Shown here piece by piece: positions 1 through 64,000 of a stretch of 64,000 nucleotides of DNA (the stretch's first letter is position 1; every line of letters begins with the position of its first letter). Location: the NCBI RefSeq assembly GCF_963664135.1, contig NZ_OY760905.1, positions 3,002,736-3,066,735 of the forward strand, in the 5' to 3' direction. Position numbers and translations under genes: made by a program. This DNA is from an uncultured Acetobacterium sp. (GTDB lineage Bacteria; Bacillota; Clostridia; Eubacteriales; Eubacteriaceae). The notes beneath the pieces were generated by a model that saw only the letters and a list, made by a program, of their open reading frames with translations, did not search any database and was not told the DNA's origin.

Positions 1-103
1 GAAAGCCAGCTTAGGCCAAACAATGCGAAGAAATGGAGCGGCTAATTTCTGCGCAGTTGTGGGCAGTCACCGAGTACTAGCAAACTGTTCGTATTTTAAG
101 GCT
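1..103. repeat. Partial repetitive element at the left edge
   Basis: The stretch between the window edge and the DUF2252 stop codon has no gene. It carries a hairpin-like segment (agaaat ... atttct, about 28-54) followed by gggcagtcacc (about 63-73). The same order of motifs occurs in the reverse complement of the element at 786-1033, so this looks like a diverged, oppositely oriented copy. The relation rests on visual similarity over about 50 bases only. Confidence 0.4.
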
Positions 104-757
104 TCATGCTTTCCACTTAATAAATTTTTCATAATCCATATAAACCTGCTTGGTATAGGCGTAACACCAGTTTACAATCATTTGATCAAACAGCGGAGAT
201 TTGCCCATATACCCAGCGACCCAGTTGGCATTAGGACTTTGGGCATGAGCCCGGGCTAAAAGAAAACCGCAATGGGCGGCATCCTGAATTGGATCGCTCC
301 GTAGTTGCAGATCTTCACCGCACAGAATCACGCTGGTGACTAAACGCTTGAGATCCCACTCCCAGGGGCCTGGGGCAGCTTCATCAAAATCATTGAGATC
401 AAGAACGAGGCGACGTTCAGGTGAGGCATAAAGTCCAAAGTTATTGAGATGAGCATCGCCGCAGATGATCAGCTGATGACCGGTGATTGCCTGTTTGGAC
501 AAATCATGGGCCATCAATAGAGCGGATCCCCGATAAAAGGTAAAGGGCGAGATAGACATTCTTTCTTTTCGCAAGTCAATTAGTTCAGGCAGTCGATTAG
601 TATTTTGGGATTCGATGAGTGTAACCGGATCGCGGTCAACTGGAGATAATGTGGCCTGGGCGGAAAAAGGGATCGTTTTTCGAGCTTCTTTGCCTTTTTC
701 CCGTTGGGCTTTGGCAGTTGGAATGATCTGATTTTTATTTAAACCATAGAGAATCAT
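104..757 (-). CDS. DUF2252 family protein, C-terminally shortened
   Basis: 217 residues matching the N-terminal half of DUF2252 proteins, a kinase-fold-like family of unknown biochemical role. Visible family motifs are SPFTFYRGSALLMAHDL, GDAHLNNFG and DLNDFDEAAPGPWEWDLKRL. The start has a good ribosome binding site (cggaggtg, 7 bases upstream). Family members are usually about 400 residues or more, so roughly half is missing. Reading other frames past the stop at 104 gives only about 13 more codons before a further stop, and the DNA there resembles a repetitive element. The gene is therefore probably truncated by an insertion or rearrangement and may be a pseudogene. Confidence 0.75.
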   Translation of the reverse strand: MILYGLNKNQIIPTAKAQREKGKEARKTIPFSAQATLSPVDRDPVTLIESQNTNRLPELIDLRKERMSISPFTFYRGSALLMAHDLSKQAITGHQLIICGDAHLNNFGLYASPERRLVLDLNDFDEAAPGPWEWDLKRLVTSVILCGEDLQLRSDPIQDAAHCGFLLARAHAQSPNANWVAGYMGKSPLFDQMIVNWCYAYTKQVYMDYEKFIKWKA

Positions 758-774
758 AATAACACCTCCGCAAG

Positions 775-1044
775 ATTAAGATGATCGGTAATTGCGAAAG
801 TTCCATGAGCTTTGTGTCCAGTTTCGCACGAAACAATTTCTACACTGTATGGCGGACAGTTCGCCTACACGTTACAAAATTGTTTTCGCGAAGGCAACGA
901 GCCAATCACAAGCTTGCTTGTAGTTGGTGACTGCCCGTGAACCAGAAGAAATTCGCATCGCGATTTCTTCTGGTTGTGGAAACTGAACGCAAAGCAACCA
1001 TTATTCGACTTTTATGCATTTCGCAATTGCCTAATTAAGATGAT
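775..1044. mobile_element. MITE-like element with terminal inverted repeats and 11-bp flanking direct repeats
   Basis: A gene-free stretch bounded by a perfect 11-bp direct repeat, attaagatgat, at 775-785 and 1034-1044. Just inside are imperfect inverted ends: ggtaattgcgaaa near 787-800 and the complement of ggcaattgcgaaa near 1019-1031. The interior (about 248 bp) holds a strong hairpin near 939-977 (agaagaaatt ... aatttcttct type) and encodes nothing. This is the appearance of a small non-autonomous transposable element with a target-site duplication. The transposase family is not identified. Confidence 0.55.
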
Positions 1045-1291
1045 GGTAACAAAAATCTTTGAATTTGTATAGCGATATGAATAAATTTTGAACCGCTCCT
1101 AAAAAAACGCAATCAGTTTGACCAAAAAATTAATTAAAAGTTTTAAGCATTGATTGAAATAATAGCAGAATATAATTATTTTGTGTTATAGTATTAAATC
1201 CCGATCGAAAAGGGTATCATAAAAGTAAAGGATTACACCATGAATGAGAAAGTTGCTAAAGATAAGACACGCAGTACTGAGGGAGGACATC

Positions 1292-3109
1292 ATGAATAAG
1301 AGCGTAGGAATAATAACACGAGGGCTTGCAATCATGATGATTTTCTGCTTGTTGTTTCCGGCCGGGATATCGGCAGAAGATGTAGTTGATAATCAGACAT
1401 CAGCTGTTGCAACTGAATCACCAGCCAATGAGGGCTCCCCTCTAGACCTAGCATCTGCTCAGGATAACGAAACACCGGCTGAAATTCAAACACTTGAACA
1501 GGTGCCAGCGATTAATATTAATGATCATTTAGATCAGCAGATTGTGGTTATCTATACCGATAGTGGTGAATCCAATGTAAAAGATCTGTCGCTGACAACC
1601 GATGAGGTTGTTTCTGGAGAGCAGGTCTCTAATCGGGTTGACTTAATCGAAGTCAGCGAAGGAACAAATGTGGAAGCGCTGATGGCCGATCTGGAACAAA
1701 ATCCCAATGTTCTGGCGGTCGATAAAAATGATAAAATTGAAGTGACCGCCCTTCCCAATGATCCCTATGTTGTCAATGGCTCAGCCTGGCAATTTCAGCG
1801 GATTGGCGCGGACCAAACCTGGAACCAGGTGTCCAATACGGACCCAGTGGTAGTGGCGGTTATTGATACCGGCTTAAATGTTAATCATCCAGATCTTATT
1901 GGTAATACCGTTGCGGGATATGATTTTGTAACCGGTCAGGAGAGTGTTGTGGATTTGGCTGGTCATGGCACGGCAGTAAGCGGATGCATTGCTGCCGTTA
2001 CCAATAATGGAATAGGAACTGCTGGGATTTCGGGGATGGCTAACATAAAAATTGCCCCCTATCGTGCTGGTGGCGAATTTAGTGGGGATACCCAGCTGGA
2101 TGTGGCCTATATTTGTGCCGCTTTGCTTAAAGCGGCCGAGCGACCAGACGTAAAAGTAATCAATATGAGTTTTGGTGGTTACGGTACTTTTCCAACGCTG
2201 GCTGCAGCAGTTAATGAAGCGGTTAAAGCGGGAAAAATAGTCGTTGCGTCGTCAGGCAATGAAGGTGAATCATGGAGTTCCCGGGTGGGACAATATTCCT
2301 ATCCAGCATCCTATGATTATGTTATTTCGGTGGGTGCTACCACCAAGGACAATACTCGGTCTTCCTTTTCCCAATACAATGATCGAGTTGATCTATGTGC
2401 ACCAGGACAGGCTGTCTTAACAACCGCCAGAAGCGGCGGATATGAGTATGCCAGCGGGACATCTTTCTCCAGTCCCATTGTCGCCGGCGCCTGTGCGGTG
2501 CTGATGGCTGCCGACACCAGCTTAAATGCCGATAAGGTTGAGACGATTCTAAAAGATACCGCCCTGGATCTGGGAACAGTTGGCAGTGATCCTTATTATG
2601 GCAGCGGTTTGATTCAGCTAAATTCAGCAGTCGCTTCCATTAATTCAAGTGAAACCGTAAGCAGTACCTACCGAACCCATGTCCAGAATGTCGGTTGGCA
2701 GGGATGGAAAAGTGATGGGCAGATCAGTGGCACTTCAGGGCAATCACTGCGGCTTGAGGGAATTGAAATCAAGATGAATAATCGAGGTTATGATCTTGGG
2801 ATTGAGTATCAGACCCATGTTCAAAATATTGGCTGGCAGGGTTTTAAAAGCAATGGTCAAACCAGCGGCACCTATGACCAATCCTTGCGATTGGAGGCGA
2901 TTCAAATTCGTCTGACCGGAGCGGATGCGAGTAACTATGATGTCTATTATCGGGTTCACTGTCAAAACTATGGTTGGTTGGACTGGGCAAAAAATGGTAC
3001 ATCAGCAGGTTCACAAGGTTTGTCATTAAGACTTGAAGCGATTGAAATACAAGTCGTTCCCAAAGGCACTTCAGCACCGGGGTCAACCAATCGTCCATTT
3101 ATTATTTGA
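1292..3109 (+). CDS. Secreted subtilisin-like serine protease (S8) with three C-terminal ChW repeats
   Basis: 605 residues. An N-terminal signal peptide (hydrophobic residues about 10-28, ending AGISA) predicts export. The S8 catalytic triad is visible: Asp in VVAVIDTGL, His in GHGTAVSG and Ser in ASGTSFSSPIVAG. A prodomain-like region precedes it. The last 140 residues contain three ChW repeats (GWQGWKSDGQISGT, GWQGFKSNGQTSGT, GWLDWAKNGTSAG, each followed by S-L-R-L-E-x-I). ChW repeats are typical of clostridial surface proteins. I chose the ATG at 1292 because gggagg precedes it by 6 bases; an in-frame upstream ATG at 1244 lacks such a site. Likely an extracellular or wall-associated protease; the substrate is unknown. 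Confidence 0.9.
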   Translation: MNKSVGIITRGLAIMMIFCLLFPAGISAEDVVDNQTSAVATESPANEGSPLDLASAQDNETPAEIQTLEQVPAININDHLDQQIVVIYTDSGESNVKDLSLTTDEVVSGEQVSNRVDLIEVSEGTNVEALMADLEQNPNVLAVDKNDKIEVTALPNDPYVVNGSAWQFQRIGADQTWNQVSNTDPVVVAVIDTGLNVNHPDLIGNTVAGYDFVTGQESVVDLAGHGTAVSGCIAAVTNNGIGTAGISGMANIKIAPYRAGGEFSGDTQLDVAYICAALLKAAERPDVKVINMSFGGYGTFPTLAAAVNEAVKAGKIVVASSGNEGESWSSRVGQYSYPASYDYVISVGATTKDNTRSSFSQYNDRVDLCAPGQAVLTTARSGGYEYASGTSFSSPIVAGACAVLMAADTSLNADKVETILKDTALDLGTVGSDPYYGSGLIQLNSAVASINSSETVSSTYRTHVQNVGWQGWKSDGQISGTSGQSLRLEGIEIKMNNRGYDLGIEYQTHVQNIGWQGFKSNGQTSGTYDQSLRLEAIQIRLTGADASNYDVYYRVHCQNYGWLDWAKNGTSAGSQGLSLRLEAIEIQVVPKGTSAPGSTNRPFII

Positions 3110-3227
3110 AACAAATGATGTTTATAGATAGAAATCGATGAATAAAATTGACTTATTGGGGTACATGAACTAAGATTGAATAAATATTAGTTGATTGAAA
3201 AATCACTAATGAAAGGAGTATCTGGAG

Positions 3228-3485
3228 ATGATTATTACCTGGGATAATATTAGTGAAGTGAACAGACGCATCAAAGAGCGCGATTTGGCATACAAGGTTC
3301 ATTTAAGTGATGCTTGTGGCGGACAGAGTATGTGGATTGAATCGATGAATAAAGATAATCGTTTTGACAATCTGGATGATTTAAACGATTTGATACGTGA
3401 TTATTTTACTGAGATTCATGCCGATGTTGTGTTCAGTTGGGATAAAAAATCATTTTGGTCAAAGGATCGTTCCTTAATATTTTGA
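3228..3485 (+). CDS. Small RDAC-like protein of unknown function
   Basis: 85 residues with a strong ribosome binding site (gaaaggag). The sequence HLSDACGGQSMWIE resembles the conserved block of the small clostridial proteins named after an R-D-A-C motif, with Ser in place of Arg here. There is no signal peptide or membrane segment. It is followed by a bidirectional terminator shared with the convergent regulator gene. Function is unknown; the family assignment is from memory of the motif and is moderately sure. Confidence 0.65.
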   Translation: MIITWDNISEVNRRIKERDLAYKVHLSDACGGQSMWIESMNKDNRFDNLDDLNDLIRDYFTEIHADVVFSWDKKSFWSKDRSLIF

Positions 3486-3523
3486 TCAGAATTTTTAATG
3501 GAGTAGCCCATCCAAATAAATAG

Positions 3524-3568
3524 ACCACAACCAAGGAGCTTTTGAAGGCCCCCCTGGTTGTGGTTTTA
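3524..3568. terminator. Bidirectional intrinsic terminator
   Basis: Stem accacaacca (3524-3533) pairs with tggttgtggt (3555-3564), with T-rich flanking sequence after it. It lies between the convergent genes ending at 3485 (+) and 3569 (-). Confidence 0.8.
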
Positions 3569-4993
3569 TTATTTTTTGATATATTTATTTACCAGGCGAT
3601 AAGCGGTGGTTTGACTTAGTCCCAGCGATTCGGCCATGTCGTTGATATTATCGTAAATCTCATAATAATCTTCAATAATTCCTCGCTTGTAGTTTTCAAC
3701 CAGGTCGTCAAAAATGACCTGTCTTTTTTTGATGCCCTCGTTGGCAAAAAAAGCACCCAACTGTTCTGGTAATTTATCAGCACCGATGACACTGCCAAGA
3801 CTCATCACCGCCATTTGTTCCACAGCATTTTTAAGCTGCCGCACATTTCCTGGCCAGTCATATTGAATCAGTGATTCAATTACTTGATTGGAAAAAACTT
3901 TATTTTGATTATATTTTTTGTTGTACTCTTTTAAATAATACTGGGCAATGGGGAAAATATCATCCCGTCGTTCCCGCAGAGCAGGGACAGTTTGCGTGAT
4001 TCCGTTAATTCGCCAGTACAGATCCTCCCGAAACGTATTTTTTGCTACTAATTCTGCCAGATTTTTATTGGTAGCCGTGATGATCCGGGTATTCACGGTT
4101 TTAGATTCCAGGCCGCCAACTGAGGTAAAACGCTGATTTTCCAGAAAATCAAGGAGCTTAACCTGAATATTGGGAAGCAATTCGCCAATTTCATCTAAAA
4201 ACAGGGTGCCGTTATTGGCCATTTCTACCAATCCTTTTTTCCCTTTGGGGCTGGCTCCGGTAAAGGCATAGGGGACATAGCCAAAGAGCTCACTTTCAAT
4301 GAGATTATCCGGAATGGAGGCACAGTTAATTGAAACGAAGGGATGGGCCTTTCGAGGGCTGCAATCGTGGATGAATTTGGCGATCAGACTCTTACCAACT
4401 CCGCTTTCTCCCAATAAAAGAATGGGGATATCCGATTTTGCCGCTTTTTTCAGTTTGTGCAGAGTCTGGTAGAGAATATAACTGCGGCCGACAATGTTAT
4501 TACTGGCTTTGGTTCGTTCTTCCCGGGATCTTTTTTTGTCTTTAAGTTCGTCATCATCATTCTTTTCTTTTTCCGGATTCAGATAATCCAAATCAAATTC
4601 CACAAAAGACTCCCGTTTTAAGGTGTTATAAACCAGCATGACCAGTTCATGATCAGGATTATAGAGGGGTGTGGTAATGGTAATGTGTTCTTCATCGGTA
4701 ATCAATGAGCGTTGTCTCGAGATGATGGTGCGCTTTTTTTCCATGGCGGTAGCGGTGGAGGGCGGTGTCCATAGACCCTGGAAGGAGGTTAAAAAATTAA
4801 GCTTCCACATTTTTTCAGCCGAAATCCCATGATATTCCAGACAAGCCGGATTGGCATAAAGGACCTTCCCATCCTTATCGGTCACCGTGACCTCGATAAA
4901 ACTGTTTTCCAGAATATCCAAAAAAAATTCACTGGAGAGTGTTTTTAAATAGTCTAAGTAGTCCTGACTGTGATTAAATTCGTTTGTTATCAT
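3569..4993 (-). CDS. Sigma-54-dependent transcriptional activator (PAS, AAA+, HTH)
   Basis: 474 residues. An N-terminal PAS-like sensor (about 20-130) precedes a sigma-54 AAA+ domain with Walker A GESGVGKS, ESELFGY, a YAFTGA version of the GAFTGA sigma-54 contact loop, and Walker B GTLFLDEIGE. The C-terminal helix-turn-helix includes MAESLGLSQTTAYRLVNKY. It is divergent from the betaine-type methyltransferase operon, whose upstream region carries a consensus sigma-54 promoter at 5252-5266, so it is the likely activator of that operon. The inducer sensed by the PAS domain is unknown; the methylated substrate is a reasonable guess. Confidence 0.92.
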   Translation of the reverse strand: MITNEFNHSQDYLDYLKTLSSEFFLDILENSFIEVTVTDKDGKVLYANPACLEYHGISAEKMWKLNFLTSFQGLWTPPSTATAMEKKRTIISRQRSLITDEEHITITTPLYNPDHELVMLVYNTLKRESFVEFDLDYLNPEKEKNDDDELKDKKRSREERTKASNNIVGRSYILYQTLHKLKKAAKSDIPILLLGESGVGKSLIAKFIHDCSPRKAHPFVSINCASIPDNLIESELFGYVPYAFTGASPKGKKGLVEMANNGTLFLDEIGELLPNIQVKLLDFLENQRFTSVGGLESKTVNTRIITATNKNLAELVAKNTFREDLYWRINGITQTVPALRERRDDIFPIAQYYLKEYNKKYNQNKVFSNQVIESLIQYDWPGNVRQLKNAVEQMAVMSLGSVIGADKLPEQLGAFFANEGIKKRQVIFDDLVENYKRGIIEDYYEIYDNINDMAESLGLSQTTAYRLVNKYIKK

Positions 4994-5251
4994 TGGTTAT
5001 CCTTTTTACACATCATTGTGTGGTCTTTCTCGTCATTTTATTATTAAGCTAATGATTGTTAGAAGTATTATAAATCGTTTTCATTTATAGCATTGATAAT
5101 AAATCAAAATCGGTCAAGGTACAAGAGGAAAAAAAGGAATATTGCCAAAAGTGAAAAAGAATAATGCTGTTTTCTCAAAATTGGAAAGGATATTGGTATT
5201 ACAAATCGATTAAAAGGGCTATAAACAAAGAATATCAAGTTGAAAACATGT

Positions 5252-5266
5252 TGGCACGATTATTGC
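5252..5266 (+). promoter_or_regulatory. Sigma-54 (-24/-12) promoter of the methyltransferase operon
   Basis: tggcacg, four bases, ttgc: an exact match to the sigma-54 consensus TGGCACG-N4-TTGC with GG and GC at the correct 10-base spacing. Transcription would start near 5278, about 185 bases before the first gene. The divergent sigma-54 activator at 3569-4993 supports the call. A 69-codon reading frame overlapping the promoter (5164-5373) is not considered a gene. Confidence 0.9.
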
Positions 5267-5459
5267 GATACATAATCACAAGATTTGACATGACATCTCG
5301 TAAATATGTGAGAAAGGAGAAAAATAGATTTATAATCGTTTGTCCTACGAGAAAGAAAAACAGAAGTCCATGACAAAGTGCCCCATGCGGGGAACGGGGC
5401 AACCAAGTTTTTTAGTTGTGAATTTCGCAATCATCAATTATAAGTTTACGAAGGAGTAA

Positions 5460-6383
<924 letters not shown>

Positions 6384-6425
6384 AAACTTTGAACCAAATC
6401 TAAAATAAGAGGAGGATTAACTAAA

Positions 6426-7988
6426 ATGCAAGAAAAAACGACAAAGAATCGAACAGTGTTATACGTTTCAGCGGCAATCGCCATCGTTTTCGTATTAGCT
6501 AGTATGCTTTTTACTGAAGGTACCACGGCCGTATTTAATCTGTTAAATTCGTTTATCACAACCACTTTTGGTTGGTTGTATTTATTGGCAGTCGGGATAT
6601 TTATTGTGTTTGCCATCGGTGTTGCCATCAGTCCATTTGGAAAAATTATATTGGGTAAGGATGATGATAAACCTGAATTTACTAACTTCCAATGGTTTTC
6701 CATGTTATTTGGCGGCGGGATGGGAATTGGCTTGGTATTCTGGTCGGTATCGGAACCGATTATGCATTATCTGAGTCCACCCTTTGGAGACGGGGGAACT
6801 CAGGCCGCCATGGAAACGGCCATGCGAATCACTTTCTTCCACTGGGGATTGCATCCTTGGGTAATCTTTGCAATTGGCGGTTTGGGACTGGCATATTTTC
6901 AATTTAGAAAAGACTTGCCATTCTTGATCAGTTCGGCTTTCTACCCATTGATTGGCGAAAAAATACATGGACCAATCGGTAAAACGATTGACATTCTGGC
7001 AGTTTTTGCAACAATTTTCGGTGTTGCCACAAGCTTGGGCTTTGGAGCAACTCAAATTGCCACTGGTTTGCAATACATCTGGGGGATTCAATCCTCGCCA
7101 ATGGTGATTTCAATCATCATTGCTGTGATGACAGCAATCTTTACTTTGGCAACAATATCAGGACTGCATAAGGCAATGCAAGTTGCAGCTAATATAAAAA
7201 TCTGGCTTTCGATTGGATTTATGGTTTTTATCTTTATTTTTGGCGGCAGCGTATTTATTTTAAATAATTTTACGAATTCATTAGGCTCTTATCTGCAGAA
7301 TATTGTCGGTCAAACCTTCTGGATGGGGAATGTTGAATGGTTAAACGGCTGGACCGTCTTCTATTGGGCATGGTGGATTGCCTGGGCTCCATTTGTTGGA
7401 CAGTTCGTTGCGCGGGTTTCTAAAGGCAGGAGCATTCGCGAATTTATTTTAGCAGTAGCCTTACTTCCTTCTGGTTTTTCTCTGATTTGGATTGCCATTT
7501 ACGGCGGCGCAGCCTTTAATTTAAATGCAATCTCCGGTGGCGCCATCGAAGCGGCAGTTGGTGCCGATTATACCACCGCACTATACGCTCTTTTACAACA
7601 ATTGCCACTCTATGGCATTACGTCAATCCTAGCGATTTTCCTGATTTTAATCTGCTTTGTTGGAGCGGCGAACTCAGCAACCTATGTTTTAGCGATGCTG
7701 ACATCAGGCGGCGACATGGACCCAGACAAAAAATTAAGAGGCGGCTGGGGTATTGCTCAGGGTCTAATCACGATTATGTTAATTCTGGTGGGTGGAACTT
7801 CTGCTTTAAAAGCCTTACAAACGGCTTCGATTGTGGCGGCCTTCCCCTATATGCTAATTATGATTGTGATGTGCTTTAGTATACTAAAAGCGCTGAAAGC
7901 AGATTATGCTGAAACTCAGCTGTTACTCAACAAAAACAGTCTCAAAGATATTGGCAGCGGCCAAGCTGTTGCAGATGTCCAAGAATAA
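6426..7988 (+). CDS. BCCT family betaine/carnitine/choline transporter 1
   Basis: 520 residues with about twelve membrane segments. The family signature WTVFYWAWWIAWAPFVGQF lies near residues 305-325, and the glycine-rich MLFGGGMGIGLVFWSVSEP is near residue 95. BCCT transporters import quaternary ammonium compounds, usually coupled to Na+ or H+. It sits between the MtrH-like and MttB-family genes with 42- and 38-base gaps and has its own aagaggagg site, so it probably supplies substrate to the methyltransferase. Short cytoplasmic tails argue against a mainly osmotic role, but the compound transported cannot be read from sequence. Confidence 0.92.
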   Translation: MQEKTTKNRTVLYVSAAIAIVFVLASMLFTEGTTAVFNLLNSFITTTFGWLYLLAVGIFIVFAIGVAISPFGKIILGKDDDKPEFTNFQWFSMLFGGGMGIGLVFWSVSEPIMHYLSPPFGDGGTQAAMETAMRITFFHWGLHPWVIFAIGGLGLAYFQFRKDLPFLISSAFYPLIGEKIHGPIGKTIDILAVFATIFGVATSLGFGATQIATGLQYIWGIQSSPMVISIIIAVMTAIFTLATISGLHKAMQVAANIKIWLSIGFMVFIFIFGGSVFILNNFTNSLGSYLQNIVGQTFWMGNVEWLNGWTVFYWAWWIAWAPFVGQFVARVSKGRSIREFILAVALLPSGFSLIWIAIYGGAAFNLNAISGGAIEAAVGADYTTALYALLQQLPLYGITSILAIFLILICFVGAANSATYVLAMLTSGGDMDPDKKLRGGWGIAQGLITIMLILVGGTSALKALQTASIVAAFPYMLIMIVMCFSILKALKADYAETQLLLNKNSLKDIGSGQAVADVQE

Positions 7989-8026
7989 ATCTCATAAAAA
8001 ATTATTAGAAAAAGAGGTATTTGAAT

Positions 8027-9457
8027 ATGTTACCAAAATTTGATATTTTGACGGATGTACAGATTGATAAGATTCACAAAAACAGTTTAAAAATTCTCCA
8101 GGAAATTGGGGTAGAGTTCTCATATGACCCAGCCATTGAAGTATTTAAAAAACATGGTCAACGGGTCGAAGGCCATCGGGTGTATTTTGATCCGGACTTT
8201 GTGGAAAACATGGTCGAAAAAGCGCCGGCAAAATTTACCCTTCACGCCCGCAACCCAGAGCATAATTTAGTTTGCGGCGGTGAAGATGTTATTTATATGC
8301 CAGGTTATGGCGCACCCTTTGTTTATGATGCTGATGGTGGTAAACGTGATGCGACGATGGCGGATTATGACAACTTCGTTAAATTGGCCGGTGCCAGCAA
8401 AAACATGCATATGACTGGCGGTACCGTAGTTGAACCAACCGATGTAGAAGACGAAATTAGACATTTAAAAATGGCCTATAGCCACATCATTAACTCAGAT
8501 AAGTGTTTTATGGGCAGCTCATCAGGCTATGAACAAGCCCGAGATTCCATTGAATTAACAGCTGTGCTTCATGGTGGTCTGGACGTGATTAAAGAAAAAC
8601 CAGCACTGATCTGCTTAGTCAACTCAGTGACACCGCTCAAATATGACGACCGGATGCTGGGTGGTTTAATGGCTTATGCGGAAACCGGCCAACCGATGGT
8701 CATTGCTTCATTGGTTATGGCAGGCTCAACCGGTCCGGCGACCATGGCAGGCGCATTGTCGCTTCAAAATGCTGAAGTTCTGGCAGGGATTACCCTGACT
8801 CAATGCATCAACCCGGGAACACCTGTGGTTTATGGATCAACCTCAGCAGTAACCGATATGTCCACCGGATCATTATCCATCGGAAATCCTGAAAACGCTT
8901 TGTTTACTTCTGCAAGCGCTCAGTTCTCAAGATTCTATGGCGTGCCATGCCGCGGCGGTGGTGGTCTAACCGATGCCAAAACCGTTGATGCTCAGGCCGG
9001 TTACGAATCGATGATGGTTCTCTTTGCTGCCAGCACTACGGGCGTGAATTTTGTTCTCCATACAGCTGGTATTCTTCAGTATTACATGGCCATGTCTTAT
9101 GAAAAATTCATGGTAGATGATGAAATTGCTGGGATGGTGTTACGCTATCTTAAAGGTTTTGATACTGACAGTGATGAAAAAATGGCTTATGATGTGATTG
9201 AAACAGTCGGTCCTGGCGGCCATTTCCTGACCCAGAAACATACCCGTAAGAACTTTAAAACCGAATTCTTCAGACCGGCACTGAGTGATCGTCAATCCTT
9301 TGATGGTTGGTCTAAAGATTCATTGGATACTAACCAACGGGCAAAACTGAAATGGCAGGAAATCCTGGCCAATTACACCCCACCTGAACTGGATCCGGAA
9401 GTAAAAGCGAACGTTGAAGCATTCATTGAAAAACGCACCAAAGAATTACTAAAATAA
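8027..9457 (+). CDS. MttB-family (non-pyrrolysine) quaternary-amine:corrinoid methyltransferase, MtgB-like
   Basis: 476 residues from the ATG at 8027 (aaagagg 9 bases upstream; the in-frame TTG at 8021 is too close to it). It belongs to the trimethylamine methyltransferase superfamily, but the frame has no internal TAG codon, so it is a non-pyrrolysine member like MtgB (glycine betaine), MtpB (proline betaine) or MtcB (carnitine). It would move one methyl from the quaternary amine to Co(I) of the adjacent corrinoid protein. Conserved blocks visible include GYGAPFVYD and RGGGGLTDAKTVDAQAGYES. Exact substrate is undecided; glycine betaine is the most common in acetogens. Confidence 0.9.
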   Translation: MLPKFDILTDVQIDKIHKNSLKILQEIGVEFSYDPAIEVFKKHGQRVEGHRVYFDPDFVENMVEKAPAKFTLHARNPEHNLVCGGEDVIYMPGYGAPFVYDADGGKRDATMADYDNFVKLAGASKNMHMTGGTVVEPTDVEDEIRHLKMAYSHIINSDKCFMGSSSGYEQARDSIELTAVLHGGLDVIKEKPALICLVNSVTPLKYDDRMLGGLMAYAETGQPMVIASLVMAGSTGPATMAGALSLQNAEVLAGITLTQCINPGTPVVYGSTSAVTDMSTGSLSIGNPENALFTSASAQFSRFYGVPCRGGGGLTDAKTVDAQAGYESMMVLFAASTTGVNFVLHTAGILQYYMAMSYEKFMVDDEIAGMVLRYLKGFDTDSDEKMAYDVIETVGPGGHFLTQKHTRKNFKTEFFRPALSDRQSFDGWSKDSLDTNQRAKLKWQEILANYTPPELDPEVKANVEAFIEKRTKELLK

Positions 9458-9501
9458 CGAAAAACAATTCAAAAATAAGATAAGAAAAAAGGAGAATACT
9501 A

Positions 9502-10149
9502 ATGAACCCAATATTTGAAGAAATTAAAGATGCAATCGTGGATGGTGATGAAGATTTAGCAGTTGAATTGGCAGAAAAAGTTGTCGCCGAAAAAATAGAC
9601 CCGGTTCAGGCGGTACAGCTTGGTTTTATCAAAGGGATTGAAGAAGTCGGGAAAAGCTGGACTAACGGCGAAGCTTTCTTACCAGATGTTATGATGGCTG
9701 CTGATGCCATGAAAGCTGGAATGGATGTTCTAGAAGAAGTGTTAGCTGCTGGCGAGGGTGAAGGCGCCTATGAAGATAAGGGCAAAATTGTTCTTGGCAC
9801 TGTGGAAGGCGATATCCATGATATCGGAAAAAACATTGTTGGAGCTCTTTTAACCTCAGCAGGTTTTAAAGTTTATGACATTGGTATTGATCAAAAAGCT
9901 GAAGATTTTGTTGCTAAAGCAGACGAAGTCGGCGCAAAAATTATCGCAGCCAGCTCTTTGTTAACTACCACCATGAAATCTCAAAAAGTGCTGGTTGAGT
10001 ATCTGGATGCTCAAAACCTGCGTGATAAATACAAAGTTATCATCGGCGGCGGCCCTACCAGTGCTAAATGGGGTGAAGAAATCGGAGCTGATGGCTGGGC
10101 AGAAACGGCTGATGAAGCGGTTACGTTGTGTAAACAATTACTGAGCTAG
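9502..10149 (+). CDS. Corrinoid (methyl-carrier) protein, MtgC/MttC-like
   Basis: 215 residues. An N-terminal B12-binding cap of helices (1-90) is followed by a Rossmann-type cobalamin domain with the lower-ligand motif EGDIHDIGKN (D-x-H-x-x-G) near residues 103-112 and GGGPTS near the end. It carries the methyl group between the MttB-family enzyme and the MtrH-like methyltransferase. Last gene of the operon, 44 bases after its partner, with site aaggag. Oxidised corrinoid proteins need ATP-dependent reactivation; a candidate activator is encoded at 23201-24760. Confidence 0.93.
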   Translation: MNPIFEEIKDAIVDGDEDLAVELAEKVVAEKIDPVQAVQLGFIKGIEEVGKSWTNGEAFLPDVMMAADAMKAGMDVLEEVLAAGEGEGAYEDKGKIVLGTVEGDIHDIGKNIVGALLTSAGFKVYDIGIDQKAEDFVAKADEVGAKIIAASSLLTTTMKSQKVLVEYLDAQNLRDKYKVIIGGGPTSAKWGEEIGADGWAETADEAVTLCKQLLS

Positions 10150-10208
10150 TCAAATCGAATCTAATTTAATCGAGATAAGTATTAACATCTAAAAATAATT
10201 AAAAGAAA

Positions 10209-10235
10209 AGCGCCAGAATTTTATATTTTGGCGCT
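10209..10235 (+). terminator. Hairpin ending the methyltransferase operon
   Basis: agcgccagaat (10209-10219) pairs with attttggcgct (10225-10235), one G-U pair. The following T-run is weak, so termination may be partial, which would let some transcription reach the second transporter. Confidence 0.6.
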
Positions 10236-10353
10236 AACTTCTTTAAAAATTAAAAAAAAGTGGCTTTAATAGTTCGACAATACCCAGATTGGCTGTTTTT
10301 TATTTTAATACGAATAATTTATGTTTATAAAAAAAAGAACATGGATAGATAAG

Positions 10354-10362
10354 TGTTATAAT
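10354..10362 (+). promoter_or_regulatory. Extended -10 promoter before the second BCCT gene
   Basis: TG-N-TATAAT matches an extended -10 sigma-A element. No good -35 is seen. It would give the transporter and chemoreceptor their own transcript. Confidence 0.5.
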
Positions 10363-10429
10363 GATAAAATGAAATCGTTTAATTCATATTGAAATGATAA
10401 AGAAAGCCAGGTCGGGAGGGAAAATACAG

Positions 10430-12064
10430 ATGAAAAGCAAAATAAAACAGACTGGGAATTTTGTTCCCAGAAATAGAACAGACGTTACCCAATCTTGGGG
10501 AATTTTTGGCCGTTTAGATTCAGTGGTCTTTATCGTATCAGCAATTATTTGTTTTGGATTTATTTTATGGGGTGCTGCGGATCCGGGGTCTTTGGCTGTG
10601 GTCCTTGGCCAGTTACTTTCGGCGACCGTATCAAACTGGGGCTGGATGTACCAGGCCGGGGTGCTCTTTTTTGTGGTTTTTTGTTTTGCAGTTGCCTTAA
10701 GTAAATATGGAAAAATAAAATTTGGTAAAGATGATGATGTGCCAGAGTACTCTAATTTTTCATGGTTTGCCATGTTATTCGGAGCCGGGATGGGGGTTGG
10801 ACTCATCTATTGGTCAGTGGCGGAAACTGTTTCACATTTCTTAAATGGACCAGTTTATGCTGGCGCTTCAGGAAGTCCCCAGGCTGCAGAATGGGCCATG
10901 GCGATTTCTTTTTTGCATTGGGGAATCAGTCCCTGGGCAATTTATGTCGTTGTCGGGATTCCCATGGGTCTGGTGATTTTTAGAAAAGGGTTGCCGGCAC
11001 TGGTCAGCTCCTGTTTTTATCCCATCCTGGGAGACCGAATTTACGGGCCATTGGGTAAATTGATTGATATTGTTGCCCTATGCATTACTTTTTTTGGAGT
11101 ATCCACAACCATTGGACTGGGAACCATGCAACTGGGGGCAGGGTTGTCTTTTAACTATGGCATCCCCTTAAATAACAATTTATATATTATCATTTTAATC
11201 GTAGTTGCCGCCGCTTATCTGGCATCGGCCTGTTTGCCCATTGATCGAGGGATTAAGGTCGGTTCGGATGTCAGCATGATCGCCTGTCTGGGGTTATTAT
11301 TATTTCTGTTTATCCTTGGTCCGACAAAATACATTATGGATAATTTTGTTAATGCTACTGGTCTCTATGTTCAAAATTTCATCACCATGAGCACTTGGAC
11401 AGACCCAGTAGGACAGACCGGCTGGTTAAATTCGTGGACGATATTTTACTGGGCTTGGTGGATATCGTGGGCACCATTTGTGGGTATGTTTATTGCCAAA
11501 ATATCAAAAGGTCGGACAATCAAGCAGTTTGTGATTGCCGCAATTATTGCGCCATCATTATTTGATATGATTTTTTTTGATATTTTTGGTTCAACAGCCC
11601 TTCATTTTGAATTTGCTGAAGCAACAAAAGGCCTTATTCAAAGCGCCATCGCATCAGATGTAGCCAATGGAATATATGTCCTTTTTGATCAATTTCCTTT
11701 TAGTGACCTGATAACAATTATTATTCTGTTTGTCGTCTTCACATTCTTTGTGGTTTCGGCTGATTCAGCAACGATTGTTTTGGGGATGCTCTCCAGCGGT
11801 GGAAATGACTCGCCCCGAATCAGTTTAAAACTTTTATGGGGAATCGCCCTGGCTTTTTCAGCAGGACTTCTGATAATTATGGGGGGATTGACCGCGGTAC
11901 AAACAGTTCCGATTGTTGCCGTTTTTCCATTTATATTTATTCTCTTCGCACTATGTTATTCGACGGTGAAAATGTTGCAACAGGATCACTTATTTAACGA
12001 GGTGACAGAGATCAGCAGTGGTAAAAATGAAGAAGTGTTGGAGTTAGAAAAAATAGCTCAGTAA
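10430..12064 (+). CDS. BCCT family transporter 2
   Basis: 544 residues and about twelve membrane segments, with the BCCT signature WTIFYWAWWISWAPFVGMF. The start at 10430 is preferred because gggaggg lies 7 bases upstream; the in-frame ATG at 10394 has no such site. It is related to but clearly diverged from BCCT 1, so the pair is not a recent duplication and may differ in substrate. It is followed after 32 bases by a chemoreceptor gene, which suggests uptake and sensing of the same compound. Confidence 0.92.
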   Translation: MKSKIKQTGNFVPRNRTDVTQSWGIFGRLDSVVFIVSAIICFGFILWGAADPGSLAVVLGQLLSATVSNWGWMYQAGVLFFVVFCFAVALSKYGKIKFGKDDDVPEYSNFSWFAMLFGAGMGVGLIYWSVAETVSHFLNGPVYAGASGSPQAAEWAMAISFLHWGISPWAIYVVVGIPMGLVIFRKGLPALVSSCFYPILGDRIYGPLGKLIDIVALCITFFGVSTTIGLGTMQLGAGLSFNYGIPLNNNLYIIILIVVAAAYLASACLPIDRGIKVGSDVSMIACLGLLLFLFILGPTKYIMDNFVNATGLYVQNFITMSTWTDPVGQTGWLNSWTIFYWAWWISWAPFVGMFIAKISKGRTIKQFVIAAIIAPSLFDMIFFDIFGSTALHFEFAEATKGLIQSAIASDVANGIYVLFDQFPFSDLITIIILFVVFTFFVVSADSATIVLGMLSSGGNDSPRISLKLLWGIALAFSAGLLIIMGGLTAVQTVPIVAVFPFIFILFALCYSTVKMLQQDHLFNEVTEISSGKNEEVLELEKIAQ

Positions 12065-12096
12065 TTTAAAACAGAAACATATGGAGAGGAATTGGA

Positions 12097-15000
12097 ATGG
12101 AAAAAAGAAATCAGGAAGTTAAGCGGCAATCCATTAAAACAAAATTATTAATTGTGCCGCTTATTTGTGTATTGGCCGGGGTTTTAATGATCGGAGCAAT
12201 TTCATCCTATTTAGCAAGAGACAGTTTACTTGCTGAAATGCGGGAAAATGGTTTTTCATCATCGCAGCGTTTTGTCAATCGGATTGAGGATAATACGGAA
12301 GCTGTGAAGACCATGAATGAACAGCTGGAAGCACAGATCCGCAGTATCGGGAATATCGTCCTCGGGAACCGCGCCAGTATTAATGATGTTTATTTAACCC
12401 AATTGGCAATACAAACAGGTATTGATCATATTTATTTATACAATCCTTCCGGAGAAATTATCAATGCTGCCAACGGCGAATATTTGGGATGGAAGGCGAC
12501 GCCTGGTGATCCGATTCACAACTTTATGATCAGTGGGGCTCCAGAGCTGATGGAAGAAATAAGAAAAAGTACCGAAACCGACGAAAACTTTAAATACGGT
12601 TATGTCAGAAGCAATACCGGTGAGTTTGTGCAGGCTGGCGTAACAGCTGACCAGGTTTTAGAGCTGACGGAAAAGTTTGGTTATCAGGCATTAATCGACG
12701 AGTTGGCATCGGATGATAGCATTGTTTATGCAAGTTTTATCGACAAAGATCTTATCGGGGTTGCTGACAGCAACAAGGATAAGATTGGCAAAAACTATCA
12801 GGAAGATGAAACCATTAAAAAGGTCGCACGGGATGGGGAAATGAGCGCCAAAGAATATTTTTATGAAACCGAAAATACCAATGTTTATGATGTTTTATAT
12901 CCGGTTGTTATTAATGGCGAATTAAAAGGTGCTCTCAATATTGGGTATTCCATGAATACCGTTCAGTCGGCGATAACAAAAAATATTCTACTGATTGCTA
13001 TTGCAGGGTTGATTGTTTTTCTGATATTAGGATTTATTTTATATAAGATTTCAACTTCCATCACCAGGCCGATTGCGAGCATTAACCATATGATCAAGGA
13101 AATGGGAAAAGGTCATCTGGGGATTCGTCTAAATCTTGACTCCCAGGATGAAATTGGCGAAATGGCAATAACCATGGATGCCTTTGCCGATGATCTGCAA
13201 AATGTTGTTATTGGCACCATGAATCAGATATCAGCCGGAGATGTGTCGGCTGATATTGAAGAAAAGGATAATTTGGATGAGATCACACCAGCTTTGAAAC
13301 GAACCATTGAAACCATCCGTCATCTGATCCAGGAAACAACCCGGCTATCACAGGCAGCGGTCGCAGGAAAATTGGAAACCAGGGGAAATACAAAAGCATT
13401 TGAAGGCGGATTCCGGGACATTGTCGAAGGTGTTAATGCCACTTTAGATGCGGTCGTTGGACCGCTTAACATTGCTGCCGAATATGTGAATAGAATTGGT
13501 CAGGGGAAAATCCCAGAAAAGATTACCAGGTCATATGAAGGCGATTTTGATAAGCTGAAACAGAGCATCAATGCCTGTATTGATGGTTTGGGAGCTTTAA
13601 CAGAAGGAAACCGGGTGCTCACCTTAATGAGTCAAAATGATTTCAGTCAAAATATTGAGAACCAATACCTGGGAATCTATGGCGAAATTGGAGCAGGGAT
13701 TAATTCTGTTCATGATCAACTGGTAAGAATTGTTCAGATTGCCAACCATATTGAAGCCGGCGAACTTGGGGATTTAAGCGAATTGAAAGCGATCGGAAAA
13801 AGAAGTGATAATGATACATTGATTCCAAGCCTCATTGGAATGATGGAGAACATTGTTCTATTGGTGGCCGAGACCCAAAAAATGACGCAAATCGCAGTAT
13901 CCGGCGAACTCAGTTATAGAGGCGACGAAACAAGGTTCGCGGGAGAATACGGAAAAGTCATTGTAGGTTTCAATCACACCTTGGATGCGGTGATCAATCC
14001 AATTACAGAAGCTTCCGGAACCCTGAAAGAACTGGCGGCCGGGAATTTAAATACGGCAATGACCGGTGAGTATCAGGGGGATCATGCGATCATCAAAGAG
14101 GATCTGAATCAGACCATTGTTAATTTGAAACGTTACGTCAAGGAAATTACCGGTACTCTGGAAGAAATCAGCCAGGGGAATCTGGATCAGGAAATTACCT
14201 CCGCCTACACCGGCGATTTCCTGGCGATTAAAAAAGCCCTCAATGGCATCAGCTCGAGTTTGAGCTCAACCATGACGGATATTGATACGGCCGCCGCCCA
14301 TGTGGAAATCGGTGCTCGACAAATTTCGGATGGAGGACAGGCTCTTGCTCAGGGAACCACCGAACAGGCCAGCTCGATCCAGGAATTGACAGCTTCCATT
14401 GAAGAAGTCGCCGGCGAAACCAAACAGAACGCCGTCCGTGCCAATGATGCTAATGAACTCGCCGTCAGAGTCCGGAAAAATGCCGAAGTTGGCAATGATC
14501 AAATGATAAAAATGATCGTCGCTATGCGGGACATTAATGATTCGTCAAACAATATTTCAAAAATTATCAAAGTCATTGATGACATTGCTTTCCAGACCAA
14601 TATTCTGGCCCTCAATGCCGCCGTTGAAGCCGCTCGAGCAGGGCAGCACGGCAAAGGCTTTGCCGTCGTGGCCGAAGAAGTCCGGACACTGGCAGCCCGC
14701 AGTGCCGAGGCCGCCAAAGAAACCACTGGGCTGATTGAAGGCTCCATTGAAAAGGTTGGCACCGGAACAAAAATTGCTGATGAAACCGCTGAAAGCTTAA
14801 AAGAAATTTTGCATGAAATTGAAAAAGTGACCAGTCTGGTGGGGAATATCGCCAGGGCTTCCACCGATCAGGCCGCGGAGATTACCCAGATCACTCAGGG
14901 GATTGAACAGGTTTCAGTAGTTGTTCAGACTAATTCGGCCACGGCGGAAGAAAGTGCCGCCTCCAGTGAAGAATTATCCGGTCAGGCTGAAATGCTTAAA

Positions 15001-15135
15001 CAGATGGTAGGCGCATTCAAGCTTAAAAAGCAAGTGGGCACAAAAACGGAAATCTCACCAATTGTGAGTAAAAATAAAGAGGTGCTTCCGGTTCAGCCAA
15101 AGATTATTTTAGACGATATGGAAGATAAATATTAA
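12097..15135 (+). CDS. Large methyl-accepting chemotaxis protein with repeated HAMP-like modules
   Basis: 1012 residues. A membrane segment (about 18-38) is followed by an extracellular Cache-type sensor (about 40-295), a second membrane segment (about 298-318) and HAMP. Then comes a long cytoplasmic stretch (about 370-710) of repeated HAMP-like units, recognisable from recurring phrases such as [22 protein letters not shown] and [11 protein letters not shown]. The C-terminal signalling hairpin contains [20 protein letters not shown] and [12 protein letters not shown]. Site ggagagg. No CheR-tethering pentapeptide is visible at the C terminus. Co-location with BCCT 2 suggests chemotaxis toward the transported amine. 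Confidence 0.93.
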
Positions 15136-15232
15136 ATAATCATCTGTACCAGACATGGAGACCGGAAGAGTAAAAATAAATCTTGCATGATAGTAGTATT
15201 TTCGCATTCGTCAAAAGTTAATGTGTGATAAA

Positions 15233-15271
15233 AAAATGAGGCCTTTCATTTCGATAGAAAGGCCTCATTTT
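15233..15271. terminator. Bidirectional intrinsic terminator
   Basis: A perfect 15-bp stem, aaaatgaggcctttc (15233-15247) with gaaaggcctcatttt (15257-15271), between convergent genes. Confidence 0.9.
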
Positions 15272-15349
15272 GAGTTTAGGGATAGCAGTTAATATACAAA
15301 AGCGAATCATCAAATAAAGACTCGTACTTAGCCCGATTCAGAAAGAACT

Positions 15350-16552
15350 CTATAATTTAGCCAGTAATTCCTGCTTCTTCTGGTTGAATTCTTCTTCTGA
15401 AATGATACCCTTGTCTTTTAAACCGGCCAATTTTTCAATCATCGCAATGGGATCTTCCTGGGCATTGGCTTCTGGTTGTTGCGAGAATGAACCTTCAGTT
15501 GTGCCTTTCTGGATTCCCTCTGGTTTATGGGCAGTATAAATTTGAATGACCCGTTCAGCTTCTCTGGGATAGAGGATGCTAATGGTTTCGATAGCGTCCG
15601 CTGTCTTAATTTCGGTATCGTTGGGATTCATGCCCAGGGTCAGTGACAAATCTAAAAAAGAAACGGTGCTCGGTTGCGTCGTCAGGGATAGGATCTGGTC
15701 GTAGGTAAAGGTTTTTTTTGTGGTTAAATCCCGGTCATAGAGAATGATCTTCTGGCTGGTACAGGTCAGGAACTTTTTCGAAACCAGGCTATCCAGACCC
15801 CAGGCAAAATAGATTAACTTTTCGTCAGGTTCTAAAAATGTTTTCACAAGTTCCCGGGTAGTCGGGTCAAGCTTGGCTTGGATAAAAGCATCAACCTGAT
15901 CATCGGTAATCATAAGATCGTTTTTCTTTAGACGACAGAGATATTCAGTCAGGGTGATGGTATCGATGGTTTTGATTTCAGCCGTAGGTAGGGTAATTAA
16001 TGTGATGGAATTAACAATCAGTGTACAGTGTTCATCACCTCGATTGATTGAGATATCATAGAGTTTTTCTTTCGGCAGGGAACCCACCGCAAAAAAAGAA
16101 TTGTTTTCCGGAAAAAGAATTTTAAAATAAAGGTTACTGGTGGTCAGCAGAATCATCTGACCATTAGAATCTTTAAATTGAAATAAAAACTTTTCCTGCA
16201 TATTATAGGTAGGAAAGGCTTTTAAGACAGTCTTTAAAACCTTTTCTTCATAGGGGTGCATGTCGATTTTTGTAGCTGATGCGCTGTTTGCCGGCAGCAG
16301 CATTTTTTCAGAGAACATTTGGGTGAAGGAAACCAATTCGTCATCACCAGAACTGATCAATGGCCTGCCTGGAACATCAACCGGCATTGCCAGTTGTTCC
16401 ATCAAACTGTCAGTATAGGTTTTTATCCGTTGATCCATTTCCGCTCGTAAGCGTTCCTGCTCTTCTTTTTTTAAAGCCAAATCTGCTTGAATTGAATCAA
16501 TACTTTCTTTTGCCAGATCGGTAACATCTTTAAATAGATCTTTAAATCCCAT
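15350..16552 (-). CDS. SHOCT domain protein with PH-like domains
   Basis: 400 residues starting MGFKDLFKDV. The N-terminal 60 residues form a charged coiled coil. The middle (about 95-345) has two mixed alpha/beta segments resembling bacterial PH domains (EDVLKTV- and PDEKLIYFAWG-type starts). The last 35 residues are a SHOCT module, ending LKDKGIISEEEFNQKKQELL. SHOCT modules are thought to mediate oligomerisation. The start at 16552 was chosen for the site aaggaga; an in-frame upstream start (16618) lacks one. No signal or membrane segment. Cellular role unknown. Confidence 0.75.
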   Translation of the reverse strand: MGFKDLFKDVTDLAKESIDSIQADLALKKEEQERLRAEMDQRIKTYTDSLMEQLAMPVDVPGRPLISSGDDELVSFTQMFSEKMLLPANSASATKIDMHPYEEKVLKTVLKAFPTYNMQEKFLFQFKDSNGQMILLTTSNLYFKILFPENNSFFAVGSLPKEKLYDISINRGDEHCTLIVNSITLITLPTAEIKTIDTITLTEYLCRLKKNDLMITDDQVDAFIQAKLDPTTRELVKTFLEPDEKLIYFAWGLDSLVSKKFLTCTSQKIILYDRDLTTKKTFTYDQILSLTTQPSTVSFLDLSLTLGMNPNDTEIKTADAIETISILYPREAERVIQIYTAHKPEGIQKGTTEGSFSQQPEANAQEDPIAMIEKLAGLKDKGIISEEEFNQKKQELLAKL

Positions 16553-16696
16553 AATTTGATTCTCCTTTTTTATTGAATAATCTACTTTTATTTTACCTAA
16601 GGTTAAAGAAAATAGCAAACTAAAACAGCCTTTTGAACAGTTCTTTAAGATTTGCTCAAAAGGCCGATAAAAGGAAATTAATTAAGTTTGCGGATC

Positions 16697-18289
16697 TTAA
16701 CCTTTTAATATCGAAAGGGCTTCTTCACGTCCACAATCCATTAAATAGGGAATCCTTGTTACTTTAGCACATTCTTCAGTTAACGACATCAGTTCATTTC
16801 TGGTAATGCTGTCAGTATTGAAGCAGCGGGCACCGGCCATTAACTGCTGTAAACCAACTCGGATTTTATCTGAATAGCTGTAGATCCCAATCGCTCCCAA
16901 AGGAATGTTTTTGATTTCTTTGGCACCAACAATATCTTTAACTGCTTCATAGCAAACAAAGATTTCTTCAGGAGTAGAACCGAATTCGCTCACTGTTTTT
17001 GGCAGATTATTTGCTTTCATCCATTGGTCGATGTTTTTACCAACCATCCCAGGAATCATCAGGGCACGACCCATACAAACTGCTTTAACATAAGGTGCAC
17101 CAAGTGCTAAAGCTTTAAAAACACCGTCTTCGCTGCTGAATCCGCCGGCAAAAGCCAGATCAGGAACGCGTTCACCATTGGCTTCCAGAATTTGTGCAAA
17201 TTCAACCGCTGCTGAATGCAGGTAAATTGAAGGCATACCCCATTCTTCCATCATTCTCCATGGGCTCATGCCAGTTCCACCGGGAGCGCCGTCAATGGTT
17301 AGCAGGTCAATTTTTGCTTTAGAACACCATTTCATCGCCATAGCCAGCTCTCTTAAACCATAAGCACCGGTTTTTAAGGTGATCCGTTTATAACCTAAGG
17401 CTCTCAAACGTTCAACTTCGGCCATAAAACCATCTTCACTGATAAAGCCGAGGCGGCTGTGTCGTTCAAATTCTTTAATCGCGCCGTCATTAAAGGCGGC
17501 CTGAATAACCGGATCCATGGGATCTGGAGTGACAATATAGCCACGTTTTTGAAGTTCCATAGCCCGCTCAATGGTATTAACCTTGATTTCACCACCGATG
17601 CATTTAGCACCCTGGCCCCATTTTAATTCAATGGTTTCGATATTATGTTTGTTAATGATATATTCGGCAACACCTAAGCGGGTATCTTCAACATTCATTT
17701 GAATGAGAATTTCACCTTTGCCGGAGTGATATTTTTTATAAGCTTCGATACGGCGATCCATGTCAGGTGCTTCGATAACCATCTTGTTTTTGTCTAAAAC
17801 CAGACGTGGGTCAATCCCGCAGACGTTTTCACCACAGACAATCGTGACGCCAGAAATAGCAGCACCAACGGCGAAATGATCCCAGTTTTTCCGGGCGATT
17901 TCGGTGGAACCCAAAGCTCCGGTAAAAATAGGCACATTCATGGCTACTTTATTATCCCAACCATAGGCACATTCGGTGCTGACATTTGGGAAACGAGCGT
18001 TATCTGGAGTTCCTAATTCACCATTTGGTAAACCTTTGGCCCCTAATGCATAACCCTGAATATTAAGATGTGAATAATCGATAGGATAATCCTTGTCACC
18101 ACCGGCGGTTACATCACCGAAGGGACCTGGATAAATCAGTTCCCGGCCTCGGAAGGTCGCCTTGAAAATTTCACAATTACCCCGACATCCATCCACACAG
18201 CGTGAACAGAGACCGGAACAGGGTACAACACTTTTAGAACGGTTGAAGGTTTCGGTGGCATCGTTGCCATTAGGTCTTTGAAGATTCAT
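16697..18289 (-). CDS. FMN-binding glutamate synthase-family protein
   Basis: 530 residues similar to the central plus FMN-binding domain of glutamate synthase large subunits. Visible blocks are LLTIDGAPGGTGMSPWRMM, ELKWGQGAKCIGGE and AGGFSSEDGVFKALALGAPYV. The amidotransferase domain is absent. The N terminus carries a Cys-rich motif, CSGLCSRCVDGCRGNC, that could bind an iron-sulfur cluster. Stand-alone proteins of this type are common in anaerobes and are often annotated as glutamate synthase, but their reaction is not settled. It has a strong sigma-A promoter at 18409-18436 and a leader hairpin with an A-A-T-G-G-G loop. Confidence 0.85.
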   Translation of the reverse strand: MNLQRPNGNDATETFNRSKSVVPCSGLCSRCVDGCRGNCEIFKATFRGRELIYPGPFGDVTAGGDKDYPIDYSHLNIQGYALGAKGLPNGELGTPDNARFPNVSTECAYGWDNKVAMNVPIFTGALGSTEIARKNWDHFAVGAAISGVTIVCGENVCGIDPRLVLDKNKMVIEAPDMDRRIEAYKKYHSGKGEILIQMNVEDTRLGVAEYIINKHNIETIELKWGQGAKCIGGEIKVNTIERAMELQKRGYIVTPDPMDPVIQAAFNDGAIKEFERHSRLGFISEDGFMAEVERLRALGYKRITLKTGAYGLRELAMAMKWCSKAKIDLLTIDGAPGGTGMSPWRMMEEWGMPSIYLHSAAVEFAQILEANGERVPDLAFAGGFSSEDGVFKALALGAPYVKAVCMGRALMIPGMVGKNIDQWMKANNLPKTVSEFGSTPEEIFVCYEAVKDIVGAKEIKNIPLGAIGIYSYSDKIRVGLQQLMAGARCFNTDSITRNELMSLTEECAKVTRIPYLMDCGREEALSILKG

Positions 18290-18347
18290 TAATTTTCCCC
18301 CTTGAAAATTTTTATTCTGTTTTTATCTTTTGCGAATTTCATTCAGC

Positions 18348-18373
18348 GATTGTTTTCCCCATTGAAAACAATC
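18348..18373 (-). promoter_or_regulatory. Leader hairpin with ANTAR-like hexaloop
   Basis: On the minus strand gattgttttc pairs perfectly with gaaaacaatc around the six-base loop aatggg, which has A at position 1 and G at position 4. No overlapping terminator follows, so the functional assignment is weak. Confidence 0.3.
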
Positions 18374-18408
18374 AGAAATATGACAGCTGATAAAAAACTT
18401 ACTTTACC

Positions 18409-18436
18409 ATTATAAATCAAATAGCGATAATGTCAA
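18409..18436 (-). promoter_or_regulatory. Sigma-A promoter of the glutamate synthase-like gene
   Basis: TTGACA, 16 bases, TATAAT on the minus strand, about 120 bases upstream of the start codon. Confidence 0.8.
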
Positions 18437-18510
18437 TTGTTCGGACTGGATTACGAATAACAACGAAGACGATCCGTGAATAGTGAAGAAGATACCAATA
18501 AAAATAAGAA

Positions 18511-18569
18511 AAAAACGAAATTGGATTTAAATGTTAAAGTGCTGGAACCGTTTAAACTCCATTTTCGTT
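18511..18569 (-). terminator. Terminator of the DUF4956-polyphosphate polymerase operon
   Basis: aacgaaattggatttaaa (18514-18531) is nearly complementary to tttaaactccattttcgtt (18551-18569). On the minus strand it is followed by a run of seven T. Confidence 0.75.
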
Positions 18570-18584
18570 TTCTTAGGAAAGTGT

Positions 18585-19274
18585 TTAGATATAAACTTTT
18601 TCATCAGGAATTTCAGTATTGAGAACAATGCTTAAATTGCCATTACGACATCTTAATTTGTCAATGAATTCTTTTTGATTGATATCATCTTTAAGACGGA
18701 TACAGTAGATAATCTCAAACAGAGAGCCGAAATCACTGGTTTTAACCCGCTGGATTTTGTGACTGACGGCATACAGCTTTAGAATATCATCAAAACAATT
18801 CTGGTAATCAATATCTTCCGGAATTGTGATCTTGAGCTGCATATTCTTGACTTTAGATTTACCATATTTAGTAAAATTGAGGATCACCATTACTGTACAG
18901 AGGATGACGGCGAACAGGGCACCGTAGAAGATGTAGCCCATCCCACAGGCAAGTCCTACTGCCAGGGTAAAGAAGACATAGGAGATATCAATGGGATCCC
19001 CAGGGGCACTGCGGAAACGGATCAGGCTGAAAGCGCCAGCCAGACTGAAGGCTCGGGCTACGTTATTGCCGACTAATAAAATAATAATCGAAATAATCGC
19101 CGGCAGCATAATTAGAGTGACAATAAAGCTGGGTGAATAACCTTCTTTACCCCGGGTTCTGATGTAAATAAAGCTGATAAATAAACCCATAATCAGTGAA
19201 GCGAAGACGACACTCAGGGTCGTTTGGATGGTCAGGGTTTCGGTAACGGTTGAAGCTAATAGTGATTCAATCAT
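18585..19274 (-). CDS. DUF4956 membrane protein
   Basis: 229 residues. Four membrane segments occupy about residues 17-145 and include the conserved phrase RAFSLAGAFSLIRFRSAPGD; a soluble C-terminal domain of about 80 residues follows. DUF4956 proteins are regularly encoded next to VTC-type polyphosphate polymerases, as here (10-base gap after the partner gene), and are thought to form the membrane part of the polyphosphate-making system. No catalytic residues can be assigned. Confidence 0.88.
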   Translation of the reverse strand: MIESLLASTVTETLTIQTTLSVVFASLIMGLFISFIYIRTRGKEGYSPSFIVTLIMLPAIISIIILLVGNNVARAFSLAGAFSLIRFRSAPGDPIDISYVFFTLAVGLACGMGYIFYGALFAVILCTVMVILNFTKYGKSKVKNMQLKITIPEDIDYQNCFDDILKLYAVSHKIQRVKTSDFGSLFEIIYCIRLKDDINQKEFIDKLRCRNGNLSIVLNTEIPDEKVYI

Positions 19275-19284
19275 GATGTTCTCC

Positions 19285-20064
19285 TTAATTATTGATACAT
19301 GCGGTTAAGTTGGGATTGGGATAAATTGGCAGTGTGATGAGCTTGCCCATACTTTGTTTGCGATAGTCTTTATAGGCTTTGCCATATTTCGAAAAACTGG
19401 TGCTGTATATCTGCAATTCAGACAGCGCGTGGGTCAACCACAGAGGGATGGCCCCCAGTATTTTTATTTCCATCAGATATTGATCCTCGGGAATAAGGAA
19501 GTTTCCAAAATCGCCTTCTTCTAATGAGAGTAATTGTTGTCGGCTTTTTAAATTGTAGTCAAAGGTGACCCGCAGTTCAGGATCTTCTTTTCCCACAAAG
19601 GCAATCCTTTGGTAGCCGATGTAAGTTTTTGGCATCACCGGATGATTCTTTAAAAAGAATTCAATCTCTTCCAAAACCAGTTGGTTCATGGTATTGGTTT
19701 CTTTGGGATACTCTAATTTCGAAATAAAGCGGTTGGCTTCGTTAAGGGTCAGGGTCGCCCGTCGTTTATTGACGACACCGCCAATTTTCTTTTTTAGCTC
19801 CAAAAATACTTGATCATCTGGCGAGGTTGGGATTTTATAGCTTCTTAAGCGAAGTTTTTCTTTATAGTAGGGTTTGGAAAGAGAGTGTCGGATAATATCA
19901 TAATTTTCAGTATCAAAATAAATGTTATAGATTGAATAGCCATCATTTTTAGCGGTATAGGAATCTGGTTTCATCTGAGTTAAAAGCATCGGCATTAATT
20001 GTTTGAGCTGGCTTTCATCCAACTGATATTTATTTTCAAAGCGTTTAAACGTTTTTGTGATCAT
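19285..20064 (-). CDS. VTC-domain polyphosphate polymerase
   Basis: 259 residues with the CYTH/VTC tunnel fold. Basic and acidic tunnel residues are visible in KLRLRSYKI, FLELKKKIGGVVNKRRA, RVTFDYNLKSR and LMEIKILGAIP, and the tail contains SFSKYGKAYKDY. The yeast homologue Vtc4 polymerises phosphate from ATP. Here the domain is soluble, and the membrane partner is the following DUF4956 gene. Site ggaggt precedes the ATG. Substrate in this organism is inferred from family. Confidence 0.85.
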   Translation of the reverse strand: MITKTFKRFENKYQLDESQLKQLMPMLLTQMKPDSYTAKNDGYSIYNIYFDTENYDIIRHSLSKPYYKEKLRLRSYKIPTSPDDQVFLELKKKIGGVVNKRRATLTLNEANRFISKLEYPKETNTMNQLVLEEIEFFLKNHPVMPKTYIGYQRIAFVGKEDPELRVTFDYNLKSRQQLLSLEEGDFGNFLIPEDQYLMEIKILGAIPLWLTHALSELQIYSTSFSKYGKAYKDYRKQSMGKLITLPIYPNPNLTACINN

Positions 20065-20189
20065 TGCGTTACCTCCATAGTATTTATTTTTATTTCTGTT
20101 GTTGTCTTACTTTGCTATAGTATACAAGAGCAGTTTGTTAAGGGTTTGTTAACTTTGTGTTTTTTTTGTGAACGTATTGAGAAAATAAA

Positions 20190-20213
20190 AAAGATGCACG
20201 CAATGTGCACCTT
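20190..20213 (-). terminator. Terminator of the two-component operon
   Basis: Minus strand: ggtgcac and gtgcatc flank a short loop (one mismatch), followed by a T-run; about 155 bases beyond the histidine kinase stop. Confidence 0.65.
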
Positions 20214-20234
20214 TTGAGGTTGTCGATAAACTAC

Positions 20235-20333
20235 AGTACCGACCAATTGTTAATCTGTTGCATGCTGCAAGTTCGGACAGGCTATCGCCGTGTCCGCCTT
20301 GATGCATGCAACATGCCAACAATTGTCGGTACT
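20235..20333. repeat. 99-bp palindromic repeat element
   Basis: The ends agtaccgaccaattgtt and aacaattgtcggtact are inverted repeats. A second arm pair, ctgttgcatgc/gcatgcaaca, lies inside, and an apical hairpin ggaca ... tgtcc is centred near 20284. A 21-bp part (20236-20256) recurs exactly, inverted, at 46181-46201. This looks like a dispersed REP/MITE-type element. Confidence 0.6.
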
Positions 20334-20366
20334 AGGTCATCTTTTTGGCAGATTTAAAGATATGAA

Positions 20367-21929
20367 TTAAATTTTCAAGGTAAACCAGAAAACCGATCCT
20401 TCATTAAGCTTTGAATTAACACCATAGGTACCACCGTGCACATCGAGGATCGATTTGACAATCGATAGACCCAGTCCGGTCCCGGTGACCGCTCGTTTAT
20501 GGGTTTTATCCACCTTAAAGTAACGTTCCCAAATGTATGGCAGGTCTTCTTCGGCAATGCCTTCACCGGTATCAGCCACTTCGATCTTCACCCAATCCGC
20601 TAAAGCGTCATCAGGATTTTTGAAGATGGTTTGGGTGACGGTAATTTTCTTATCCGCACCGGTATAATTGATGGCATTGGTTAACAGGTTGTAAAAAGCC
20701 TGTGAAATTCGGGTTTCATCAGCGGAAAGCGTGATCTCCTGGTCAGATATGAAATCAATCTGGTAGCCATCTATTTCCATCAGTTTATTCATCCGGTTAA
20801 TCGAATCACCTAGGCTGGCAGTCAGGTTGTAGGGCTGGGGATTGATATTGATGTTTCCGGTTTGTAGTTTGGAAATATCCATAACATCATTGACAAGGGT
20901 GGTCAGCCGTTTTGTTTCATCGACGATGATCTGGGCATTTTCAGCATTGTTTTCATTGGGTAAATCCCGCATGGCCTCGGCATAACCGCTGATCAGGGTC
21001 AGGGGGGTACGCAAATCATGGGAGATGTTGGCAATTAACTCCTGTCGCAGCAATTCAACCTTGGAAAGTTCCCGGGCGGTATAATTAAGGGTATCCGATA
21101 GTTCGGAAATCTCTTTATAACCAGTGCCCTTAAAGCGGGTGGAATAGTCTCCGGTGGCCAGCATTTTGGCACTGTTATTAATGGCTTCAATCGGTCGTGA
21201 GATCCATTTGGCAATAATTAGAGCCAAGATGACAGAAAAGAGTATCATAAATGCCGTTATATAATATAACTGTACCCGAAGGGTATTAACCGTCGCATTA
21301 ACTGGTGAAATCAAGGAGTTAAGCACCAGGGTTAATTCGTTGCCATTCTGATCAGTGATGGTTTTAGAATAAATCAGCGTATCTTTTTCTCTTTCTTTTT
21401 CTATCGGCGGTTTATTCTCAGCTGGTTCGCTACCATCTTGAGGAGTATCAGAAACGGTATCTTGTTCACCCTCCTGGGAGCTACCCTCATGGTTATAGTA
21501 CTGATACAGTTCGCCATCATTTTGAGTTACATCAGCGGGCAGTGTCTTTTGATCAAAGGAAGTTTTGCTGTGGATTAGACATCCTTTTAATACATGCGAA
21601 GAATAAACGACATCACCAGAACTGGATAAAACCACAATGCAAATTTCATTATTTTCGGATAGGGTGGAAATAATGGACTCAATATTTTCATCGTTGATGG
21701 TCTCTTCAATAGCATGCGCCGTGGTTTTAATTTCGTTGATCTTAATGCTTTTATAAAAACTGTTTAAAAAGACAACTTGAAAAAGCCAGAGCAAAATCAG
21801 CAAGACACCGCAAAAGCCAAGCAGGAAAAGAAAAATTTTCCATTTGATGCTGATCTGACTAAGTTTATTTTTTTTAGGGGGGGATGTTTTACTTTTGTTC
21901 AATCGATTAACCTTCAAATCGATAACCAA
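20367..21929 (-). CDS. Sensor histidine kinase (PhoR/ResE-like)
   Basis: About 520 residues. Two membrane segments (about 30-52 and 222-245) flank an extracellular sensor containing an acidic, low-complexity stretch. HAMP follows, then HisKA with ISHDLRTPLTLISGY (phospho-His), an N box NLLTNAINYT, and G boxes VADTGEGI and GTGLGLSIVK. The reading frame overlaps the response regulator by 23 bases. The first possible start is TTG at 21929; a TTG 30 bases further in, preceded by gaagg, is also plausible. Partner is the regulator at 21907-22578. The signal is unknown. Confidence 0.92.
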   Translation of the reverse strand: MVIDLKVNRLNKSKTSPPKKNKLSQISIKWKIFLFLLGFCGVLLILLWLFQVVFLNSFYKSIKINEIKTTAHAIEETINDENIESIISTLSENNEICIVVLSSSGDVVYSSHVLKGCLIHSKTSFDQKTLPADVTQNDGELYQYYNHEGSSQEGEQDTVSDTPQDGSEPAENKPPIEKEREKDTLIYSKTITDQNGNELTLVLNSLISPVNATVNTLRVQLYYITAFMILFSVILALIIAKWISRPIEAINNSAKMLATGDYSTRFKGTGYKEISELSDTLNYTARELSKVELLRQELIANISHDLRTPLTLISGYAEAMRDLPNENNAENAQIIVDETKRLTTLVNDVMDISKLQTGNININPQPYNLTASLGDSINRMNKLMEIDGYQIDFISDQEITLSADETRISQAFYNLLTNAINYTGADKKITVTQTIFKNPDDALADWVKIEVADTGEGIAEEDLPYIWERYFKVDKTHKRAVTGTGLGLSIVKSILDVHGGTYGVNSKLNEGSVFWFTLKI

Positions 21930-22578
21930 CGCCGCGTAGGGTGGTGATCAGACAGGCGTATTCGCCTAGACTTTTTCTAAGTAATTTGATGTGTGTATCC
22001 AAGGTGCGGTCATCCCCATAAAAATCATAGCCCCAAACTTCAGTAATCAGTTTCTCTCGTGTCAGGGCGATATTTTTGTTTCGAATCATATAAAAAATCA
22101 AATCAAATTCTTTGGGTGACATATCAATGTTTTCATTATCGATGAGAATTCTTCTGGCCGTAAAGTCGGCAGTCAGGCCGTCCTTCTGAAAGATATCATG
22201 CTCCTGGGGTTGATCTCTTGAAGCCCGCTTCATGATGGCGTCAACGCGCATCATTAGCTCCTTAGGAGAAAAAGGTTTGACAACATAATCGTCGATTCCC
22301 AGTTCGAAACCGTGAATTTTATCATATTCTTCACCTCGGGCAGAGAGCATTAATACCGGTGTATTGTGAGTTTTTCTGATTTCTTTAACGGCTGAAAAAC
22401 CATCCAATTCCGGCATCATCACATCCATTATAATCAGGTCAAAGGTGTCTTTTCGGCACCGTTCAACAGCTTCCATGCCATTTGAGGCTTCAACAGCCGT
22501 ATGTCCCTCGAAAATTGCATATTTTTTGATCAACGCCCTTATTTTTTCTTCATCATCAGTTATTAATATTTTATACAT
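21907..22578 (-). CDS. OmpR-family response regulator
   Basis: 223 residues. The receiver domain has the acidic pair DDEE, phospho-acceptor Asp in LIIMDVMMPELDG, and Lys in VVKPFSPKEL. The C-terminal winged helix ends ITTLRGVGYRFEG. The ATG at 22578 is chosen because aagagg lies 8 bases upstream; a GTG at 22587 would overlap that site. It is translationally coupled to the kinase gene, and the targets are unknown. Confidence 0.93.
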   Translation of the reverse strand: MYKILITDDEEKIRALIKKYAIFEGHTAVEASNGMEAVERCRKDTFDLIIMDVMMPELDGFSAVKEIRKTHNTPVLMLSARGEEYDKIHGFELGIDDYVVKPFSPKELMMRVDAIMKRASRDQPQEHDIFQKDGLTADFTARRILIDNENIDMSPKEFDLIFYMIRNKNIALTREKLITEVWGYDFYGDDRTLDTHIKLLRKSLGEYACLITTLRGVGYRFEG

Positions 22579-22716
22579 CCATTTCACCTCTTTTTCGCAT
22601 TCTCATTTGCATTGTCATTATAATATAAATAGAATAATATTACTAAGTGTTTATTACGTGAACAGGCTCTGATTAATGGCTGAAAAATTCATTGGTTAGA
22701 TTAATTTTAGGCCGCT

Positions 22717-22733
22717 CTGTGATATTGTCACAG
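22717..22733. promoter_or_regulatory. CRP/FNR-like palindrome
   Basis: ctgtga-tattg-tcacag is a perfect palindrome about 90 bases upstream of the rhodanese gene. It resembles CRP/FNR family operators, but with a five-base rather than the usual six-base spacer. Confidence 0.4.
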
Positions 22734-22821
22734 AAAGATATCAGAAAAGCGGGTATGATAAAAATATCAAACGACGAGGCTAAAAATTATCTGAATAAAT
22801 CATATAAAGGAAGGTTTTATT

Positions 22822-23175
22822 ATGTTAAACTTATTGTCAAGAAATGCAGGAACAAGAAATTCGGTGAAAAAAATATCCTCACAAGAGGCGAAAAAACGCC
22901 TGGATGCCAATGAACCGATTGTACTATTGGATGTGAGAGAAAAAGCTGAGTATGCGGATCGACATATTCCCAACAGCATTAATCTGCCTCTAAGCAATAT
23001 TGGGGCAGTGACCCAAGTCGTACCAGATAAAAATGAGACCATCTTTGTTTATTGTTTAAGCGGGGGCCGATCAGCTAATGCAGCAGCGCAGTTGGTTAAG
23101 ATGGGCTACAAAAATATCTACAATCTTGGTGGCATCAGCAGTTGGAAATATGAAACCGTCAGTGGCAGTCATTAA
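22822..23175 (+). CDS. Rhodanese-like domain protein
   Basis: 117 residues forming a single rhodanese domain, with LLDVREKAEY and HIPNSINLPL. The active-site loop VYCLSGGRSANAA supplies Cys for sulfur transfer. Site aaggaagg. No signal peptide is evident, so it is probably cytoplasmic. It sits 25 bases before the ASKHA-domain gene, so the two are likely cotranscribed. Thiosulfate or persulfide handling is the family role; the partner is unknown. Confidence 0.88.
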   Translation: MLNLLSRNAGTRNSVKKISSQEAKKRLDANEPIVLLDVREKAEYADRHIPNSINLPLSNIGAVTQVVPDKNETIFVYCLSGGRSANAAAQLVKMGYKNIYNLGGISSWKYETVSGSH

Positions 23176-23200
23176 AAACTGACAGAAAATTGAGGTATTT

Positions 23201-24760
23201 ATGGGAGATCGTAGAATTAATTCATTGACCAGGAAGATATTTTTAAAAATTTCACCGCCCGGAAATGGTGATATTATTGGTGATCAGGAACGTATTCTTA
23301 ACGCATTGACCCATAAATTTGGGACGGTGCGTTTTTCCTATCGTGTTCTTAAAAAAATTTATCCCTTGTGTCGAGACGCCAATTGGGAGATTAGTCTGAC
23401 CTTAATACAAAATGGAAAATACTGGGAGATTGTCGAACTGGAAGCTGGTGACATGCGCCATCGCCATCTTGGCATTGCCGTGGATTTAGGCAGTACCTCA
23501 GTCGCTATGAAAATTGTGGATTTAAATACGGGAATAGTCTTGGGCGAAGACAGTATCTTAAATCATCAGATTCAATATGGTGATGATATTCTCACCCGGA
23601 TTTTTTACACCAAAAACAGAGTCGATCATCTTCAAGAAGTTCAAGCCGCAACCGTTGATACATTTAATGAACTGCTTGACCAGCTTGGAAAAAAAGCCCG
23701 GATTAATCCCCGGGAATCGTGTATTATGGTTGTTTCAGGCAATACCACAATGATCCACTTTTTACTGGGCATTGATCCCTGGCCTGTTTTTGAATATCCC
23801 TTTGCCCCGGTGTTTAATCATACCGGTTATCTGGATGCCCAGGATTTAGGCCTGGCCACCAGCGGCTATCTTTATTGCATGCCATCGGTTGCCAACTATT
23901 TAGGCGGCGATACGGTCAGCGGATTGTTGGTTGCCGGTCTTCATGAAAAAGATGAACTGGGTTTATTCATTGATATCGGCACTAACGGTGAAATGGTTTT
24001 AGGAAATAAAGATTTTCTCTTCGCCGGAGCCGGTGCAGCCGGGCCGGCACTGGAAGGCGGGATCAGCAAAAACGGCATGAAGGCTACCAGCGGTGCCGTG
24101 GACAGTGTTGTTATCGAAGATAATATGTTTCGGCTGACAACCATCGGCGGGAGTAAGCCGCTTGGTATTTGTGGATCAGGGATTGTGGATCTGATTGCTC
24201 AAATGCTGTTAGGCGGCTGGATTGATTTTTCCGGTCGGTTTAATCATGAGAAATCTGAGCGGATCGTTAAGCGAGATGGCGAATATGGAGTTTTATATGC
24301 CAGCCGGGAAGAGTCCGGCAGTGGCGAAGAACTGTTATTCACCCAAACCGATATGAGCCAGTTTATCGATACTAAAGCTGCGGCGAGTACCATGGTGGCC
24401 TATCTGCTGGAGCGACTGGGGATGAAACCGATGGATATTGATCGCCTGTATGTTTCCGGCGCTTTTGGCACCTACATCAACCTGGAGTCGGCGATTACCA
24501 TTGGGCTTTATCCTGATTTACCTAGAGAACGCTATGTTTCATTGGGAAACAGTTCCTTAAATGGCGCCTATACCCTTTTAACGAATGAGGAAAAAATGGC
24601 GGAGGTGGCCATGCTTCAGCAAAGAATCGAATATCTGGAATTCGGAGCGGCCACTGATTTTATTTCCCGGATGTACGCCTCCCGGTTTCTACCCCATACC
24701 GATTTTGACCTCTATCCTTCGGTTAAGGCGGCACTTAGAAAACAGGGGCGGTTGCGTTAG
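23201..24760 (+). CDS. ASKHA-domain (DUF4445) protein, corrinoid-activator-like, lacking the ferredoxin domain
   Basis: 519 residues. The ASKHA actin-like ATPase fold of corrinoid-protein activators (RamA/RACo group) is clear: GIAVDLGSTSVAMKIVDL (phosphate 1), GLFIDIGTNGEMVLG (phosphate 2), AGAGAAGPALEGG and YVSGAFGTYINLE. Family members usually carry an N-terminal 2Fe-2S ferredoxin domain with a C-rich loop. Here the first about 80 residues lack the cysteines, so electrons would have to come from a partner. It may reactivate Co(II) corrinoid proteins such as the one at 9502-10149, but this is inference. Cotranscribed with the rhodanese gene. Confidence 0.82.
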   Translation: MGDRRINSLTRKIFLKISPPGNGDIIGDQERILNALTHKFGTVRFSYRVLKKIYPLCRDANWEISLTLIQNGKYWEIVELEAGDMRHRHLGIAVDLGSTSVAMKIVDLNTGIVLGEDSILNHQIQYGDDILTRIFYTKNRVDHLQEVQAATVDTFNELLDQLGKKARINPRESCIMVVSGNTTMIHFLLGIDPWPVFEYPFAPVFNHTGYLDAQDLGLATSGYLYCMPSVANYLGGDTVSGLLVAGLHEKDELGLFIDIGTNGEMVLGNKDFLFAGAGAAGPALEGGISKNGMKATSGAVDSVVIEDNMFRLTTIGGSKPLGICGSGIVDLIAQMLLGGWIDFSGRFNHEKSERIVKRDGEYGVLYASREESGSGEELLFTQTDMSQFIDTKAAASTMVAYLLERLGMKPMDIDRLYVSGAFGTYINLESAITIGLYPDLPRERYVSLGNSSLNGAYTLLTNEEKMAEVAMLQQRIEYLEFGAATDFISRMYASRFLPHTDFDLYPSVKAALRKQGRLR

Positions 24761-24774
24761 TAAATAAGAATTAG

Positions 24775-24817
24775 AAAGCCCCAGGTGATTGAGTTGAAAT
24801 CAATCACCTGGGGCTTT
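24775..24817. terminator. Strong bidirectional terminator
   Basis: A perfect 18-bp stem, aaagccccaggtgattga (24775-24792) with its complement (24800-24817), between convergent genes. Confidence 0.93.
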
Positions 24818-24831
24818 GTTTAAGGAAGAAA

Positions 24832-26205
24832 CTATTTTTGTTCGATTTGGGGAAGTGAATCAAAGCCTTTTTGTAAATCTTCATCAGTGGGGACATAGTC
24901 GGTCATATTGCCGGCATTGTAGTTCATGTAAGCGGTCATGTCAAAGTAGCCAGTACCGGTTAAACCAAAGATAATGATTTTCTTTTCGCCGGATTCTTTG
25001 CAGGCCATCGCCTCGTCAATAGCGGCTTTGATGGCATGAGCGGATTCTGGGGCGGGCAAAATCCCTTCGATTCGGGCAAATTGGGTGGCTACCTCAAAGA
25101 CTTCATTTTGAGTGTAGGATTTGGCACGAATATAACCGTCATGGTAAAGCTTGGAAATGATTGGGCTCATCCCATGGTAGCGCAAGCCACCGGCATGATT
25201 TGGTGAAGGCATAAAGCCACTACCGAGGGTGTACATTCTAATCAGTGGCGTTGTTTTCCCGGTGTCACCAAAATCCAGGGCATAACGTCCCCGGGTTAAA
25301 GAGGGGCAGGAAGCCGGCTCCACGGCAACAAAGTCGATGTCATTCTTGCCTTCAATTTTGTCAGCCATGAAAGGCGCAATCAGACCCAGTAAATTGGATC
25401 CGCCGCCGGCGCAGCCAATAATAATATCCGGTTTGATATCATATTTATCGCAGGCGATCTTGGTTTCCAGTCCGATGATCGACTGATGAAGACCGACATG
25501 GTTTAAGACACTGCCCAGGACATATTTGCAGCTATCAGTGGTGACCGCCACTTCAATGGCTTCACTGATGGCACAGCCCAAAGATCCGTTGGTGTCTGGT
25601 GTTTCGGCCAGAATTTTTCGCCCGGCATTGGTGGTGTTGGAAGGGGATGCAATAACCTTGGCACCGTAGGTTTCCATAACTGCCCGACGATGGGGTTTTT
25701 GCTCGGCCGAAACCTTGACCATATAAACCGATAAATCCAGATTGTAATAGGCACAAGCCATCGAAAGGGCGGTTCCCCATTGTCCGGCACCGGTTTCGGT
25801 GGTTAATGAGGTTAAACCTTGTTTTTTAGCATAATAGGCCTGGGCAGCGGCTGAATTCAGTTTATGCGAACCAGAGGTATTGGTGCCTTCATATTTATAA
25901 TAGATTTCGGCGGGGGTATCCAGCGTTTTTTCTAAACAGTAGGCACGGACCAGCGGGGAAGGACGGTACATTTTATAGAAATCCCGGATTTCTTCGGGGA
26001 TTTCGATGTACTCATCGGTAGTGTTCAGTTCCTGGTCGACCAGCTCTTCACAAAAAACCGGAATTAGCTCCTCTTTAGTGCAGTATTCACCGGTTCCGGG
26101 ATTGACAAAAGGCTCAGGAAGTTCTTTCATTTTGGCTCTGAGATTGAACCAATATTTGGGCATCTCATCTTCACTTAAATAAATCTTGTAGGGTATCTTT
26201 TCCAT
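24832..26205 (-). CDS. trpB: TrpB2-type tryptophan synthase beta-like enzyme
   Basis: 457 residues, longer than ordinary TrpB (about 400) and typical of the TrpB2 group. The PLP lysine is in TNTSGSHKLNSA, the phosphate-binding loop is IGCAGGGSNLLG, and TETGAGQWG is also present. It joins indole and serine to give tryptophan, probably by salvage of free indole, since no trpA or other trp gene is adjacent. Site gaaaggaa. It is preceded by a T-box leader (26283-26550), so expression should respond to an uncharged tRNA. Confidence 0.9.
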   Translation of the reverse strand: MEKIPYKIYLSEDEMPKYWFNLRAKMKELPEPFVNPGTGEYCTKEELIPVFCEELVDQELNTTDEYIEIPEEIRDFYKMYRPSPLVRAYCLEKTLDTPAEIYYKYEGTNTSGSHKLNSAAAQAYYAKKQGLTSLTTETGAGQWGTALSMACAYYNLDLSVYMVKVSAEQKPHRRAVMETYGAKVIASPSNTTNAGRKILAETPDTNGSLGCAISEAIEVAVTTDSCKYVLGSVLNHVGLHQSIIGLETKIACDKYDIKPDIIIGCAGGGSNLLGLIAPFMADKIEGKNDIDFVAVEPASCPSLTRGRYALDFGDTGKTTPLIRMYTLGSGFMPSPNHAGGLRYHGMSPIISKLYHDGYIRAKSYTQNEVFEVATQFARIEGILPAPESAHAIKAAIDEAMACKESGEKKIIIFGLTGTGYFDMTAYMNYNAGNMTDYVPTDEDLQKGFDSLPQIEQK

Positions 26206-26282
26206 AATAATTTCCTTTCTTTTTGGCCTCTAAATCGTTAGAAGCTGAATTTACTTATTAAATACAAAACCTCGTTAAACAC

Positions 26283-26550
26283 AAAAAACTCGTCCTTTAC
26301 AAAACGTAAAGGACGAGTATAACGACTCGTGGTGCCACCTTTTTTTACAGGATCAAACCTGCCTCTGCAGAATACTAACATATTCCTCAACACTTACGTA
26401 GTTGTCACGTCATGGAATACTCAGTGTAACCCTTTGACCATGCCCTCAGCGGTCCATTTGATGGATTGCGTTCTATGAGGCTCTCAGCCTACCCCACTCT
26501 CTGTAAGTGCATCTTCCACCGTTATCTCCGCATCAACGGTTTCAATTCAT
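26283..26550 (-). promoter_or_regulatory. T-box riboswitch leader
   Basis: On the minus strand the conserved T-box aaggtggcaccacg lies at 26328-26341, followed by the terminator stem ctcgtcctttac/gtaaaggacgag (26289-26316) and T-run. Upstream is a stem I region with acagagag, a hairpin closed by cctca/tgagg with an apical atccatcaaatggacc segment, and a gagta segment. The specifier codon could not be fixed: next to gagta I see act, cac or ctg registers rather than an obvious tgg. Confidence 0.9.
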
Positions 26551-26554
26551 TTAG

Positions 26555-26607
26555 TTAGAACACATTCTAAATGAAAAATTAAGAAATGTCAATTAGAAAA
26601 TTCTAAT
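26555..26607. promoter_or_regulatory. Two operator-like palindromes between divergent promoters
   Basis: ttagaa-caca-ttctaa (26555-26570) and ttagaa-aa-ttctaa (26593-26606) share identical 6-bp arms. The first covers the -10 of the T-box promoter, and the second sits between the two -35 regions. They may bind one dimeric regulator; none is identified. Confidence 0.4.
26564..26592 (-). promoter_or_regulatory. Sigma-A promoter of the T-box/trpB transcript
   Basis: TTGACA, 17 bases, TAGAAT on the minus strand, immediately upstream of the leader. Confidence 0.75.
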
Positions 26608-26608
26608 C

Positions 26609-26637
26609 TTGACAATTATCCAGAAATGAAGTACAAT
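26609..26637 (+). promoter_or_regulatory. Sigma-A promoter of the YabE-like gene
   Basis: TTGACA (26609-26614), 17 bases, TACAAT (26632-26637), 67 bases before the start codon. Confidence 0.75.
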
Positions 26638-26704
26638 CGATTTGTAAAGAAATTGTAACGAAACAGAGTTTTGATTGGTAGATTGAAATGGATACGGAGG
26701 TTTT

Positions 26705-27826
26705 ATGATAGAAAAAGAGCATAAAGGTCTTAATAAAAGAAGAAAGTCAATTCTTAAAATAGGAATGGCCACGGTGATCATCACCTGCGTTATTGGAACA
26801 GCCAGTTCTTTTGTTTTTGCAAAAGAGGTCAAGGTAACAGTTGATGATACCGAACGCGTCCTCAGCGGTGGAATGTTTCAGAATGTTGGCCAGGTCCTGG
26901 AAGATAATGGCATTGAACTGGGGGATGACTATTCCGTCAATGTGGACACCAACTCGGTATTATTTACTGTCGATAACATTGAAGTAAAAAGCAAAGCCAC
27001 TGGCGAACTGTCTTTTGATGATAAAACCATCGTGTATCAGACTGAAGCTGAAACAGTGGGCGATTTGCTAAAAGAGTATAACGTTGAACTAAAAGACCTC
27101 GACCGGGTGGAGCCAGGTAAGGCGACACCACTAGAAGATGTCAATGAAATTAAAGTCATCCGGGTTCAGGTTGCGGAACTTCCAACCCGACAGGTAATTA
27201 CCTATACAACCCAGAATAAGGATAATCCTGAAATGGAAGTTGGCAAGACCAAAGTCGTGCAAGTTGGTGTTAATGGAGAATCCAGTCAGGTTGAACGGGT
27301 ACTTTACGAAAATGGAGTGGAAGTCAAACGCGAAATTATTTTTGATGAAATCGCGACAGCGCCAATTCCCGAAATCGTTGAGGTGGGTACCAAAGCAGTT
27401 GTTGCCACACCAGTCCCAGTAGTAGCGACTCCGGCGGTGATACAAACCCCAGCAGCGGTGCAAGCACCGGTGGTTGAAACACCAGTGGTACAAGCCCCAG
27501 TGGTTCAAACCCCGGCTCAGACCCCGACAACAGCGGCCAATACCATCCCAGAAGGAGCGGTCAAGATGACCATTCAGTGTACCGCCTATACGGCAACGGG
27601 AAATGCAACGGCGTCCGGTGTGATGCCAACAGCTAATCATACAGTAGCGTCTTGGAGTGGCCTGCCATTTGGGACCAAGATTTATATCCCGGCGATGGGT
27701 ACCACTTACACAGTTGAAGATCGTGGCGGTGCCGTAACTGAGGGAATTGTTGATATCTATATGAATACCTATGAAGAGTGTATCCAGTTTGGCCGACAGA
27801 ATCTGGAAGCTTATATTGTTTACTAG
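26705..27826 (+). CDS. YabE-like cell wall protein (DUF348, G5 and 3D domains)
   Basis: 373 residues. A membrane anchor or signal (about 18-38) is followed by two ubiquitin-like DUF348 segments (about 42-150), a G5 domain (about 155-215) and a Pro/Ala/Val/Gln-rich linker (about 225-285, repeats like VVQTPA). The C-terminal 3D domain has three Asp in VEDRGGAVTEGIVDIYM and starts CTAYTATGNATASG. 3D domains resemble lytic transglycosylases (MltA core), so a role in peptidoglycan turnover is likely. Site acggagg. In Bacillus the homologous gene lies near the replication origin. Confidence 0.9.
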   Translation: MIEKEHKGLNKRRKSILKIGMATVIITCVIGTASSFVFAKEVKVTVDDTERVLSGGMFQNVGQVLEDNGIELGDDYSVNVDTNSVLFTVDNIEVKSKATGELSFDDKTIVYQTEAETVGDLLKEYNVELKDLDRVEPGKATPLEDVNEIKVIRVQVAELPTRQVITYTTQNKDNPEMEVGKTKVVQVGVNGESSQVERVLYENGVEVKREIIFDEIATAPIPEIVEVGTKAVVATPVPVVATPAVIQTPAAVQAPVVETPVVQAPVVQTPAQTPTTAANTIPEGAVKMTIQCTAYTATGNATASGVMPTANHTVASWSGLPFGTKIYIPAMGTTYTVEDRGGAVTEGIVDIYMNTYEECIQFGRQNLEAYIVY

Positions 27827-27845
27827 AATGAATTAAACCATCATA

Positions 27846-27877
27846 ACAAAAGGATGTGCTGCGGCACATCCTTTTGT
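27846..27877 (+). terminator. Intrinsic terminator
   Basis: acaaaaggatgtgc (27846-27859) pairs perfectly with gcacatccttttgt (27864-27877) around tgcg. Confidence 0.9.
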
Positions 27878-27900
27878 ATTTAATCGATTAGAAATAAAAT

Positions 27901-27998
27901 GATTGAGAAAAAATGATTGAGAAAAAATGATTGAGAAAAAATGATTGAGAAAAAATGATTGAGAAAAAATGATTGAGAAAAAATGATTGAGAAAAAAA
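27901..27998. repeat. Seven tandem copies of a 14-bp unit
   Basis: The unit gattgagaaaaaat begins at 27901 and repeats every 14 bases to 27985, with the last copy extended by extra A. It lies in the gap between convergent genes and is not coding. Copy number is probably variable between strains through slippage. Confidence 0.95.
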
Positions 27999-28032
27999 AT
28001 AAGCAGCAACCATAACTTGGTTACTGCTTATT
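27998..28032 (-). terminator. Terminator overlapping the stop codon of the following gene
   Basis: aataagcagcaacca (27998-28012) pairs with ttggttactgcttatt (28017-28032) with one mismatch, followed by T-rich sequence on the minus strand. Confidence 0.75.
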
Positions 28033-29599
28033 TTTTTAGGTGTCTTAAGACTAAGGCCCGATAATCAAAAGGATTAGTGATATCCCGGGTGTAAGGGATT
28101 GAAGCGATATTTAACTTCACATCAGCTTCGACGGTCTCATAGTCCAAAATGAGAGCATTAAAGGCATCCGTGATTTCCTGATTAATCAGCAATTGATTTT
28201 TAACGGAGGTGTTTTCCATCAGAATGCTGAAAACACTGCCATCCAGGATATAAATAAGGTGGGTACTGTAACAATGATGTTTAATAATCTTTAAAGTTTT
28301 ATAAAGAATCTCATCCCAAAGTCGGGAACCGTTCATGGATTTAAGCTCATCCAAATGGCAAACGGTAATCATTTCCAGGGTTAAAATGGTCTCGCCTCGG
28401 GAAGCACGATCCATTGCATATTTTAAATCTTTATAGTAGGCTTTTTCAATGGTCAGCCCAGGACTTTCTTCCAGATTATCATAGGAAGCGATTTGCTGCT
28501 CCAAATTCTTTTTAAAGTGGAAAAGCTCACGCACCTTTTTAATTAACAGAGCACTGCTCCATAAAATCATCGGGATGACAAACAGCCAGCCGATCTGGTA
28601 AAATTGGAAGGGTACTTCCAGGTAAAAAACAGAAATAAGTGACAAAATCACATAACTGCCAAGGAGCAGGATCATAAAAAAGATGCTGGCACCGTAGGGT
28701 GTGGCAATGGTAAAGATCAGGCAGGTGAATAAAATAAATACCACACAGTAATCGATAAAATTAAATTCCGAAGCCGTAAAAATCAGAAAAGCGCCGAAGG
28801 CCATCAGTCCGATAAAGAAAAAAACAAGCGGTGGAACCATATCGGTAAAGCTGGGCTTTTTAATGGGCGTTTTATTTTCCCTTTTCTTTGCACTTAATTG
28901 CTTTTGTTTGGGCACTTTTTCTTTGGCTTTTGGTGGTTTTTCCTTACCAGGAGTCAGTTGCTTTTCATTTGTCAGGCGATTAGGAACAATCGCTGACTTT
29001 TCATAGTGTCGTTGCTCGTTTTTTTCAGATTCGGTCACAATTGCTGCACTCTGATTTTCGTCCGGCGCGGAAAAACCGGAATTCAGGAATGCTCCCACAT
29101 CATTGGGCAAGGTCGACTTGGTTTCAATGATTGGCTTAGGGATTGCCGATGTCCCCTCAGATTCGTAGGTATATGGAGTGGTCCGACCCAGTATTTTTGA
29201 TAAGGTGGGAAGTTCATCATCGTCCTCGTCATCGCCGATGGGTATATTGGAACCAACCATTTCATTAAGATGCGATGGTTGGTTGGTAAGCAGATCACCG
29301 TCAAATGCCAGCCGATTTGTCCGGCTTTCAAAAGGACGCGAATTGAGAACCGCTTGATCTAAAGCATCGTCATCAGAGATATCCACCCCAGAAAGAAAAT
29401 GTTCACTGGGTTGATAAGAATCTTGAATGGTTGTTTCAAAAAGTTCCGGGTTCATTTCTTTGGAAATGAGGCCAGCATCAATTAATGAAGCAAGCTTTTT
29501 ATCAATTCGTATTTCACATTCTTGGATGGTGGCATCCAGATGCTGTTTTTTTTCGAGAATAATATCCAATTTACTCGGCTGGATTTTGTCATTATTCAT
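28028..29599 (-). CDS. Membrane protein with a degenerate GGDEF-like C-terminal domain
   Basis: 523 residues from the ATG at 29599. The first about 240 residues are soluble, acidic and then strongly Lys-rich (EKPPKAKEKVPKQKQ). Four or five membrane segments follow (about 255-370). The last 150 residues have the alternating helix-strand pattern of a diguanylate cyclase domain (TILTLEMITVCHLDEL, THLIYILDGSVFSILM), but there is no GG(D/E)EF motif, so catalysis is unlikely. I do not recognise the N-terminal part. It stands alone between a tandem repeat and the DnaA-box region. The GGDEF relation is inferred from pattern only. Confidence 0.6.
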   Translation of the reverse strand: MNNDKIQPSKLDIILEKKQHLDATIQECEIRIDKKLASLIDAGLISKEMNPELFETTIQDSYQPSEHFLSGVDISDDDALDQAVLNSRPFESRTNRLAFDGDLLTNQPSHLNEMVGSNIPIGDDEDDDELPTLSKILGRTTPYTYESEGTSAIPKPIIETKSTLPNDVGAFLNSGFSAPDENQSAAIVTESEKNEQRHYEKSAIVPNRLTNEKQLTPGKEKPPKAKEKVPKQKQLSAKKRENKTPIKKPSFTDMVPPLVFFFIGLMAFGAFLIFTASEFNFIDYCVVFILFTCLIFTIATPYGASIFFMILLLGSYVILSLISVFYLEVPFQFYQIGWLFVIPMILWSSALLIKKVRELFHFKKNLEQQIASYDNLEESPGLTIEKAYYKDLKYAMDRASRGETILTLEMITVCHLDELKSMNGSRLWDEILYKTLKIIKHHCYSTHLIYILDGSVFSILMENTSVKNQLLINQEITDAFNALILDYETVEADVKLNIASIPYTRDITNPFDYRALVLRHLKK

Positions 29600-29810
29600 A
29601 AGTATCCATCGCTTTCGCAAATAATTTCATTGCAATATTTTTTGGTTATTGACTTTATCATCCTAATCGTGGATGATAAAGGAGCTTTTAGAGGCGGTCG
29701 AATCATTACAATAAATTAAAAATAGTCCTCTACAATTACACATTATAGCAAAGATTGTGTTTACATTAAAGGGAAAATCGAAAAAAGGCAATAAATTCAA
29801 AAAAAACATT

Positions 29811-30127
29811 TTATCAACAGGTAATAATACTTGTAATTTTAAAGGAAAAAATTTAAACCGCCTGTTTATGGGGATCAGCTAAAGGGATTTTAATTATCAA
29901 CTTTTAGGTGTGTATATGTGGATAAGTCGATAAAAAACAATCAACAATTTGATTGAAAAAAAGAAAATCTAAAAATCCCATAGCAAGGGAGTTTCAGAGG
30001 GAAAGATGAACAATTTACATTACTTATCCACAAATAGTGGATAGAATTGCTGGATATGTGGATAAATATGTTGATTATCCCCGAAAACTGTAAAATTATG
30101 TGGATAGGAGGAGTTAATTGTGGATAA
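29811..30127. promoter_or_regulatory. DnaA-box cluster in an AT-rich gap (origin-like)
   Basis: Four exact TTATCCACA boxes occur in either orientation at 29917-29925, 30024-30032, 30057-30065 and 30119-30127. One-mismatch copies lie at 29811-29819 and 30099-30107. The stretch 29926-29975 is very AT-rich. The last box covers the start codon of the next gene. The rest of 29621-29810 shows nothing definite. This could be a replication origin, a DnaA-titrating site or a DnaA-controlled promoter; no dnaA or dnaN is present in the window. Confidence 0.7.
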
Positions 30128-30875
30128 CTTTTTTAAAAAAGGGGAGCGAATCGAGGATTTGGGGCTTAAGGAACTGAAGATCATTCAAAATCCAGATTTT
30201 TTTTGTTTTGGAATGGATGCAGTTTTGTTATCTTGGTTCGTCGCCAGACGAACCAGGGGCGCCCTTCATATGATCGATTTGGGGACAGGGACAGGAATTA
30301 TTCCCTTATTACTCTATGGAAAAACAACAGCCGCTTCTATTACCGGGTTGGAAATACAAGCGCCGTTGGTAGAAATGGCCAGAAGAAGTATGGCCTTGAA
30401 TGGTTTGTCTTCTCAAATCAAGATCATTGAAGGAGATATCAAAGATCCCGGTAGTGAGATTCTGCCAAATTATTACGATGTGGTGGTCAGCAATCCACCA
30501 TATATGCGGGCAAAGGCTGGACTAAAGAACAATTGTGAAACAAAAACGGTATCTCGCCACGAAGTACTCTGCAATATCGAAGATATTCTTATTTTCAGTA
30601 AGCGAATGCTCAAAGATCGGGGACGATTATTTCTGGTGCACCGACCGGAACGTCTTGGCGATATCATTTCATTGATGCGAACCTATAAAATCGAGGTCAA
30701 ACATTTGCAGTTTGTTTATCCATCGATCAAAAAAGAAGCCAATCTAGTCTTGATCGAAGCTCGTAAAAGTGGTAACCCCGGATTAAAAACAGATGCCCCA
30801 CTGATTGTTTATAATGAGGATGGCCAGTATACCCGGGAAATTTATGACATTTACGGGATGACACCTCCGGAATAG
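30120..30875 (+). CDS. TrmN6-like tRNA (adenine-N6)-methyltransferase
   Basis: 251 residues with GTG start and site taggagg. The Rossmann SAM-binding motif MIDLGTGTGIIPLLL and the N6-adenine methyltransferase motif VVSNPPYM are clear. Homologues (E. coli TrmN6/YfiC, Bacillus YabB) methylate A37 of tRNA-Val. The start codon is part of a DnaA box, so DnaA could affect its expression. Bacillus yabB is also an origin-region gene. Confidence 0.88.
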   Translation: MDNFFKKGERIEDLGLKELKIIQNPDFFCFGMDAVLLSWFVARRTRGALHMIDLGTGTGIIPLLLYGKTTAASITGLEIQAPLVEMARRSMALNGLSSQIKIIEGDIKDPGSEILPNYYDVVVSNPPYMRAKAGLKNNCETKTVSRHEVLCNIEDILIFSKRMLKDRGRLFLVHRPERLGDIISLMRTYKIEVKHLQFVYPSIKKEANLVLIEARKSGNPGLKTDAPLIVYNEDGQYTREIYDIYGMTPPE

Positions 30876-30972
30876 GCATTTATTTGAATTTGCATTGGTC
30901 AGTAATTACCAATGTGCGGTGAGTTTACATTCAGTTTAACAATTTGATAAAACTATTTAATCAGGAGACGCG

Positions 30973-31575
30973 ATGGCATTTACTTACTTTTTTAGAGATT
31001 TACAAACCCTGGAGTTAATCTGCGACCACGTGATTCCAGACCTGCTTTTAAAACCAGCGATTGAGATCTGGGATGCCGGTTGTGCAATGGGACCGGAACC
31101 CTATACACTGGCGATGCTGCTGCGCGATCGGATGGATTCCAGGCATTTTAAAAATGTGATGATCCAGGCAACCGATATTGATGGGAGTGATCTTTTTGAT
31201 AAAATTATTTTTGAAGCCGAGTATCCCCGAGAACAGGTTCAGCGAATTCCGACAGAAATTTTTGAGAAATACTTTATCAAGCTTGAGAACAAAGATTATT
31301 ATCGCTTGACAGATGAGATTCGGGAAACCGTGACCTTTCAGAAGCATGATCTGCTGACGCTGAACAGTATTGGCAGGGAGTTTGGTTTGATCTTATGTAA
31401 AAATGTCCTGCTCCATTTTAATGAACCAGAACGGATCGACGTGATCGGCATGTTTTATGACTCACTGATGGCGGGCGGATACCTGGCCATGGAACAAACC
31501 CAGAAACTGCCAGCCGAATTTAAAAAATTATTTGAGCCGGTGGTGTCCAATGCCCAGATATATCGAAAAAAATGA
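30973..31575 (+). CDS. CheR-like methyltransferase, catalytic domain only
   Basis: 200 residues resembling the SAM-binding half of CheR: IWDAGCAMGPEPYTLAMLL (motif I region), ATDIDGSDL, FQKHDLLTL and GLILCKNVLLHF in place of the usual CRNVLIYF. The N-terminal helical domain of true CheR is missing, and the chemotaxis genes usually next to cheR are absent. It may methylate a chemoreceptor-like or other target; the substrate cannot be decided. Site aggaga. Confidence 0.75.
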   Translation: MAFTYFFRDLQTLELICDHVIPDLLLKPAIEIWDAGCAMGPEPYTLAMLLRDRMDSRHFKNVMIQATDIDGSDLFDKIIFEAEYPREQVQRIPTEIFEKYFIKLENKDYYRLTDEIRETVTFQKHDLLTLNSIGREFGLILCKNVLLHFNEPERIDVIGMFYDSLMAGGYLAMEQTQKLPAEFKKLFEPVVSNAQIYRKK

Positions 31576-31593
31576 ATGAAGAATGGACTAAAT

Positions 31594-31633
31594 AAAAAAA
31601 GGTGTTCGGGATTTTGTCCCGAACACCTTTTTA
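31594..31633. terminator. Bidirectional intrinsic terminator
   Basis: ggtgttcggga (31601-31611) pairs with tcccgaacacc (31617-31627), flanked by A- and T-runs, between convergent genes. Confidence 0.9.
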
Positions 31634-32599
31634 TTATGGACGGCCCCGTCGGGCCTTGAGAATGCGGATGTCTTCCCCGAGAAAGGGGATCGTTTTAAAA
31701 TAACCGGAGATCCGGGAGGACAACCGCTCATCATAAAGGGTTTTAATTTTCAGAACCGTCAGATTACTGGAAATAATCATCTTCTTTTCAGCGTTAAGCC
31801 GGCTGTCAATCACCTCATAGAGCTGCTTCTGGCTGTATTCCGAAGAAAATTCAGCCCCCAGGTCATCGATAATCAGTAGATCGCAGAGCAGCAGCGGTTC
31901 ATAGATTTCGGTGGAGGTTTTCTTTTCACGGAAAAGCTGATCCTGAATGCTGGCAACCAGGTGGGCAGCAGTGACATAAACAATCCCATAGCCTTTTTCG
32001 GTCAATTTATTGACGATACAATTGGACATGAAGGTTTTGCCAACCCCCGGCGGACCGGTAAAGAGGAGCTGATCTTCGATATTTTCAAAATTCTGACAGT
32101 ATTTGAGCATATTCTGTTTAATGCTGAGGGCATTGGAGCGATGGCTGGCCGAGCCCGAACCAATTGGCTGATCCGAATAGTAGTCAGGATTAAAAGAATC
32201 AAAGGTTTCCCGCTGCGCCCGGGTTTTTAAATCGTAACTGGAAAAACTGATTTCAGCCAGACACTGGTTTAAACAAGAACAGATGCCCCCGGGCAGAATA
32301 CCAGTGTCCTGACAAATTGAACAATAATAGGAGTGGGTCAGTAGGGCGGCCTTTTCGCTGGCGAGGGCTTTTTTTCGATCCTCGAGCTCGCTCATTTGCT
32401 GGCGGATGGTTTCGGTTTTATCCAGGTCATTGGCGATAGTTGCCCGGGTCAGGGCAACGCCCAGGCGGTTGATTTCGTCATCAAGGGCAGAAAGTTCAGG
32501 AATCCGATGATAAAGGGCTTCCTTTTTTTTGCGTTGTTTAAATTGATAGGCATTTTGTTTTTCAAGCAATAAGGCAAAGGCTTCGTTATAGGTCTTCAT
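31634..32599 (-). CDS. DnaI/DnaC-like helicase loader ATPase
   Basis: 321 residues. An N-terminal coiled coil (about 1-85) is followed by a Cys cluster, CSICQDTGILPGGICSC (zinc-binding in DnaC/DnaI relatives), then an AAA+ domain with Walker A GPPGVGKTF and Walker B LLIIDDLGAEF. It would load the replicative helicase onto DNA. It overlaps the DnaD-domain gene by 14 bases in one operon, the arrangement expected of Firmicute primosome genes, so a transposon IstB role is unlikely. Confidence 0.88.
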   Translation of the reverse strand: MKTYNEAFALLLEKQNAYQFKQRKKKEALYHRIPELSALDDEINRLGVALTRATIANDLDKTETIRQQMSELEDRKKALASEKAALLTHSYYCSICQDTGILPGGICSCLNQCLAEISFSSYDLKTRAQRETFDSFNPDYYSDQPIGSGSASHRSNALSIKQNMLKYCQNFENIEDQLLFTGPPGVGKTFMSNCIVNKLTEKGYGIVYVTAAHLVASIQDQLFREKKTSTEIYEPLLLCDLLIIDDLGAEFSSEYSQKQLYEVIDSRLNAEKKMIISSNLTVLKIKTLYDERLSSRISGYFKTIPFLGEDIRILKARRGRP

Positions 32600-33614
32600 C
32601 GTTTATCTCCAATTCCGGCCATAAATCTTCGGCATAATCAACTTCCATATCCAGGTAAGCCTGTTTACGGGAATCACTCATCGGTTCAAGGGTTTCTTTT
32701 TGATCAAATTTTGGTTTAGGTTTGTCATTTTTAATATCTTCCAGGGTAGTAAAGCCCTGTTCATGCCAGTTTTTAAGAATTCCATCAATATATTTCATAT
32801 TGGGTTTGTTGGTCCGGGACAGTGCCTGAACGATGATCTCCATAGAAAACCCATAGTCTTTAAACCAGGTATCCATCATCTGCCGCTCCGAAACCATGGG
32901 GTTTCGTTGAATTCCAAGGTATTTAAAGATCTGATAATAGGCCGTCCGTTTATGAGCGGAGTCTTTAATATAGGCTTCAGCCTCAATGTGATCCCGAACC
33001 TGGGCAGTATGAAAGCCTTTGGCGACCGTTTCCAGATAAGAGACCACCTGAGCTGGAGTAAAGGTGCGATCCTTTTTATTGATCATGTTAATGGAATATT
33101 CCACAATCAGAATCACTGCTTCTGGGGTAAAGTTGTATTCATTCAACCAACGCTGGAAAAGAAAGGTCTCTTTTTTTGTGAGAATCCGGCTTTCGTACAT
33201 ATCCTGAATGGTGGTATACATTCTTTGAATCCGGTCTTCCATGGTGTTGGAAGACTGAACATTTTTAGGAACGGTGGTTTCTGGGATATCCTCATTTTTA
33301 TAGAGAATGGTTCCAGTGATATTAAAAAAACGAACCAGCGCATCCCGGGTGCCGGTATATTCGATGGCGATGATTTTTTCGGAGGCCCAATAATCCCAGG
33401 CTTTCTTCACATCGGTCTCCAATAAGTTCAGGTCTTTAGCGATATCTTCATTGCTGATGGGGGTCAAGCCTTGATTAAAGCATCGCTTTAAACCGTAAAG
33501 ATAGACTTTTACATAGTCCCCCCGAGCCATGGGCATGTAATGGTTGATAAAAATATTCTCAATGGGTGTCACACCCAGATCATCATGGCTGGAAACTAAT
33601 TCAAAACGATTCAT
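32586..33614 (-). CDS. DnaD-domain primosomal protein
   Basis: 342 residues. The N-terminal winged-helix part (about 10-110) is followed by a linker and one or two DnaD/DnaB_2 domains (about 130-290). The family motif is visible as YIDGILKNW near residue 277. DnaD-type proteins remodel origin DNA and help recruit the helicase loader, here encoded by the next gene. No convincing ribosome binding site is seen (tcgaggtaaaaa). A promoter was not identified. Confidence 0.87.
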   Translation of the reverse strand: MNRFELVSSHDDLGVTPIENIFINHYMPMARGDYVKVYLYGLKRCFNQGLTPISNEDIAKDLNLLETDVKKAWDYWASEKIIAIEYTGTRDALVRFFNITGTILYKNEDIPETTVPKNVQSSNTMEDRIQRMYTTIQDMYESRILTKKETFLFQRWLNEYNFTPEAVILIVEYSINMINKKDRTFTPAQVVSYLETVAKGFHTAQVRDHIEAEAYIKDSAHKRTAYYQIFKYLGIQRNPMVSERQMMDTWFKDYGFSMEIIVQALSRTNKPNMKYIDGILKNWHEQGFTTLEDIKNDKPKPKFDQKETLEPMSDSRKQAYLDMEVDYAEDLWPELEINDEDL

Positions 33615-33814
33615 TTTTTACCTCGAGTTATTTATTGATAATGATTATTAGGATTAAAATTCTTTAGTTCAGAAAAATACAGTTACGATATTATATCACA
33701 TCGCATTTAATTTGTGAGGAATTACTGTTTTCTTTAAACCGGGAAAAGATTTCTTAAGGAGTATAAGAAAACCAGGATTTACGATAAAAAAACCGGATAA
33801 AATCAAGAGATTTC

Positions 33815-33842
33815 TTGATAATATCAAAACTTATGATATAAT
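33815..33842 (+). promoter_or_regulatory. Sigma-A promoter of murA
   Basis: TTGATA (33815-33820), 16 bases, TATAAT (33837-33842), 46 bases before the murA start. Confidence 0.75.
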
Positions 33843-33887
33843 TACCAATTGGATATTGCATATATACTTGCACTGAAAGGAATAAAT

Positions 33888-35165
33888 ATGGATGCTTTTA
33901 TTATAGAAGGAGGTAACCCCCTGCAAGGTGAGGTTACGATCTCCGGGGCTAAAAATGCTGTATTGGGAATTATCCCCGCTGCGGTTCTTTGTGCCTGTTC
34001 AAGTAAGATAGAAAATGTTCCCGATATTAAAGATGTTAACAAGATGATTGTTATTCTTGAAAAATTGGGTGCTGAAATATATAGAGAAAAGGATACCCTG
34101 ATTATAAATACTGAAAAACCGATTTCATACGATGTGTCGGATTATGAAGAGGAAACCGGCCAGATGCGAGCCTCTTATTATTTACTGGGAGCATTACTGG
34201 GACGTTATCGAAAGGCAATTGTGCCGTTACCCGGGGGTTGCAATATTGGCGACCGACCGATTGATCAGCATATTAAAGGCTTTCAGGCCTTAGGCGCAAC
34301 CGTGGTGATCGAGCATGGTCAGGTAAAAATGGAAGCACCGGAACTCAAGGGCGCCCATATTTTTATGGACGTGGTCAGCGTTGGCGCAACCATTAACATC
34401 ATGCTGGCAGCGGTTCGGGCTGATGGCAAAACAATTATTGAAAATGCTGCTAAAGAACCCCACATCGTCGATGTGGCTAACTTTTTGAACCTGATGGGAG
34501 CAAACATCAAGGGTGCGGGAACAGATGTTATTAAGATTGTTGGCGTTGAAGAAATGCATGGCTGTGAATATTCAGTCATTCCCGATCAAATTACCACCGG
34601 TACCTATATGATGGCGGCTGCAGCAACCGAAGGGGATGTTTTAATCAAGAACGTTATTCCCAAGCATATGGAAGCCATTACCGCCAAACTCAGCGAAATG
34701 GGCGTTATTGTACGAGAAGAAGATGACGGTATTCGGGTCATTGGCAAACACCCCCTTAAGGCCGTGAACGTTAAGACCATGCCATATCCGGGTTTCCCTA
34801 CCGATCTGCAACAACCGATGGCTGTTTTAATGACAATTGCCCAGGGAACCAGCACCATTACCGAAAGTATTTTTGAAAGTCGCTTTAAATATGTGGATGA
34901 GCTTCGTCGGATGGGGGCCAATATTTCCATCAATAGTCGGACTGCCAGTATTACCGGGGTGAAGACCTTATCGGCGACGAAGATCCGAACAACCGATTTA
35001 AGAGCCGGTGCCGCTATGGTTATTGCCGGTTTAATCGCTGATGGTGAAACAAAAATTACGGAAATTGTCCATATTGACCGGGGCTATGAAAAACTTCAGG
35101 AAAATCTTCGCAATCTGGGTGCCGATATTCGGCGAATTTCAGAGAAAGATCCTTCTTGCCTTTAG
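33888..35165 (+). CDS. murA: UDP-N-acetylglucosamine 1-carboxyvinyltransferase
   Basis: 425 residues. It performs the first committed step of peptidoglycan precursor synthesis, transferring enolpyruvyl from PEP to UDP-GlcNAc. The active-site Cys is present in PGGCNIGDRPIDQHIKG, and the substrate Lys is in GAKNAVLG near the N terminus. An upstream in-frame start exists, but gaaagga precedes the ATG at 33888 and the protein begins like other MurA. It is transcribed from its own promoter. Confidence 0.95.
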   Translation: MDAFIIEGGNPLQGEVTISGAKNAVLGIIPAAVLCACSSKIENVPDIKDVNKMIVILEKLGAEIYREKDTLIINTEKPISYDVSDYEEETGQMRASYYLLGALLGRYRKAIVPLPGGCNIGDRPIDQHIKGFQALGATVVIEHGQVKMEAPELKGAHIFMDVVSVGATINIMLAAVRADGKTIIENAAKEPHIVDVANFLNLMGANIKGAGTDVIKIVGVEEMHGCEYSVIPDQITTGTYMMAAAATEGDVLIKNVIPKHMEAITAKLSEMGVIVREEDDGIRVIGKHPLKAVNVKTMPYPGFPTDLQQPMAVLMTIAQGTSTITESIFESRFKYVDELRRMGANISINSRTASITGVKTLSATKIRTTDLRAGAAMVIAGLIADGETKITEIVHIDRGYEKLQENLRNLGADIRRISEKDPSCL

Positions 35166-35344
35166 TGAGATCGGATTGATGCAGAGGCAGGCTCGATCAG
35201 GATTGGCTTAAATACCATAAAGTTAGGTTAAGTCAGCTTTAAGCATCTTTCGCTAGGATAAACATAACAATCCAGCTGGCCCTTGGCGCATTTAAATGGA
35301 ATGATTTTACAGATGTTTTTAAGAAATGAACAAGGGAGCAACGA

Positions 35345-36133
35345 TTGAAATTTTGTAGTTTATATAGTGGAAGTTCAGGAAACAGTCTATTTGTCTCAAA
35401 CAACAGCACAAAAATACTCATTGATGCCGGTTTAAGCGGGAAACGGATCCAGAGTTCTTTAGATGCCATCGCAGAAAATCCCAATGAAATTGGTGGCATC
35501 ATGGTGACCCACGAACACAGTGATCATATTCATGGCGTTGGCGTTTTATCCAGACGTTTTGATTTGCCGGTTTACGCCAATGAAAAAACATGGGAAGCGA
35601 TGATGAAAGATTTGGGGAAAATTGCCGAACATAATATCAAGGTGTTTGATTTTGAAAAACCCTTTGACATTATGGATCTTCAAATTGAAGCCTTTAAAAC
35701 ATCCCATGACGCAGCGGATTCGGCTGGTTTCGTGATCAGTGACGGAAAAAAACGGGTCGGTATTGCCACCGATTCCGGCATTATCACTGTGGAAATGAGA
35801 AAAGCTTTGTGCGGCTGTGATTTGGTAGTGTTGGAGTCCAACCATGATGTATCGATGCTGGAAGCTGGATCGTATCCCTTCTATCTCAAACAACGGATTA
35901 AGAGTGACTTTGGTCATTTGTCCAATGAGACAGCTGGCGATTTGGCTTTAGCTTTGGTTAAGGAAGGCACCCGGCAGTTGGTGTTGGCCCATCTGAGTCA
36001 GGAAAACAATTACCCTCTGCTGGCTTATGAAACAACGGCACGGATCCTCACCCAGGCAGGCGTTGCGCTGGAAGAGGATGTGACTCTTTGTGTGGCCAAA
36101 AGAAGTTGTGCCAGTGAGACAATTAACCTGTAA
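35345..36133 (+). CDS. WalJ/YycJ-like metallo-beta-lactamase fold hydrolase
   Basis: 262 residues with TTG start, preceded by aaggga. The metal-binding motif THEHSDHIHG and downstream GIATDSG and SNHD motifs identify the YycJ group of MBL-fold hydrolases, thought to act as DNA exonucleases linked to replication and wall homeostasis. It is followed 30 bases later by an HtrA protease, the same pair found at the end of the walRK operon of Bacilli, but no walRK genes are here. Confidence 0.9.
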   Translation: MKFCSLYSGSSGNSLFVSNNSTKILIDAGLSGKRIQSSLDAIAENPNEIGGIMVTHEHSDHIHGVGVLSRRFDLPVYANEKTWEAMMKDLGKIAEHNIKVFDFEKPFDIMDLQIEAFKTSHDAADSAGFVISDGKKRVGIATDSGIITVEMRKALCGCDLVVLESNHDVSMLEAGSYPFYLKQRIKSDFGHLSNETAGDLALALVKEGTRQLVLAHLSQENNYPLLAYETTARILTQAGVALEEDVTLCVAKRSCASETINL

Positions 36134-36163
36134 AAGAGCTTCAACTAAGATTGAGGTGAATCA

Positions 36164-37264
36164 ATGAACGAAGATCTGAAAAAAGAAAAAAAATCGAATT
36201 CTCTTATCATTGGCATCATTGGTGCAATCATTGGCGGTGTAATTGTGGGAGTCTTGTTTCTTGGGGCAAACTTTTTTTTAAGCGGCAACACCGTTATTCA
36301 GGGTGCAAAAAATGAGATTGTGGTCAACGAGGGCTCGGCGGATACAATCGTCGAAGCGTTGGCCCAAACCGTTCCGCCTTCAGTGGTTGGGATTGAAACG
36401 ACTGCAGTAGAAATGACAAATTTGGGACCCCAGGAAGCTACCGGGGTGGGTTCCGGTTTTATTTTGACTAGTGATGGTTACATAGCCACCAATCAGCATG
36501 TTGTGGCGGATGGTAATTCAATGAAGGTATCCCTGGCAGATGGAAATACCTATGATGGTAAGCTAATCTGGTCTGATGCCAGCCTTGATTTAGCGATTAT
36601 CAAAATTGATGCAAAGGATTTGCCAGTCCTTGAACTTGGCGATTCAGACAAAGTTGTTGTGGGGGAATTGGCAGTTGCGGTCGGAAATCCAATGGGATTA
36701 AATTTTGAACGAACGGTCACTTCAGGCATTGTTTCGGCAATGAATCGAAGTATTCCTTTGGATAACGGTTTGGCTGAGGATTTGATTCAAACGGATGCAT
36801 CGATTAATTCGGGCAACAGCGGTGGTCCCCTGGTTGATAAAAAAGGTGCTGTCATTGGAATCAATTCATACAAATTGTCTACTGGCGAGGGCATGGGCTT
36901 TGCCATACCGGTGAATATTCTCAAACCAATTCTTAACGAAATTGTGGCTACTGGTAAATTTAATTCAACAGTCATGGGCATCACCGGATACGATCGTGCT
37001 ATTGCCGATTATTATCTGGCTGATAGCAGTGTCAACTTTGATAAAGGTATTTATATTGCATCGGTACAACAGGGTGGCGGAGCAGCCAATGCCGGATTAG
37101 CAGTAGGCGATATCATTACTCAGATAAACGGAGTGGATACCAATACCATGCTAAAAATGAAAGAAGTTCTTTATGCGGTCAATTCTGGAGACAAGGTCTC
37201 CATCACCTTTGAACGCAATGGTCAGAGTCAGACTAAAGATGTCGTTGTTTCTTCGGGACAATAA
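36164..37264 (+). CDS. HtrA-like (DegP/S1C) membrane serine protease with PDZ domain
   Basis: 366 residues. One N-terminal membrane anchor (about 15-38) leaves the protease outside. The catalytic triad is His in TNQHVVAD, Asp in DLAIIKI and Ser in NSGNSGGPLV. A single C-terminal PDZ domain (about 270-362) has GGGAANAGLAVGDIITQING. Site tgaggtg. A quality-control protease for exported proteins, and the last gene of this rightward group. Confidence 0.93.
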   Translation: MNEDLKKEKKSNSLIIGIIGAIIGGVIVGVLFLGANFFLSGNTVIQGAKNEIVVNEGSADTIVEALAQTVPPSVVGIETTAVEMTNLGPQEATGVGSGFILTSDGYIATNQHVVADGNSMKVSLADGNTYDGKLIWSDASLDLAIIKIDAKDLPVLELGDSDKVVVGELAVAVGNPMGLNFERTVTSGIVSAMNRSIPLDNGLAEDLIQTDASINSGNSGGPLVDKKGAVIGINSYKLSTGEGMGFAIPVNILKPILNEIVATGKFNSTVMGITGYDRAIADYYLADSSVNFDKGIYIASVQQGGGAANAGLAVGDIITQINGVDTNTMLKMKEVLYAVNSGDKVSITFERNGQSQTKDVVVSSGQ

Positions 37265-37315
37265 AAAAGAAAATCGTTTTCAATTGAAAAAATATGAAAA
37301 AAATTGAAAACCCCA

Positions 37316-37344
37316 TTGACACTCGGTTTTCAAGATGCTATAAT
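37316..37344 (+). promoter_or_regulatory. Consensus sigma-A promoter of amtB1
   Basis: TTGACA (37316-37321), 17 bases, TATAAT (37339-37344), both perfect. Transcription from here gives a leader of about 580 bases before amtB1. Confidence 0.9.
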
Positions 37345-37350
37345 CAAAAT

Positions 37351-37932
37351 CAATTCAAAGAGATTTACACATGACATCAAGGAAGATGGATGTGGAAATT
37401 GAAGAATTGAAAAAAATAAAGAACAACGAATAAATTGAAACATATATTATCAATGGCGATAACAGGAATTCCTGTTATCGCCATTTTCTATTTTCACCGG
37501 GTTGTGGAGAATCCTCACAAGTTTACTTTTGAGTGTCAACATACCGGAAGGAGGAAATAAAGACCGATATGTTTCGGATGATTTGCTTAATCAAATTCAA
37601 TTATCAACGGCGATAACAGTTTAACTGCGATCGCTGTTTTTTTTAGAACTAATTAGGGTAAGTAAATTATATTGTTTGGATAGTTAAGATTGAGGATTTA
37701 CTCAATAGTTTGACAAATTGGGATAAGAGCAATTCGAAATAATATATTTGTTTTAATGATAATTGTTTATCAGCTTGTATGGATTTATATCTGCACAAAT
37801 TACGATGTACAATGATAAACAATTGTTTTTGAAAATAGCTTTTAGAACTTTTGGGCACTGTTGTATAAATACAGCGATCTTCTATATAAAAGATCAATAA
37901 AGATCAAAATTTTAAGAAAAGAGGAAGTTAAG
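37351..37932 (+). promoter_or_regulatory. ANTAR-type antitermination leader of amtB1 with two terminators
   Basis: Unit 1: hairpin catc-[aaggaa]-gatg (37375-37388), then ttatc-[aatggc]-gataa (37447-37462). The 3' strand of the latter is the start of a perfect 34-base terminator palindrome (37452-37485). Unit 2: hairpin ccga-[tatgtt]-tcgg (37564-37577), then ttatc-[aacggc]-gataa (37601-37616), overlapping a terminator (37610-37634) with eight T after it. Three of four loops have A at 1 and G at 4, as in ANTAR target RNAs. A further 12-bp inverted repeat lies at 37761-37772/37813-37824, followed by T. Confidence 0.75.
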
Positions 37933-39186
37933 ATGATTAATTCTGGTGATGTTGCATTTCTACTAATTGGTTCAATGCTTGTATTCTTCATGACTCCTGG
38001 CTTGGGATTGTTCTATGGTGGGATGGTTCGCAGAAAAAATGTAATTAATACATTGATGTCTGTAGTATTTTGTTGTGGTTTGGCAACCGTGATGTGGTTT
38101 GCTTTTGGTTATTCACTCTCATTTGGTGAAGATGTTGGCGGATTTGGAATTATTGGGAATTTAAGCAATGCATTCTTTAGTGGCGTCAGTGCAACTGATG
38201 CTGGACCTTATGCAGCAACAATTCCCGGTGCATTGTTTGCGATATTCCAATTGATGTTCTGTATTATTACACCAGCCATTCTTGTTGGCGCTTTATCTGG
38301 CAGAATGAAATTCTCAGCAATGTTTATTTTTGTAGCTGTTTGGTTGTTACTGGTTTACTATCCATTGGCTCATATGGTATGGGGCTTAGGCGGTTTTATC
38401 GCTGGATTGGGAGCAGTCGACTTTGCCGGCGGAAATGTTATTCATATCAGTTCTGGGGTTTCAGGTCTGGTTGCCTGTATTATCCTTGGCAAAAGAAAAG
38501 GCTTTGGCGTTCAGGCGTATCATCCACATAACATTCCGATGTTTTTCACTGGTGGTTTGATTTTATGGGTTGGCTGGTTTGCATTTAACGGTGCATCGGC
38601 TTTAGCAGCCAATGGTCTGGCGGTTCAAGCCATGGGAAATACCATGATTGCTTCAGCAGCAGCGATGTTAAGCTGGATGCTGATGGAAACAATTCTTTAT
38701 AAAAAAGTGACTGTTATGGGTGCCATGACAGGGGCAATTATTGGTTTAGTCGCAATTACACCGGGTTCAGGTTATGTGCCATTTGGCGCTGCTATGTTTA
38801 TCGGAGCAATGGTTAGTCCAATCTGTTTATTCTTTATGACAAAAGTAAAACAAAAATTCGGATATGATGATTCATTGGATGCTTTTGGATGTCATGGTAT
38901 CGGCGGAATTTGGGGCGGTATTGCAACTGGTTTGTTTGCCCAATCAGCCATTAACCCGGTTGCTCAATGGGATGGTTTATTCTTTGGACAAACAGAATTA
39001 TTTGTCGCTCAATTACAGGCAGTTGGTATTTCAGTAATCTATTCTGCAGTCGTTACTGCTGTGATTATGTTAGTACTCAAAAAAGTTATGCAAATCCGTG
39101 TTTCTCCCGAAGCTGAAGCACTTGGTCTGGATATCAGCGAACATAGTGAACAAGGTTACCCTGCATTCTCAGGAATTGATCAATAG
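37933..39186 (+). CDS. amtB: Ammonium transporter 1
   Basis: 417 residues and about eleven membrane segments. Amt family blocks include FMTPGLGLFYGGMVRRKN, YYPLAHMVWG with the first pore region, and GCHGIGGIWGG with the conserved pore His. The ATG at 37933 has site agaggaag. It imports ammonium and, with the cotranscribed GlnK, reports external nitrogen. About 80 percent similar by eye to the second copy at 40087-41340, so the amtB-glnK pair was duplicated. Expression is controlled by the long antitermination leader. Confidence 0.96.
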   Translation: MINSGDVAFLLIGSMLVFFMTPGLGLFYGGMVRRKNVINTLMSVVFCCGLATVMWFAFGYSLSFGEDVGGFGIIGNLSNAFFSGVSATDAGPYAATIPGALFAIFQLMFCIITPAILVGALSGRMKFSAMFIFVAVWLLLVYYPLAHMVWGLGGFIAGLGAVDFAGGNVIHISSGVSGLVACIILGKRKGFGVQAYHPHNIPMFFTGGLILWVGWFAFNGASALAANGLAVQAMGNTMIASAAAMLSWMLMETILYKKVTVMGAMTGAIIGLVAITPGSGYVPFGAAMFIGAMVSPICLFFMTKVKQKFGYDDSLDAFGCHGIGGIWGGIATGLFAQSAINPVAQWDGLFFGQTELFVAQLQAVGISVIYSAVVTAVIMLVLKKVMQIRVSPEAEALGLDISEHSEQGYPAFSGIDQ

Positions 39187-39203
39187 AAATTCTATTGAAA
39201 TAC

Positions 39204-39236
39204 GATTTAGAAGCCATAAAGAGTGGCTTCTAAATC
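39204..39236 (+). promoter_or_regulatory. Intercistronic hairpin between amtB1 and glnK1
   Basis: gatttagaagcca and tggcttctaaatc form a perfect 13-bp stem with a 7-base loop and no T-run. It may stabilise the mRNA or tune the ratio of the two products. Confidence 0.55.
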
Positions 39237-39256
39237 AGTAAAGAAAGGAAAAACTT

Positions 39257-39595
39257 ATGAAACTAATTGAAGCAATCATTCGTCCGGAAAAGTTGGAACC
39301 TTTAAAGGATGCATTTTTACAGGCTAAAGTAAATGGGATGAATATCCGTCAGGTTCTTGGCTGTGGGAATCAGTTTGGATGGGTCGCACATAATCGTGGG
39401 ACATCGGTAATGATGAACATGATCCCCAAAATTGAAATTAAAATTGTCGTTGCCGACGAAAAAGTCGAGGAAACCGTAAAACTGATTATCGATACCGTTC
39501 GAACCGGAGAAATAGGTGATGGAAAAATTTTCATCAAACCGGTCGAAGATTGTATCCGAATCAGAACCAGTGAACGAGGCGATGTTGCACTTTAA
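39257..39595 (+). CDS. glnK: P-II signal protein GlnK 1
   Basis: 112 residues. P-II fold with PEKLEPLKDAF near the start and GEIGDGKIFI (B loop). The T-loop reads QVLGCGNQFGWVAHNRGTS and has no Tyr at the position uridylylated in proteobacterial P-II proteins, so control is expected through direct ATP/ADP/2-oxoglutarate binding. Encoded 70 bases after amtB1, its probable target. Site aaagga. Confidence 0.94.
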   Translation: MKLIEAIIRPEKLEPLKDAFLQAKVNGMNIRQVLGCGNQFGWVAHNRGTSVMMNMIPKIEIKIVVADEKVEETVKLIIDTVRTGEIGDGKIFIKPVEDCIRIRTSERGDVAL

Positions 39596-39621
39596 GCATC
39601 AAAAATAAATAAAATCAATTT

Positions 39622-39665
39622 AAAAGGGCGCTTATATTTATAATTTAAATATAAGCGTCCTTTTT
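39622..39665 (+). terminator. Terminator after glnK1
   Basis: The arm around gcgcttatattta pairs with taaatataagcgtcc, followed by five T. Confidence 0.85.
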
Positions 39666-39713
39666 GCGTTTGAGAATGAAAAAACAGGTCTAAAGTGTAA
39701 ATAAATTCACGGA

Positions 39714-39742
39714 TTGACTCCAGCCGAAAGGAATGCTATAAT
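39714..39742 (+). promoter_or_regulatory. Sigma-A promoter of amtB2
   Basis: TTGACT (39714-39719), 17 bases, TATAAT (39737-39742). It is followed by a 340-base leader. Confidence 0.85.
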
Positions 39743-39748
39743 TCGTCT

Positions 39749-40086
39749 TGCTGAATCAATTGAGAGACAGCAACTATTGAAATTTAATATAAAAACCAAC
39801 CTTAATATAAAAGCGAATGTTCAGCCGATTGTCAATGAAGAGAGTCGGCATAAAAATGGACCGGATGTAGTATTAAGAGTGTCAAAGGCGATAGCATTTT
39901 TTTGTTGTCGCCTTTTTTTGCGTTTTTTGCGTTAAGTTAATAAGCAAAGCTTCGTTTTCAACGATTTATACATAAATAAAATGAAAAGAAAGGAGTCAAA
40001 CTAAAATTGTATAAAATTAGAGTCTTGACAAAAATATAAAATTTCAATAAAAAATAGTCAGATTATCAAAAAATTTAGGGGGAAAA
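39749..40086 (+). promoter_or_regulatory. ANTAR-type antitermination leader of amtB2
   Basis: P1: gccgattgtc-[aatgaa]-gagagtcggc (39824-39849), a 10-bp stem with one G-G mismatch. P2: tgtc-[aaaggc]-gata (39880-39893). Both loops have A at 1 and G at 4. The terminator aaaggcgatagca/tgttgtcgccttt (39884-39915) with seven T uses the P2 loop and 3' strand as its own 5' arm, so P2 and terminator exclude each other. A 73-codon reading frame over this region is not considered a gene. Confidence 0.82.
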
Positions 40087-41340
40087 ATGATTAATTCTGG
40101 AGATGTGGCATTTATACTTATTTGTACGATGCTGGTGTTTTTTATGACACCAGGTTTGGCGTTCTTCTATGCCGGCATGGTGCGTCGAAAAAATGTGCTT
40201 AATACGATTATGTCAGTTGTGTTTTGTTGTGGGCTGGCAACAGTAATGTGGTATACCGTCGGGTATTCACTGTCTTTTGGTCCGGATGCCGGTGGTTTTG
40301 GGGTTATTGGTGATTTAAGTAATGTGTTCTTCCATGGTATCAGTGCGACGGAGGCCGGTCCCTACGCCACCAATATACCAGGACAGCTCTTTGCTGTTTT
40401 TCAGCTGGTATTTTGTATGGTAACACCGGCCATTGTTGTCGGATCGTTATCAGGACGAATGAAATTCCCGGCGTTGTTTCTTTTTGTCACCTTCTGGTTA
40501 TTGCTCGTGTACTATCCAATGGCCCATATGGTCTGGGGACAAGGTGGCTTAATCGCAAATCTGGGCGCCGTGGATTTTGCCGGTGGTTATGTGATTGAAA
40601 TCAGTTCAGGGATTTCAGGACTGGTTGCCTGTATCATTCTAGGGTCACGAAAAGGTTATGGGATCAAATCGTATCATCCCCATAACTTACCGTTATTTGT
40701 GATCGGCGGTGCTATTTTATGGGTTGGTTGGTTTGCTTTTAATGGCGGCTCAGCTTTGGCGGCAAATGGTTTGGCAGTACATGCAGTGGTTACCACTATG
40801 CTTGCTTCAGCAGCGGCAATGTTAAGCTGGATGCTGATTGAAATGGTGCTTTATAAAAAAGTCACCGTGATGGGTGCCATAACTGGAGCCATTGTCGGAC
40901 TGGTCTCGATTACTCCCGGGGCAGGTTATGTTCCGACCGAAGCATCATTGCTGATCGGCGGGGTGGTTAGTCCGATTTGTTTCTTCTTCTTAACAAAAGT
41001 GAAGGTGAAATTTGGATACGATGATACCTTGGATGCCTTCGGCTGTCATGGCATTAGTGGGGTTTGGGGCGTTATTGCCACTGGTCTATTTGCTCAAACC
41101 GCCATCAATCCGGTAGCTAAATGGAATGGCTTGTTCTTTGGCGATACCCAATTATTTGTTGCTCAGATTACCGCACTCTTTATTGCCGTAATCTATTCGG
41201 CAGTGATGACCGCAGTGATTATGCTGGTGCTTAAGAAGATCATGCGAATTCGGGTATCGCCAGAAGCAGAAGCGCTTGGTTTGGATATCAGTGAACACAG
41301 TGAAGAAGGCTATGCAGCATTTTCAGGAATTGACCAATAG
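40087..41340 (+). CDS. amtB: Ammonium transporter 2
   Basis: 417 residues, same length as copy 1 and aligned throughout, with FMTPGLAFFYAGMVRRKN, YYPMAHMVWG and GCHGISGVWG. Differences are spread evenly and many are conservative, so both copies look functional. Site agggggaa. It is cotranscribed with the second glnK and has its own antitermination leader with one rather than two units, so the two transporters may respond differently to nitrogen supply. Confidence 0.96.
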   Translation: MINSGDVAFILICTMLVFFMTPGLAFFYAGMVRRKNVLNTIMSVVFCCGLATVMWYTVGYSLSFGPDAGGFGVIGDLSNVFFHGISATEAGPYATNIPGQLFAVFQLVFCMVTPAIVVGSLSGRMKFPALFLFVTFWLLLVYYPMAHMVWGQGGLIANLGAVDFAGGYVIEISSGISGLVACIILGSRKGYGIKSYHPHNLPLFVIGGAILWVGWFAFNGGSALAANGLAVHAVVTTMLASAAAMLSWMLIEMVLYKKVTVMGAITGAIVGLVSITPGAGYVPTEASLLIGGVVSPICFFFLTKVKVKFGYDDTLDAFGCHGISGVWGVIATGLFAQTAINPVAKWNGLFFGDTQLFVAQITALFIAVIYSAVMTAVIMLVLKKIMRIRVSPEAEALGLDISEHSEEGYAAFSGIDQ

Positions 41341-41414
41341 GGTTTTATCGTCTAAAATACTATCTGAAGGTCAACTCGAAATGATTTTTATTTAAGATGA
41401 GAAAGGAAAATGCT

Positions 41415-41753
41415 ATGAAACAAATCGAAGCAATTATCCGTCCGGAAAAATTGGAACCGTTGAAGGATGCGTTTTTACAAGCAAAGGTTAATGGGATGAA
41501 TATTCGCCAGGTTCTGGGCTGCGGAAACCAGTTTGGTTGGGTGGCACATAATCGAGGAACATCGGTGATGATGAATATGATTCCCAAAATAGAAATTAAG
41601 ATTGTCGTTGCCGACGACAAGGTCGACGAAATCGTCGAACTGATTATGAACACCGTCAGAACTGGTGAAATTGGCGATGGCAAAATTTTCATCAAGTCAG
41701 TTGAAGAATGTATTCGTATCAGAACTGGCGAAAGAGGCGAAGTCGCTCTTTAA
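41415..41753 (+). CDS. glnK: P-II signal protein GlnK 2
   Basis: 112 residues from the ATG at 41415 (site gaaagga); an in-frame ATG at 41397 is not supported. Nearly identical to GlnK 1, including the T-loop GCGNQFGWVAHNRGTS without Tyr. The differences cluster in ADDKVDEIVELIMN and KSVEEC. The pair can probably form mixed trimers. Likely regulates the AmtB encoded just upstream. Confidence 0.94.
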   Translation: MKQIEAIIRPEKLEPLKDAFLQAKVNGMNIRQVLGCGNQFGWVAHNRGTSVMMNMIPKIEIKIVVADDKVDEIVELIMNTVRTGEIGDGKIFIKSVEECIRIRTGERGEVAL

Positions 41754-41779
41754 AGCGATGCTACCGTTTTATTGTTAAC

Positions 41780-41817
41780 GAGCCCATTATATTTGCAAGT
41801 GTAGATATAATGGGCTC
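41780..41817 (+). terminator. Terminator after glnK2
   Basis: gagcccattatat (41780-41792) pairs perfectly with atataatgggctc (41805-41817), followed by T. Confidence 0.9.
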
Positions 41818-41968
41818 TTTGCGTTTTTGCTTTTTACAAAATCAAACCATAGGATTGACTTTTTCATAAATAATAATATAATAAAATAACAATCACAAAA
41901 TTTCAGTTATGAATAAAAATAAAAATAGAAAAAGACTAAGAATTAGAATCATATGAGGCGGTGCAGAA

Positions 41969-42937
41969 ATGAAAAAGGTTGTTGATGACGAACGGCTAAT
42001 GGTTAAAATTTGCGAGATGTACTACAATCATGATGTTAACCAAAAACTGATAGCAAAAGAATTGGGGCTGTCCCGACCAACAGTGTCCCGGATTCTTCAG
42101 AATGCCAAAGAACGGGGGATTGTAAAAATTATTATCGATCCGATTTTTGGGAACAATTATGTCGATCTGGAAAAAAAGCTGGAATGCCGCTATGGTTTAA
42201 AAGAAGCAATTATTGTAGATATGAAACAGGATAACCGGGATCAGAAGGATGAATTAGCCAAGGCGACAGCCAATTATCTGGAACGTCTGATCAAGGATGA
42301 TAGTATTATTGGGGTTTCGATGGGGTCATCAATTGGCCAGATCTATCGCTTTGTTTCCAAAGGGACCTCAAAGAAGGTTACCTTTATACCGTTGATTGGC
42401 GGGATTGGACATTTGGGAATGGAGCTTCACTCCAATACGATTGTGGAGGCTTTGGCCAAGGCCTTTGGTGGCACTTCCTATCTGCTCCATGCCCCGGCCC
42501 GGGTATCCGGGGTTCAAATCAAGGAAGAACTGATGAAAGAGCCGGATATTAAACGGATCATCAAAATGGGTGATGGCTTGGATGTTGCTGTGGTTGGGAT
42601 CGGCGTTCCTAATCGGGGATCGGCGATTATGGCCACTGGTTATTATGATGATAAAGACATGGAAACCATGCGTAAAAAAAATATAGTTGGGGACGTCTGC
42701 ATGCAGTTTTTTGATATTAACGGCAGCACCGAACCCTTTGAAGCCGATAACTGTGTGATCGGTATTGATATAAAAAAACTGCGGCGGGTGCCCCACTCCA
42801 TCGGCGTTGCCAGCGGCAGAGAAAAAGCTGAAGCCATTCAGGGTGCTATTAAAGGGGGCTTTATCAATGTGTTAGTAACGGATGTGGAGTGTGGCAAAAG
42901 ACTTCTGGAAATTGATGAAGCAGGAGAGCAGAATTAA
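41969..42937 (+). CDS. SorC/DeoR-type sugar-binding transcriptional regulator
   Basis: 322 residues. The N-terminal helix-turn-helix NQKLIAKELGLSRPTVSRIL is followed by the SorC effector domain with IGVSMGSSIGQIYRF and GIGVPNRGSAIM-type blocks, which bind phosphorylated sugars. It precedes a HAD phosphatase and an HPr gene, so a carbohydrate-phosphate signal is plausible. Targets are not identifiable. Site ggcggtg. Confidence 0.88.
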   Translation: MKKVVDDERLMVKICEMYYNHDVNQKLIAKELGLSRPTVSRILQNAKERGIVKIIIDPIFGNNYVDLEKKLECRYGLKEAIIVDMKQDNRDQKDELAKATANYLERLIKDDSIIGVSMGSSIGQIYRFVSKGTSKKVTFIPLIGGIGHLGMELHSNTIVEALAKAFGGTSYLLHAPARVSGVQIKEELMKEPDIKRIIKMGDGLDVAVVGIGVPNRGSAIMATGYYDDKDMETMRKKNIVGDVCMQFFDINGSTEPFEADNCVIGIDIKKLRRVPHSIGVASGREKAEAIQGAIKGGFINVLVTDVECGKRLLEIDEAGEQN

Positions 42938-43040
42938 TGAACATTGAAACGAGAAAGAAATGAAAGAAGCGAAATAATGAAAGTGATGTTGAACTTGTTA
43001 ATGAATAAGACTGCCAATCCTGTATCTGAAAAACCTGTAT

Positions 43041-43838
43041 GTGATGATCATGCCAAAGCATAAAGCTCTTAAAGATGTGAAGTTATTCGCTCTGGACATG
43101 GATGGCACCGTCTATCTGGGAAATGGCTTAATCGAAGGTTCTCTGGATTTTATTGAGCAGTTAAGAGCACAAGAGCGAGATTTTGTTTTCATGACTAATA
43201 ATTCATCCAAAGTGGCCAGTTTTTACAGAGAAAAGCTGGCAAAAATGGGTTGTTTTGTGGAGGAGAATCGAATTATCACCTCGGGCGATGTGACAATCCA
43301 GTATTTAAAAACCTATTATCCGGGGAAATCGGTTTATTTAATGGGAACCCCTTTATTGGAAGAGAGCTTTTTAAAAAATGGGATCAATCTGGTTCAGAGT
43401 CAGCCGGATGTGGCCGTGGCAAGTTTTGATACCACCCTGACCTACGAAAAGCTGGAGAAAATATGTACCTTCATTGCCAATGGTGCTATCTTTTTGTCTA
43501 CCCATCTGGATTTAGTCTGTCCCACCGAAACTGGCTTTATCCCAGATTGCGGTGCGATGTGTGCGTTGATCACCAAATCAACTGGCATTGAACCCAAATA
43601 TTTAGGAAAACCCTTTCCTGAAACCATGGAGATGATCCTTGCCATTACCGGGCATCGACGGGAAGATGTTGCCTTTGTTGGCGATCGTATCTATACGGAT
43701 GTGGCAACCGGGGTGAAAAATGGCGGCAAGGGATTTTTGGTTCTCACCGGGGAGACGAAAATGGAGGATGTGGGCAAAGCGGATGTGATTCCCGATTGTA
43801 TCTTTGACTCGCTAAAAGAAATGACGAACTATTTATAG
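43041..43838 (+). CDS. HAD-IIA phosphatase (NagD-like)
   Basis: 265 residues or a few less. HAD motif I LDMDGTVYLG, motif II FMTNNSS, motif IV VGDRIYTDVATG, with a type IIA cap. The family dephosphorylates small sugar or nucleotide phosphates. The start is uncertain: GTG 43041, ATG 43044 and ATG 43050 are in frame and none has a clear ribosome binding site. Neighbours are a SorC regulator upstream and an HPr protein downstream. Confidence 0.88.
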   Translation: MMIMPKHKALKDVKLFALDMDGTVYLGNGLIEGSLDFIEQLRAQERDFVFMTNNSSKVASFYREKLAKMGCFVEENRIITSGDVTIQYLKTYYPGKSVYLMGTPLLEESFLKNGINLVQSQPDVAVASFDTTLTYEKLEKICTFIANGAIFLSTHLDLVCPTETGFIPDCGAMCALITKSTGIEPKYLGKPFPETMEMILAITGHRREDVAFVGDRIYTDVATGVKNGGKGFLVLTGETKMEDVGKADVIPDCIFDSLKEMTNYL

Positions 43839-43912
43839 AGCTGTTTATTTTAATCGAAATAGGGAAGAAACCCTATATAGGGATAAAGCATCATCAGTGT
43901 TACGGACCATTT

Positions 43913-43951
43913 GGTTTAAATGATTGGTTTGAATGATTGGTTTAAATGAAG
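43913..43951. repeat. Three tandem copies of a 13-bp unit
   Basis: ggtttaaatgatt, ggtttgaatgatt, ggtttaaatgaag in the gap before the HPr gene. No known role. Confidence 0.6.
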
Positions 43952-44017
43952 TGATGTGGATTCGATTAAAAACGAAATAAATGGAGAGGAATGAATGAGT
44001 CATTAAAAGGTGGGAAT

Positions 44018-44293
44018 ATGCATTCGAAAGTAGTTACAATCATCAACCCAACCGGTTTGCATGCGAGACCAGCTGCGGAGTTTTGTCAGAAAGCCGGGGA
44101 ATTTAAAGCGTCGATTAATATAAAGAAATTGGGGGACAATCCCAAGGTCGGCGATGCCAAATCGTTGCTTGGGATCATGGCCACTGGCCTGGGCCAAGGT
44201 GATAAGTTTGAGATAATCGGTGAAGGCGATGATGAAATGCTCGCTGTCGAAACCCTGGTAGCGCTGGTTAATAACGGGTTTGGAGAAATATAA
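44018..44293 (+). CDS. HPr-family phosphocarrier protein
   Basis: 91 residues starting MHSKVVTII. The phosphorylatable His is in TGLHARPAAEF, and the regulatory Ser region is AKSLLGIMATG. It therefore has both sites of a Gram-positive HPr. No PTS enzyme I or II is encoded nearby. The start at 44018 (aaaggtgg) matches the family; an upstream in-frame ATG (43991) is less likely. Could serve PTS transport or purely regulatory signalling. Confidence 0.9.
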   Translation: MHSKVVTIINPTGLHARPAAEFCQKAGEFKASINIKKLGDNPKVGDAKSLLGIMATGLGQGDKFEIIGEGDDEMLAVETLVALVNNGFGEI

Positions 44294-44301
44294 TGATTAA
44301 A

Positions 44302-44335
44302 AAGAACACCTTGCGTGACACAAGGTGCTTTTTTG
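44302..44335. terminator. Intrinsic terminator between HPr and nifV
   Basis: caccttg (44307-44313) pairs with caaggtg (44321-44327), followed by six T. Convergent genes may share it. Confidence 0.75.
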
Positions 44336-44351
44336 TGAATTTAATAATTGT

Positions 44352-45167
44352 TCAGGCATACAGCAGATTGTTTTTATAAATAATCGACTTTAAGGTGTTT
44401 TGCCGCCATTGCAGTTCATCCAGACTGATGCCAAAATCGATTTGTCCCTGAGTGGCGATAAGTAAATGCTCCAGATTGCAGTTGCCGGCCCGTTCGCCGA
44501 TGCCAAACAGGGTAGAATCCGCATATTTGGCGCCGGAACGGAGTCCCTGAATGGAATTGGCTACCGCCATACCGAGGTCATTGTGCATGTGCACTTCAAT
44601 ATCAATCTCACTGGGAATGCGACTGACGTAGGATTTGCAGACACTGGGAGACATGATCCCCACCGTATCCGAGAATCGCAAGGTGGTGGCACCCAGGTTT
44701 TTGGCAGTTTCAATGAGCTGGATGACAAAATCCCAGTCGGCCCGGGAGGCATCTTCCAGGCCGATGGTCAATTCTCGATGTGCTGCATGAATGGCATCGG
44801 TACAGGTGGCCAGGTTATCCAGAACCTCGACGCGGGTTTTTCGCAGTTTTTCGCGGATCAATAAATCCGATGCCGGGACACAAACATGGATGATATCGGC
44901 ACCGCAGTCGATGGATTTGTGAATATCATTGAGGATCATCCGGTTCCAGCCGATGATTTGGGCTTTTTTACAGGCTAGCTTAATTTTTTCAAAGGCCCGG
45001 CATTCTTCCCGGCCCATGGCTGGGGTACCAGCCTCAATCCGATTGACTCCCAGCGCGTCCAAAGTTCTGGCAATGGTCACTTTTTCCCGGATGGAAAAGG
45101 CCATCCCCGGGCTTTGTTCGCCATCTCTCAGGGTAGTGTCAACAATATATTTTTGCATCATAGTCAT
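44352..45167 (-). CDS. nifV: Homocitrate synthase alpha subunit (catalytic domain)
   Basis: 271 residues forming only the HMGL/DRE-TIM barrel: DTTLRDGEQSPGMAF (metal and substrate Arg), FSDTVGIMSP and VHMHNDLGMAVAN (metal His pair). NifV makes homocitrate, the organic ligand of FeMo-cofactor. The C-terminal part of ordinary NifV is absent here and is represented by the preceding gene, the split arrangement known from Clostridium pasteurianum (omega then alpha). It overlaps that gene by 29 bases. The ATG at 45167 follows gtgagg. Confidence 0.9.
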   Translation of the reverse strand: MTMMQKYIVDTTLRDGEQSPGMAFSIREKVTIARTLDALGVNRIEAGTPAMGREECRAFEKIKLACKKAQIIGWNRMILNDIHKSIDCGADIIHVCVPASDLLIREKLRKTRVEVLDNLATCTDAIHAAHRELTIGLEDASRADWDFVIQLIETAKNLGATTLRFSDTVGIMSPSVCKSYVSRIPSEIDIEVHMHNDLGMAVANSIQGLRSGAKYADSTLFGIGERAGNCNLEHLLIATQGQIDFGISLDELQWRQNTLKSIIYKNNLLYA

Positions 45168-46095
45168 TTTGAACCTCACTGGCAAGGGTGCGCAGTTCCA
45201 GATCAGAAAGGTTTCGGCCTAACTGGGTACAACGCCCTTTTAATTGTTTAAGGATTGAGCTGGCAGCAGAATCGGACAAATTTTGTTCTTTAAGTTTGTA
45301 TAAGATACTTTGGTGACCGGAGTGTTTTCCTAAAACAATTTCCCGTTTATTTCCCACAATCTGGGGATTAAAGGGCTCATAGGTATGAGGGTTTTTTAAA
45401 ACGCCGTCGACATGGATGCCGGATTCGACCTTGAAAATATCTTCGCCGATGATGGCTTTCATTTTAGAGACTGTGATGGCAGTGATTTTTTCGTAAAGGG
45501 CTCGGAGTTCATTGAGAACCGATAAATCGCCTGTAAAAGAAGCGGGGTCTCTTAATTTAAGGCCCATTAAAACTTCTTCCAGTGGGGGAAAATCGTGTTG
45601 GTTGGCAAAGCCGCAGCTGACGCTTTGGCCGCCGGCCATAATCCACTCCAGGGCAATGGCAGTGGCACAATGCTTTTGATTGCTGGGGCATAAATCCAGG
45701 GTATGTGCATCGTTGTTTAATAAAAGCTGCTTGAAAATTGCGTTGTAGTCCTGAGTCATTAAGTCCTCTAAGCCCTTCAAGCGTATTTTCTGATCACAGA
45801 TGTTTTCTATCTGACTGGATGGAATTGCTAATTCGATCAGTTCATTGGGTTCCAGTTTCCAGCTGATTGTTTGATCAGGATTTAACTCCTGGGTGAGAAA
45901 ACAGGTGCTATTGTCAATATATTTGCCAGAATCCCCAGCTAAAGTAGGGGGCTCTAGCTGGGAAACCAACTCAGAGGCCAATTCTATTTTTGTGACCCCA
46001 CAAGTAAAAAGCAGGCCGCAAAAATGGTTAAGATCCTGAGAGTCAATCCCATCGATATTAAGTGTTGTCAGTGTTCGATCAATGATTGTAACCAT
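45139..46095 (-). CDS. nifV: Homocitrate synthase omega subunit
   Basis: 318 residues. The first about 180 residues are a degenerate HMGL barrel without the DGEQ metal motif. The second half resembles the C-terminal part of NifV/isopropylmalate synthase, with FKVESGIHVDGVLKNPHTYE and VLGKHSGHQS. It is the companion of the catalytic alpha subunit and probably completes the active site. Translationally coupled to it. Separated from the ferredoxin gene by 130 bases that contain a hairpin (46127-46162) and part of a dispersed repeat. Confidence 0.86.
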   Translation of the reverse strand: MVTIIDRTLTTLNIDGIDSQDLNHFCGLLFTCGVTKIELASELVSQLEPPTLAGDSGKYIDNSTCFLTQELNPDQTISWKLEPNELIELAIPSSQIENICDQKIRLKGLEDLMTQDYNAIFKQLLLNNDAHTLDLCPSNQKHCATAIALEWIMAGGQSVSCGFANQHDFPPLEEVLMGLKLRDPASFTGDLSVLNELRALYEKITAITVSKMKAIIGEDIFKVESGIHVDGVLKNPHTYEPFNPQIVGNKREIVLGKHSGHQSILYKLKEQNLSDSAASSILKQLKGRCTQLGRNLSDLELRTLASEVQNDYDAKIYC

Positions 46096-46126
46096 TTGTG
46101 CGCCCCGCTTTCATAAAATAATTTAA

Positions 46127-46162
46127 AGATTGATGCTGTTGTTTAAAATCCAGCATCAATCT
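46127..46162 (-). terminator. Hairpin within the nif operon before nifV-omega
   Basis: agattgatgctg and cagcatcaatct form a perfect 12-bp stem. The minus-strand T-run after it is weak, so it may attenuate rather than stop transcription into nifV. Confidence 0.55.
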
Positions 46163-46180
46163 GAGTAGCTTAGAGATAGA

Positions 46181-46201
46181 AGATTAACAATTGGTCGGTA
46201 C
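46181..46201. repeat. Half-copy of the dispersed palindromic element
   Basis: 21 bases identical, inverted, to 20236-20256 (gtaccgaccaattgttaat plus two bases). It lies in the ferredoxin-nifV gap. Confidence 0.6.
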
Positions 46202-46225
46202 GTAGCTAGAACTTTCCTAAGAGAG

Positions 46226-46534
46226 CTAAATAACCAGGTCTTCGACGACCTTGCCACCTTCGATGTGTTCATCCATGATCCGTTCCACATCGTCGACGGT
46301 CACATTGCCATACCATACGCCTTCGGGGTAAACAACCACGATGGGACCTTTTTCACAAATACCGAAGCAGCCGGTATTGTTAACGATGATTTCGCCAGAC
46401 AAGTCACGATCGTCAATTTCTTCAAGAAAAGTCTGCAATACCTTCACTGAATCCTGCTGGAAACAATAGCCTTTTTGGGTACCGTTAATCCGACAACTGG
46501 TGCAAATTAAAATATGATGTTTAGGTGTTACCAT
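46226..46534 (-). CDS. Thioredoxin-like [2Fe-2S] ferredoxin
   Basis: 102 residues. Four cysteines in the spacing of clostridial-type 2Fe-2S ferredoxins: CTSC near residue 11, and NNTGCFGICEKGP near residue 55 (the Cys of QKGYCFQQ is extra). Clostridium pasteurianum has a similar protein that interacts with nitrogenase. It lies 2 bases after nifNB, so it is within the nif operon and probably donates or stores electrons for nitrogenase or its assembly. Confidence 0.9.
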   Translation of the reverse strand: MVTPKHHILICTSCRINGTQKGYCFQQDSVKVLQTFLEEIDDRDLSGEIIVNNTGCFGICEKGPIVVVYPEGVWYGNVTVDDVERIMDEHIEGGKVVEDLVI

Positions 46535-46536
46535 TT

Positions 46537-49224
46537 TTATAGTCCTCCTGATGTATTTAATAATTCATGAGCTGCTATTTTAACAGCATCCTCAATGCGG
46601 TTGTAAGTGGAAAATACCTTAATGCCTTTTTTGGCTAACTTTTGTGCCGGCAGATCACCGATTCGCATGGTGATCACGCCATCACAGTCATCGAGTGCTT
46701 TTAAGATTTGAGAAATCTTATCGTCTTTGTCATCGCAATTTTCTTCGCCGGCACAATATTTACTGATGTTGCGTTTTTCTTTAAATTGGACTTCATTGTT
46801 TAGAAAATCATAAATGTATAAGTCTGTCGCTTGTCCAAAATGCTGGTCGATGAGCATGCCACCTTTTGATACGGTGGCAAAACGGATACCATTCGTTGGG
46901 GTTGGATTAAGTTCAATACCTTGTTCGGATTCTTTTCTAAACTCAATGGAAATATCTTCATCAAGTTTACCAATGGCGTCGGCCCGGCATTGTTTGCAGT
47001 GATACATTTGCTTTAAGTGGGAACCGCATTGATCACGAATTTCATTGATTTGTTGATTGGTGGCAATTTTCAGATCTTCAAAGGCACTGCCTTTGACAGG
47101 AATCAGTGGCATAATATTAGAAATAAAACAACCCAGATCTTTAACGGTTTTGACGACTTCTTCAATATGCTTATCATTAATACCCATCAGTGTCACGGTG
47201 TTGATTTTTACTAGAATGCCTTCATCGATGAGCATTTTAATACCAGCCATCTGATTGGCCAATAACAGCGCGGCCCCGGCTTCACCGATATAATATTTAC
47301 CCATGAAGTGAACATGTTTGTATATTTTGGCACCAATAGCCGGGTCAACCGCATTAACGGTCACAGTGACATGGGAAACATTTAATTTTGCCAGCTCTTT
47401 GGCATAATAGGGAAGCATCAAACCATTGGTGGAGACACAAAAGGTAACATCCGGGTCATAATCGCGAATCAGGGAAAGCGTCGCTTTTGTTTCTTCAAAA
47501 TTCGCCAAGGCATCGCCAGGTCCGGCAATACCAACGACGGTAAGATTTGGCACTTTTTCTTTGACCGCTTTGTATTTGACGAAAGCTTCTTCGGGTGATA
47601 GAATTTCAGTGGTGACACCCGGGCGGCTTTCATTCATACAGTCAAATTTTCGTACGCAATAGTTGCATTGAATATTGCATTTAGGGGCGATGGGCAAATG
47701 CATCCGAGCATTTTTTTGAGCAGCTCCGCAACTGTAGCAGGGGTGATTCGCTGTTTTTTCTTCGATTGTCATCATATCCTTATCCTTCACTGAGGCTGAA
47801 TTTGCAGGGATTATTTCATGGATTGGTTCCAGCCCGTATTTTGATTTTGGTCCCTCGTTATAGTAAGTATTGTAAAGTGATTCTCTAAAGCCACCTTCCA
47901 AAGCATGAAGAAGGGTATTGGTCATTTGATCCAAAAGATTGAGGGATCCTTCATAACCGAGGGTTCGAATCCGCTGTCCGCCAATCCGATCGTGGATTGG
48001 AAAAGCGCAACGGATCAGGGGGATGTGGCGTTTTTCTTCAATCCGTCGGCCATCCGAGTTGCCGAGCATCATATTAGCGCCTAGTCTTAAGGCTTCAGAT
48101 TCAATGGTTTCAAAATCCACATCGTCGAGAATCGCGAATTCATCAACGTATAGGGATTCGGACAGTTTGGATAATTCGGCATTAATACTTTCCTGTAAGT
48201 GTGAATAGTCTGAGCCAGTGGCAGCAATAACCGGCATAATGCCATTTTCACAGCACAGATGAACGGTCGAAACCACAAAATCTGGTTCTCCAAAAATAGC
48301 CACGCGACCATCAGCATTGTATTTATGGGAATCAATCATGCCATCCAGGTAACGGCCTCGTTGCTTAGTAATTTTCTCTGGGATTGGTTTTTTTGACAAT
48401 TTTGATAAAAGATTAATCAAAGCATCGGTGGCTTTTAATCCCATTGGTAAATCCAGTCGTTGATAGGGAACGCCATATTTTTCATTGAGAAATACGCCTG
48501 GTGAGTCTTCGGGTTTCATAGTATTTGATATTTCGATGGTCATTCGTGCGCCGCCCATTTGTTTAATCTCTGCTAAAGAGGTGCCATGCATGGGGAGACG
48601 ATCATAAGTAGTTTTGTGGACACCATCCAAATTCTCGGAGATATCTGGTAATAAGATATAGTCAAGTTCAAAATCTTCAAGGAGTTCTTTTAAATATCGA
48701 GTATCGGCAGGAGAGATCATGGTCGTGATCACATTTATTTTTTTATGCTTTTTGGTGTCCATATCCACGTTGGCAACAATCGCTTTTAAGGTATGGGTAA
48801 AGCCTTCAAATTGAGTACCGCTGTAGCCAGCCGATTTGACGGGAATAATTTTCACGGTTGCTTCGGGATGTTGCTCATAGAATATCTTGACAATATATTC
48901 GATATCTTCGCCAATGGTTTCAGCCAGGCAAGTCGTCGAAACACCAATGATTTCGGGATCATATAATTTAATCAGGTTTTCAATGCCCAGGAGCAGGTTT
49001 TTCTGCCCCCCATAGACAGTGCCCTCTTCGGTTAATGATGAGGAGGCGATATCGATGGGTTCATTGTAGTGGGTGGCCATGTGTCGGCGAATATAAGTGC
49101 TGCAGCCTTGTGAACCATGGAGTATATTCATGCATTTTTTGATGCCATAGAAAGCATTGGCTGCTCCCATGGGCATACACATCTTACAAGGGTTGACATT
49201 TAAATTAACTAAATTTTTAGACAT
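46537..49224 (-). CDS. nifN-B: NifN-NifB fusion protein
   Basis: 895 residues. Residues 1 to about 430 form NifN, the FeMo-cofactor scaffold subunit, with CKMCMPMGAANAFYGIKKC and HGSQGCSTYIRRHM. Residues about 480-770 form NifB, a radical SAM enzyme with HPCYSCGAA and CNIQCNYC (cluster motif CxxxCxxC) that builds the 8Fe-9S-C precursor. The last about 110 residues are a NifX-like domain (LIDQHFGQATDLYIYDF). The fusion is a clostridial trait and would pass the precursor directly to the NifEN scaffold. Both halves look intact. Confidence 0.95.
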   Translation of the reverse strand: MSKNLVNLNVNPCKMCMPMGAANAFYGIKKCMNILHGSQGCSTYIRRHMATHYNEPIDIASSSLTEEGTVYGGQKNLLLGIENLIKLYDPEIIGVSTTCLAETIGEDIEYIVKIFYEQHPEATVKIIPVKSAGYSGTQFEGFTHTLKAIVANVDMDTKKHKKINVITTMISPADTRYLKELLEDFELDYILLPDISENLDGVHKTTYDRLPMHGTSLAEIKQMGGARMTIEISNTMKPEDSPGVFLNEKYGVPYQRLDLPMGLKATDALINLLSKLSKKPIPEKITKQRGRYLDGMIDSHKYNADGRVAIFGEPDFVVSTVHLCCENGIMPVIAATGSDYSHLQESINAELSKLSESLYVDEFAILDDVDFETIESEALRLGANMMLGNSDGRRIEEKRHIPLIRCAFPIHDRIGGQRIRTLGYEGSLNLLDQMTNTLLHALEGGFRESLYNTYYNEGPKSKYGLEPIHEIIPANSASVKDKDMMTIEEKTANHPCYSCGAAQKNARMHLPIAPKCNIQCNYCVRKFDCMNESRPGVTTEILSPEEAFVKYKAVKEKVPNLTVVGIAGPGDALANFEETKATLSLIRDYDPDVTFCVSTNGLMLPYYAKELAKLNVSHVTVTVNAVDPAIGAKIYKHVHFMGKYYIGEAGAALLLANQMAGIKMLIDEGILVKINTVTLMGINDKHIEEVVKTVKDLGCFISNIMPLIPVKGSAFEDLKIATNQQINEIRDQCGSHLKQMYHCKQCRADAIGKLDEDISIEFRKESEQGIELNPTPTNGIRFATVSKGGMLIDQHFGQATDLYIYDFLNNEVQFKEKRNISKYCAGEENCDDKDDKISQILKALDDCDGVITMRIGDLPAQKLAKKGIKVFSTYNRIEDAVKIAAHELLNTSGGL

Positions 49225-49225
49225 G

Positions 49226-50581
49226 TTATTTACCTCCTATGGCGATGGTTTCCCATACCGGGCTGTTCATCGAAAGATTGATTTCGGATGCAAAATTAAG
49301 GGAGCCTTCGTAACCGGCCAGCGGTCGTTTCCGTTCGTGGTTATGGTCACAAAATGCGACGCCGAGTTTGTAGGCCAGCGGTCTTTCTTTGACCCCGCCA
49401 ACCAGGATATCAGCGCCCATTTCAAGCATAAATGCTTCCAGTTCGGCCGGGTTTGCATCATCTAGTATTATGGTATCTTCGCCAACCAGGCTTTGGATCA
49501 GGGCATAGTCTTCTTTGCTTCCGGTTTGGGTACCGACCATGACTGTTTTTATTCCAAATTCTTCAAATTGACGAATCAGAGAGATTGCTTTAAATCCGCC
49601 GCCAACATAAATGGCAGCCTTTTTTCCTTCAAGGTTTTTTTTGTATCTATTTAAAAGAGGAATAACTCTATTTTTTTCTTCTTCAATAAAAGCTTTGGTC
49701 TTGTTAATAATGTCTTCGCCGCCGATCGCATAGGCGATGCGCATCAGCGAATCGGACGTATCAGTTACCCCGAAAAAGCTGACTTTAATAAAGGGAATAT
49801 CAAATTCTTCTTCCATTTGTTTGGCCAGATAGGTCATCGACCCGGCACACTGAACAAGATTCAGCTGGGCGGTTGGCGCTTTTTTTAAATCCTCACAGGT
49901 GGAGTCACCCGTGATATTGGCAATCGGCTTAACCCCGATGCGATGGAGATACTCTTTGATTATCCACATTTCTCCAGCCAGATTAAAATCGCCTAAGATG
50001 TTAACGCCAATTGTTTTTTCAACGGGTAACACGGCTGGTCGAATCAGGCTCATAATGGCATTACAAGCGGCTTTGTAACCGGTTTTTTTGGTTCCTGAAA
50101 AGCCCGGAGATTTAACCGGGATGACGCGAATCCCATATTTTTCTTCGGCGGCATTACAAACGGCGACAATATCATCACCGATGACACCGACAATACAGGT
50201 GGCATAAATAAAAATTAATTTGGGGGCGTGCATGGTCATGACTTCATCAATGGCGGCAATCAACTTTTTTTCGCCCCCGAAGATTACATCACGTTCTCTT
50301 AAATCGGTGGAATAACTGTTGCGGTAGATTTCTTCTCCGCTTGAAAGGCTTCCTCGAATATCCCAGGTATAGCTTGAACATCCGATCGGACCATGGACAA
50401 TATGAAAAGCATCTGTGATGGGATTTAATACAACTCTGGCACCACAATAGACACAGGCACGCTGACTAATTGAACCAGAGACACTTTCGGCTTCACATTT
50501 AATCCCACTGCCATCTCCGCTGCATTCCGAAAAACGAATTGATTGGGCTCTTTCTGGTAAAATATCTTTATCATTTCTCAT
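49226..50581 (-). CDS. nifE: FeMo-cofactor scaffold protein NifE
   Basis: 451 residues from the ATG at 50581 (site aaaggaggc). NifD-like fold with cluster cysteines in RACVYCGARV, HGPIGCSSYTWD and YATCIVGVIGDD. With NifN it forms the tetramer on which FeMo-cofactor matures. A 1-base gap separates it from nifN-B. The His ligating the cofactor in NifD is not conserved in NifE, which fits the scaffold role. Confidence 0.94.
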   Translation of the reverse strand: MRNDKDILPERAQSIRFSECSGDGSGIKCEAESVSGSISQRACVYCGARVVLNPITDAFHIVHGPIGCSSYTWDIRGSLSSGEEIYRNSYSTDLRERDVIFGGEKKLIAAIDEVMTMHAPKLIFIYATCIVGVIGDDIVAVCNAAEEKYGIRVIPVKSPGFSGTKKTGYKAACNAIMSLIRPAVLPVEKTIGVNILGDFNLAGEMWIIKEYLHRIGVKPIANITGDSTCEDLKKAPTAQLNLVQCAGSMTYLAKQMEEEFDIPFIKVSFFGVTDTSDSLMRIAYAIGGEDIINKTKAFIEEEKNRVIPLLNRYKKNLEGKKAAIYVGGGFKAISLIRQFEEFGIKTVMVGTQTGSKEDYALIQSLVGEDTIILDDANPAELEAFMLEMGADILVGGVKERPLAYKLGVAFCDHNHERKRPLAGYEGSLNFASEINLSMNSPVWETIAIGGK

Positions 50582-50642
50582 TTTACAGCCTCCTTTCAAA
50601 TAATGGGGAGGAGAACCTCCCCATTGTTATAATCATATTTTG

Positions 50643-52007
50643 TTACATAATCATTTCCATATCTTCATCTTCGCAGTCACGATCTTGACGATCCATGAGC
50701 GCATTTAAAATCATTTCGGCTAAACGCATGCCACCTTTGTAGCCAACAAGTGGCAGATAAGAATGGACATAGCGATCAAGAATTGGGAAACCAGCTCTGA
50801 CAAAGGGAATATCTTCGGCTTTCGCCAGATACTTGCCATGAGTACCACCAATCAGTAGATCGACGCCGTCATTTTTAATCCATTGTTGAAGCAGGAATAA
50901 ATCAACATTGCTTTTAGCAACACAACCTTCAACACCAAATTTTTCAAAAAGAGCTTGGGCATTGGCTTCAAAATCTTTGCCAGGGGTTCCGGTGGTTAAA
51001 TATTTGGGGATCATCCCCATTTCCAGAGCAAATGCTGCTAAGCCTAAAACCGTATCAGGATCGCCGTAAATGGCAACTTTTTTGTTTTGTGTATACTGAT
51101 GAGAATCCAATAGGATATCAACCAGTTGTCCACGTTCTTCTTCTAAAGCATAAGGGACTTCATTTTTAGAAAAATGATTTAAAGCCATTACAAATTGGTC
51201 GGTCAGTTCAACACCAATCGGTAAAGATAAGGTTTTATAGGGCACCTTGCATTTCTTTTCTAAAAATTCAACCGGTGCAATGGATGTAATTTCACCTAAT
51301 CCAATTGACAGTTCACAGTTGCCCAGGTCTTTGATGTCATCAATTTTAGTGCCACCTTTGGGATACATGTTATAGGTACCAGTCATTGGGGCATCCATAA
51401 CACCACTGGTATCAGGAAGCATGGTGTATTCCACACCCATCAGGGTCATGATTTTTTTCATTTCACGCATATCACCAGGATTGACAAAACCTGGGAAGAG
51501 GGCAAGTTTGCCATTCGTTTCGCCGGTGTTTTGAGACAGGTAATTGATTAACCCGACAATCATGTTGGAATATCCAGTTATGTGTGAACCAACATAACTT
51601 GGAGTATTGGTATGAACAACTATTTTTCCTTCGGGAATTTTAGCATCCGTGATGTAGGTAACCAGATCATCCCCGATGGTTTCACTGAGGCAGGTGGTAT
51701 GAACGGCAATAATATCGGGATTATAAATTTCAAAGATATTTTTAATCGCTGTTTTAAGATTAGAGCCACCACCGAAAACAGATGCGCCTTCGGTAAATGA
51801 GCTAGACGCTGCGATGGCCGGTTCTTTAAAATGACGGGTTAAGAACATGCGATGAAATGAGCAGCATCCCTGTGAGCCATGGCTATGGGGCATGCAATTA
51901 TGAACGCCAAGGGCGGCATAAATTGCGCCAACCGGTTGACAGGTCTTTAATGGGTTAATTCGGAGCGCTTTTCTTTCGGATACTTCTTTTGGGGTTAAAT
52001 CTAACAT
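50643..52007 (-). CDS. nifK: Nitrogenase MoFe protein beta chain
   Basis: 454 residues. P-cluster cysteines are visible in LKTCQPVGA, HGSQGCCSFHR and HTTCLSETIGDD. It lacks the about 50-residue N-terminal extension of proteobacterial NifK, as in Clostridium pasteurianum. It begins on the last base of nifD, so the two are translationally coupled and made in equal amounts. Pairs with NifD to form the P-cluster at their interface. Confidence 0.96.
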   Translation of the reverse strand: MLDLTPKEVSERKALRINPLKTCQPVGAIYAALGVHNCMPHSHGSQGCCSFHRMFLTRHFKEPAIAASSSFTEGASVFGGGSNLKTAIKNIFEIYNPDIIAVHTTCLSETIGDDLVTYITDAKIPEGKIVVHTNTPSYVGSHITGYSNMIVGLINYLSQNTGETNGKLALFPGFVNPGDMREMKKIMTLMGVEYTMLPDTSGVMDAPMTGTYNMYPKGGTKIDDIKDLGNCELSIGLGEITSIAPVEFLEKKCKVPYKTLSLPIGVELTDQFVMALNHFSKNEVPYALEEERGQLVDILLDSHQYTQNKKVAIYGDPDTVLGLAAFALEMGMIPKYLTTGTPGKDFEANAQALFEKFGVEGCVAKSNVDLFLLQQWIKNDGVDLLIGGTHGKYLAKAEDIPFVRAGFPILDRYVHSYLPLVGYKGGMRLAEMILNALMDRQDRDCEDEDMEMIM

Positions 52008-53596
52008 TATTCCATACCTCCTAAACTGCCTTCTAATGTCGGCTCACTTTTCCAAGGAGCTTGAACCAAATTCCAAGCTGGTGTATTGACAGCTAAAGTA
52101 ACTTCTTTTGCAAAGTTTAATGCACCTTTAAAACCTGCATAAGGTCCGCTGTAATCGTAAGAATGCAATTGTCGTGATGGGATACCGGAATGCTGAACAA
52201 CATATTTATCTTTAATACCAGAGAAGAAAATATCTGGTTTTAACAGTTTTAAAAATTCTTCTGTTTCAAAATGGTTAAAGTCATCGGTAACCATTGCTTT
52301 GTCATTAATATCAGACCATAAACCGGTGTAAGATTCGATTGGTAAACCAGCATCTTTTAATTCCTGAATCCGTTCTTCAGTATGAAAAGTTCGGTATTTT
52401 TCGGGATCTTTTTCGACCGTGATACTTTCAATATTTTTAGAATCAGCATCCATCTTAATCGATGGAAGGACTTCACGACCTTCGTAATCATCACGATGGG
52501 CGAATTCATAACCGGCTAAAACAACTTCAACACCAAGGGTTTTTAAGAGGTTGATGTAATGATGGGTTCGGGAGCCGCCAACGTAAACAGCAGCGGTTTT
52601 ACCTTCGAGTTTCGTTTTATAAAGGGCCATTTCTTCCATGATTTCATCAATTTCGTCGGCGATGACTTCTTCTGTTCGGGCGGTTAATTCAGGGTCATTA
52701 AAAAATGCGGCGGTGTCGCGCAAGGATTGTTTAATCCCTTCAATTCCAATGAAATTGACTTTTAACCATTCGGTTCCATATTTCGTTTTTAACATTTCCG
52801 CAATATAGTTGATGGAACGATGACATTGAACCAGATTTAAATCAGCAATATGAGCATTTTTCAGTTCTTCAACACTGCCGTCGCCAGTCATAGTGGAAAC
52901 AATGTTGTAACCGACCCGTTTTAGGATCCGACTGATTTCCCAGCCATCCCCACCGATATTATATTCACCTAAAAGGTTGATGGAATATTTTACCGATTCG
53001 GCATCGCCGGTACCAATAATATGTTTCATTAAACCATTGTTGGCAATATGATGACCGCCAGATTGGCTGACGCCTTTGTAACCTTCGCAACTAAAGGCTA
53101 AAATTTTGATACCATAATCTGCTTCGGCTTTGGCAGCCACTGCATGTATATCATCACCAATCAGTCCAATGGGACAGGTGGAGCAAATCATAATACAGGA
53201 AGGATTGAAAATCGCCATAGTTTCATCGATGGCTTGGCGCAGTTTTTTATCGCCACCGAAAACAATATCGGTTTCCTGCATATCGGTTGAGAGACAATAT
53301 TCTGAGAAATTCTTCATATCGCCTTCACTTTTGGATTTATGTCGTCTGGTACCCCAGGTGTAGTAACTACAACCGATGGGTCCATGAACAATGGTTGCCA
53401 CATCTTTTAATGGGCCGATAACAACCCCTTTACATCCGGCGTAGCAACAGCCACGGTTGGTCAGGATCCCTGGAATTGCCCGGGTATCGGCGGCGATCAC
53501 ATTGGGTTCGCCATCTTCGATTTGAATGATATGTTCTTTTCGATTTTTATATATTTTTGAATCGTATTTGTCGAGTACTTTTTCTCTTGAATTCAA
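52007..53596 (-). CDS. nifD: Nitrogenase MoFe protein alpha chain
   Basis: 529 residues from TTG at 53596 (gagg 8 bases upstream); an in-frame GTG at 53605 sits directly on that site. P-cluster cysteines are in RGCCYAGCKG, HGPIGCSYYTWG and STCPIGLIGDD. FeMo-cofactor ligands are Cys in NLVQCHRSINYI and His in RQLHSYDYSGPYAGF. The substrate-channel His/Gln region is SQSGGHHIANN. An insertion of about 50 residues (about 380-430) matches the clostridial form. Together with nifK it makes the catalytic tetramer. Confidence 0.96.
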   Translation of the reverse strand: MNSREKVLDKYDSKIYKNRKEHIIQIEDGEPNVIAADTRAIPGILTNRGCCYAGCKGVVIGPLKDVATIVHGPIGCSYYTWGTRRHKSKSEGDMKNFSEYCLSTDMQETDIVFGGDKKLRQAIDETMAIFNPSCIMICSTCPIGLIGDDIHAVAAKAEADYGIKILAFSCEGYKGVSQSGGHHIANNGLMKHIIGTGDAESVKYSINLLGEYNIGGDGWEISRILKRVGYNIVSTMTGDGSVEELKNAHIADLNLVQCHRSINYIAEMLKTKYGTEWLKVNFIGIEGIKQSLRDTAAFFNDPELTARTEEVIADEIDEIMEEMALYKTKLEGKTAAVYVGGSRTHHYINLLKTLGVEVVLAGYEFAHRDDYEGREVLPSIKMDADSKNIESITVEKDPEKYRTFHTEERIQELKDAGLPIESYTGLWSDINDKAMVTDDFNHFETEEFLKLLKPDIFFSGIKDKYVVQHSGIPSRQLHSYDYSGPYAGFKGALNFAKEVTLAVNTPAWNLVQAPWKSEPTLEGSLGGME

Positions 53597-53611
53597 TTGA
53601 ATCACCTCTTT

Positions 53612-53995
53612 CTAAAATGCGTCGGCATGTTTTTCTCCACTACGGACACGAATGGATTCATCGATTGGAAGAATAAATATTTTTCCATCGCCGGCATTTC
53701 CGGTTGTATTGGTATCGATAATAATGGAAACGACTTTATCAACATCTTCATCTTCAACAATGAGTGTGAAAAATCTTTTTGAAATTAAACGAGTGGGCTC
53801 AGTTAATGCTTCGCCAACAGTGGATACTGGCACTTCACCGGATTCAACAATATCTTGAATCACTGATAAATCAATTGTTTTTTTACCGCGGCCAAGAACC
53901 TTAACGCAAGTGAAGGCTGGAAAGCCTTCTTGTACGAGGGCTTCTTTGGTTTGGTTTACCTTATTCTGTCGAATAATTGCCATAACTTCTTTCAT
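53612..53995 (-). CDS. nifI2: Nitrogenase-regulating P-II protein NifI2
   Basis: 127 residues from the ATG at 53995 (site aaaggagg). P-II fold with MAIIRQNKVNQTKEAL and a lengthened T-loop, CVKVLGRGKKTIDLSVIQDIVE, characteristic of NifI2. With NifI1 it binds dinitrogenase and switches activity off when ammonium returns, relieved by 2-oxoglutarate. It lies between nifI1 and nifD, the order typical of archaeal and clostridial nif operons. The upstream frame overlaps nifI1 and is not used. Confidence 0.93.
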   Translation of the reverse strand: MKEVMAIIRQNKVNQTKEALVQEGFPAFTCVKVLGRGKKTIDLSVIQDIVESGEVPVSTVGEALTEPTRLISKRFFTLIVEDEDVDKVVSIIIDTNTTGNAGDGKIFILPIDESIRVRSGEKHADAF

Positions 53996-54008
53996 TTTAT
54001 GCCTCCTT

Positions 54009-54335
54009 TTACAGGCCGGATTTGCCAGTACTGATGGTATATGCTTCCTCAACGGGGGTAACAAAGATACGGCCATCTCCAAAAGTTCCGTTTTCACCTG
54101 TTTTTGCGTTTTTCATAACAACTCTGATGACATCATCTTTATCTTCATCATTAACAATACAAAGTAACATTACTTTGGGGAGCTCATCATATTGAACTTC
54201 GCCAACTTTAATCCCTTTTTGCTTACCACGTCCATAAACATCTAATTTAGTAACAGCTGAGAAACCCGCGGATAAGAGCTCCGATAATACGATTCCTGCT
54301 TTTTCTGGTCTAATAATTGATCTAATCATTAACAT
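54009..54335 (-). CDS. nifI1: Nitrogenase-regulating P-II protein NifI1
   Basis: 108 residues; starts MLMIRSIIRPEKAG after gaaaggaag. T-loop VYGRGKQKGIKVGEVQYDEL is typical of NifI1, with GDGRIFVTPVEEA at the B loop. Works as a hetero-oligomer with NifI2 in post-translational nitrogenase switch-off. Located 28 bases after nifH. Confidence 0.94.
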   Translation of the reverse strand: MLMIRSIIRPEKAGIVLSELLSAGFSAVTKLDVYGRGKQKGIKVGEVQYDELPKVMLLCIVNDEDKDDVIRVVMKNAKTGENGTFGDGRIFVTPVEEAYTISTGKSGL

Positions 54336-54363
54336 AAATTTTTACTTCCTTTCAAAATATAAA

Positions 54364-55200
<837 letters not shown>

Positions 55201-55239
55201 TTAATTTTTTTATAGAATTCAATGAGTACTCACTCAAAA

Positions 55240-55475
55240 TAAAAAGAGATCTAGGACAACTGCACAAATTGCAGCTGGCTAAGACCTCTTCGTCTAAGGA
55301 TAGTGAGTTTTGATTAAAAAAAGAAGTCTTAATTGGCCACGTCATTGCGGCAAACTAAGACTTCTTTGTCTAAGGGGGGATTACTTATAAAAAAAGAGGT
55401 CTCAATCCGTTACGTATTTGTAACTGGTTGAGACCACATTGTCTGAGGGGTAATCCGTATTGCATTGTTTTCTAT
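55240..55475 (-). promoter_or_regulatory. Triple ANTAR-type antitermination array in the nifH leader
   Basis: Three tandem units on the minus strand. Small hairpins: agac-[aatgtg]-gtct (55431-55444), agac-[aaagaa]-gtct (55358-55371), agac-[gaagag]-gtct (55282-55295). Each 3' strand is also the 5' arm of a terminator: 55398-55435 and 55324-55363 are followed by seven T; the third, about 55246-55289, is weaker with five T. Terminator loops contain further hairpins: gttac-[aaatac]-gtaac (55409-55424) and gccgc-[aatgac]-gtggc (55336-55351). The first two small loops and aatgac fit A1/G4; gaagag has G first. Confidence 0.8.
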
Positions 55476-55481
55476 GGGCTT

Positions 55482-55510
55482 ATTATCCATGGTATTACCT
55501 AGAAAGTCAA
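55482..55510 (-). promoter_or_regulatory. Sigma-A promoter of the nif operon
   Basis: TTGACT, 17 bases, GATAAT on the minus strand (one mismatch in each hexamer), ending about 7 bases before the predicted leader start. The stretch 55511-55759 shows nothing definite. Confidence 0.65.
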
Positions 55511-55759
55511 GAGGCTTTGATTGTAAACCCTTTTCAACATTGAATGGATTTAAGATTTTCACCATGGATTTACATGTATTTTCATATCAGCATCACGATT
55601 GTACTTTAGTCGGCTGATGTGTTTTTCGACTGATAGACAGGCTGAAATCATTTTCACGGTTTCAGAATGTTTTTGACAAAATCCTACATTTGAATCCTTA
55701 AAGAAACCTTAATTATTTCTTAAGCGGTACGATTTGAAGATCATCAAAATCAGTCTCAA

Positions 55760-56710
55760 TCAGCCGCAACTGGAACAGGAAGCACAATCGCCACAGGATT
55801 TTTTCATGGGGTCATGGACCAGAATCGAGCGGACAGTTGCGGTTTTCAAATCCACTGTCACGATGTCATCTTGAATAATTTCCATTTTTTCGTCGCTGAA
55901 CACGATGGTCATGGGTTCGGGAACCAGTATTTCTGGATCCAGGGTACCGGGTTTCATCTGTGGCTGAACGAATTTCTTGCCCTCGGGAGAGTTGATCATC
56001 AGTCCGCTGTTGCCGGTTATCAGGGATCTTAAGACACCAGTTGGGGAGTAGATGACGGAGTTTTCGTCGCAATTGATGCCGTGGGCATTGCTGTCATAGG
56101 CGATCACAATCCCGATTGGTGTCACAATTGGTTCGGGCAGTGCCGGTTCAAAACTTTTCAGGTTACCATTTTCATAAAGTGAGAATCCGTAGTGAACCTT
56201 GACCTGTCCATCGGGACTGGAAATTTCGATGGATTCCTGAGGCCACATGGTCAGACTCTTGAGGGCGCCACTTTCATAAAAGCAGAGACTCACGATCTTG
56301 GCTGAGAAAGAGCCGATCGCCAGATCAAACTCAATCGGTTTGGCTAGGGTATATTCGTCATTCTCGGTCCAATAACCATTGATCCGTCCATTTAAGGGAA
56401 ACAATCGGTGGATCCGGCCATTTTCATAAAAACTGAGGCGCTCAGCCGATAAGCTTCCCAGGGAAGTGATGACTTCGGTCGCTTCTTCCAGATCAATGCT
56501 TTTGAGTTGGCCGCTTTTGAAAAACTCCAGCGACAAACCTTCCCGGTTTCTTAAATTTGATGGCCCATAATTAGGTACTAGAATGCCAATTGGGGTATTG
56601 ATGGTATTTTTTTCCTCAACCGCACAGCCTTTTAAAACTCCATTTTGGTATGTTTCAGAAAAGGTAACACCAGTGATGGGACCGTATTTTTCTGTTTGTA
56701 ATGTCGTCAT
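55760..56710 (-). CDS. MORN-like repeat protein with a Cys-rich tail, nif-associated
   Basis: 316 residues that I do not recognise as a named family. About seven repeats of the form F/Y-Y-E-N-G-x-L-K-S-L, then x-P-x-G-I, resemble MORN-type beta repeats (SFYENGRIHRL, CFYESGALKSL, SLYENGNLKSF). It ends SCGDCASCSSCG, five Cys in twelve residues, which could bind a metal or iron-sulfur cluster. No signal peptide. It follows the AnfO-like gene by 12 bases and ends about 250 bases upstream of the nif promoter. A role in nitrogenase metal supply is speculation from context. Confidence 0.65.
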   Translation of the reverse strand: MTTLQTEKYGPITGVTFSETYQNGVLKGCAVEEKNTINTPIGILVPNYGPSNLRNREGLSLEFFKSGQLKSIDLEEATEVITSLGSLSAERLSFYENGRIHRLFPLNGRINGYWTENDEYTLAKPIEFDLAIGSFSAKIVSLCFYESGALKSLTMWPQESIEISSPDGQVKVHYGFSLYENGNLKSFEPALPEPIVTPIGIVIAYDSNAHGINCDENSVIYSPTGVLRSLITGNSGLMINSPEGKKFVQPQMKPGTLDPEILVPEPMTIVFSDEKMEIIQDDIVTVDLKTATVRSILVHDPMKKSCGDCASCSSCG

Positions 56711-56722
56711 GACAATCTCCTA

Positions 56723-57391
56723 TTATTCACACACAAGATGAGTAATCACCACATGCTTGGTGGAATCATTTTTATTTTCTTCGAATTTATTTTCAATGAT
56801 TTTGTCTACAATGCGGTAGCTGAGTTGCATTTCGGCTAATTTGTGATCAAACCATGGGGGAATATGGTCACAAACTACCTCCAGTGAGTAGAACGGGGTC
56901 TCTTCTAAAAAGGGCAATAGTACCATTTTTGAACTCATTTCCGGGTGCTTTTTCTGCACCTGGGTTAAATCGATGGAATAATATCCTGGCACATCAGTTT
57001 CGAAAGGCGTATTAGCCAAGCGTAATTCATCTTCGTTGATGTTCTCATCTTGACTGATTAAATCAGCCTGAATGGCGTCCAGTAGATCCAGATCAAACGC
57101 TTCGGATTCGCAGATGATAAAGCCAGAACGATCAAAAACTTGATAAGGGATGCCGGTTATGGATTTGGTAATAATAATCTTGCAGGAGTTAAATACTCCC
57201 AGCATCTGTTGGATATTTTCACGGATGGAAGCTAGTCCACCGGAAAGATCTGGTGCAAAAGGAACCATGTCGGACTTGCGCCAGCAGGATTCTTCTTTGG
57301 TATAGAAAACAAAATTTGTCATCTCATCAAACCGGGCAATCTGGTTGCTGTCATCACAAAAAACAGCCATTATGTTTAGATTTTCTTTCAT
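56723..57391 (-). CDS. AnfO-like nitrogenase accessory protein
   Basis: 222 residues matching the AnfO family, first described with Fe-only nitrogenase. Conserved blocks: FNSCKIIITKSITGIPYQVF, PGYYSIDLTQVQ, SSKMVLLPFLEETPFYSLEV and CDHIPPWFD. AnfO is needed for Fe-only nitrogenase function in Azotobacter, but its biochemical role is unknown. Here it sits beside a Mo-type nif operon, and no anfHDGK genes are in the window. Site tgaggtg; an extended -10 promoter lies at 57449-57457. Confidence 0.85.
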   Translation of the reverse strand: MKENLNIMAVFCDDSNQIARFDEMTNFVFYTKEESCWRKSDMVPFAPDLSGGLASIRENIQQMLGVFNSCKIIITKSITGIPYQVFDRSGFIICESEAFDLDLLDAIQADLISQDENINEDELRLANTPFETDVPGYYSIDLTQVQKKHPEMSSKMVLLPFLEETPFYSLEVVCDHIPPWFDHKLAEMQLSYRIVDKIIENKFEENKNDSTKHVVITHLVCE

Positions 57392-57448
57392 TTGTTCACC
57401 TCATAATATGGAATTTATAAAAAACGTAATTCAGTGTAAATTAGTTGT

Positions 57449-57457
57449 AGTATAGCA
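57449..57457 (-). promoter_or_regulatory. Extended -10 promoter of the AnfO-like operon
   Basis: TG-C-TATACT on the minus strand, about 58 bases before the start codon; the -35 is weak. Confidence 0.5.
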
Positions 57458-57650
57458 TAGAAACAAAAAAGTGCGACTTAATTAAGCTTAAAACGGTAAA
57501 AAAACGATTGCAGAAATAACAGAAGAAAAATAGTGGCAGAAAATGATCTGAATTAGCGAAGTGTGAATAGTACGTATAAAAATGATCTGAGAAGGCGGAT
57601 AATAGGAGATCAACCACATTATAAGCAAGTCGGTAATCTTAAATATTACA

Positions 57651-57679
57651 TTGACATGGACATAAAAATATGTTAAAAT
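57651..57679 (+). promoter_or_regulatory. Sigma-A promoter of the cation efflux gene
   Basis: TTGACA (57651-57656), 17 bases, TAAAAT (57674-57679). Confidence 0.8.
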
Positions 57680-57689
57680 TTGCAGAATT

Positions 57690-57805
57690 ACATATAAAGA
57701 ACAGGCAGATTAGAATAATAATATCTATTTGCTGGGCCTTCATTGGCAGCAGGGTGATAACCTGTGGGACTTCAATCGTTATTGATGGTTCCACAGGTTT
57801 TTTTT
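57690..57805 (+). promoter_or_regulatory. NiCo (czcD-type) riboswitch with overlapping terminator
   Basis: The leader has, in order, acaggca (57701-57707), a hairpin segment, gctgggc (57731-57737), ggcagcag (57745-57752) and cctgtgggac (57761-57770). This is the conserved order of the Ni2+/Co2+-sensing czcD RNA. The last aptamer strand, aacctgtgg (57759-57767), also pairs with ccacaggtt (57791-57799) to make a terminator followed by eight T. Metal binding should therefore prevent termination. The downstream gene is a cation diffusion facilitator, the usual partner. Confidence 0.85.
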
Positions 57806-57906
57806 CGGGCTGGAAATGATCAGGCATGCGAAAAAGTGATGCATATAATTGATGCAAAATAAAATGAAAAACCAGGCGAGTGGCTTACATTTAAGGAGGA
57901 ATTTTC

Positions 57907-58827
57907 ATGAAACAAACAAACCGAACAAATCGAACCAAAAAAGCGGCATTATTATCAATTGGCTCAAATACGGTGTTGATTATTTTTAAAGTCATTGCAG
58001 GATTATTGAGTGGGTCTGTCAGTATTATTTCAGAAGCGATCCATTCATCAATGGATCTGGTGGCATCCTGTGTTGCCTTTATGGCCGTTCGGACATCATC
58101 AAAACCGGCAGATCGGGATCATCCCTATGGTCATGGGAAAATCGAAAATATTTCTGGCATCGTCGAAGGCGTCTTGATCTTCATTGCCGCCGGGTTGATA
58201 ATTTTTGAAGCCGTGAAGAAAATAATGGAGCCGGTGGAAATCGAACAGGCGGGGATCGCCATCGCGGTGATGGCCGGAGCGGCGATCGTTAATTTTTTCA
58301 TTTCGAAATATCTGTACAAGGTTGCTAAAGAAGAAGATTCTATGGCTTTGGAAGCCGATGCACTGCATCTAAAAACGGATGTTTACACGTCATTAGGCGT
58401 CGGGGTTGGTATCTTGCTCATTCAATTAACCGGCTTAATGGTGTTGGATTCAATTGTGGCAATTCTCGTGGCGCTGCTGATTGTTAAGGAAGCTTGGGGA
58501 CTTTTCCGAAACGCTCTCCAATATCTGATGGATAAACGACTTTCTGATGAGGAAGAACAGGAAATAATGACAGTGATTGAAAAAGTCAAGTCTGACTGTT
58601 CTGCTCAAGTGGTTGATTATCATAAGTTGAAAACAAGAAAGTCCGGTAATATTAGACACATCGATTTTCATATTACAGTGGACCCAAGCCTGACAGTGAT
58701 GGAAGCCCATGATATTGTCGGGTGCTTTAAAAAGGAATTGTGTGAAGTGTTAAAAAATACCCGGGTAAACGTTCATATTGATCCCTATAATTATCAGGAA
58801 GAAGATGAAAATCTGGGTATTCTCTAA
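57907..58827 (+). CDS. Cation diffusion facilitator (divalent metal efflux)
   Basis: 306 residues with six membrane segments in the first about 210 residues. CDF metal-site motifs: SEAIHSSMDLVASC (segment 2), DRDHPYGHGKIE, and ALEADALHLKTDVYTSLGV (segment 5, H-x-x-x-D). The cytoplasmic C-terminal domain has HIDFHITVDPSLTVMEAH. Site taaggagg. It exports divalent metal ions by proton exchange. Because the leader contains a NiCo-type riboswitch, cobalt and nickel are the likely physiological substrates, apt for an organism using corrinoids and nickel enzymes. Confidence 0.92.
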   Translation: MKQTNRTNRTKKAALLSIGSNTVLIIFKVIAGLLSGSVSIISEAIHSSMDLVASCVAFMAVRTSSKPADRDHPYGHGKIENISGIVEGVLIFIAAGLIIFEAVKKIMEPVEIEQAGIAIAVMAGAAIVNFFISKYLYKVAKEEDSMALEADALHLKTDVYTSLGVGVGILLIQLTGLMVLDSIVAILVALLIVKEAWGLFRNALQYLMDKRLSDEEEQEIMTVIEKVKSDCSAQVVDYHKLKTRKSGNIRHIDFHITVDPSLTVMEAHDIVGCFKKELCEVLKNTRVNVHIDPYNYQEEDENLGIL

Positions 58828-58923
58828 GGGTGTGTAACGGTATAAAGCTATCTGAGTGTGGGCATTGTAAATCTTAATGATCAATTAATGCTAATCGATG
58901 AAATTGATCAGTGACTAAACCAT

Positions 58924-58967
58924 AAAAAAATCGGAAATCCTATTAATAAGGTCTTTCCGATTTTTTT
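58924..58967. terminator. Bidirectional intrinsic terminator
   Basis: aaaaaaatcggaaa (58924-58937) pairs with tttccgattttttt (58954-58967) between convergent genes. Confidence 0.9.
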
Positions 58968-59450
58968 TTATTTCTGTGTATCATCGTTGAATTCGTCTTC
59001 CAGCTTCTTTTGTCTGTTTTTTATTAGGGTACCGGTGATAAACAGGGCGGCAAAGATCAACGCAAATAGCATGGCAAAGATCAGTGCCGTCAGCGCGCCG
59101 AGAGCCGGCAGATTGTCTTTAAAATAATCGTTATTTATAAACATGGCAACGGCATAAATGATGGCAAAGGCACCAGCACCGATGAGACTGTAAAGCAGAT
59201 AGTTTTTGGTAGTGGGTTTGCTGTAAAAATCCCATTGGCCTTTTTTATAACAGCCGACGATAACACCAATGCAGCAGATCATAAAGACTGCCCATTCAAA
59301 ACCCCATTGACTAAAAGGAGCATTCAAGAACATCGATTGGACAACGATACTGCCCAGCAGCAGCCAGAAAACAATCCAGAAACACACATGTTCAATTTTA
59401 TATAATTCCATTTCCTGGCGTTCATCCACCACTTTTTTAAATTTTTTCAT
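58968..59450 (-). CDS. Small four-helix membrane protein partnered with an HTH regulator
   Basis: 160 residues with four membrane segments (about residues 25-45, 55-72, 85-108 and 115-145), between a charged N terminus and a charged C-terminal tail. Begins MKKFKKVVDERQEMELYKIE, a start often seen in DUF6773-like proteins. The ATG at 59450 has gggagg 9 bases upstream and lies inside the end of the preceding HTH gene. Function unknown; such HTH-membrane pairs are common in Firmicutes. Confidence 0.7.
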   Translation of the reverse strand: MKKFKKVVDERQEMELYKIEHVCFWIVFWLLLGSIVVQSMFLNAPFSQWGFEWAVFMICCIGVIVGCYKKGQWDFYSKPTTKNYLLYSLIGAGAFAIIYAVAMFINNDYFKDNLPALGALTALIFAMLFALIFAALFITGTLIKNRQKKLEDEFNDDTQK

Positions 59451-59649
59451 GGTTATTTTCCTCCCAAAATAAATCATTTAATGTTTTCCCAAGAGCTCTG
59501 CAGATGGCAACGCACAATTGCAAAGACGGGTTAAATTTTCCAGCTTCGATCATGCCAATGGTCTGGCGGGTGACACCGACCAGCTTGGCCAGTTCTTCCT
59601 GGGAGATGTCGTTCTCGACCCGGGCGATTTTCATTTTTATATTTTTCAT
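59437..59649 (-). CDS. XRE-family helix-turn-helix regulator
   Basis: 70 residues, essentially one HTH_3 domain: ISQEELAKLVGVTRQTIGMI then LCVAICRALGKTLNDLFW. Typical of the small autoregulators encoded with a membrane protein, with which it overlaps by 14 bases. Site ggagtga. The signal and targets are unknown; a role as a membrane-tethered switch is possible. Confidence 0.9.
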   Translation of the reverse strand: MKNIKMKIARVENDISQEELAKLVGVTRQTIGMIEAGKFNPSLQLCVAICRALGKTLNDLFWEENNHEKI

Positions 59650-59781
59650 CTGATCACTCCTTTGCGAATATAGTATACTATAAAAGGTATAATGTCAACT
59701 ATATATTGCATTGAGTAATATATAATAAGCAGAAGTTCGCTAGTATAGCTTGATGACTCCTGCTTTTATGAGGGGATAAAT

Positions 59782-60666
59782 TTAAAATAAAAATGATAGT
59801 TGTTGACTGCCATGTTCCAATTTATAACGGGCGACAATGTCCGGCATTTTATAAAGCAGATCATAATGCTGGCATTCCCGGGTGAAGGTCGCCCAGAGGC
59901 TTTTGGCATTGGGGCTGGCACAACTGTAGGCATTACCAAAATGCTTCATATATTCTTTTTTGATGCCTGGGAAATTGGCATCCAATTGATCATAAAAATA
60001 AAGGCGCTGCTGATCCCGAAGAGTAACCCCAAAAGCCGGATAAATAAATTGGGCGCCGTTTTTGGCAGATAACTCGACCATTTTTTTAATGTTGTCAGTG
60101 GTGTCATTGATAAAGGGGAGAATCGGCATCAACAGTACACCGGTAAAGATGCCCATCTCGGATAGTTCTTTAATGGCTGCAAAGCGCTCACTACTGAGGG
60201 CAACGCGAGGCTCAATTATTCTTGCCAGGGCATCGTCAGCAGAGGTAATGGTGATTTTTACAATCACCGGCGATCGGTCTTGAATCGTTTTAAGGATTTC
60301 TTTATCCCGGGTAACCAGCGGGCTTTTGGTGGCAATGGCGACACCAAAACCATGGGTTTTGATGCGTTCCAGTGCTTGGCGTGTTAAGGTCTCTTTTTTT
60401 TCAAATGGGTTATAGGGGTCGCTCATGGCACCAGTGCCAACCACGCCTTTGAGGATTTTTCGCCTGAGATTATCATCAAGAATCGCTAGGGCGTTTTCTT
60501 TGGCCCGAACCTGTTCAAAATTTTCAATCCCATAGCACTCGCTACGGCTGTCACAATAGATACAGCCGTGGCTGCAGCCGCGGTAGATATTCATATTATA
60601 ATCGGTGCCAAACCAGAAATTGTTTTTGGTTCGGGTCAGCATATTTTTTGCTGGGATGGTTTTCAT
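59782..60666 (-). CDS. Radical SAM protein of the SPL-like group
   Basis: 294 residues. Cluster motif RGCSHGCIYCDSR (CxxxCxxC) near residue 30, TGAMSDPYNPFE and GVAIATKSPLVTRD, as in radical SAM proteins related to spore photoproduct lyase (Rv2578c type). The C-terminal region after residue 230 is variable. Substrate unknown. Single-gene unit; the preceding 130 bases hold no clear feature. Confidence 0.87.
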   Translation of the reverse strand: MKTIPAKNMLTRTKNNFWFGTDYNMNIYRGCSHGCIYCDSRSECYGIENFEQVRAKENALAILDDNLRRKILKGVVGTGAMSDPYNPFEKKETLTRQALERIKTHGFGVAIATKSPLVTRDKEILKTIQDRSPVIVKITITSADDALARIIEPRVALSSERFAAIKELSEMGIFTGVLLMPILPFINDTTDNIKKMVELSAKNGAQFIYPAFGVTLRDQQRLYFYDQLDANFPGIKKEYMKHFGNAYSCASPNAKSLWATFTRECQHYDLLYKMPDIVARYKLEHGSQQLSFLF

Positions 60667-60704
60667 GGTTAACCTTCTTTAGTAGATTATTATCTGGCGG
60701 TTTG

Positions 60705-61349
60705 CTATCGCACAATCAGACCCAGCAATTTAGCCAGCTCGGCCGCCTGATAGGTGGTGACGACGACACCGCTTAATGATTCGATGGAGACAATCAGTCC
60801 ATCAATTTGGCTACTGGTAAAATCTAACCCTTTTAAGGGGGTTTTGTCAAAGCTGGCCGCTTCAAAGTTGACTCGATCCAGCTCAATCTGGGACAGCTTG
60901 CACTCTGAAATGGTGGTGTGACTGAAATCGCACTCGGAAATTTCAATGGTTTTGAGCTTGGCTTTACTGAAATTACCATATTGAAAATTACTGTCGGAAA
61001 AGAGCAGATCCTGCAATTGGGCTTGATGAAAATCTACCCCAATCATTTTGCAAGATTTGAATTCGCAGCGATTAAAGTATCCGTCGGCAAAGTTGCTGTT
61101 GGAGAGGTTGCAGGACTGAAAGCGAAGATCCCGGCAGTCGATTTTTTCAAAATTACAGTCGCTGAACTCGCAGTTTTCAAAAAGAGACTCCCGGAAGGAC
61201 AACCGGGAAAAATCGATCTCCATCAGGGTCAAGTCCTTAAAATGTTTGGTTTCAATTTCCAGTTCTTCTTCAATTGCCCAGTCGATCAAGGAGAGTAAAT
61301 CATCGGTAAATTCCAGATTTTCGGTAAGGTTGGGTTTTGATCGTTTCAT
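60705..61349 (-). CDS. Pentapeptide repeat protein
   Basis: 214 residues from the ATG at 61349 (site acggagg). From about residue 45 to 195 the sequence is a run of five-residue repeats with F or L at the centre (CEFSD CNFEK IDCRD LRFQS CNLSN SNFAD), predicting a right-handed quadrilateral beta helix. Such proteins include DNA-mimicking gyrase protectors (Qnr) and many of unknown role. No signal or membrane segment; function not assignable. Confidence 0.85.
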   Translation of the reverse strand: MKRSKPNLTENLEFTDDLLSLIDWAIEEELEIETKHFKDLTLMEIDFSRLSFRESLFENCEFSDCNFEKIDCRDLRFQSCNLSNSNFADGYFNRCEFKSCKMIGVDFHQAQLQDLLFSDSNFQYGNFSKAKLKTIEISECDFSHTTISECKLSQIELDRVNFEAASFDKTPLKGLDFTSSQIDGLIVSIESLSGVVVTTYQAAELAKLLGLIVR

Positions 61350-61502
61350 AAAGCCTCCGTTTTTGTGTTTTCTGATTAATATAATCTTAACACGAGGTCT
61401 GCAAAGCCTCAAGAAAATAGAAGCCATATTTGCAATTTTTATCAATAAAGTTTATAATTTTCCACAGAGTAAGTGTACTAATACAAGAAAACAGGAGAAA
61501 AA

Positions 61503-62711
61503 ATGGAAACGTCTCAGCGCATACAAAAAATGGGGGAACCTGCCCTCCTTAAATATTATCCCCTGGTAAGTGAAGCCCAGAAGAAAGGTAAGAAAGTTTA
61601 TTTTTTAAATATTGGTCAGCCAGACATCAAAACCCCGGCAGGATTTTTGAAAAGTGTCAACGGCATTGAGCAGGAAGTGCTTTCCTATCAGGCGCCGGAA
61701 GGCATCACCGAGCTGCGAGAAGCCGCCTGTGATTATTATAGGCGGCTGGGTTTGGACTATGACATCAGCGATCTGTTTGTCACCAATGGTGGCAGCGAAG
61801 CGTTGTTATTCACCTTTATCGGAATCTGCAACGCCGGTGATGCGATTCTTACGGCCGAACCGCTATACAGCATTTACAAGGAAATGGCGGCTGCTACCGA
61901 TGTCACCTTGGTGGGCTTTAAAACCTATGCCGAAGATGGCTTTGCTCTGCCAGATGTATCAGTTATCGAAGCTGCCATCACCCCGAGAACCAAGGCGATT
62001 CTAATGACGAATCCAGGAAACCCCACTGGGAAGGTTTTTTCCAAAGCAGAAATTGAAGTTCTGGTGAAACTGGCCATCAAGCATAACCTGTATCTGATTT
62101 CGGATGAGGTTTATCGGGAATTTGTCTATGACAATCAGGGCTATTTAAGCCCGGCTCAATATCAGGAGCTGTCCCAGAATTTTATTTTAATCGACAGTAT
62201 TTCCAAACGTTACAGTGCTTGCGGAGCTCGGATCGGCTTTATTGTTTCTAAAAATAAGGCGCTCATGGGTCAGTTGAAGAAACTGGTCCAGATGCGGCTT
62301 TCGGTATCAACGGTTGATCAGATCGGAGCCATTTCACTGTTAAAACTGGATCGCCATTTCTTTGATGCGATTTTAAAAGAATACACCAGTCGTCGGGAGA
62401 TTGTCTATCAGGCCTTGCAGGAAATTCCCGGTGTCATTTGCAAAGAACCCCGGGGAGCCTTTTACTTTATGGCAAAGCTGCCGATAAAAAATGCCAGCCA
62501 CTTTATTGAGTGGATGATCAATGAATTTGAATATCAGGGAGAAACGGTGCTTTTATCCCCGGCCAATGATTTTTACTTGAATCCCAAAGACGGTGCCGAC
62601 GAGGTGCGGATTGCCTATGTGCTAAATGGCGATGATATGAAAACCAGCATGGAAATTTTAAAACATGGTCTGGAAGCCTATGCTCTGGCATTTCCGAAGC
62701 AGTGTAAATAA
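61503..62711 (+). CDS. PLP-dependent aminotransferase (class I, aspartate aminotransferase-like)
   Basis: 402 residues. PLP lysine in DSISKRYSACGARIG; substrate and cofactor motifs LNIGQPDIKTP, VTNGGSEALLFTF and MTNPGNPTGKVFS. The arginine that holds the carboxylate is near GADEVRIAYVLN. The first codons follow acaggag. Amino donor and acceptor cannot be decided from sequence. Followed 21 bases later by the YhaM-like gene. Confidence 0.9.
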   Translation: METSQRIQKMGEPALLKYYPLVSEAQKKGKKVYFLNIGQPDIKTPAGFLKSVNGIEQEVLSYQAPEGITELREAACDYYRRLGLDYDISDLFVTNGGSEALLFTFIGICNAGDAILTAEPLYSIYKEMAAATDVTLVGFKTYAEDGFALPDVSVIEAAITPRTKAILMTNPGNPTGKVFSKAEIEVLVKLAIKHNLYLISDEVYREFVYDNQGYLSPAQYQELSQNFILIDSISKRYSACGARIGFIVSKNKALMGQLKKLVQMRLSVSTVDQIGAISLLKLDRHFFDAILKEYTSRREIVYQALQEIPGVICKEPRGAFYFMAKLPIKNASHFIEWMINEFEYQGETVLLSPANDFYLNPKDGADEVRIAYVLNGDDMKTSMEILKHGLEAYALAFPKQCK

Positions 62712-62732
62712 CAAAACAATAAGGAGAAAAAA

Positions 62733-63680
62733 TTGAAAATTAAATCAGTACAGAAAGGTCAGGATTATCTTGGCTTTTTATTTATAAAGTCGCAGATGAC
62801 AAAAACGGCCACTAATGGCAGTCGATACTTTAATATGGTTTTAAACGATTCAAATTTTGACGAGATTGATGGGAAAAAATGGGATGTCAAGCCCGATGAT
62901 GAAGATGTGTTTACCAATGGAAAACTGGTGAAAATCAAGGGGAAGGTTCAGGAATTCAACAACCGACTGCAGCTGATCGTTGAGAAAATGCGACTGGTCG
63001 ATGAAACCGATGATGTAAGTATCAATGACTACATTGAAACGGTTCCCGTCGACATCGACGAAATGCTGGGTTATATTAACGATACCATTGATGACTTCAA
63101 AAATGAAGACATTCGTGCCATTACAAAAAAAATATTTAATGACCAAACCCAGGCCCTTGCCTATTTTCCAGCCGCAAAGAAACATCATCATGCCATTAAG
63201 GGCGGGCTGCTGTACCATACTTATTCGATGCTCCGAATTGGAAAGGGCCTGGCCGGGATCTATCCCTTTATCAATCGAGATCTGCTTTATGCCGGGGTAA
63301 TTCTCCATGATATCGGGAAAATTAACGAAATGGTGTCCGACGAAAACGGATCGGTTTCCGATTACACGCCAGAAGGAAAACTCTTGGGACACATCACCCA
63401 GGAAATTGTGGAATTGGAAATTGTTGGTGCGGAACTGGGTACGGATCCCGAGGTTTTGATGCTGCTTAAACATATGATCCTTTCCCATCATTATCAACCG
63501 GAATTCGGCAGTCCCAAACGCCCGATGTTCCCGGAAGCCGAGCTGCTGCACCATATTGATATGATTGACGCCCGAATGTATACTATGGAACAGGCTCTGG
63601 ATCGGGTGGAACCAGGCAGCTTTACTGAACCCAACTGGAGCCTTGACGGGATCAGTCTATATCACCGAAGTTTCGAATAG
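62733..63680 (+). CDS. YhaM-like 3'-5' exoribonuclease (OB fold plus HD domain)
   Basis: 315 residues with TTG start after aaggaga. N-terminal OB fold (about 10-100: GSRYFNMVLND, VKIKGKVQEFNNRLQL). HD domain (about 150-290) with HHHAIKGGLLYHT, AGVILHDIGKINE and ILSHHYQPEFGSP providing the metal His/Asp. Bacillus YhaM degrades RNA and ssDNA 3' to 5'. Probably cotranscribed with the aminotransferase before it and the thioesterase after it (9-base gap). Confidence 0.9.
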   Translation: MKIKSVQKGQDYLGFLFIKSQMTKTATNGSRYFNMVLNDSNFDEIDGKKWDVKPDDEDVFTNGKLVKIKGKVQEFNNRLQLIVEKMRLVDETDDVSINDYIETVPVDIDEMLGYINDTIDDFKNEDIRAITKKIFNDQTQALAYFPAAKKHHHAIKGGLLYHTYSMLRIGKGLAGIYPFINRDLLYAGVILHDIGKINEMVSDENGSVSDYTPEGKLLGHITQEIVELEIVGAELGTDPEVLMLLKHMILSHHYQPEFGSPKRPMFPEAELLHHIDMIDARMYTMEQALDRVEPGSFTEPNWSLDGISLYHRSFE

Positions 63681-63689
63681 GAGAGCATT

Positions 63690-64000
63690 ATGAGCATTAT
63701 TTCATCTGAGAAAAAAAGAATTGCCTGCTATGAATCAGACTCCAATGAGAAAATGTTACCGACCACAGCGATGAATTATTTCCAGGAAGTTTCCACAAAC
63801 CAGGGCAATCAATTGGGAATTGGTGGGGATTTTCTAAAAGGAAACGGTCTGGCTTGGTTTCTGGTGAAATATGTCATAAAATTCAACGATTATCCCCTGT
63901 ATCAGGATGAGGTAACAGTGACAACCCGAGCCACTGGCATGGAGAAATTTTGTGCAACCCGTCGCTTTACTGTTGAAGATGAAGCCGGAAACGCTAAGGT
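63690..64000 (+). CDS. Acyl-ACP thioesterase, 5' part only
   Basis: 103 codons are visible before the window ends. Starts MSIISSEKKRIACYESDSN after ataggagag. The hot-dog fold thioesterase pattern is clear: LPTTAMNYFQEVSTNQG, GLAWFLVKYVIKFNDYPLY and DEVTVTTRATGMEKFCATRR. It would release fatty acids from acyl carrier protein. The catalytic residues of the second half lie outside the window. Confidence 0.85.
   Translation, partial: MSIISSEKKRIACYESDSNEKMLPTTAMNYFQEVSTNQGNQLGIGGDFLKGNGLAWFLVKYVIKFNDYPLYQDEVTVTTRATGMEKFCATRRFTVEDEAGNAK

Follow-up and report, generated by a model that had tools for sequence, protein, structure and literature searches.

The closest described counterparts of the leader reported here are the ethanolamine attenuators of Enterococcus faecalis, controlled by EutV/EutW. 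As these are presented in PMC3369931 and PMC8934654, a hexaloop with G at position 4 (G4) and mostly A at position 1 (A1) stands at the terminator foot, antiterminator and terminator are mutually exclusive, and the regulator is a receiver-ANTAR protein, all as proposed below for units ahead of nifH in Acetobacterium. The difference is that the Enterococcus sites have two hexaloops joined by a short linker, both needed, as published ANTAR sites do according to the same papers, whereas the units ahead of nif, anf, glnA and amtB have one. Walshe et al. (PMC8934654) describe the position 4 base as stacking on the protein and position 1 as making no specific contact. In their account a single hexaloop is the minimum for binding, and antitermination is expected to require a recruitment hairpin; they foresee single sites where polymerase timing is irrelevant and urge more bioinformatics on such sites.

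The leader sites of NasR (nasF) and AmiR (amiE), as described, also resemble our units in having an A1/G4 hexaloop 5′ of a terminator. To our knowledge they number one unit per leader. They differ from ours in having been reinterpreted as dual hexaloops (PMC3369931). AmiR has a pseudo-receiver (PMC8934654), and NitR appears to have one likewise.

Earlier work (PMC3369931) already reports ANTAR attenuators ahead of nitrogenase genes, as well as transcription units with several of them: Pelobacter carbinolicus has nitrogenase-linked ANTAR RNAs, placed like ours ahead of nitrogen genes, and Desulfotomaculum acetoxidans has 13 attenuators in six transcription units, in places several per unit. They differ in that the model that found them demanded two hexaloops (PMC3369931). 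The ANTAR regulator NitR of Clostridium saccharobutylicum, as reviewed in PMC6316151, acts by antitermination on GS/GOGAT genes under nitrogen limitation, and so resembles the system proposed here in type of regulator, in its nitrogen-assimilation targets and in its signal. Literature titles and the openings of abstracts yielded no stacked (three to four per leader) or single-hexaloop ANTAR attenuators before nif, the original description of NitR (Stutz 2007) lying outside that scope.

The nifH leader and its conservation

We analyzed a 64-kb window (the whole stretch of DNA under study, 64,000 nucleotides) in which nifH (54364–55185, minus strand; genus orthologs 89–98% identical, leader shared) is the first gene after the leader, followed by two glnB-like genes and then more nif-like genes, named by eye. 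The initial annotation had placed three minus-strand agac-N6-gtct hairpins ahead of nifH, each overlapping an intrinsic terminator, and read them as ANTAR-type antiterminator/terminator units in series. The hairpins were confirmed, and the reading of the series as ANTAR units is supported as far as sequence can carry it. Read directly, unit 1 is agac-AATGTG-gtct (55431–55444), unit 2 agac-AAAGAA-gtct (55358–55371) and unit 3 agac-GAAGAG-gtct (55282–55295), all predicted antiterminators with G4 loops, A1 in units 1 and 2 and G1 in unit 3. Each shows one G4 hexaloop on a short stem, which is the minimal motif of PMC8934654.

The corresponding terminators, each with a T-run, lie on the same strand at 55389–55437, 55316–55367 and 55241–55291, with fold energies of −19.7, −26.7 and −24.2 kcal/mol. 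The loop end and gtct strand of each hairpin are also the first arm of its terminator, and folds with and without the hairpin enforced showed the two to be mutually exclusive in all three units: enforcement reduced the energies to −10.3, −13.0 and −14.8 kcal/mol, a loss of about 40 to 50%. Alone, the hairpins have −2.2, −2.3 and −3.2 kcal/mol. With hairpins this weak and terminators this strong, termination is the expected default, and the hairpin must be held by something. Over its full 242 nt the leader folds better than 200 of 200 dinucleotide shuffles (z = −8.78). A simple terminator scan of 55150–55650 called no terminator, probably because the stems of the nif terminators are interrupted.

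The units sit between nifH and a sigma-70-like promoter, TTGACT-17-GATAAT (55482–55510, minus strand; 10/12 matches). The pattern TTGACN-N16 to 18-GATAAT recurs in 15 of the 16 orthologous leaders described below, being absent from that of A. fimetarium (L015); promoter-like matches are frequent by chance (1.5 per shuffled region), and the call rests on this conservation. Two further stretches on this strand are seemingly conserved in many genus leaders: what are presumably the initial 30 nt of the RNA, ATAGAAAACAATG..ATACGGAT (55445–55475), and TGAAAAGGGTTTACA 5′ of the promoter (55522–55536), neither with a clear hairpin. The conserved stretch ahead of unit 1 contains no A1/G4 partner hairpin and has no copy ahead of units 2 and 3.

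Elsewhere in the window, a NiCo riboswitch (Rfam RF02683; 57687–57774, plus strand; 38 bits, just above cut-off) precedes a cation-efflux-like gene (57907–58827, by eye). Similar-looking gene pairs adjoin the nif operon (55760–57391, minus strand) and the alternative nitrogenase (anf) operon (L035, 1285–2850, minus strand), and possibly encode nitrogenase accessory proteins, judged by eye.

A NifH search over 19 Acetobacterium genomes yielded 16 orthologous genes with a leader (L003–L017 and L032). All 16 have the agac-N6-gtct pattern, 15 with three hairpins and A. fimetarium with four; 44 of these hairpins also pass the scanner described below, including its terminator condition. Successive hairpins are mostly 65–83 nt apart, and more widely spaced in L015, L016 and L017. 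Units 2 and 3 of A. fimetarium are separated by 244 nt, versus about 75 elsewhere, and the gap holds palindromic, insertion-like sequence. Opening the search to NGAC-N6-GTCN with any loop, in the 600 nt 5′ of the 16 nifH genes, gave 50 stems, of which 49 have G4 (the exception lies at −563 in A. fimetarium); position 1 is A in 42 and G in eight. Among 32 aligned nif units, drawn from 41 that passed an earlier scan, position 4 is G in all and position 1 is A in 24 and G in eight. The G1 of the third loop, singled out in the initial annotation, is thus present as stated but is no defect, since eight of the 32 aligned units share it and eut P2 loops (GACGNA) have it too. The stem is near-invariant across the nif set, so that no compensatory change is visible within it.

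Our unit scanner required a hexaloop with A or G at position 1 and G at position 4, a 4-bp stem, and an overlapping terminator with a fold of −12 kcal/mol or lower. It was applied to nifH loci, of which 80 were collected and two dropped for having fewer than 60 bases upstream, some others having fewer than 500. All nine named Acetobacterium leaders contained units (27 in total; none on the reverse strand; mean 0.1 over 20 shuffle rounds). The 69 other leaders gave 21 units in 14 leaders (shuffles 1.75, reverse strand 2); carriers outside the genus include Clostridium vincentii and a Pelosinus MAG with two units each and Sporomusa and Pectinatus with one each. Nine distant NifH-like loci of the genus (43–78% identity) had no unit within 600 nt upstream. 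Over both strands of the whole window this loose scanner returned 18 matches: the three nif units, four in amtB leaders and 11 others.

Single and paired hexaloops

The initial annotation applied to the nif units the rule that ANTAR proteins bind paired hairpins, and this application failed. We looked for an A1/G4 hexaloop hairpin within 40 nt upstream of each unit, a search that other types of partner would escape. The units tested were chosen by the stem typical of each gene (aagc-[AG]ACG in most eut cases), and close relatives contributed many of them. An A1/G4 partner precedes none of 44 nif units (shuffles 1.7), none of three anf units (0.1), none of ten glnA units (1.1) and one of 29 amtB units (2.0), or 1/86 when pooled, where shuffles expect 4.9. 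Yet the eut operon of this genome clearly shows the classical dual pair: ttgc-AACGAG-gcaa is followed by aagc-GACGTA-gctt. A second dual pair lies 165 nt further on, so that two EutV-type attenuators stand in tandem in the gap between a eutW-like and a eutA-like gene (L145, 11600–11785, minus strand; names by eye), and a third lies upstream in the eut cluster before an RnfC-like ORF (L145, 18538, minus strand). The A1/G4 partner was found for 12 of 13 eut units (shuffles 1.0), the thirteenth having a G1/G4 partner; these units come from nine loci, several of them from close relatives.

The nif, anf, glnA and amtB units do not show the two hairpins with a short linker by which ANTAR-target attenuators are recognized in PMC3369931, and with the upstream partner missing we do not class the nif units as classical dual-motif members. 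From their sequences they look like single-hexaloop ANTAR attenuators stacked three deep. A single-hexaloop antiterminator is unexpected because EutV, as studied in PMC3369931 and PMC8934654, needs both hairpins; nor do the units, single hexaloops on terminators, resemble the timing-independent single sites foreseen in the latter. In one Peptococcaceae locus (L109) both nifH units have an upstream partner, so which of the two forms is used may depend on lineage.

Other nitrogen genes and the candidate regulator

Both amtB leaders of the window carry nif-type units, absent from the initial annotation. On the plus strand, the ammonium transporter gene amtB1 (37933–39186; PF00909; followed by a glnK-like gene, 39257–39595, by eye) is preceded by tatc-AATGGC-gata (37448–37489) and tatc-AACGGC-gata (37602–37643), and amtB2, likewise an ammonium transporter gene (40087–41340; followed by a glnK-like gene, 41397–41753, by eye), by tgtc-AAAGGC-gata (39880–39919), each overlapping a terminator at these positions. 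The glnA-nitR operon is preceded by gaac-AAAGGC-gttc (locus L033, with glnA at 1091–2419 and the ANTAR ORF at 480–1061), and the anf operon, its genes named by eye, by taac-AAAGAG-gtta. The regulon of a NitR-type protein would thus include its own operon: the glnA-linked ANTAR gene itself has a unit upstream.

Across the genus, 21 of 29 amtB loci have a tatc/gata-type unit, eight of the 21 having two, and a third is indicated by pattern in loci L171 and L176; the other eight fail the full scan, two of these being cut short upstream. Among 17 glnA leaders, a count without two loci truncated on the upstream side and without two other synthetases, ten pass the full scan and 15 show the pattern, which is absent from L059 and L060, where nitR is present. 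All three anf leaders fetched have a unit. A glutamate synthase locus (L149) had none. In loci L152–L157 a tatc-AAAGGN-gata hexaloop lies 3′ of the amtB2 terminator with no evident terminator of its own, a possible terminator-free ANTAR site.

Each gene has its own self-complementary stem in the genus: agac/gtct for nif, taac/gtta for anf, gaac/gttc for glnA and tatc/gata for amtB. In Sporomusa, the Pelosinus MAG and Pectinatus the nifH leaders have aagc/gctt or gagc/gctt, and ggac/gtcc. Both stem sides change between genes and the loop rule stays constant; as the hairpins were picked for pairing, this supports the structure but is no independent test of covariation. A covariance model built from the 32 nif units and run over this genome recovered all three nif units, with E from 8e-12 to 4e-10, together with their complementary strand and two matches with E of 6 to 9. 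The model is too narrow to pick up the units of anf, glnA and amtB. Those were obtained from leader scans, and the regulon list is accordingly no full genome survey.

We found two ANTAR genes in this genome (PF03861, above cut-off). One, in the apparent eut operon beside its kinase gene, encodes a EutV relative (best PDB match 6wsh). The other lies directly 3′ of glnA, and its product, a NitR relative, aligns with the EutV structure 6wsh at E = 1.2e-5. In Clostridium saccharobutylicum, too, nitR presumably adjoins glnA. The NitR-type protein has Asn at the place of the phosphoacceptor Asp of the EutV relative, keeps the presumed Met172 in the 6wsh alignment and has His for Tyr164, features common to 17 aligned sequences, this genome's included, and two more. 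The His was considered as a mark of single-hexaloop recognition and rejected, as Sporomusa, the Pelosinus MAG and Pectinatus have Tyr and partnerless units.

The nif units are most likely read by this regulator encoded directly 3′ of glnA. A. paludosum, A. fimetarium and A. wieringae each have a single ANTAR match, placed at the glnA locus by inferred genome-to-locus correspondence, and have kept the nif units. Among 50 genomes with a nifH locus, 15 have both units and an ANTAR match, two units only, 16 an ANTAR match only and 17 neither (one-sided Fisher p = 0.006, or 0.025 minus the four Acetobacterium). The units-only cases are a 2.0-Mb MAG (L085) with two units and no ANTAR match, and one spurious-looking match; conversely, 16 of 31 ANTAR-bearing genomes have no scanner unit. 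Taken as a reading of sequence, the ANTAR interpretation of the nif units is well supported. With no phosphoacceptor, a NitR-type protein might be switched by contact with glutamine synthetase or a PII protein, which is a guess.

A proposed three-step gate and its alternatives

We consider it probable that transcription into nifH is attenuated in three steps within the leader, where a NitR-type ANTAR protein acts at single hexaloops, a proposal built from the sequence, the competition between folds, conservation, the gene-specific stems, the regulator gene and the absent classical partner. Polymerase starting at a site that we place near 55475 would by default run into three successive intrinsic terminators. 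Under nitrogen shortage, an ANTAR protein, most likely of the NitR type, would bind the weak hexaloop hairpin at each terminator foot, and the bound hairpin would hold the first terminator arm (loop end and gtct strand), leaving the terminator incomplete and letting polymerase read through. Each unit would offer one hexaloop, with no A1/G4 partner upstream, and transcription of nifH would need all three gates passed, with NitR at each. As three steps must all succeed, leakage in the off state would be roughly the product of three. In this genome the alternative nitrogenase operon, glnA-nitR and both amtB-glnK operons, each with one or two units, would be under the control of the same protein.

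The nif units might instead be classical dual-hexaloop units whose partner is a hairpin inside the same terminator or, in the chain proposed in the initial annotation, inside the previous one. Unit 2 of this genome indeed has ccgc-AATGAC-gtgg (A1/G4) within its terminator, six related genomes have ttac-ACTGTT-gtga (A1/G4) within that of unit 3, and the apical loop of terminator 1 is 6 nt in 10 of 13 leaders. However, an A1/G4 hexaloop lies between hairpin and T-run in nine of the 57 units examined, where shuffles give 2.9 (with 4-bp stems, eight against 1.1). This excess is overstated, since the terminator stem, on which loops of this kind arise, is lost on shuffling, and six of the nine are unit 3 of one group of related genomes. 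The other 48 units have none, so that the chain is no conserved feature. Of the aligned unit 1 inner loops only that of L007 (TATGAT) has G4, the aaatac of this genome being without it, and the unit 2 inner loop varies from 4 to 9 nt. The usual spacing of successive hairpins also argues against a chain, given that antitermination by EutV was lost in the experiments of PMC8934654 once 20 nt had been added to the linker, as do the one-unit leaders of anf, glnA and several amtB genes. The chain thus finds no support in these comparisons, and a dual reading in either form is improbable.

The terminators might also be a plain tandem that shields nif against transcription from upstream, with the small hairpins incidental to it. 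This would make sense in that the upstream ORF (55760–56710) runs in the same direction as nif, but the units lie 3′ of a promoter conserved in 15 of 16 leaders, where an insulator would block nif itself. Nor would an insulator account for loop G4 kept in 49 of 50 stems or for the weak hairpin reappearing, on different stems, ahead of anf, glnA and amtB, and we regard it as quite improbable. If an ANTAR protein is the reader, EutV is a very improbable one: a relative is encoded in this genome, and Enterococcus EutV binds G4 hexaloops in the work of PMC8934654, but the units persist in the three named relatives whose sole ANTAR match is at glnA, and the EutV-type sites here differ in stem and closing pair (aagc/gctt), in loop (GACGNA) and in having a partner hairpin. 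The least probable reading gives the terminators to another RNA-binding antiterminator or a riboswitch. It is left room by the attribution to ANTAR being one of sequence, but the hexaloop rule fits ANTAR targets, the operon of the putative regulator bears a unit, and Rfam models gave no match in the nifH leader at gathering scores, the four matches at E up to 5 falling far below them.

Returning to the three-step attenuator read by a NitR-type protein, we suggest more tentatively that such units form a second class of ANTAR antiterminator, in which one hexaloop works unaided by a recruitment hairpin. Its readers would be NitR-type proteins without the phosphoacceptor Asp, and three to four such gates would be stacked before nif; the protein may pass from unit to unit, the preceding unit replacing the recruitment hairpin. 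The current ANTAR model, in which two hexaloops are required, the first to recruit the protein in time (as set out in PMC8934654), is one on which the nif units bear. Dual eut units and single units at nitrogen genes stand side by side in this genome, the single form genus-wide, and are natural controls for in vitro tests. Searches for two hairpins could overlook a single-hexaloop class. For these acetogens, the arrangement suggests that an RNA gate of three steps, placed after a sigma-70-like promoter, keeps nitrogen fixation off.
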